DNA of 24,531 bases. It comes from a virus. Location of the stretch: the IMG/VR virus record IMGVR_UViG_3300031329_000024, positions 1 through 24,531 of that record; one strand, 5' to 3'. The first letter of the stretch is position 1, and each line of letters begins with the position of its first letter. Of this stretch, positions 1 to 24,531 are shown in pieces. The notes under the pieces were generated by a model. That model made no database searches. It was not told the origin of the DNA and saw nothing but the letters and a program-made list of their open reading frames with translations. The translations under genes were made by a program, and so were the position numbers.

Positions 1-1842
1 AATCATTTTTACCCAAGTGTAACCGTCTACTGATTTCTCAATTTCGTAATACTCAGCACCTGCCACTGGATCCCATGTCAATATGACTTCATGCCAAGTT
101 GCTCCAAAGAAAACTCCTGTGGGAAAGAATGCTGCAGAGAAATTCTCAGGAGCACTTAATACACCGTTAGGAATATCTTCTGCAATTGCAAGCTCCCCTG
201 ACCATGTAGTCCAATCACCACGTCTGCCTGCGCTTTTTGCTGCAACTCTGAGCCAGACTCTGCCATAACGCAACACCATCGTTTTGCTTGTGCCTGTCAC
301 TGCTGTATCAATTGTTTCAAATATAGTACCGTCACGTGAAGCCTCTACGATATAATTTGTAGCAGCGGGGACGGCATCCCATGAAAGCGTTACATTCAAA
401 GAAAATATATCATTTCCAGTCGTACTCACTACAACATTTGATGGGCGCGGCATTGGCACAATTGCAACAACATCTGACTCAATACCAGAACTCATCAGCA
501 CACCGTCTATGGTGTTTATGCGAAACACTACGCCTTCGTGTTCTACAGGGTATGAGACTGAAGTTTCAGTAGTATCTTCTACTACCAAAAATGTACCGTC
601 ACTTTGATCGGGATCAGTATATTTCATCGAAACTCTGTAACCAGAAGCACCGACAACAGCAGGCCATGAGACATACACCTGACTGCCTCTCAGATACATT
701 TCACTGGGCTGATGCTGTACTACGATTTCTGTTATTGGGGTTACTGTACCACTTTCAGAGTATGTTGCAAAGCTTGTTCTTGAAGGGATTACCAAGTTCG
801 ATCTTTTGATTTCTGCCCAAGGTGATATGCCTACTTCGCTACGACCTCTCACTCGATAAGCTCGCAAAGGATGCATTGTATCCAGTGAAAAAGTGCTCGT
901 TTGAAGGTTAGCTGCCACTACTTCCCACTCAGTATTGTCTAAGAAAGACATCTGCAGTTCGTAGTCAATCGCCCCTGTCACTAAAAACCAAGAAAGTATT
1001 GTACGGTAACCTCCTGTAAAAGAACCTCCTTGTATTGTCACTGCCGAGAATGGCTCAGGCGAGCGAAGTTGACCATCATCAGGCACAGTACCTCCTGCGC
1101 CAGGTATAGTAGACCATTCATTTGCGCTATACGATCTTATCAAAGCTCCTTGCAAGTAATATGCAGAAGCAGGCTGACCTCCATACTGAGGGTCATCGAT
1201 ATCCATTTTGTAAAATTCAGTGGCATAAGTGAGTTCATCAAAAACAGCATCCCATCCGCGATAGATTGCAGAGGCGTTATTTAAAAGACCTCCGCCTTTC
1301 TTATTCACAAACAGTCTGCAAAACCTCAGAAACTTTTCGTCTGTGTAAGGTTCTTGGTCAATGTCTGCGGTGACTATAAACGACACTTCTGAGCAACCTA
1401 ATACAGTCTGTATAGCAAGGATAGCATTCTTTTTACCGTAACTGCTGGGAAGCTTGTTGAAATTTTGATTGGGGTTTTCAGGGTCAAATACGTAGAATTC
1501 ATTTCCACTCCCACTGCCACCTTGATTGCCTATATTAAAGTCTCCAAACAAATTTGTGCCTGACAATTCTCCGAAAGCCTGTTCGGTTGCATTGGGTTGA
1601 GTTCCCAAAAAGTTTCTGTCTAAATGGAAATGTACAGGAATAGAATCAACACGTGTCTCTCCATAAATTTCGGGAACAGGTAAGTTAGAATTTGTAACTC
1701 GAATGTTTCGTATAGCAGCCTGCCGCTTAGCATCTTCTGCTTGTCTTCTGGCAGCTTGTTTGGCTTTTGCTCTTTGATCAACTTGGTATATGGTAGAAGC
1801 CATGAACAAGATAATCGTGAGTGGATTTACTGGACCGCCCAT
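1..1842 (-). CDS. J-like central tail-tip / host-specificity protein with FN3 repeats (partial, runs off left edge)
   Basis: The open frame runs from ATG at 1842 for 614 codons with no stop before the window edge, so the C-terminus is missing. The start is firm: AAGGAG lies six bases upstream, just after the stop of the preceding gene. The N-terminus has a hydrophobic stretch (about residues 8-20) and a charged Ala/Arg/Gln-rich helix (22-45). Then comes L-P-V-P-E-I-Y-G (54-61), which resembles the entry to gpJ-like tail proteins that attach to the hub. From about residue 262 onward I see three complete and one partial fibronectin type III-like repeats, marked by W-x-x-V-x-G-A-x-x-Y patterns (for example W-D-P-V-A-G-A-E-Y-Y near residue 590). 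In siphophages this last gene of the tail operon forms the tip that contacts the host receptor. Family assignment rests on position, N-terminal pattern and FN3 repeats; the receptor-binding end cannot be seen. Confidence 0.8.
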   Translation of the reverse strand, partial: MGGPVNPLTIILFMASTIYQVDQRAKAKQAARRQAEDAKRQAAIRNIRVTNSNLPVPEIYGETRVDSIPVHFHLDRNFLGTQPNATEQAFGELSGTNLFGDFNIGNQGGSGSGNEFYVFDPENPNQNFNKLPSSYGKKNAILAIQTVLGCSEVSFIVTADIDQEPYTDEKFLRFCRLFVNKKGGGLLNNASAIYRGWDAVFDELTYATEFYKMDIDDPQYGGQPASAYYLQGALIRSYSANEWSTIPGAGGTVPDDGQLRSPEPFSAVTIQGGSFTGGYRTILSWFLVTGAIDYELQMSFLDNTEWEVVAANLQTSTFSLDTMHPLRAYRVRGRSEVGISPWAEIKRSNLVIPSRTSFATYSESGTVTPITEIVVQHQPSEMYLRGSQVYVSWPAVVGASGYRVSMKYTDPDQSDGTFLVVEDTTETSVSYPVEHEGVVFRINTIDGVLMSSGIESDVVAIVPMPRPSNVVVSTTGNDIFSLNVTLSWDAVPAATNYIVEASRDGTIFETIDTAVTGTSKTMVLRYGRVWLRVAAKSAGRRGDWTTWSGELAIAEDIPNGVLSAPENFSAAFFPTGVFFGATWHEVILTWDPVAGAEYYEIEKSVDGYTWVKMI

Positions 1843-1844
1843 GG

Positions 1845-1850
1845 CGTTCT
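1845..1850 (-). promoter_or_regulatory. Ribosome binding site of the tail-tip gene
   Basis: On the minus strand AAGGAG sits six bases before the ATG at 1842 and directly follows the stop codon of the upstream tail hub gene. It fixes the start of the J-like gene. Confidence 0.75.
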
Positions 1851-1852
1851 CC

Positions 1853-2431
1853 TTAGTCGCTGTCTGAATCGCCCCACTTGAGAGTACGCTCGTCACTAGT
1901 ATCATGAGAGTATTCAAATGCGGTGTCTTTAGGGTTTATTCTTCGTTGGCTTGCATCACTTGTTGTACGATTTGTTACTTGCAACAATTTAGACAAAGGG
2001 CCAGTACATTTAAGACTTACAATAGACGCATCATCTTCAATACGCCAACCTGCGCTGCTGATGCGACCCCTGTAAATAACTAATCTGCTTGAGGTCATTT
2101 TTGCCTCAGGCATTGACAGGAAGCCCATTGTCACCAATACAGGGACACCTACGCTTTCTGTGTTGAGAATCTTTTTAAGGCTGCCTTCTGCATCTTCGAA
2201 CACTATATCAAAGATATCTCTGGAAACTTCAGCCAGTGCATTTGGAGGAGATACTGAGACCAGTCCTGCTGTATTCAGGTAAGTCTCTGCACCTTGTCCG
2301 CTTTCGTGAATTACATGTGTGCTGTGATCTGTTGCCAGCAATGGTGTATCGAAACCCAAGCGCACCATCACGAAAGGTGCCATATTACCTTTGGAAATCA
2401 ATTCAATAACTTCTTGAGTCGTTTCAAGCAT
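1853..2431 (-). CDS. Tail hub / tip assembly protein (DUF2163- or BR0599-like)
   Basis: 192 residues. The C-terminal third has the pattern R-T-T-S-D-A-S-Q-R-R-I-N-P-K-D-T-A-F-E-Y followed by K-W-G, which matches the conserved R-x-x-x-x-x-x-Q-R-x-x-P-x-D-x-x-F signature and K-W-G ending of tail proteins encoded just before the J-like tip protein. The middle (about 75-140) reads as beta strands (V-P-V-L-V-T-M-G-F, R-L-V-I-Y-R-G-R-I), as in baseplate or hub domains. It probably forms part of the ring or plug at the distal end of the tail tube and may help the tip protein dock. The start overlaps the end of the preceding gene by 34 bases, which suggests translational coupling. No enzyme motif was seen. 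Confidence 0.65.
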   Translation of the reverse strand: MLETTQEVIELISKGNMAPFVMVRLGFDTPLLATDHSTHVIHESGQGAETYLNTAGLVSVSPPNALAEVSRDIFDIVFEDAEGSLKKILNTESVGVPVLVTMGFLSMPEAKMTSSRLVIYRGRISSAGWRIEDDASIVSLKCTGPLSKLLQVTNRTTSDASQRRINPKDTAFEYSHDTSDERTLKWGDSDSD

Positions 2432-2775
2432 TTAGTTTCAATCCTATATAAAATAGAAGGGGAAGAGGAGTTCAGGTAAAACATCTGCCTGAACCCCAAT
2501 CGCGTTACATATTTGTGAGTGACAGTATTGCTGCAGAGTATATTGCAAAATACAATAGGGTACTCTTCTTCTTCTGCCATCTCCAAGATTACATCGAGGA
2601 AATCTCTGAAAACGCTTGCTGACCATTTGCGATAAATATTGTGCACCATGATCTTGCCATTAGTGCACTCCAAAGTTACGCTGAAGTCATCGTTCTCATA
2701 CGTCCTCAACAATTTTGAGTGTTGCATTTTGCATGATACCGTCTGTGTATTGAAAGCTGGAACTGTCTGCTTCAT
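2398..2775 (-). CDS. Small GNAT-like protein of the tail-tip cassette
   Basis: 125 residues if it begins at the ATG at 2775, which has AAGG six bases upstream; an internal ATG at 2727 (109 residues) is also possible. It overlaps the previous gene's end in another frame by 80 or 32 bases. The second half reads like the C-terminal half of a GNAT acetyltransferase: a helix (about 55-72), strand Y-P-I-V-F-C-N-I, then S-N-T-V-T-H-K-Y-V-T-R-L-G-F-R, the usual N-x-x-x-x-x-x-Y-x-x-x-G-F element that ends the GNAT fold. I see no clear R/Q-x-x-G-x-G/A acetyl-CoA loop, so it may have a structural role rather than catalytic activity. GNAT-like proteins are known in some phage virion modules. A short basic tail (K-C-L-K-R-L-K-K) ends the protein. 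Fold call moderate, function unknown. Confidence 0.55.
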   Translation of the reverse strand: MKQTVPAFNTQTVSCKMQHSKLLRTYENDDFSVTLECTNGKIMVHNIYRKWSASVFRDFLDVILEMAEEEEYPIVFCNILCSNTVTHKYVTRLGFRQMFYLNSSSPSILYRIETKCLKRLKKLLN

Positions 2776-3316
2776 TGAATACCTTGGCCACTACGTCAAA
2801 GAAATTGACTGGAGTGTTTGCAGGAACTCGCTGACGCAACGAAGGGAACACCCTCATCTCTGCAGAACCGTTTTCAGCTAATGTGTCAAAACTTTCGGTT
2901 ACTGCATACAACTTATGGTGATTGCCAAACGTTATAAAACGTCCAGCAGGATAACTTCTTGCCAAAAAGTGACTAATATTAATCGAAGAATCTCCGACTT
3001 CACCTTCGTCACTAACTGTCGGTGCTCCAATATTGCCGTAAATATCATTTTTGACGAAACCTATTTCTGTCCCAAGATGCTGCGGGACTGGAATGTCAAA
3101 CGAAGTGTGTAACCCCGTTCGCATCCAATGTCCCATCAGATCTGAGAAAAGTTTACTTTTGCCTGCATCTTTGAGAGTGATAAGTAACTCCCAACGCTGA
3201 GCATCTTTGTAAATAACTTTCCTCTTCAAATTCAGCGACTCGTTCATCAAGTAAGATTCGTTGCTTGTGATACTGATGGGGGTTACATACGGATACCCCA
3301 TAAACTTATAAATCAT
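2696..3316 (-). CDS. Distal tail protein (minor tail / Dit-like position)
   Basis: 206 residues, ATG overlapping the tape measure stop by four bases (ATGA), a common coupling arrangement. The sequence is beta-rich with no membrane segment. Visible features are an N-terminal strand pair, the segment K-R-K-V-I-Y-K-D-A-Q-R-W-E-L (about 32-45), a long central region with H-K-L-Y-A-V-T-E-S, and a C-terminal block F-P-S-L-R-Q-R-V-P-A-N-T. An element of the form P-x-L-R-x-x-V is frequent in proteins found right after the tape measure. By position it should cap the distal end of the tail tube and nucleate tail assembly, as gpM/gpL of lambda or Dit do. I cannot name the exact family; the call rests mainly on gene order. 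Confidence 0.6.
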   Translation of the reverse strand: MIYKFMGYPYVTPISITSNESYLMNESLNLKRKVIYKDAQRWELLITLKDAGKSKLFSDLMGHWMRTGLHTSFDIPVPQHLGTEIGFVKNDIYGNIGAPTVSDEGEVGDSSINISHFLARSYPAGRFITFGNHHKLYAVTESFDTLAENGSAEMRVFPSLRQRVPANTPVNFFDVVAKVFNEADSSSFQYTDGIMQNATLKIVEDV

Positions 3317-6300
3317 GACATCAACCTTTTCTCTCTGAAGTTGGAATAAACAATGCTGGAAATCTCACCACCTAGTTTAATGATTTCTTGCTTAGTCTGC
3401 CTAGACAAGTCGCCTGTGAGATTGAACTCATTTGTGACATGTATTGGTTGCGCACTCTTGGCAGGTTTGGAGTCAAGTACTGGTGCAGCTGCTGGCGTAA
3501 ATGCCATTAACTTGCTTGTACCTACCATCCCACCTTTGGCATACTTCTTGGCATTTCCGAAGTTGATATTATGCAGTAACTCGCGGTTAGCTTTAGTAGC
3601 CTTTGCATTTACTACATACTCTCCGTCAGATAACCATGTGGGTATGCTGTCTGATGTGCCTGTTCCTGGACCTGTGATTAAACCGCCTGTGGCTGCTGCT
3701 AATACTGGTGCTGCCGGAGCACCCAAGCCAAATACTGAGACTGCAGTTGTTGCCAAGCCCAACAATGCACCGATAGTGTCACCGTTTCGAGCAGCTGCAA
3801 AAGAACCTGCAAGACCGCCTATTGCCAAGACTATCTGCCCAGTTCCCATGTTGAAGATGTCACCCATTCCTTTGAAGCCTTCTGCAGTGACAGCAGTGTT
3901 TTGCAACAACGGTTTGGAGAATGCTCCTCCAAGGTCTGCTGTGTCACCGCCTGCTACATTGGCTTTGAAATCTTCACTAACTAATGCAGGAACTTCTGGA
4001 CTACCATACGAGTTAATATCAAACGCAGGTAATGGTGCAGAAAATTCACTGAACTCACGTTCACCTAAGCTGGCGGATAACCCCATTGGAACGTCTAGAC
4101 CGTTTGCCTGCAAGAACCCTTTCAATGCATTGACAAATTCAAGTGTCTGTAACTGTAACGCGCTTTGCAAAGCAGCGGTCTGAGTCACAAGACCTGCATT
4201 GAGATTGGCAGTGGGTCCAGACAAGTCAGGTAGTTTTTCTTCCGCTTCTTTTCCAAAGAAAGAACCGTCTGCAAATACGCTGCTGCCAATACCCTGCAAC
4301 AACTTCATCACAGCACCTTCTTCACCTATCAAGTTGTCAGTAAAACCTTCGATGAAAGTATTTATGATACTTCGAGTAAAATTATCAATCATGGATTTCA
4401 GGAAATCTTCAAAAGAACTTTCACCTGTAAACACATCAGACAAGCCGCTGGTGAAGTTGTCTTTGACACCCGTTGCAAAAGAAATACCTGCCTCTTTTAC
4501 CTTGACGAGTAACTCAAACTCTCGTGCCAGTGCTGCTTGCAAATCATCTGTGAGTTTCATTGCAGTCAGTTTAGCAGTACCTTGCAGTTTATTAGTATCT
4601 ACAGCCAAGAAAGTCTTTTCCATGGCATCAATTGACGTATATAAAGATTGCTGAATATTCTCAGGCAAACGTCTAAAGACATCTCTATCAAATCCTTCTA
4701 CACCAACTCTTGCCAAGCCTGCATTGAGCTTTTCAAACGTTTCACCATACTTCAAAAATACTGCAAACAGTTCGGACTCATTAGCTTTTCGTTTGAACTC
4801 ATTTACAACAAGTGCGGCAGACTCTTTATCAGCGTCTCCTGCATCTTCTGATTCAAGTATTCGCAAAGCAGCAGCATACTCTTGAGCTTGTTTGAAAGCG
4901 TTCTTGCGGAACTCTTCAGGCACATTAAGTAAGTCTTGCATACTGGCATTCAATGAAGGGAACGCAGTTTGCATGCTTTGTAATACTTCTGAAAACTTGC
5001 CCACCGAACCTCCGCTGTCTATGAACTTAGTTTCTTCAATGGTCTTTTTAGCGTTTTTGACAAAGTCTTCCAGCCCTTTTTCCATCTTGGCAATTTGCCC
5101 TTTCAGCGAAACTTTATTAGCAGTATCCGCAGGTTCTTTGTTATAACTTTTGGTGAGATCTGCCAAGTCAGCGACTCTTCTCTTGTAGTCTTCAAAGAAA
5201 CCTTCTGTAGAAAAATCTCGTAAAAGACTGAGACTCAGAGGTTCCATGGCCCCATTAATTGTCTTCTTCAAGACAGTCGCAATAGAGGTTTGCCATTCTT
5301 GCAAAGTGGCAGGTTCGATACCTTCAATCGAAAATACACTGGGTGATTTAAAGATGTCGAATACTGAGCTGCCATACCTTGACAATATCTCTTTGACTGC
5401 TTCAAAACCATCAGCTGAATTCCTGAATATACTGCGGAACTCTTCAATTTTTTCTTGAGTCATGCCGACCCAACCTTCTATACCTTTTCCAGCAGCATCT
5501 AAGTTACTGCGGGTGCTGGCAATACCTGCGCGTTCATCCAAGCCTGTATTCAATTGCAAAAGAGCTTCTTCGAGACGACTTTGAAGCAAAATTAACTGCT
5601 CATTAATAAGTCTCTTATCTTCTTTACTGGTTTCAGGTTTCAGAAAATTTGCCGACAACTGGTCGATTCTTTGACGAGTATCATCGATCTGGCGTATTAT
5701 GCCTTTCATCGGGAAGAACTTTTCGCTTCCCTTTTCTTCTGCTGTAAGCTTGGAGACATCGCCTTCTTTCAACTCACTCTTGACAGGAGCTTTTGCAATG
5801 ACGGTGTTCTTGGTAATTTCTTCGCTAACTGCACCTACTATTTTAGTAATAGGCTCTTTGATAGCATTACCTAGATTGTCGCCAAAACTCTTAGCAAGGT
5901 CTTTACCTGCCCCTAAAATGTCTGCCTTGGGAAGCTCGACCTTGGTAGGAGCGCCATCTGCCCACACTCTGCCTGCTTGTGCCTGTCCAGAATTTGCCAA
6001 AATTTCATCCAGAACATACCCGTATGAGGCGTTTGTAAACATCCCTGACTCAGGCATCAGTTCAGATTGAACTCCCACAGAACGCGACTGTATCACACTT
6101 TGTGTAAGCGCTTTCCAATCTTCTGGAGAAGCTTTTGAAACAAGTTCTGAACCTGTTATGGAGTCAACCAGTTTACGGATTTTCATCCAAACTGATACAC
6201 TGGCATTGAGCGCTGCACCAGATGCATTGTTTGTACCCTTCAAAGGTTCAGGTAAGAATATCTTAAGCTTATCTCTGAGAGCATCAAACATGGCAATTAT

Positions 6301-9300
6301 TACAGACATTCCTGTCACAAACCCACGTATACTTGATGCCAGAACTTCACGGACAGTTGTTAACCAGCCTTGCCATGTACTCAAGTCAGCTGCGACTATT
6401 GCATCCCAACTGGCGACCATGCGTATAGCTGCTTCGTCACTAACTCTGTTGACAGTCTCCATGGGTGTTTCCACACCTTTCCCAAACTCATCCCAGCCGA
6501 ACTGTCTCGGTGCGTCCTTCGCATCACTTACGATATTCGGAAACAAACCTACCAACAGAGCTGCTAATACCCCCAAGCCAAGCACAACTTTCAAACCCAA
6601 GCCTGTAACAATCATTGCTCCAAGTTTAAATAAGTTTCCTGCAACAAAGCTGAACAGTTTTTCTACAGCAACACTGAGAAGACTTATGGAACTCACAGCC
6701 GCAACTATTTGCACAATTATATTATCACTGAATTTGGAGAATACTCCTGACAATGCCAGACCCGTACCTACTGCTCCACCAATAACACTACCTGCACGAC
6801 CTGCTGAGTTTGTAAACCCTGCTTGTCTTGTAGCCAGTCTCTGCGCTTGCATTGCGTCTCTTCTTTCTAGAACTCTTACTCTACGATTTGCTGCTGCAAG
6901 TCTATCGTTACTATTGGCAACTGATTTACTTGCAAGAGTTTGTGAATCCAAAGCAGACTTCAACCGAGTCATGGCTGCGATATTCTTTTTACCATACTTG
7001 TCAAAATTACCATCTACAGCATTCTTTTTAACATTTACAGCACTATCAGTGACACCGTTGATGTTCATTGCCAACATCTGTGCAGTGACTCTATTGGCCG
7101 AAGCATTTAAAGTATTTGTCAAAGCTTTCGCTTGTGTCTTAGCTTGTTTTTCCATCAAGCTGGCTTGCAGTCGGGCATCTTGTACACTACCACCAGCAGA
7201 AATTCCCGCTATGTTTTTCAGCTTTTTGGACAAATTACTGAGACCTGTTGCGCTGAGATCAATTCCTTTGGTAAATCTTCCCAAACGTTCTGTCAGTGAA
7301 GGACTGCTGAACAGCTTGAAATAAGCTAATGCGCCTATAATGCTCAGGCCAAAATCTTGTATTGCCCACAGCCCAAATTGCAACATGTCATTTACTTTAC
7401 CGAAAACTTTTCTGAAAGCAGAAGAACTGTCTTGTAAGCTGTTATTCAAACTTTCCAATCTTTCTGCAGCAGCTTTTGCAACATTTCCCAAAGTCTCAAA
7501 TGGGTTAAACTCACCCAGACCTTGCAATACATCATCAAAAGATAGCTCAGATAGTGCAGTAAATATTTTGGCAGGCAGTATTATCAATGCTGCAAAACCT
7601 GATGTCAAGGCTGTTATTCCCTTCATCAAATTGCTGCCTGGATATACTGACAAAGCCAGCCAATTGAATGCTGTTGTCAAACCTACTATTACTGCACCTA
7701 TGATAAGTAAAGGTTTCAAGAAGATTGCACTTGCGCCCACTACAATTGCCAGTAATGAACGACTAATTAGTGAAAATGCAACTCCGCCTACAGTTGCCAA
7801 AGCGCTGGGTAACGCTACAAGTAAACCTGTTTTTAACACAAAGCTGAAAGTAGTTAATGCCTTACCTGCAGTCTCTGTTGCTCCGAGAATATTATCGACT
7901 GCTTTGCCAAAACCTTCTGTCTGAGTCAAGTAAAGACCTGCGCCAATTCCCAAGATACTACCTATTCCACTGGCAGCTCCGAAGAAATTGTTGCGACGTT
8001 CTTCTCTGTTGGTATTCAAACGAAAGTCTTCTGACTCTGCCAAGCTCAAACGTCTGCTGAGTTTCACAGAAGATTTTTGCAGGTTGACTAAGTCACCGTT
8101 ACTCTTTGCGATGCGTTGGTTGTAGCTTATCAGTTGATCAAACTGTTTGGAATTTCCTGCCAAAGTACCTTGACGAGTTGCTTTCTCCAATGCTGCAGGT
8201 GTGATGTTGATACCTGCTTTGCGATTAGTTGAGACCAGTGAATTGGTCAAAGACTCACGATTTGTCAATAACTTCTGACGAGTTGCTTCAAGATCTTTTA
8301 TACTGCGATTGTTACCGCTCTCTAAGTCACGGATGTTCAATAAAGCACTGTCATTGCCTTTTCTTTGAATCCCTTCCGAAAAACCTTTGATCAAATCAAA
8401 AGGAGCTTTTGCAACACCTCCCAACAATCTTGTAAAGCTTTCTCTTATCGGTTGAAAGGCAAGACCTATTCTGGCTGCCAATAGTATACCCAGTTCAAGA
8501 GGCATTGTTGTAAAGAAACCTGCAAACAAAGACAGCACTGTGGAAAATGCTCTACCCAATACTGTAGTCAAGCTTTGTGCCACACCGTCATCAATGAATG
8601 CTGCTGCAATGGTTAATGCCAAGATTTTCTTGAACAGTACCAAAGCTCCTCCGCCAACTGTTTTAAAGCTCAATCCCAGCGTAATTGCTGCACCAAATGC
8701 TGCCAATACTGCTTTAGACAACCCATCTTGAAATTCTTTGGGAATTGCCATAAACTGCTCATACAAGAAAGGGCGATACTCATTGAAACGCTGTTGCCCT
8801 ACGCCTCCAAAAGAACCTTCTTGCATTCCCGCATAATCTAATTGTTTACCATTTATGCTGTCTACACTTGTCAGAGTTTTGTTGATATCAGACACCCCAA
8901 AGAACTGAGTCCATCTACGACCTTGTTCTGAAGTGAGAGCATCGCCTAATGCTTCAACAAGTCCTTCTTTAAAACCTTCTGCAATACCTAGGTAAAGGTC
9001 TTTGAAACCCTGCACGATATTCTTCAAAGAGAACGTCTGAAAGAGTGTCACAAAGTAACCGAAGACTATGCCGAGACCGCTAGTAAATGCACCTACAAAA
9101 GCGCTACCACCTGATGATGAAAATAGGCTGGAAATTGACTTACCTACTGTCTCACCAAAGCTGCCTATTTCAGACAACGCTGTTCCAATTTGCTGAAAAG
9201 TTTCTTGGAACCCATCACCTACTTTTTTCAAAGCAGTGTCAAAACCATCAGTGTTGAAGTTTGTATTAAAAAGACTGTCGAACAAACTTTTTACAGCAGT

Positions 9301-12300
9301 GATAGTGTCGCCACTGGCTTCCATCAGACCATCTAATGCAAATCCGCTGCTCATGCTTGGACTAAACAAGTCTCCAAAACTACTGGCAAGTTCACTAATT
9401 TGCACTTGCAGACGTGTGATTGTGGTGACATCAAACAAAGGATCCAGTGAAAGGTCGAAAGAACCGAACAGTCCAAATATTCCTTTGAAAGACTTAACTA
9501 CCGCATCAAATGTACCTGACATTGCACTTACGAACTTTTCTGATTTGGAATCATTAAAAAGTTTGTCAAAGAAATCAGGCAACTCTTCTGCAGCTTCTTT
9601 ACCAGCACTGACTATATTATCTAAACCGTCAAGAACATCTGCTGTCTTGATATTCAATTCTAGCGGAGTCCCAAGAATGTTACTCGCTTTCTGCTTAAAT
9701 TCTGCAATCTTTTCGTCTGTAAATCCAAATGCTTCTGAACCAGTTGAGAACGTAGCTTTTGCCAAATCTTTCAAAAGACCTAACTGTACATTTTTAACTT
9801 GACGCAAAGCCCTGTCAGAGTTGTCTACGAACCCATCGACAATGATACCGAAGTCTCTTACAAGCTGCAAACCTGTACCTGTAGTTACGATTGTGGCTTC
9901 CACAGTATTGTTTGCAAATTCTGACTCCGCAGAGTTTCTTACTTGAGCAATCTTGGCTTTCAAGTCTGATGCAGACAACATTTTGTCAAGAAGAGTATCC
10001 CCTTGAGTGTTGCTGTAAATGTCTTTGATAATATCCAGTGAACTTATCTTGACACTGTCTAATGTACCCAATGCCTTTTGACGTTCAGCAATCAACTTTG
10101 AATTGGTTGAAGTCCACAACTTGACGAACTCTCCAATATCTTTGCGATTCACATCTATGTTGAAAGAACTGAATATGTTGGCGCTGTCACCACTGTAATT
10201 TCCCAACAAAGCCATGTTGGATACAATACCGTCCAAACGTCTGGCGGCTTCTTCTCCAAAGAAGTTTTCAACACTCTGAACTTCGGTTACGCCACGTTTG
10301 TATTGCATAATTGCAGCACCAAACTTCAAACTGTTACCTACAAGACTGTCTGCCAATCTATTGGCAATGTCTGTAGATGTCAATTTCGTCAGGTCACTGG
10401 TCATGCCCAGCACTTCATTGGTAAGTGAGAAAATATCTTTCAGCCGAGAAGCACCGTCTGCAGCACCGTCAAAACTTGCATTACCAGCAACTTTCTCCAA
10501 CAGTTCACTGTAAACGCGGACTTCATCAATCGTGCCTTGCAAGCTTCCAAAACTGAGATTATTATCTGCCGCAATTAACTTGAGAGCATCAATGACTGAG
10601 CCTACACTGGCTGCTGCTGACTTAGAACCGTTTTCAATATCTTTGAATAGTGAAATGACCACTTCATTTGTTAACAAGTTTTGTGAACCTGCCAAGTCAG
10701 CAATTTTGCCTTTGAGAATTGCAACAGACTCTGTCAGAGTGGAGCCGAAATTCTGAACAAGGTTGCCGCCGAAAGTTTCCGCACTCTTCTCAATCTGATC
10801 AAAGCTGGATACCAGTTGAGCCGAATTTCGTTGAGCACTGTTTCGCACAGTTGCGTCTAAAGCTCTACTGCCACTCTCTACACCATAAGATGCAGTTTGG
10901 AAGCTGGCGACTTGAAACCTTGAGTAGTCTGTTGTTGCTGCTGACAGTAAGACTTGTATTGCTCTTGTGTCTGCATTTTTATCAAGAAGTAAGTTTTCCA
11001 ACAGTTTAAAGACTTTAGAATCGCCTTCAAACATTTGACGCGCACGTTCCAACAGTTCTTCACTGCTGGCATTTTCAAAGAACGGTGCAAGCTGACCTAC
11101 GCCACTTTGCAATCCTTCTGAGATAGTCCCGACATAGCTTTCTATCACTTCTGCAAAGTCTGAACTTTTGGCACGAATATCTTCGATACCTATCTTGTCT
11201 AAAAAGCTCTCAAATTGCTTTCTGACAAATGCTGCACCTTCTTCAACATTGGCAGTATCGCCGTTGAGAAGCTCTGCGTATGTGCTTGTTATGACATTGC
11301 GCAATTGTGCAGGGAATCTTTCCATTCCCAGTTCATCACCTATTCCACTGAAAAGGCCCAGTGCTGCAGGGTTACGGAAAGTTTTGAATAACTGATGACT
11401 GGAAAGTTTAGTCATCAATTCACTGAGAGTCTGAGCATCAGATATTGAGCTTATGAAAAAGCTTACATCTTTGCTACCCCCACCGAGTGAGTTAAGTTGA
11501 GCAAGAGTGTCAATAATACTTTCTGGACGAAAAGCTTTGAACAGCGCTTTACTGGTATCACCTACTCCTCCGATTGCTTTGCTCAAATTTGTCAAAGCAG
11601 CATCCATGTTATTGCGTTCTACATCATAGACGAATCTGTTGAAATTGTCACGCACTGATGTCAGCCCATCGACAACACCATTGAAGACTCCAAATTCCAC
11701 ACGTATGCCTGCGAAACTCAGTAAAGTATTTCGGATGTCTACAAACAGAAGTTTCATCTTAAATACGTTTAAGTCTATTTTGTAAGCAATCATGTCAGTA
11801 GACGCGGCAATACTGTCTGCCCAGTCTTTTATAATGCCTGGCAACCCACCTCTGTCTCCTGTGAAATTTTCGGAAATCTCTGAGAAGAGTATATTTATTG
11901 ATGTGCCGAGATTTTTGAAAGCTCGTGAGAATGTAAAATTGATCTTCTCAAAACTTTCGTTTATCTTGTCACTTTGCTTGAGCATGCCATTGACTACACG
12001 TGAGTATGTCAACCGTCCCAGCTCAGCTTCTTTGCGTAAAGTTTCAAAAGGAATGCCCATACCTTCGGCAAGTTGTAATGCCAAGTATTGCGAGCCTTCA
12101 AGTACTGCTCGAAGTTCTTCACCTGCTAAACGGTTTGAACCCAAGCCTTGACCTAATTGAATAATTACACTATTTGCTTCTTGTGCGCTTGCACCTGATA
12201 TTGCCAGTGACTTCGAAACATTCTGAGTGAATTTGGCAGTTTGACTTTGAGAAACGTTGAAACGCTTACCTGCCAGTGCTACTTTGGAATAAATGTTTGC

Positions 12301-12711
12301 AACACCATCCAACGGATTACCCGTTGCGAGTGCTATCTGACGAACATTTTTGAGTGATGTTTCAAAATCTTTGTTTGTGTCTGCTACTACTCGCAGACGG
12401 TTGTTAAGGTTGCTCACACTATCTGAGAGCTTTGTAAAGCCTACTATCGCTGCTGTAATTGCAATCGAAGACGCAATTGACGATATTAAGCCTTTGTAAT
12501 TAGTTGTTAGATCCTTTACTGACGCACTCGCTTTGGTAGCTTCTTTAGAGACTTTCTTTAACTCTCCTGAAGACTTTGCGCCAGATAGACGATCCATACT
12601 TTGCGAAGTTTTTGCAGAAGAAGATGCCACGGTATCTAGACTTTTGTTCAGTCTGGAAAGATCGCGTAACGCCTGTGAAGAATCTGATTGAGTTCTTATT
12701 TGAATAGCCAT
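3313..12711 (-). CDS. Tail tape measure protein, 3132 residues
   Basis: The largest gene in the window. The start is set by AGGA six bases upstream of the ATG. The N-terminus (about 1-75) is Ser/Lys-rich and coiled-coil-like. Residues about 80-290 match the conserved tape-measure N-terminal region, with S-G-A-S-A-Q-E-A-N-S-V-I-I-Q-L-G-Q-G and L-A-G-E-E-L-R-A-V-L-E-G. Several long hydrophobic stretches follow (about 1335-1420, 1560-1720, 1975-2060), expected for segments that enter the inner membrane during ejection. The C-terminal ~450 residues have the usual tape-measure end: G-G-L-I-T-G-P-G-T-G-T-S-D-S-I-P, then W-L-S-D-G-E-Y-V-V-N-A and K-G-G-M-V-G. The protein sets tail length and is ejected ahead of the DNA. 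At the usual ~0.15 nm per residue it would predict a tail near 450-470 nm, much longer than lambda's. No lysozyme or peptidase motif was noticed, but the middle was read only by eye. Confidence 0.95.
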   Translation of the reverse strand: MAIQIRTQSDSSQALRDLSRLNKSLDTVASSSAKTSQSMDRLSGAKSSGELKKVSKEATKASASVKDLTTNYKGLISSIASSIAITAAIVGFTKLSDSVSNLNNRLRVVADTNKDFETSLKNVRQIALATGNPLDGVANIYSKVALAGKRFNVSQSQTAKFTQNVSKSLAISGASAQEANSVIIQLGQGLGSNRLAGEELRAVLEGSQYLALQLAEGMGIPFETLRKEAELGRLTYSRVVNGMLKQSDKINESFEKINFTFSRAFKNLGTSINILFSEISENFTGDRGGLPGIIKDWADSIAASTDMIAYKIDLNVFKMKLLFVDIRNTLLSFAGIRVEFGVFNGVVDGLTSVRDNFNRFVYDVERNNMDAALTNLSKAIGGVGDTSKALFKAFRPESIIDTLAQLNSLGGGSKDVSFFISSISDAQTLSELMTKLSSHQLFKTFRNPAALGLFSGIGDELGMERFPAQLRNVITSTYAELLNGDTANVEEGAAFVRKQFESFLDKIGIEDIRAKSSDFAEVIESYVGTISEGLQSGVGQLAPFFENASSEELLERARQMFEGDSKVFKLLENLLLDKNADTRAIQVLLSAATTDYSRFQVASFQTASYGVESGSRALDATVRNSAQRNSAQLVSSFDQIEKSAETFGGNLVQNFGSTLTESVAILKGKIADLAGSQNLLTNEVVISLFKDIENGSKSAAASVGSVIDALKLIAADNNLSFGSLQGTIDEVRVYSELLEKVAGNASFDGAADGASRLKDIFSLTNEVLGMTSDLTKLTSTDIANRLADSLVGNSLKFGAAIMQYKRGVTEVQSVENFFGEEAARRLDGIVSNMALLGNYSGDSANIFSSFNIDVNRKDIGEFVKLWTSTNSKLIAERQKALGTLDSVKISSLDIIKDIYSNTQGDTLLDKMLSASDLKAKIAQVRNSAESEFANNTVEATIVTTGTGLQLVRDFGIIVDGFVDNSDRALRQVKNVQLGLLKDLAKATFSTGSEAFGFTDEKIAEFKQKASNILGTPLELNIKTADVLDGLDNIVSAGKEAAEELPDFFDKLFNDSKSEKFVSAMSGTFDAVVKSFKGIFGLFGSFDLSLDPLFDVTTITRLQVQISELASSFGDLFSPSMSSGFALDGLMEASGDTITAVKSLFDSLFNTNFNTDGFDTALKKVGDGFQETFQQIGTALSEIGSFGETVGKSISSLFSSSGGSAFVGAFTSGLGIVFGYFVTLFQTFSLKNIVQGFKDLYLGIAEGFKEGLVEALGDALTSEQGRRWTQFFGVSDINKTLTSVDSINGKQLDYAGMQEGSFGGVGQQRFNEYRPFLYEQFMAIPKEFQDGLSKAVLAAFGAAITLGLSFKTVGGGALVLFKKILALTIAAAFIDDGVAQSLTTVLGRAFSTVLSLFAGFFTTMPLELGILLAARIGLAFQPIRESFTRLLGGVAKAPFDLIKGFSEGIQRKGNDSALLNIRDLESGNNRSIKDLEATRQKLLTNRESLTNSLVSTNRKAGINITPAALEKATRQGTLAGNSKQFDQLISYNQRIAKSNGDLVNLQKSSVKLSRRLSLAESEDFRLNTNREERRNNFFGAASGIGSILGIGAGLYLTQTEGFGKAVDNILGATETAGKALTTFSFVLKTGLLVALPSALATVGGVAFSLISRSLLAIVVGASAIFLKPLLIIGAVIVGLTTAFNWLALSVYPGSNLMKGITALTSGFAALIILPAKIFTALSELSFDDVLQGLGEFNPFETLGNVAKAAAERLESLNNSLQDSSSAFRKVFGKVNDMLQFGLWAIQDFGLSIIGALAYFKLFSSPSLTERLGRFTKGIDLSATGLSNLSKKLKNIAGISAGGSVQDARLQASLMEKQAKTQAKALTNTLNASANRVTAQMLAMNINGVTDSAVNVKKNAVDGNFDKYGKKNIAAMTRLKSALDSQTLASKSVANSNDRLAAANRRVRVLERRDAMQAQRLATRQAGFTNSAGRAGSVIGGAVGTGLALSGVFSKFSDNIIVQIVAAVSSISLLSVAVEKLFSFVAGNLFKLGAMIVTGLGLKVVLGLGVLAALLVGLFPNIVSDAKDAPRQFGWDEFGKGVETPMETVNRVSDEAAIRMVASWDAIVAADLSTWQGWLTTVREVLASSIRGFVTGMSVIIAMFDALRDKLKIFLPEPLKGTNNASGAALNASVSVWMKIRKLVDSITGSELVSKASPEDWKALTQSVIQSRSVGVQSELMPESGMFTNASYGYVLDEILANSGQAQAGRVWADGAPTKVELPKADILGAGKDLAKSFGDNLGNAIKEPITKIVGAVSEEITKNTVIAKAPVKSELKEGDVSKLTAEEKGSEKFFPMKGIIRQIDDTRQRIDQLSANFLKPETSKEDKRLINEQLILLQSRLEEALLQLNTGLDERAGIASTRSNLDAAGKGIEGWVGMTQEKIEEFRSIFRNSADGFEAVKEILSRYGSSVFDIFKSPSVFSIEGIEPATLQEWQTSIATVLKKTINGAMEPLSLSLLRDFSTEGFFEDYKRRVADLADLTKSYNKEPADTANKVSLKGQIAKMEKGLEDFVKNAKKTIEETKFIDSGGSVGKFSEVLQSMQTAFPSLNASMQDLLNVPEEFRKNAFKQAQEYAAALRILESEDAGDADKESAALVVNEFKRKANESELFAVFLKYGETFEKLNAGLARVGVEGFDRDVFRRLPENIQQSLYTSIDAMEKTFLAVDTNKLQGTAKLTAMKLTDDLQAALAREFELLVKVKEAGISFATGVKDNFTSGLSDVFTGESSFEDFLKSMIDNFTRSIINTFIEGFTDNLIGEEGAVMKLLQGIGSSVFADGSFFGKEAEEKLPDLSGPTANLNAGLVTQTAALQSALQLQTLEFVNALKGFLQANGLDVPMGLSASLGEREFSEFSAPLPAFDINSYGSPEVPALVSEDFKANVAGGDTADLGGAFSKPLLQNTAVTAEGFKGMGDIFNMGTGQIVLAIGGLAGSFAAARNGDTIGALLGLATTAVSVFGLGAPAAPVLAAATGGLITGPGTGTSDSIPTWLSDGEYVVNAKATKANRELLHNINFGNAKKYAKGGMVGTSKLMAFTPAAAPVLDSKPAKSAQPIHVTNEFNLTGDLSRQTKQEIIKLGGEISSIVYSNFREKRLMS

Positions 12712-12714
12712 TGC

Positions 12715-13038
12715 CTATCCTTTCTTCTCTACGATTAAACCTCTGACATCACCGTAACGTAATGCCGCTTTTTCTATAAACAATTCAGGTGCTTGCTTTG
12801 AAGAACCATTGTTCAAGTTTTCTATGTGATCAGCCGAATTGGAAATTATCGCCTCATCGTCTGATATGAAATCAATAGACCAACTTGCTTTTGCTTCACC
12901 TGTATCTACAGGGGTTGCTGCTTGTAAGTCTTTAAAAAGCGACAAAGCCGCCTTGTGAGTACCTTCCCGCCTGAGCGTATTGGAAGATGTTCTCAGAAAC
13001 GTCTTTGCCGCATTTATACCTTTTATCTTCATACTCAT
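12715..13038 (-). CDS. HK97 gp10-like tail completion / neck protein
   Basis: 107 residues. It carries the two patterns typical of the HK97 gp10-like family: A-T-P-V-D-T-G-E-A-K-A-S-W (about 41-53) and D-H-I-E-N-L-N-N-G-S-S-K-Q-A-P (70-84) followed by F-I-E-K-A-A-L. Family members act at the head-tail junction or in tail completion. AAGGA precedes the ATG by seven bases, and the start lies one base after the stop of the frameshift-extension frame. A second Met at codon 3 is a less likely start. Its position, between the tail chaperone and the tape measure rather than among the connector genes, is unusual. The family call is fairly safe; the exact role in this phage is inference. Confidence 0.72.
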   Translation of the reverse strand: MSMKIKGINAAKTFLRTSSNTLRREGTHKAALSLFKDLQAATPVDTGEAKASWSIDFISDDEAIISNSADHIENLNNGSSKQAPELFIEKAALRYGDVRGLIVEKKG

Positions 13039-13039
13039 A

Positions 13040-13375
13040 TTACAATCCTTCTATTACAGCACCACCTTTTGCTTTCAACATGAGAGTATGGAAAGCACTG
13101 CCGAGTAACTTCTTGCCAGCGGCTTCGTCTCGCTTGCTGCCGAATATCGGCCCCAAAGAGGGAAACACGTCTTCTGGTTTGCTTTTCAACTCGCTGAAAG
13201 ATCGCATAATATTGTATGTGCGAAAATCCTCACGCCAACCTATCGGGCGTTTTTCGAGATAAGCCAGCCATTCGATATATTCTTCAAAAGGCCAACTTCT
13301 CACTTCTCGAACAGATTTTCCGAGGAACCATGCCAACTCAAAAAGTTGAAGTTCCTCATCTGAAAGCGTTACTTT
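13040..13375 (-). CDS. Tail assembly chaperone, T-like extension made by -1 frameshift
   Basis: This frame continues the upstream chaperone when ribosomes slip back one base at GGGAAAA. The fused product would be about 217 residues (106 from the first frame plus about 111 here). Reading through the slip gives K-K-V-T-L-S-D-E-E-L-Q-L-F-E-L-A-W-F-L-G-K-S-V-R-E, which looks like the T part of lambda G-T style chaperones (E-L-A-x-x-x-L-G-K-x-V-x-E). The frame has no convincing start of its own: the first possible one is a TTG at 13336 with no good Shine-Dalgarno, and it would cut off the conserved E-x-L-Q-L-x-E-L segment. The rest is a short helical, Trp-rich region (about W-P-F-E-E-Y-I-E-W-L) and a basic tail. 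The product would recruit tail tube subunits to the tape measure and not remain in the virion. Confidence 0.72.
   Translation of the reverse strand, partial: KVTLSDEELQLFELAWFLGKSVREVRSWPFEEYIEWLAYLEKRPIGWREDFRTYNIMRSFSELKSKPEDVFPSLGPIFGSKRDEAAGKKLLGSAFHTLMLKAKGGAVIEGL
13322..13357 (-). other. Stem-loop downstream of the slippery site
   Basis: On the minus strand GAGGAAC is followed, after 22 bases, by its perfect complement GTTCCTC. Inside lies a second inverted pair, CAAC/GTTG, around a seven-base loop. It begins 17 bases after the slippery heptamer. Such structures often stimulate -1 frameshifting, though the spacer is longer than the usual 5-9 bases, so its role is inference. Confidence 0.45.
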
Positions 13376-13692
13376 TTTCCCTGATCTAATCCAGAGTGCT
13401 TACTTACTGCACTTGAAAGTTTGATCAATTCGTCCATAGGAAAGTTTTTGATTTCTTCGTCTTCCAACTCTGCAAAGTCTGGACAGCCTTTCTTTATGAT
13501 GGCAAACATAATATCCATCTCATTGAACGACTCTTCTTCTGCACGTTTGTTTAACTCTTGCAGAGACTCTACTTCGGAAATAGTCAATTTTGTCAAATTC
13601 ACAGGTACGCCCATGAAGTCAAACTTCTTTACAACCTTTTTGTTATAAAGGTCGCGTTCTGATAATAAATTTCTAAGTGTATTTTCGCTCAT
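13369..13692 (-). CDS. Tail assembly chaperone, G-like (first frame)
   Basis: 107 residues from the ATG at 13692. This start was preferred over an upstream in-frame ATG at 13740 because AAGG lies seven bases before it, the upstream ATG lies inside the previous gene, and residues before it look unrelated. The protein is short and acidic: F-D-F-M-G-V-P-V-N-L-T-K-L-T-I near the N-terminus, a helix with E-S-L-Q-E-L-N-K-R-A-E-E-E-S, and a C-terminal helix D-E-L-I-K-L-S-S-A-V. Tail chaperones of siphophages have this size, acidity and position (after the tube protein, before the tape measure). The last codons GGA AAA AAG TAA contain the slippery run, strong support for the G/GT assignment. The protein keeps the tape measure soluble and guides tube polymerisation; it is not expected in the finished tail. 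Confidence 0.75.
   Translation of the reverse strand: MSENTLRNLLSERDLYNKKVVKKFDFMGVPVNLTKLTISEVESLQELNKRAEEESFNEMDIMFAIIKKGCPDFAELEDEEIKNFPMDELIKLSSAVSKHSGLDQGKK
13375..13381 (-). promoter_or_regulatory. -1 programmed frameshift slippery heptamer GGGAAAA
   Basis: The minus strand reads CAG GGA AAA AAG TAA in the chaperone frame, so G-GGA-AAA is in the exact X-XXY-YYZ phase needed for simultaneous slippage. The zero-frame stop is only two codons on. The -1 frame is open for 111 residues and encodes a T-like sequence. Lambda uses the closely similar GGGAAAG. Confidence 0.8.
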
Positions 13693-13702
13693 TGTACTTA
13701 CC

Positions 13703-13924
13703 TTACTTGAATTTTTCTGAATTAAGCTTTTGGAAATCATCTAACATTTTCCTTAAACCATGTAATAGTCCGAGAGTTTCGAAAATCTCTTTGGACTTTT
13801 CTTGATCACCTTCAAAATCTTTAATACGATCGAAGGTCTTGCGAATGCTGAAGTCAATATCTTTGCGACAGTGTTTTGCTGTCAATCTCAGAATATAACC
13901 TCGATTAAAGTTGTTCTTACTCAT
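13703..13924 (-). CDS. Small unknown protein between tail tube and tail chaperone
   Basis: 73 residues, mostly charged and helical, basic at both ends (M-S-K-N-N-F-N-R-G at the start, K-L-N-S-E-K-F-K at the end). A central stretch F-D-R-I-K-D-F-E-G-D-Q-E-K-S-K-E and L-H-G-L-R-K-M-L-D-D-F suggests two helices. I do not recognise a family. The Shine-Dalgarno is weak (GGTAA about eight bases upstream). The gene starts only 16 bases after an intrinsic terminator, so it must be expressed by read-through or from a promoter inside the tube gene. It ends 10 bases before the chaperone start, whose ribosome binding site overlaps its stop codon, so the two are probably coupled. A tail-assembly role is only positional inference. 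Confidence 0.6.
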   Translation of the reverse strand: MSKNNFNRGYILRLTAKHCRKDIDFSIRKTFDRIKDFEGDQEKSKEIFETLGLLHGLRKMLDDFQKLNSEKFK

Positions 13925-13940
13925 AATTGATTTACCATTG

Positions 13941-13966
13941 TAAATAAAGAGGAGCCGAAGCCCCTC
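13941..13966 (-). terminator. Rho-independent terminator after the tail tube gene
   Basis: On the minus strand GAGGGGC-TTCG-GCTCCTC forms a seven-base-pair stem (one G-U pair) closed by the very stable C(UUCG)G tetraloop, followed at once by TTTATTTA. It starts 11 bases after the tube protein stop and lies in the only intergenic gap longer than 50 bases. Its likely effect is to reduce transcription of chaperone, tape measure and tip genes relative to capsid and tube genes. Confidence 0.82.
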
Positions 13967-13977
13967 CCAATTTTGAC

Positions 13978-14547
13978 TTAGGTACCGGTAAAAGCACCGT
14001 AGAAATCAGATTGCACAGTGATGGTAACTGTTGCAGTGTTTGCATCAGTCAACTGTGGTGAAACCTGTAACGCTTCGATCTTACCTACCCAGTAATAACT
14101 AGTATTCTGCGTACCCATTGCGTCTGCTGCAAAAGCTGCAGGAGCAGAGTTAAGAAGAGTGAAACGGAAAACGTACTGTTTGCCATCACCTACTGACTTA
14201 CCTAAGAGAGAGACTGAATCCCAATCTGCCGGTACGTAGTTGACTTGCAGCTCGATAGAAGGTGCGTCTGCTTGACCTTGAATTTGCTGTGATGTTGACT
14301 GACCGTAAACAGGTACGTTTACAACGTTAGGTGGTGTACCCATTGCTGGGAATTCACGTACATCTTTGATGCGAACGAATTCACCGCCAGCAGCAGTCAT
14401 TATCTCAGTAGGTTCAAGTTCTGAGGCAAAGCATGCTTTTAAAAGCGCTTCAGAAGGGTTGTTAACTACTGCTGCTACATCTGCTGCGTCTAGGCATACA
14501 GATAAGTCTGAAAACATACCTGCGCCAATTGAATTAATATGTGCCAT
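13978..14547 (-). CDS. Major tail tube protein
   Basis: 189 residues. The start has GGAG ten bases upstream and lies two bases after the previous stop. The protein is neutral to acidic and beta-rich, with no membrane segment or Cys pair. Visible blocks are an N-terminal M-A-H-I-N-S-I-G-A-G-M-F-S-D-L, a central G-E-F-V-R-I-K-D-V-R-E-F-P-A-M-G-T-P-P-N-V-V and a C-terminal T-A-T-V-T-I-T-V-Q-S-D-F-Y-G. Proteins of this size and make-up just before the tail chaperone are the tube subunits that stack into hexameric rings around the tape measure. The strong terminator right behind the gene fits a product needed in many more copies than the proteins after it. The call rests on position, size and composition, not a signature motif. 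Confidence 0.75.
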   Translation of the reverse strand: MAHINSIGAGMFSDLSVCLDAADVAAVVNNPSEALLKACFASELEPTEIMTAAGGEFVRIKDVREFPAMGTPPNVVNVPVYGQSTSQQIQGQADAPSIELQVNYVPADWDSVSLLGKSVGDGKQYVFRFTLLNSAPAAFAADAMGTQNTSYYWVGKIEALQVSPQLTDANTATVTITVQSDFYGAFTGT

Positions 14548-14549
14548 TG

Positions 14550-14942
14550 TTACATTACTCCGTTATAATTGAAAGAAATTTGGTATTTGACCTTAGTTAA
14601 ACTCTCGTTAACAGAATCAGTAGTCAAAATGTCAAGGACGCTGTCCATAAACTGAGTGTTGCCTATTGTTCTGCCGTTTAAATAAGTGTCGAGAATGTCT
14701 GCGATCTGGTAAGTTCGAGAAGAACCTACTCCGGCTGGACTGAATATTTCTAAAATTAATATACCTGAAATCGATCTAATATTGTAGCCAGGCAAGCTGG
14801 GGAGAATGCTTATTCTAACAAACTCCGTCAAGTCTTCTGGTATCTTGTAATTGGCAGGAAAAGCAGGGAGATTTTCATTTCGCCACTCTTCTGCTGCAAA
14901 TACTGAGAAGATATCATTTTCTAGATTTTCATAACGACTCAT
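14550..14942 (-). CDS. Tail terminator / tail completion protein
   Basis: 130 residues, overlapping the previous gene by four bases (ATGA). The sequence starts with a helix (Y-E-N-L-E-N-D-I-F-S-V-F), then F-V-R-I-S-I-L-P, G-I-L-I-L-E-I-F-S-P-A-G-V-G and a helix D-I-L-D-T-Y-L-N-G, ending with a strand that reads Y-Q-I-S-F-N-Y-N-G. The order helix, strand, G-x-L-x-x-x-I-F, helix D-x-L-D-x-x-L is usual for tail terminators (lambda gpU-like; DUF4128-like). These cap the tube when it reaches its final length and bind the head. No catalytic motif is present. Alternative: another neck component. Confidence 0.65.
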   Translation of the reverse strand: MSRYENLENDIFSVFAAEEWRNENLPAFPANYKIPEDLTEFVRISILPSLPGYNIRSISGILILEIFSPAGVGSSRTYQIADILDTYLNGRTIGNTQFMDSVLDILTTDSVNESLTKVKYQISFNYNGVM

Positions 14943-15301
14943 TGCACCGCCCCTTGTCTATGAACATCTACCAAAGTGATAAAATTGTCTGAAAAAACTT
15001 TTTCACCAACGCTCCAAAGAAAACCTTCTATTTCAACACTGTCATATGTCTTGATGTCACTTGCCTCAGCTGTTTGGAACAGGAGTTGTTGACTTCTGGA
15101 AGACACAGTGTCACCTTCAGATTCTATTTTGAGAACTATTGCTTGCAAAGTAACAGATGTTTTTGTTACATCTTTGGTAGTCTTTAAGCCGAAATTAAAA
15201 CCCGCCTCTTCTCTGCCCACAAAAACAACATCAACCGCCAAGTCTTTCAGTTGTCTAAATGCACGTCGAAGATTACTGCCTATCAATTTCTTATAAGCCA
15301 C
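14939..15301 (-). CDS. Head-tail joining (stopper/closure-type) protein
   Basis: 120 residues. The start codon is GTG and shares one base with the preceding stop (TAGTG), so translation is probably coupled. The N-terminus is basic (M-A-Y-K-K-L-I-G-S-N-L-R-R-A). The rest is beta-rich: D-V-V-F-V-G-R-E-E-A-G-F, T-L-Q-A-I-V-L-K-I-E, and D-S-V-E-I-E-G-F-L-W-S-V-G-E-K. The final block matches a pattern common in head-closure proteins, where a strand and W near the end precede the last strand. It lies between a connector-like protein and the tail terminator, the usual place for the stopper that closes the portal channel after packaging. Family not proven. Confidence 0.55.
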   Translation of the reverse strand: MAYKKLIGSNLRRAFRQLKDLAVDVVFVGREEAGFNFGLKTTKDVTKTSVTLQAIVLKIESEGDTVSSRSQQLLFQTAEASDIKTYDSVEIEGFLWSVGEKVFSDNFITLVDVHRQGAVQ

Positions 15302-15783
15302 TAGTTTGCTCTAAACCATGCGTTACTCTTCCCACCATTTATGCGAAGAGGTGCTATCAACGTTTTCACAAGAGGCGGTATCTTGGAAGCTGGTCGAATA
15401 GTTTTGAGTTCAATAGTACTTATTTTCAGCTCAGTTACGCTGCCCGAATCGTCTAATACACCATCATTCAAAAGAAGATGTAATGCAAGTTCAATTGTAG
15501 CAGTTACAATGCGCTGAGGTGCTCCCACACTTTCCATTTGAACCATCATACCAAGTCTTGTGTCAAAGTATGCGCCAGTTCTTGGAAAAGCCAAAGGTTG
15601 AGAAGAACTCACAACTACACCAGACCAGTCCAGACTGTCCAAAACCGAAGTAGCTGTTACCAGCGCTTGGTCTTTACGTTCATCTGAAGCTGTTACCCAG
15701 TCAGTAGCGTCAAGTCGATTCTCAAAGTAGGCTTCGGCATCGCCCAAACCTGCATAAGAGTTGACACTTTTGATTAACGCCAT
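15301..15783 (-). CDS. Head-tail connector / adaptor (DnaT-like family)
   Basis: 160 residues, with GGAG nine bases upstream. It resembles the phage 'DnaT-like' adaptor family: an N-terminal S-Y-A-G-L-G-D-A-E-A-Y-F (about 9-20), W-V-T-A-S-D-E-R-K-D-Q-A-L-V-T-A-T-S-V-L-D (29-49), then L-A-F-P-R-T-G-A and a helix I-E-L-A-L-H-L-L. Despite the family name these proteins are adaptors that bind the portal ring and form the first neck layer, like HK97 gp6; there is no reason to think it binds single-stranded DNA here. Its location directly after the major capsid gene fits. Confidence 0.72.
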   Translation of the reverse strand: MALIKSVNSYAGLGDAEAYFENRLDATDWVTASDERKDQALVTATSVLDSLDWSGVVVSSSQPLAFPRTGAYFDTRLGMMVQMESVGAPQRIVTATIELALHLLLNDGVLDDSGSVTELKISTIELKTIRPASKIPPLVKTLIAPLRINGGKSNAWFRAN

Positions 15784-15798
15784 GAGTCTTCTCCTCGA

Positions 15799-17016
15799 TT
15801 AGTTGTGGAATACTGGTAAAATACCTAGTGATAGTGCAGAAGAAGAGGTGCGCTTCCATACACCACGGTTCGTGTGAACACCACTTGAAGCAGTGTTGGA
15901 AGAAATCGCAGCGTGAATATTGTCATCAGACTTGCGTACAGAACCACAAAGAGCTGCTTGGTTGGTTGAAGTGTAATCTGCAACGAAAGCATTCTCAGAA
16001 CCAGCCCAAGAGTAACCACGAGGATGATAAATACCGCCCCAACGAGACCAAATTTGAGTTGTACCACCACCTTGATAAGCAGCGCCTTTACGAGTAATTT
16101 CGGTAGGCAGAGGTACGTCAACTGCAACATTCTCAATAGAACCAGGCAATACGATAAACGAAGTCTTGCTGCCTACTATGTCTACACCGCCACCAGTATT
16201 GAAAGCAACTAGTTCAGCAGTAGTAAAACCTTGGTTTGCACGAGTCTGTAATAGACGGAACTTACCTTGGAAGAGAGTGTTAAAAGTGATGTTACCATCT
16301 ACTACACGATCTTGGTCAACTAAGTTTGCAGAACGGAAAGAAGCATAAACTTCTGGCGAACAAATCAAGTAAGCGTACTCTGGCTCGTAATCTTTGTAAG
16401 CCATACCGAAAGCATTTAATAACGCTTCAGCACGAGCTGCGCCTTGTAAAGCAGCAGAAGCAGCAGAAACAATGTTACCACCTAAATCTACGTAGAAACC
16501 GTAAGCCATGTCAGCAGGGTCGTTTGCAAAGGTCTGTCCACCCAAGCCACCGTCATCAGTGCCGTAGAACAACTCAGTGGCAGCTACACCTTTAAGCGTT
16601 GCCAAAATTGAATTGTGCTCATCTTGTGCACGAGTTTCACCAAAGTCACGACCGATCTTTGCAAGACCGTCTACTTGAGTTACAACTTGCTTCATGTTGA
16701 TTTTCTCAGCACCGTGTGTACGTACAGTTTTAATGTACTTATACATGCTTGTGCCGTAATCAGACAAAGCACCATCTGTAGAGTCTGTTAAGCTGGCAAT
16801 GTTGATTGCTGCGTTAATCGGAGTGTTCCAACGTGCTTGACCGATAAATGTTTCGGTATCGGCTACGATATCTGGATTGGAACCTACGATACCTGTTGAG
16901 TTTAACTTCTTTGCAGAAGTGTAAGCTTCATCGCTGTAACCTGTTATTGCAGATTGTAAAACAACGTTACTTTGGGCGTCATCGCCTATGATTGAACCGT
17001 CAAAATTTTGAGACAT
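15799..17016 (-). CDS. Major capsid protein
   Basis: 405 residues, directly after the scaffold gene and before the connector genes. AGGAA lies eight bases upstream of the ATG. The N-terminal ~40 residues are flexible and Ser/Asp-rich. Residues about 85-115 read A-L-S-D-Y-G-T-S-M-Y-K-Y-I-K-T-V and may form the long spine-like helix region; I-G-R-D-F-G-E-T-R-A-Q-D-E-H-N (about 125-140) and F-Y-V-D-L-G-G follow. There is no sign of a protease or of a delta domain in front of it, so a separate scaffold probably takes that job. The fold is expected to be HK97-like but cannot be shown from sequence alone; position and size carry the call. Confidence 0.82.
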   Translation of the reverse strand: MSQNFDGSIIGDDAQSNVVLQSAITGYSDEAYTSAKKLNSTGIVGSNPDIVADTETFIGQARWNTPINAAINIASLTDSTDGALSDYGTSMYKYIKTVRTHGAEKINMKQVVTQVDGLAKIGRDFGETRAQDEHNSILATLKGVAATELFYGTDDGGLGGQTFANDPADMAYGFYVDLGGNIVSAASAALQGAARAEALLNAFGMAYKDYEPEYAYLICSPEVYASFRSANLVDQDRVVDGNITFNTLFQGKFRLLQTRANQGFTTAELVAFNTGGGVDIVGSKTSFIVLPGSIENVAVDVPLPTEITRKGAAYQGGGTTQIWSRWGGIYHPRGYSWAGSENAFVADYTSTNQAALCGSVRKSDDNIHAAISSNTASSGVHTNRGVWKRTSSSALSLGILPVFHN

Positions 17017-17027
17017 TTGGATATTTC

Positions 17028-17693
17028 CTATCTGTTAAGTTTGCCTGTTGCCGCCATTTCCAGCACTTCTTTCTGCGTCATTTGAAACAGAGATTTGCCA
17101 GAACTTGGAGGCGGTGATGTGGGTGATGTAGGTAAATGACCTCCACCTGAGTTTGCCTTAGGTTTCAACAAGAACTCATTGTCTTCGCTGGACATAAAGT
17201 CGCCAATGATTTTCTCAACCTTATCACCGTTCTTTCCTTGCCAAGAACCTTGTTCGGTCTGGACGAGTTGAGCAGTAATTTCCGAGAATGCCATCTTTGA
17301 TGCTTTATCTGAACGAAAATCGTAGCCATTGAGAACACTTTTAATTTCCAAATCTCTTGTCAATTCAATGTTTCTCTTTGCAAGAACTTCACTTTTAGCA
17401 CGTTCTTGACTTAGTTCCAGTTCCAAAGCTTCTGCAACTTTACCTTCTGCCTTCAACTTTTCAGTCTGTTGCTCAGATAGTTTTTGCTTCAATTCTTCGG
17501 CTTCTTTTACTACAGTATCACGTTGGCTGTAAGCGTTGTCTACTTTGGCTTTAAGATCTTTCAACTGTTCGGCTACCGCTGCTGCTACTGCATCTTTGAA
17601 CTCTTTGGTATCATTACCAAGGTTAGGAGCCTCTGGCGCTGGCGCTGGCGGTACATCGGTGTTGTCGTCTTGATTGTTATTTACATCAGTCAT
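17028..17693 (-). CDS. Capsid scaffolding protein
   Basis: 221 residues from the ATG at 17693. This start was chosen over an in-frame upstream ATG (17762) because GGAG lies ten bases before it and the upstream one sits inside the preceding gene. The N-terminus is acidic and disordered (M-T-D-V-N-N-N-Q-D-D-N-T-D then P-P-A-P-A-P-E-A-P). A long charged coiled coil follows (about residues 35-115: K-A-K-V-D-N-A-Y, E-E-L-K-Q-K-L-S-E-Q, A-L-E-L-E-L-S-Q-E). A Gly/Pro/Ser linker (G-G-G-H-L-P-T-S-P-T-S-P-P-P-S-S) leads to a short helical end, K-S-L-F-Q-M-T-Q-K-E-V-L-E-M. This layout and its position just before the capsid gene are those of scaffolding proteins, whose C-terminal helix binds coat subunits. 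Confidence 0.8.
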   Translation of the reverse strand: MTDVNNNQDDNTDVPPAPAPEAPNLGNDTKEFKDAVAAAVAEQLKDLKAKVDNAYSQRDTVVKEAEELKQKLSEQQTEKLKAEGKVAEALELELSQERAKSEVLAKRNIELTRDLEIKSVLNGYDFRSDKASKMAFSEITAQLVQTEQGSWQGKNGDKVEKIIGDFMSSEDNEFLLKPKANSGGGHLPTSPTSPPPSSGKSLFQMTQKEVLEMAATGKLNR

Positions 17694-17703
17694 TCTATAT
17701 TTT

Positions 17704-17707
17704 CTCC
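17704..17707 (-). promoter_or_regulatory. Ribosome binding site that sets the scaffold start
   Basis: GGAG lies ten bases before the ATG at 17693 and immediately after the second small stem-loop of this gap. The earlier in-frame ATG has no comparable site. Confidence 0.65.
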
Positions 17708-17737
17708 GGACACAGTCCACAGTTGAGGTACAACCTC
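17708..17737 (-). other. Two tandem small hairpins with TGT triloops
   Basis: In the 47-base gap between the RNA polymerase-fusion gene and the scaffold gene, the minus strand reads GAGGT-TGT-ACCTC (17725-17737) and then GGAC-TGT-GTCC (17708-17718). Both loops are TGT with a central G. The second hairpin abuts the scaffold ribosome binding site, so it could affect translation. N4 virion RNA polymerase promoters are also short hairpins with three-base loops and a central purine, so a promoter role is conceivable. Such short stems also arise by chance, and no T-run follows, so it is not a terminator. Confidence 0.3.
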
Positions 17738-17740
17738 TTG

Positions 17741-20700
17741 TTAAATTCCAATACCATACCAACCATAATCTTCTGTAAAGTCGGTACTGATTGATTCTAA
17801 GATATCTTCTTCGGTGAGGATATCTGCTAAGGTAACAACTTTGCCGTCAATCACAGATCTACCTGGCACAGGTATTAACCCAATATCGATTGCCTCATTT
17901 AAGTATTGATTGTACACACTTAAAGGCAAACCTCTAGCCTTCATTTCATTGAGAGTCATAAGAATGACGTTATTCTCAAGAAAGTCTGCATAGATTTTTC
18001 TCAAAGCTTTCATTGCGGTAGGCAACTCAGCAATGTTTGTCATGAAAGCATCATGTATAGTACTTGTTGGCACTTTGTTCTTACTGCCCCATAAATGGAA
18101 GCGGCGAACCATGACGCTATCGTTTGAATGGTTGAAGTTGACACCATACGCAGTACGGGCATCTATTACATCAGCAATGTCGTTTATCTTTCCTGAACGG
18201 TTGAAAAGAACGTCTAAGAAAGAAGCTTCTGTCTTTTGACTTACATTGATAATGTTAGTGATACGCTTGCCATCTTTGTCAAAGTAGTTGAGCTTTTCTT
18301 CAAACGTTTGTCTGAATACTTGTTCAATTACTTTCCCATCCATATTAACAGAAGGTACTGATGTCCAACTCTTTGGCAACTTGTTTGTTTCCAAAAATTC
18401 AAACTCTTTCAGTACAGGAACTTTGCCTATTTTCTTTCCGAAATCTAAGCTGAAACCTGCGAAACCTCTGCCAGTCTGTCTGTATTGCGGTGATTTGACA
18501 CCATAAAGTAAGTCCATCAGAGGATGATCTTTCTCCAAGTATCTTTCCAGAATCTCTTTTGTAACAGGTTTAGTAGGGTCTAGCCCAAGAAAGTTTGCAA
18601 CCTTCTCTGGTAACATTTGCCCTCTGTTGGCGTTTTTACCCAAAAAATTCATTTTTACTACAGATTTCCAATCAATTGTGGCAGCGCTGGGTTTGCTGTT
18701 TTTCAAAAAGTCTTCCGCAAGTCTTCCAAAGTAACGGGTAAATGACTTTAGTATCGGAGCTTGTGCAGCCGAATATTCAGACATTATTTTACCTATTTCC
18801 AGAAAGTCTTTTGGCGTCATTAATTGACTGTTGTCATACCCTGCTGTGATCTTATTGATCAGCCCTTTTGCTTCATCATCTATGAACCACAAGTGTTTGA
18901 TAATACTGTCTTCAAATTTTCGTCCATTGTCCATCACATCTTTGACTTGCTTGCGCAGTGTCATCAGGTCTTGATAAGTCTCTGGTGAAAATTGTTTATA
19001 CTTTGCTGCTCTGGCAGAAATCTGGTCAAGAACTTTGCTGCGATCCGTAGACGTAACAGTCAAAATATCTTTCTTGCCGAGTATCTTTGCCAAATTCTTT
19101 TCTATTTGCATTAAACCAGTCTTCTCGCCAGCACCGTATAACGATACCATGACCTTGTATTTAGCAGCTTTACGCAGGTCTTTCTCTGTGAGATTGAGTT
19201 CTGCATTCAACTTTTTGAAACGAGGGTCATTGAAAGTGTCTCTGGCAACAATGTCGTAAAGACGGTTTTTCTGCTCTGTCGGGACTACATTACTGTACTG
19301 AGCTAGTTGCTTGTTCTTGGTAGTCAAAGCAATTATCTGAGCACCTGACGAAGACGCATCCACTTCCATGGCAAACGTTGTTTTGTAGTTATCAAGCTTA
19401 CGCAAATCACTGAAATCCCCGCCTAAGTAGTTGTCCAAGCGAGCATACTCAATTGCAAATCTGACAAATTTGTTCAACTCTTCACCTTCAATTTGTGCAA
19501 CTAAAGGGTGTTGTAGAAATTTGCGAATGTCATTTGGCTTTCTTCGCAGTGCCATGTGACCTATCTCGATAAGTGCTTTGCGGTGCATCTCAGTGATTTT
19601 CTGTCTACCTGTGAAACTGAGGGCGTTGTACCTGCCTTCAAGTCTGTCAGATATCCCACCTAAGAAACCACCTACCTGATCGTTCAAAAGCCTGTAGCCG
19701 TTTTGTCCGAGAGTGCCCACCTCTGCTGTCGAAAGGAAGCCCCTATACGACTCCCCAGATTGCGGAGAAATCAGCCCACGCTCGTAGACTCGTCCTCTGT
19801 GGTCTACAAACGGCATGTTTCCAAACTGTGAGTTGGACTTCCGTAACCAGCGCATTGCAGTGAAACGTTCATACGTATCATCTCTTCCAGACATATACTG
19901 ACGATACTCATTCAACTCGTCAAAATACTTAGAACGGCCTTTGTCGTCTTTAAACATCAACAATGCTTCTGAGAAGTCAAATGTGTCAGGGTCAATCGTA
20001 TAACGTGTTTTCCCAGACCAGTTCAAAGCATCTACAAAGTCTTGGTCAATCAATTCCTCTGGAAAATCACTGTAAGAACTTGTTGACGTAATTGGTATGC
20101 CTGTGTTCTTGTAACCTCTTACACCGTCATCTATCCAATACTCTTTCGAGTTTCTGCGAATGACTAACTTATTGTGCTTCATAGGTACACGCATTCCAAC
20201 ATCAACTTGACGAGAAAGTCTTTCATAAACTTTTATGCGAGGGTCAGTAACTATGATGTTCTGTGAAAATGTGTCATAAAATTGACCAAAGAATTGCCCA
20301 CTTATTGAAGAACGCATTCTTCTTTTCTGAACACCGAAAGTTTCCAATTTGAAAAAATCGTTGTTGGCATTGAGTAAATTCATGCCCAGACTGCGCCATT
20401 TATCTTTAGTACCGTTTAGATTGGCAAGCGTGTACAAATCTCTACCCAATGCTACTGCAAACTCATCTATGTCAGGGGATGCCGCCAATGAAAGACGATG
20501 TGCAAACTTTACATAAAATTTATTTAAAGCGTTAGGGTCAGTGATTCTTCTGCGCAAAGGAATAGGAATACTCAAGTCAAAAGCTTGCCTCAACTCTTTT
20601 GCCAATTTAGGCGCAACCGTCCTTTCCCAATTCAATTTTGCTTTGATATTTGAAATGAGATTGTCGTGCAATTCATCCAGTGAAGATATACCTAAAACAG

Positions 20701-22363
20701 GGTCAATGTAACCTTCCTGTTTGAGCTTTTTCAAAACACTGGAATTACTCCGCAAAGCTGTTTCCAAGTTATCTGACACATTTAATATGTCAAACTTTAT
20801 CTGAGCATTCACTACTGCCTTGAAGTTGTTCCATGGTTCAGGATTCTTGCGATATCGCGTAAACAATATCCGTAAATTATCTGCCACAACTGCACGCTGG
20901 TTCACAGACATGGATGCTTCCAAACGATTGACGATATCACCTATTACAGCTTTGTCTGTGGGATTTAAGTCAGGAGAATCATCAAGAAGTCTCAGACTTG
21001 TTTCCAGCACCTTAGGCTCAGGTTGATACAAACGACTATCTACATAACGTCTGAGCACAGGACTGTAAACCAATTCTGACTCATTTGGTGGACGATTTAA
21101 TACAGAACGTTTCTTTGCCTTCTTTGCTTGCATTGTGATTCCGCGATACCCCATCATGGACAGATTACCGTCAAGTTCATTTGCTTGCAAAATATAGTAT
21201 TGCACAATTGATTTCTTCATAGCTTCGGTAATATCTTCCGGAACACTGATTGCCAAAGATAAGTCGTCTAGCTTTTGCTTTGCTGTTGCGAATTTTGCTG
21301 TTTGACCTGGTGGCGTATATTCGTCAGTCAACCTTCTTAAACTTTGCAGAGTGAGAGGGTTGCCAGCGATATCGCCAAACTTGGACAACGGCAGTTTATT
21401 TCTTTGAAAAAGATTTACTTTACCATCACTGCCGAGATGTTTCAACTGCGTTTCGTAAGACTGTCTCAGCAACCATTCACTGTAATTTTCTTTCAAAGGT
21501 GTTTTGCCGTCATAGAAAGCAATTTGTTGAGGTGAAAGTTTTGCCAAGTTTCTTTGACGCACTTGATTGAGATTGTCAAGATTTTTGATGTCTTTCCACG
21601 ATTTGAAAACAGGCGTGGTTGTACTTCGACAGAAATAGTGCGCAGGCGGTAACATGTCAACGTTGTCAACATCAAATACTTGCCCATCTCTGTGTGAACA
21701 GACTGGGGTGGTGCTCGCATCGAGAACTGCAACATACTGCCACCCTGTCAACGCGTTTTCGTTTGCCTTGTAGATTGCCTGATCCGCCTGCGAATACACG
21801 CTGGTGATTGCAGTAGTGACCAAGGTTCGTGACTGGTTGCGGGTAATTCTGTGCACGTTTCCTTTGCGAACCGACAACGCCAGTTCTTCTGGTGATAAGC
21901 CTTTTGCCAACCCCTGACGTATTGTCTTTTCAATGCGCTTGCGTTCCCCCAATGAAATATTTGCCCAACCCTGTAACAGAGTCTTATCTGCATGCAGTGG
22001 ACGTTTCAATACAATTTCTTCTGCAATACGTCTGGGAGGACGCTTGGTACGCCAAATCTTGCCAATGGTGTTGTCCATGTTTTGAAAACCGAATGACAGT
22101 TGGTCACCAATCAGGTCAATAAGTCCAAGCTTACTTGTGCGGAAAGCTTCGTCTTTTGCCTTGTTAATTGATGCTCGTAACTCTCTCTTCAGTTTTCTTT
22201 TGCCTGCGACAGTCAAGCTGCTGTCACGTATTATATTATCTGCACGCTTTTCTTGACTTCTGAAAATATCGATTATCTTCAAGTGTAGGGCTTTTTCGTA
22301 ACGGCGTACATTTGCCGATCTATTTACCCGCTCGTCATAGGCTGCAGTTGAGGCATTGTTCAT
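17741..22363 (-). CDS. MuF head-morphogenesis domain fused to a T7/N4-like single-subunit RNA polymerase (candidate virion RNA polymerase)
   Basis: 1540 residues, GGAG seven bases upstream. Residues 1-~255 are a Mu gpF-like domain: basic helices, then L-D-A-S-T-T-P-V-C (214-222), D-G-Q-V-F and P-P-A-H-Y-F-C-R-S (239-247), with Cys222 and Cys245. Residues ~255-650 are unassigned and helical. From ~840 the protein follows T7 RNA polymerase: V-D-H-R-G-R-V-Y (853-860), co-linear with T7 Asp421-Tyr427 and with P-Q at the same spacing; motif A V-D-A-S-S-S-G, Asp1002 (T7 Asp537); motif B Arg1064, Lys1068, Tyr1076-Gly1077, at T7 spacing (Arg627, Lys631, Tyr639); N-F-N-H-S-N-D with His1412 (T7 His784); motif C I-H-D-A-F with Asp1438 (T7 Asp812). 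All catalytic residues are kept. Motifs B and C are 362 residues apart, about twice T7. MuF proteins bind the portal inside the head, so the polymerase is probably packaged and could be ejected with the DNA. Confidence 0.88.
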   Translation of the reverse strand: MNNASTAAYDERVNRSANVRRYEKALHLKIIDIFRSQEKRADNIIRDSSLTVAGKRKLKRELRASINKAKDEAFRTSKLGLIDLIGDQLSFGFQNMDNTIGKIWRTKRPPRRIAEEIVLKRPLHADKTLLQGWANISLGERKRIEKTIRQGLAKGLSPEELALSVRKGNVHRITRNQSRTLVTTAITSVYSQADQAIYKANENALTGWQYVAVLDASTTPVCSHRDGQVFDVDNVDMLPPAHYFCRSTTTPVFKSWKDIKNLDNLNQVRQRNLAKLSPQQIAFYDGKTPLKENYSEWLLRQSYETQLKHLGSDGKVNLFQRNKLPLSKFGDIAGNPLTLQSLRRLTDEYTPPGQTAKFATAKQKLDDLSLAISVPEDITEAMKKSIVQYYILQANELDGNLSMMGYRGITMQAKKAKKRSVLNRPPNESELVYSPVLRRYVDSRLYQPEPKVLETSLRLLDDSPDLNPTDKAVIGDIVNRLEASMSVNQRAVVADNLRILFTRYRKNPEPWNNFKAVVNAQIKFDILNVSDNLETALRSNSSVLKKLKQEGYIDPVLGISSLDELHDNLISNIKAKLNWERTVAPKLAKELRQAFDLSIPIPLRRRITDPNALNKFYVKFAHRLSLAASPDIDEFAVALGRDLYTLANLNGTKDKWRSLGMNLLNANNDFFKLETFGVQKRRMRSSISGQFFGQFYDTFSQNIIVTDPRIKVYERLSRQVDVGMRVPMKHNKLVIRRNSKEYWIDDGVRGYKNTGIPITSTSSYSDFPEELIDQDFVDALNWSGKTRYTIDPDTFDFSEALLMFKDDKGRSKYFDELNEYRQYMSGRDDTYERFTAMRWLRKSNSQFGNMPFVDHRGRVYERGLISPQSGESYRGFLSTAEVGTLGQNGYRLLNDQVGGFLGGISDRLEGRYNALSFTGRQKITEMHRKALIEIGHMALRRKPNDIRKFLQHPLVAQIEGEELNKFVRFAIEYARLDNYLGGDFSDLRKLDNYKTTFAMEVDASSSGAQIIALTTKNKQLAQYSNVVPTEQKNRLYDIVARDTFNDPRFKKLNAELNLTEKDLRKAAKYKVMVSLYGAGEKTGLMQIEKNLAKILGKKDILTVTSTDRSKVLDQISARAAKYKQFSPETYQDLMTLRKQVKDVMDNGRKFEDSIIKHLWFIDDEAKGLINKITAGYDNSQLMTPKDFLEIGKIMSEYSAAQAPILKSFTRYFGRLAEDFLKNSKPSAATIDWKSVVKMNFLGKNANRGQMLPEKVANFLGLDPTKPVTKEILERYLEKDHPLMDLLYGVKSPQYRQTGRGFAGFSLDFGKKIGKVPVLKEFEFLETNKLPKSWTSVPSVNMDGKVIEQVFRQTFEEKLNYFDKDGKRITNIINVSQKTEASFLDVLFNRSGKINDIADVIDARTAYGVNFNHSNDSVMVRRFHLWGSKNKVPTSTIHDAFMTNIAELPTAMKALRKIYADFLENNVILMTLNEMKARGLPLSVYNQYLNEAIDIGLIPVPGRSVIDGKVVTLADILTEEDILESISTDFTEDYGWYGIGI

Positions 22364-22377
22364 TTGAAACTCCAGTA

Positions 22378-23919
22378 TTAATCGAAGACTTCATCTTTGC
22401 CGTCATCTTTCTCGACAAAATCATCTTGCTTCATTTCCACCTTTGCGCTTTCATCATTATAATCAGAATCCAGCACATCGTTTTGTTTCAATAACATTAA
22501 CCATGCTGATCTGGGTATCAGTCCCCCTTCATACCATTCTGTTGCCAATCTCAACCAATCTGCACCTAACGGAACAGGGTTAAAATCGTCACTTAGGGAA
22601 AAGTCAATATCTGCGTCTGAAAGTTGCAGGCCGCTGTCCCAGTAAACCATAAAGCGAACTATCTTTTCCATTGTGGACGATATCTTGGCATTCAATGAAC
22701 CGAGTTTAGCTGTCTGTGCTGCGTTACGTATTTCCAGTGCAACGCCTGACTGTGCTGTTTCAGGAGATAACATGCGGATGCCCAGCTTGGCAAGCTCTTC
22801 TACCCCTGCTGCAATTGCCCTGTCCATATCTTTCAAAGCATCAGTCGGGGTGTCTAAGACAGACGCGCTGCCACCTTCTGGCAACAGTATCCACCCACCT
22901 AAGCCTTGGCTTACAATTGCTTCAAATTGAGCGTCAGTGATATCTGCAGAGATTGTCGGCGTATATGTTGCCGCACCGTAAAGAAGATGGTTGCGACGAC
23001 TCACTTTATTGTACAGCGAAATTTCTTTGTCTACAATTGTGGCAAGAATAGGCTGAACAATATCAATACTGCCGTTCAAAGGGAATATTGGCAAATACTC
23101 TAGCTTTTTACCGTTGACAAGTATTTCTTCAATCGTTTCATGAAGTGTATAGATTTCTTTGTTGAAATTGTGTGACTTTACGCCATTGACAACGGCAACA
23201 CTGCGAGCCTCAACTTCTTTCCTGAACTTGCGAATACGATAATGGCCTTCATGCAACTCATACACAGAGACTACTTCAATGATATCTGGATGAAATTCGT
23301 TGTCGGAAATATCTTCTTCAAAAGTTTTGACAATCACTTGACTCAATACCAGTGAACCATCTGCAGCTTTTGTGGTCTTCCAGTTGATGACGTCTTTTGC
23401 ACGCCACAATACGGGATACGGGTGGATCTTCTTGCGCTCTTCTCTGCTGAGATTTTCATAATCAGGCACTACAGGATGTTCTATGAAAACCCATGCACGA
23501 CTTGTGACGATCTCTTCTTCTAAAGCTGTCGAGAGAAATGCAGTTAAAGATGAACCGTCTTGGCCAAAACCATTGAGGAGCCAATCTTTCATGTCTTCTG
23601 TTACTGCTGTGTTTGTAAATGACAGTGAAGGTTTCTTTCTGAGCAGCCCTCCCACTATCATTTTTGAAAATTCTGTTGTGATGCCTGGAAATTCTGCTTC
23701 CGCTTTATAAAATCTGTATTGCTCCGGACTCATTGAAGGTGAGAACGGTATAAGCAAGTTTGTGAAAGACATCACATCTAAGACTGCATCATAAGTCTTT
23801 ACTGCACTTTCACCTGTACATGCTGCTTGACATTTCTTCCAAATGGGATACATTGACGCATATTCAGCATTCGGATCTGCGACTGTCTTAGTTTTATCTA
23901 CTGCATTATGCGCCAACAT
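22378..23919 (-). CDS. Portal protein (DUF4055-like)
   Basis: 513 residues. A strong AAGGAGAGG lies just before the ATG. It follows the DUF4055 portal pattern: an N-terminal helical part with Y-P-I-W-K-K-C-Q-A-A, F-S-K-M-I-V-G-G-L-L-R-K-K-P (about 84-97), a central W-V-F-I-E-H-P and P-V-L-W-R-A-K-D-V-I-N-W (about 164-175), I-S-L-Y-N-K-V-S-R-R-N-H-L-L (the wing/stem region), W-I-L-L-P-E-G-G, and a C-terminal helical part with G-V-A-L-E-I-R-N-A-A-Q-T-A-K-L-G-S-L. The last 30 residues are acidic. The twelve-subunit ring forms the DNA channel at one head vertex and docks the terminase motor. The following MuF gene is its usual partner. Confidence 0.85.
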   Translation of the reverse strand: MLAHNAVDKTKTVADPNAEYASMYPIWKKCQAACTGESAVKTYDAVLDVMSFTNLLIPFSPSMSPEQYRFYKAEAEFPGITTEFSKMIVGGLLRKKPSLSFTNTAVTEDMKDWLLNGFGQDGSSLTAFLSTALEEEIVTSRAWVFIEHPVVPDYENLSREERKKIHPYPVLWRAKDVINWKTTKAADGSLVLSQVIVKTFEEDISDNEFHPDIIEVVSVYELHEGHYRIRKFRKEVEARSVAVVNGVKSHNFNKEIYTLHETIEEILVNGKKLEYLPIFPLNGSIDIVQPILATIVDKEISLYNKVSRRNHLLYGAATYTPTISADITDAQFEAIVSQGLGGWILLPEGGSASVLDTPTDALKDMDRAIAAGVEELAKLGIRMLSPETAQSGVALEIRNAAQTAKLGSLNAKISSTMEKIVRFMVYWDSGLQLSDADIDFSLSDDFNPVPLGADWLRLATEWYEGGLIPRSAWLMLLKQNDVLDSDYNDESAKVEMKQDDFVEKDDGKDEVFD

Positions 23920-23929
23920 ATTCCTCTCC

Positions 23930-24166
23930 TTACGCCTTTAAGGCAAGATTAAATTCCGTCAACTCGCCTTTGAATTCTTTGCGAGTGATGCGGTGAGTAG
24001 CTGTAACGCCTTCTTCTTCTTTGAAAAGCTCCCAATCACACGGATTGCGCTCATCTGCAGAAAATGTCGCAGCTTTTACCACAGTTTCTTCTGCTTTAGG
24101 CTCTGGTACTGCATCTGATTCTTTTTGCGGAACAGTGTCCGTAATTTCTTTGTTGATTTTTGACAT
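23930..24166 (-). CDS. Small acidic protein of unknown function before the portal gene
   Basis: 78 residues. The N-terminal half is disordered and acidic (T-V-P-Q-K-E-S-D-A-V-P-E-P-K-A-E-E). The C-terminal half is more ordered: C-D-W-E-L-F-K-E-E-E-G-V-T-A-T-H-R, then T-R-K-E-F-K-G-E-L-T-E-F-N, which may be a small beta-rich domain. I do not recognise a family. Its stop lies 10 bases before the portal start and overlaps that gene's ribosome binding site, so the two are probably coupled. Its own site is GAGA, eight bases before the ATG. Being next to the portal suggests a packaging or head role, but nothing in the sequence shows it. Confidence 0.6.
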   Translation of the reverse strand: MSKINKEITDTVPQKESDAVPEPKAEETVVKAATFSADERNPCDWELFKEEEGVTATHRITRKEFKGELTEFNLALKA

Positions 24167-24185
24167 AATGTTCTCTCATGTTAGG

Positions 24186-24383
24186 TCACTTTTCTTTGTC
24201 AGAAGGTTTGTTACCTGTTTCTCTTGTAAAGCCATAGCCGCCCATTACCAAGCCAGCTGTGACACCTATACCCAAAAGAGGGTCTGCTCCTACTTTGAAA
24301 ACAACGGCAACACCCAGTGCGAGCGTGCCGATTGTCCACAGAAGCGCCAGAATAAATCTTCGCGATCTGTATTTTACATCCAC
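24186..24383 (-). CDS. Small two-segment membrane protein (holin-like candidate)
   Basis: 65 residues from a GTG start. This start was chosen because GGAGGT lies four bases before it, overlapping the end of the previous gene, whereas an in-frame ATG at 24440 would overlap that gene by 56 bases and lacks such a site. A basic N-terminus (D-V-K-Y-R-S-R-R) precedes a hydrophobic helix (about 9-29) and a second Gly-rich one (about 34-52), with a charged tail (N-K-P-S-D-K-E-K). Size and topology suit a class II holin that permeabilises the inner membrane for lysis, but no endolysin gene is visible beside it, and other small membrane roles are possible. Confidence 0.55.
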   Translation of the reverse strand: MDVKYRSRRFILALLWTIGTLALGVAVVFKVGADPLLGIGVTAGLVMGGYGFTRETGNKPSDKEK

Positions 24384-24384
24384 A

Positions 24385-24531
24385 TTAACCTCCAGTGCGT
24401 TCCAAAGAGCTAACGCGTTCAACAAGCATTTCAAACTCACTTTTGCGAACTCTGCTGCTTGTTGCTGAATGCGTTTCTTTCTCCAAAGAGTTTAATCTGC
24501 CATTTAGTAAACTCATGGCATCACGTTTGTT
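24385..24531 (-). CDS. C-terminal end of a short charged helical protein (partial at right edge)
   Basis: The frame is open from the right edge and ends at TAA one base before the GTG of the membrane protein. The 48 visible residues are charged and helical (L-N-S-L-E-K-E-T, S-E-F-E-M-L-V-E-R-V-S-S-L-E-R), with heptad-like Leu/Val spacing that suggests a coiled coil. There is an internal ATG at 24516 (43 residues), but no good ribosome binding site in front of it, so the gene probably begins outside the window. Function unknown. Confidence 0.5.
   Translation of the reverse strand, partial: NKRDAMSLLNGRLNSLEKETHSATSSRVRKSEFEMLVERVSSLERTGG
24388..24393 (-). promoter_or_regulatory. Ribosome binding site that sets the GTG start of the small membrane protein
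   Basis: GGAGGT covers the last two codons (Gly-Gly) of the upstream frame and lies four bases before the GTG at 24383. It decides the start of the membrane protein and implies coupling of the two genes. Confidence 0.65.

Follow-up and report, generated by a model that had tools for sequence, protein, structure and literature searches.

A single uninterrupted gene in a metagenome-derived virus fragment of 24.5 kb joins a MuF head-morphogenesis protein to a T7-type single-subunit RNA polymerase (RNAP). We refer to the whole stretch analysed, 24,531 nucleotides, as the window. In our judgement, this gene is likely to specify a virion RNA polymerase that is packaged by way of its MuF head-protein part and injected into the host, where it would transcribe early genes, that of a second RNAP among them. 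To our knowledge, virion RNAPs occur in few phage groups, namely the N4-like podoviruses, jumbo phages (with multisubunit enzymes), crAss-like phages and P23-45, where the polymerase is fused to the tape measure protein. The kind is already known, and the literature, as far as we found, suggests that a virion RNA polymerase fused to MuF has not previously been described. The author of an earlier, sequence-only reading of the window likewise knew of no example; the founding description of the Naomviridae lay outside the literature covered, so an earlier notice is possible.

A MuF protein and a polymerase in one reading frame

ORF analysis of the window gives a single intact, ATG-started frame of 1540 codons on the minus strand (Table 1). 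According to PHROG matches, the genes are ordered portal, MuF-RNAP, scaffold, major head protein, which bears out the sequence-only reading in placing the frame in the canonical MuF slot. Its assumption of a siphovirus context also holds, since the genes past the major head protein include a head-tail adaptor, tail terminator, tail tube, tape measure and distal tail protein. No contractile sheath was recognised among the window genes scanned, and by its gene content the phage is a long-tailed one. The fusion occupies the same portal-to-scaffold position in the Ruegeria phages DSS3_VP1 and DSS3_PM1. In these two phages a tRNA-Asn gene lies between the portal and MuF-RNAP genes (L006 21063-21138; L007 9590-9665).

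Table 1. Features of the fusion gene, its neighbours in the window and introns in relatives
Feature	Record	Position	Strand	Basis or remark
MuF-RNA polymerase fusion gene, 1540 aa	window	17741-22363	-	intact ORF; Pfam, PHROG and NCBIfam matches
MuF head-morphogenesis part, residues 2-346	window	21326-22360	-	phrog_241 (PHROG) E 9e-56, PF04233, TIGR01641
PF04233 core, residues 143-249	window	21617-21937	-	Pfam match
Conserved helical middle region, residues 350-640	window	20444-21316	-	no known family among Pfam and PHROG profiles
T7-type single-subunit RNA polymerase, residues 641-1540	window	17744-20443	-	PF00940, phrog_414, AlphaFold2 model and Foldseek
D-x-R-G-R-V-Y element, residues 854-860	window	19784-19804	-	D854, R856, R858, Y860 invariant, 62/62
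Motif A, residues 1000-1011, catalytic Asp1002	window	19331-19366	-	D1002 invariant, 62/62
Motif B, residues 1062-1079	window	19127-19180	-	K1068 and Y1076, 62/62; R1064, 57/62
N-F-N-H-S-N-D element, residues 1409-1415	window	18119-18139	-	H1412 invariant, 62/62
Motif C, His1437-Asp1438	window	18050-18055	-	invariant, 62/62
Portal protein gene, upstream neighbour of the fusion	window	22378-23919	-	phrog_145 E 8e-61
Scaffold gene, downstream neighbour of the fusion	window	17028-17693	-	phrog_206 E 4e-6
Major head protein gene	window	15799-17016	-	phrog_247 E 2.5e-13
Tape measure protein gene, 3132 aa	window	3313-12711	-	phrog_3519 E 2e-53
Group I intron, motif B of MuF-RNAP gene, EBPR siphovirus 1	JF412302	28901-29761		HNH ORF; unannotated in record
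Group I intron, motif B of MuF-RNAP gene	L085; L086	9664-10540 (L085)		E 7e-7; HNH ORFs, arrangement as in EBPR siphovirus 1
Group I intron within second-RNAP gene, relative G009	L115	7737-7970	-	E 3e-18

The N-terminal MuF domain proposed from the letters alone is recognised by PF04233 (53 bits, cut-off 29.6, E 5e-14), by the SPP1 gp7 family TIGR01641 (67 bits against 39.7, E 1.3e-18) and by the head morphogenesis family phrog_241. A model of residues 1-660 reached a pLDDT of 79 and a pTM of 0.46, i.e. low-confidence domain packing, and had no fold match in the PDB; the MuF assignment, and with it the docking discussed below, thus rests on sequence profiles.

PF00940 recognises two stretches of the fusion protein (47 bits, cut-off 22, E 2e-12) and also matches all five A2 members; further matches are to the RNA polymerase family phrog_414 (E 7e-27) and, in a PDB profile search, to T7 RNAP (E 6e-5). 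All of the catalytic motifs are located at the residues predicted beforehand, in T7 order; their conservation was scored over 62 full-length homologues. An AlphaFold2 model of residues 628-1540, built on an alignment with 59 IMG/VR homologues, has a pLDDT of 85 and a pTM of 0.82. Foldseek against the PDB, the kind of structural comparison that the sequence-only reading had proposed, ranked T7 RNAP (E 1.8e-17) and mitochondrial RNAPs first, with TM-scores of about 0.5 against T7 RNAP and 12-15% identity. In the model, the fold class is clear and the predicted enzyme is divergent from T7 RNAP. The best viral match was A0A7S5FRK7 (1463 aa, E 5e-52), which has the same length as the DSS3 homologues; below it, the annotated virion RNAPs of N4-like phages appeared from about 2e-13.

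In hhalign profile comparisons the MuF-fused RNAP scored best with the T7 group (E 7.6e-16) and less well with the relatives' own second RNAP (6e-5); no similarity to N4 vRNAP was detectable (0.14), and this comparison lends no support to N4 vRNAP ancestry. Of the earlier description as a T7/N4-like polymerase, the T7 half stands, on PF00940, fold and profile, and the N4 lineage, by profile, does not.

Relatives, second polymerases and introns

In IMG/VR, at least 574 stretches encode relatives, which fall into two clades and, among the matches listed and where the contig is long enough, mostly consist of one ORF of about 1460-1580 aa. A search of 50,697 phage records brought up full-length relatives in only three phages: EBPR siphovirus 1 (49% identity to the window protein), DSS3_VP1 and DSS3_PM1 (Naomviridae; 31%), with MuF, RNAP and gene slot arranged as in the window. 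The architecture, of which the sequence-only reading knew no described example, is real but not confined to one phage. Existing annotation leaves the polymerase unmentioned: the DSS3 proteins (QGH74596 in DSS3_VP1 and QGH74736 in DSS3_PM1) are each a 'Minor head protein-like protein', and gp47 and gp49 of EBPR siphovirus 1 are labelled 'head protein'. The main text of the EBPR phage paper mentions neither polymerase nor intron. Record JF412302 is named EBPR siphovirus 1 (54,466 bp, partial), and a table of that paper gives JF412302 as ESV6 and JF412297 as ESV1 (54,511 bp, complete).

The same single-ORF fusion recurs in more than 100 loci and in two complete roseophage genomes, which together with profile and fold matches far above chance already refutes an assembly chimera or chance similarity, a negligible prospect even for a metagenome-derived record such as the window. 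The fusion is kept in both clades and was never lost among the loci examined. A search of 84,980 species genomes yielded one match, a viral contig binned in a MAG; this sets aside a prophage origin and suggests that the carriers of the fusion are lytic phages. Compared with L003, a relative at 84%, the window protein is most conserved in its RNAP part (pN 0.082, as opposed to 0.182 in the MuF part); pN is given alone, without a dN/dS ratio, since the pair is saturated at synonymous sites.

A second, separate and canonical T7-like RNAP is encoded by 12 of 13 relatives larger than 49 kb. Its carriers are all ten IMG/VR relatives tested (49.8-79 kb), DSS3_VP1 and DSS3_PM1 (PF00940, E 5e-34 to 1e-82). 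None was found in EBPR siphovirus 1, whose 54-kb record is marked partial, or in three shorter records (40-47 kb), where the MuF-fused enzyme is the only one. A free second RNAP in the larger, near-complete relatives fits a two-stage scheme with a virion and a non-virion polymerase.

EBPR siphovirus 1 differs from the window in that a group I intron with an HNH ORF (RF00028, E 6e-8, under the curated gathering score) splits its MuF-RNAP gene at NMV^TFYGAG, inside motif B. Group I introns favour conserved codons of essential genes, and their presence in motif B of three members points to a conserved functional site in the fused RNAP.

Candidate promoters and the timing of expression

How might the two polymerases divide the genome between them? 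DNA motifs were sought by word counting. The coding strand of DSS3_VP1 (MN602266) has 14 copies of the word TAGGGTGCGTTAAA with 0-3 mismatches (example sites at 19203-19340), in many cases with GAGGGGG after it, and the opposite strand has two, with 2-3 mismatches. The word is similar to the SP6 promoter, ATTTAGGTGACACTATAGAAG. Three tandem copies precede the portal-MuF-RNAP operon, as against a single degraded copy in the block that runs up to the second RNAP gene. The motif is probably the promoter of the second RNAP. Read in this way, it would place the fusion among the late genes, probably with late synthesis, and the early block, along with the start of transcription of the second RNAP gene, would fall to a different polymerase. 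Conceivably, host sigma-70 promoters drive the early block in place of the fused RNAP; sigma-70 matches in the DSS3_VP1 early block are at chance level.

In the other clade, exact matches to the palindromic CCCGTTAANTTAACCC number 29 over nine genomes (including L010, L012, L018, L020, L024, L042, L047 and L062), every one of them on the coding strand, and 100 scrambled versions gave zero occurrences. In 48 of 74 loci its core, with no more than 2 mismatches, directly follows the stop codon of the MuF-RNAP gene, and in 7 of 7 genomes the block with the second RNAP opens with a copy that has a C-run downstream. This directional palindrome is likely a phage promoter; for the window itself it was set aside, its core being absent there at up to 2 mismatches. 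A palindromic GTTAANTTAAC element is present in relatives.

With regard to N4-type hairpin promoters, no distributed hairpins with 3-nt loops were seen. In the window, tandem hairpins with a UGU or CGU three-base loop lie right before the scaffold start codon (17708-17718 and 17725-17737, minus strand), with no Rfam match. Such hairpins occur in 93 of 97 non-identical scaffold leaders of both clades (82 with at least two; 75 different stem sequences), as against 14 of 887 control ORF leaders. Being concentrated at the scaffold leader, the UGU-loop hairpins were set aside as N4-like vRNAP promoters and are instead a candidate translational operator of the scaffold and capsid genes.

A proposed role for the fused polymerase in the infection cycle

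Intact active sites in all homologues, the invariant fusion to MuF, a second RNAP in near-complete genomes and a place in the late portal operon are together what one would expect of a virion polymerase, and all are found in the relatives. As the sequence-only reading proposed, we infer that the polymerase is packaged, injected and used for host-independent early transcription. We envision that the fusion protein is made late with the portal operon and that its MuF part docks a few copies of the polymerase at the portal inside the procapsid. Together with the DNA, the polymerase would then pass into the host, probably as an unfolded chain drawn through the tail in the way proposed for N4 vRNAP, and would refold there to transcribe the early genes, including that of the second, free T7-like RNAP, which in turn would transcribe the middle and late genes. 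Early transcription would then be independent of host RNAP. Two points weigh against this picture: no promoter could be assigned to the fused RNAP, and a protein of about 175 kDa would have to traverse a long, narrow tail tube.

A wider idea is that a widespread group of lytic long-tailed phages evolved MuF, independently of N4 and P23-45, as a portal-anchored tag for a T7-type RNAP, and that the polymerase may stay on the portal or tail path and pull the genome in by transcription. We hold this tentatively and lean against it.

Alternatively, the fused polymerase may work late and only in the producing cell, on late genes or at the procapsid portal during assembly; it might be packaged passively and lie idle after injection, with host RNAP starting early transcription as in T7. 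The place of the gene in the late operon would suit such a role, and so would the T7-like character of the second RNAP, because the T7 polymerase gene is itself transcribed by host RNAP. We nevertheless find it unlikely, since a canonical T7-like RNAP would already serve the late genes in 12 of the 13 larger relatives, so that a second late enzyme on a low-copy head protein seems wasteful, and since no examined locus has shed the MuF fusion. Less probable still, and very unlikely, is that the retained polymerase fold serves some purpose other than transcription, such as replication priming or DNA pulling at the portal. The divergence from T7 RNAP in identity and TM-score might be taken in its favour, and single-subunit RNAPs can also make primers; against it, 62 of 62 homologues retain every catalytic and substrate-binding motif that transcribing enzymes have, and at least some relatives have a primase/helicase of their own, as DSS3_VP1 does.

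The virion polymerase that we favour has precedents in N4 vRNAP (PMC12633501) and in the tape-measure-fused vRNAP of P23-45 (PMC10770324). Both share the logic of the proposed mechanism, and the parts here differ. N4 vRNAP (gp50, Schitoviridae) is likewise a single-subunit RNAP of similar fold class within a larger late protein, with a second phage RNAP in the genome; however, it has about 3500 aa, lacks MuF and belongs to podoviruses, whereas the window protein has 1540 aa with MuF at its N-terminus and RNAP through to the C-terminus, and the RNAP domains of N4 mini-vRNAP have no profile similarity to it (the hhalign value above). In P23-45, likewise long-tailed and with a non-virion RNAP (gp64) besides, the virion RNAP gp96 is joined to a structural protein, but gp96 is a two-barrel RNAP on the tape measure, whereas in the window a T7-type fold is carried by MuF and the tape measure is a separate gene; MuF is unmentioned in the P23-45 paper (PMC10770324). 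T7 RNAP shares all catalytic motifs in order and is the best match by PDB fold and by profile; unlike it, the window RNAP is divergent, has insertions and is fused to a head protein, whereas T7 RNAP is free and made early by host transcription. Finally, MuF carries effectors, and a survey of polyvalent proteins names other enzymes fused to MuF, in the same gene position and with a C-terminal enzyme thought to be delivered to the host; here, in contrast, the cargo is a complete RNA polymerase. That survey found N4-like virion RNAPs confined to N4-like phages or prophages (PMC5512222). If our reading is true, polymerase packaging arose again through a simple head-protein fusion, in hundreds of environmental long-tailed phage contigs, and MuF can deliver whole transcription machinery as well as toxins and modifying enzymes. 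With DSS3_VP1 and DSS3_PM1, two cultured phages of Ruegeria, the idea can be put to the test now.

Why might a phage bring its own polymerase? In the DNA of the DSS3 phages dU replaces dT (PMC12697855), which is one possible reason in their case, as dU-DNA could make promoters harder for the host enzyme to recognise; only the DSS3 phages are known to have dU-DNA. A modified-base genome was set aside as a general reason, an adenylosuccinate-synthetase-like gene being found in just 1 of 18 records. That gene (L095:12901-14064, corresponding to G007 72901-74064) matches PF00709 (E 3e-46) and phrog_1211 (E 3e-51) and, weakly, PurZ, and 2-aminoadenine DNA is a possible feature of the relative that carries it.
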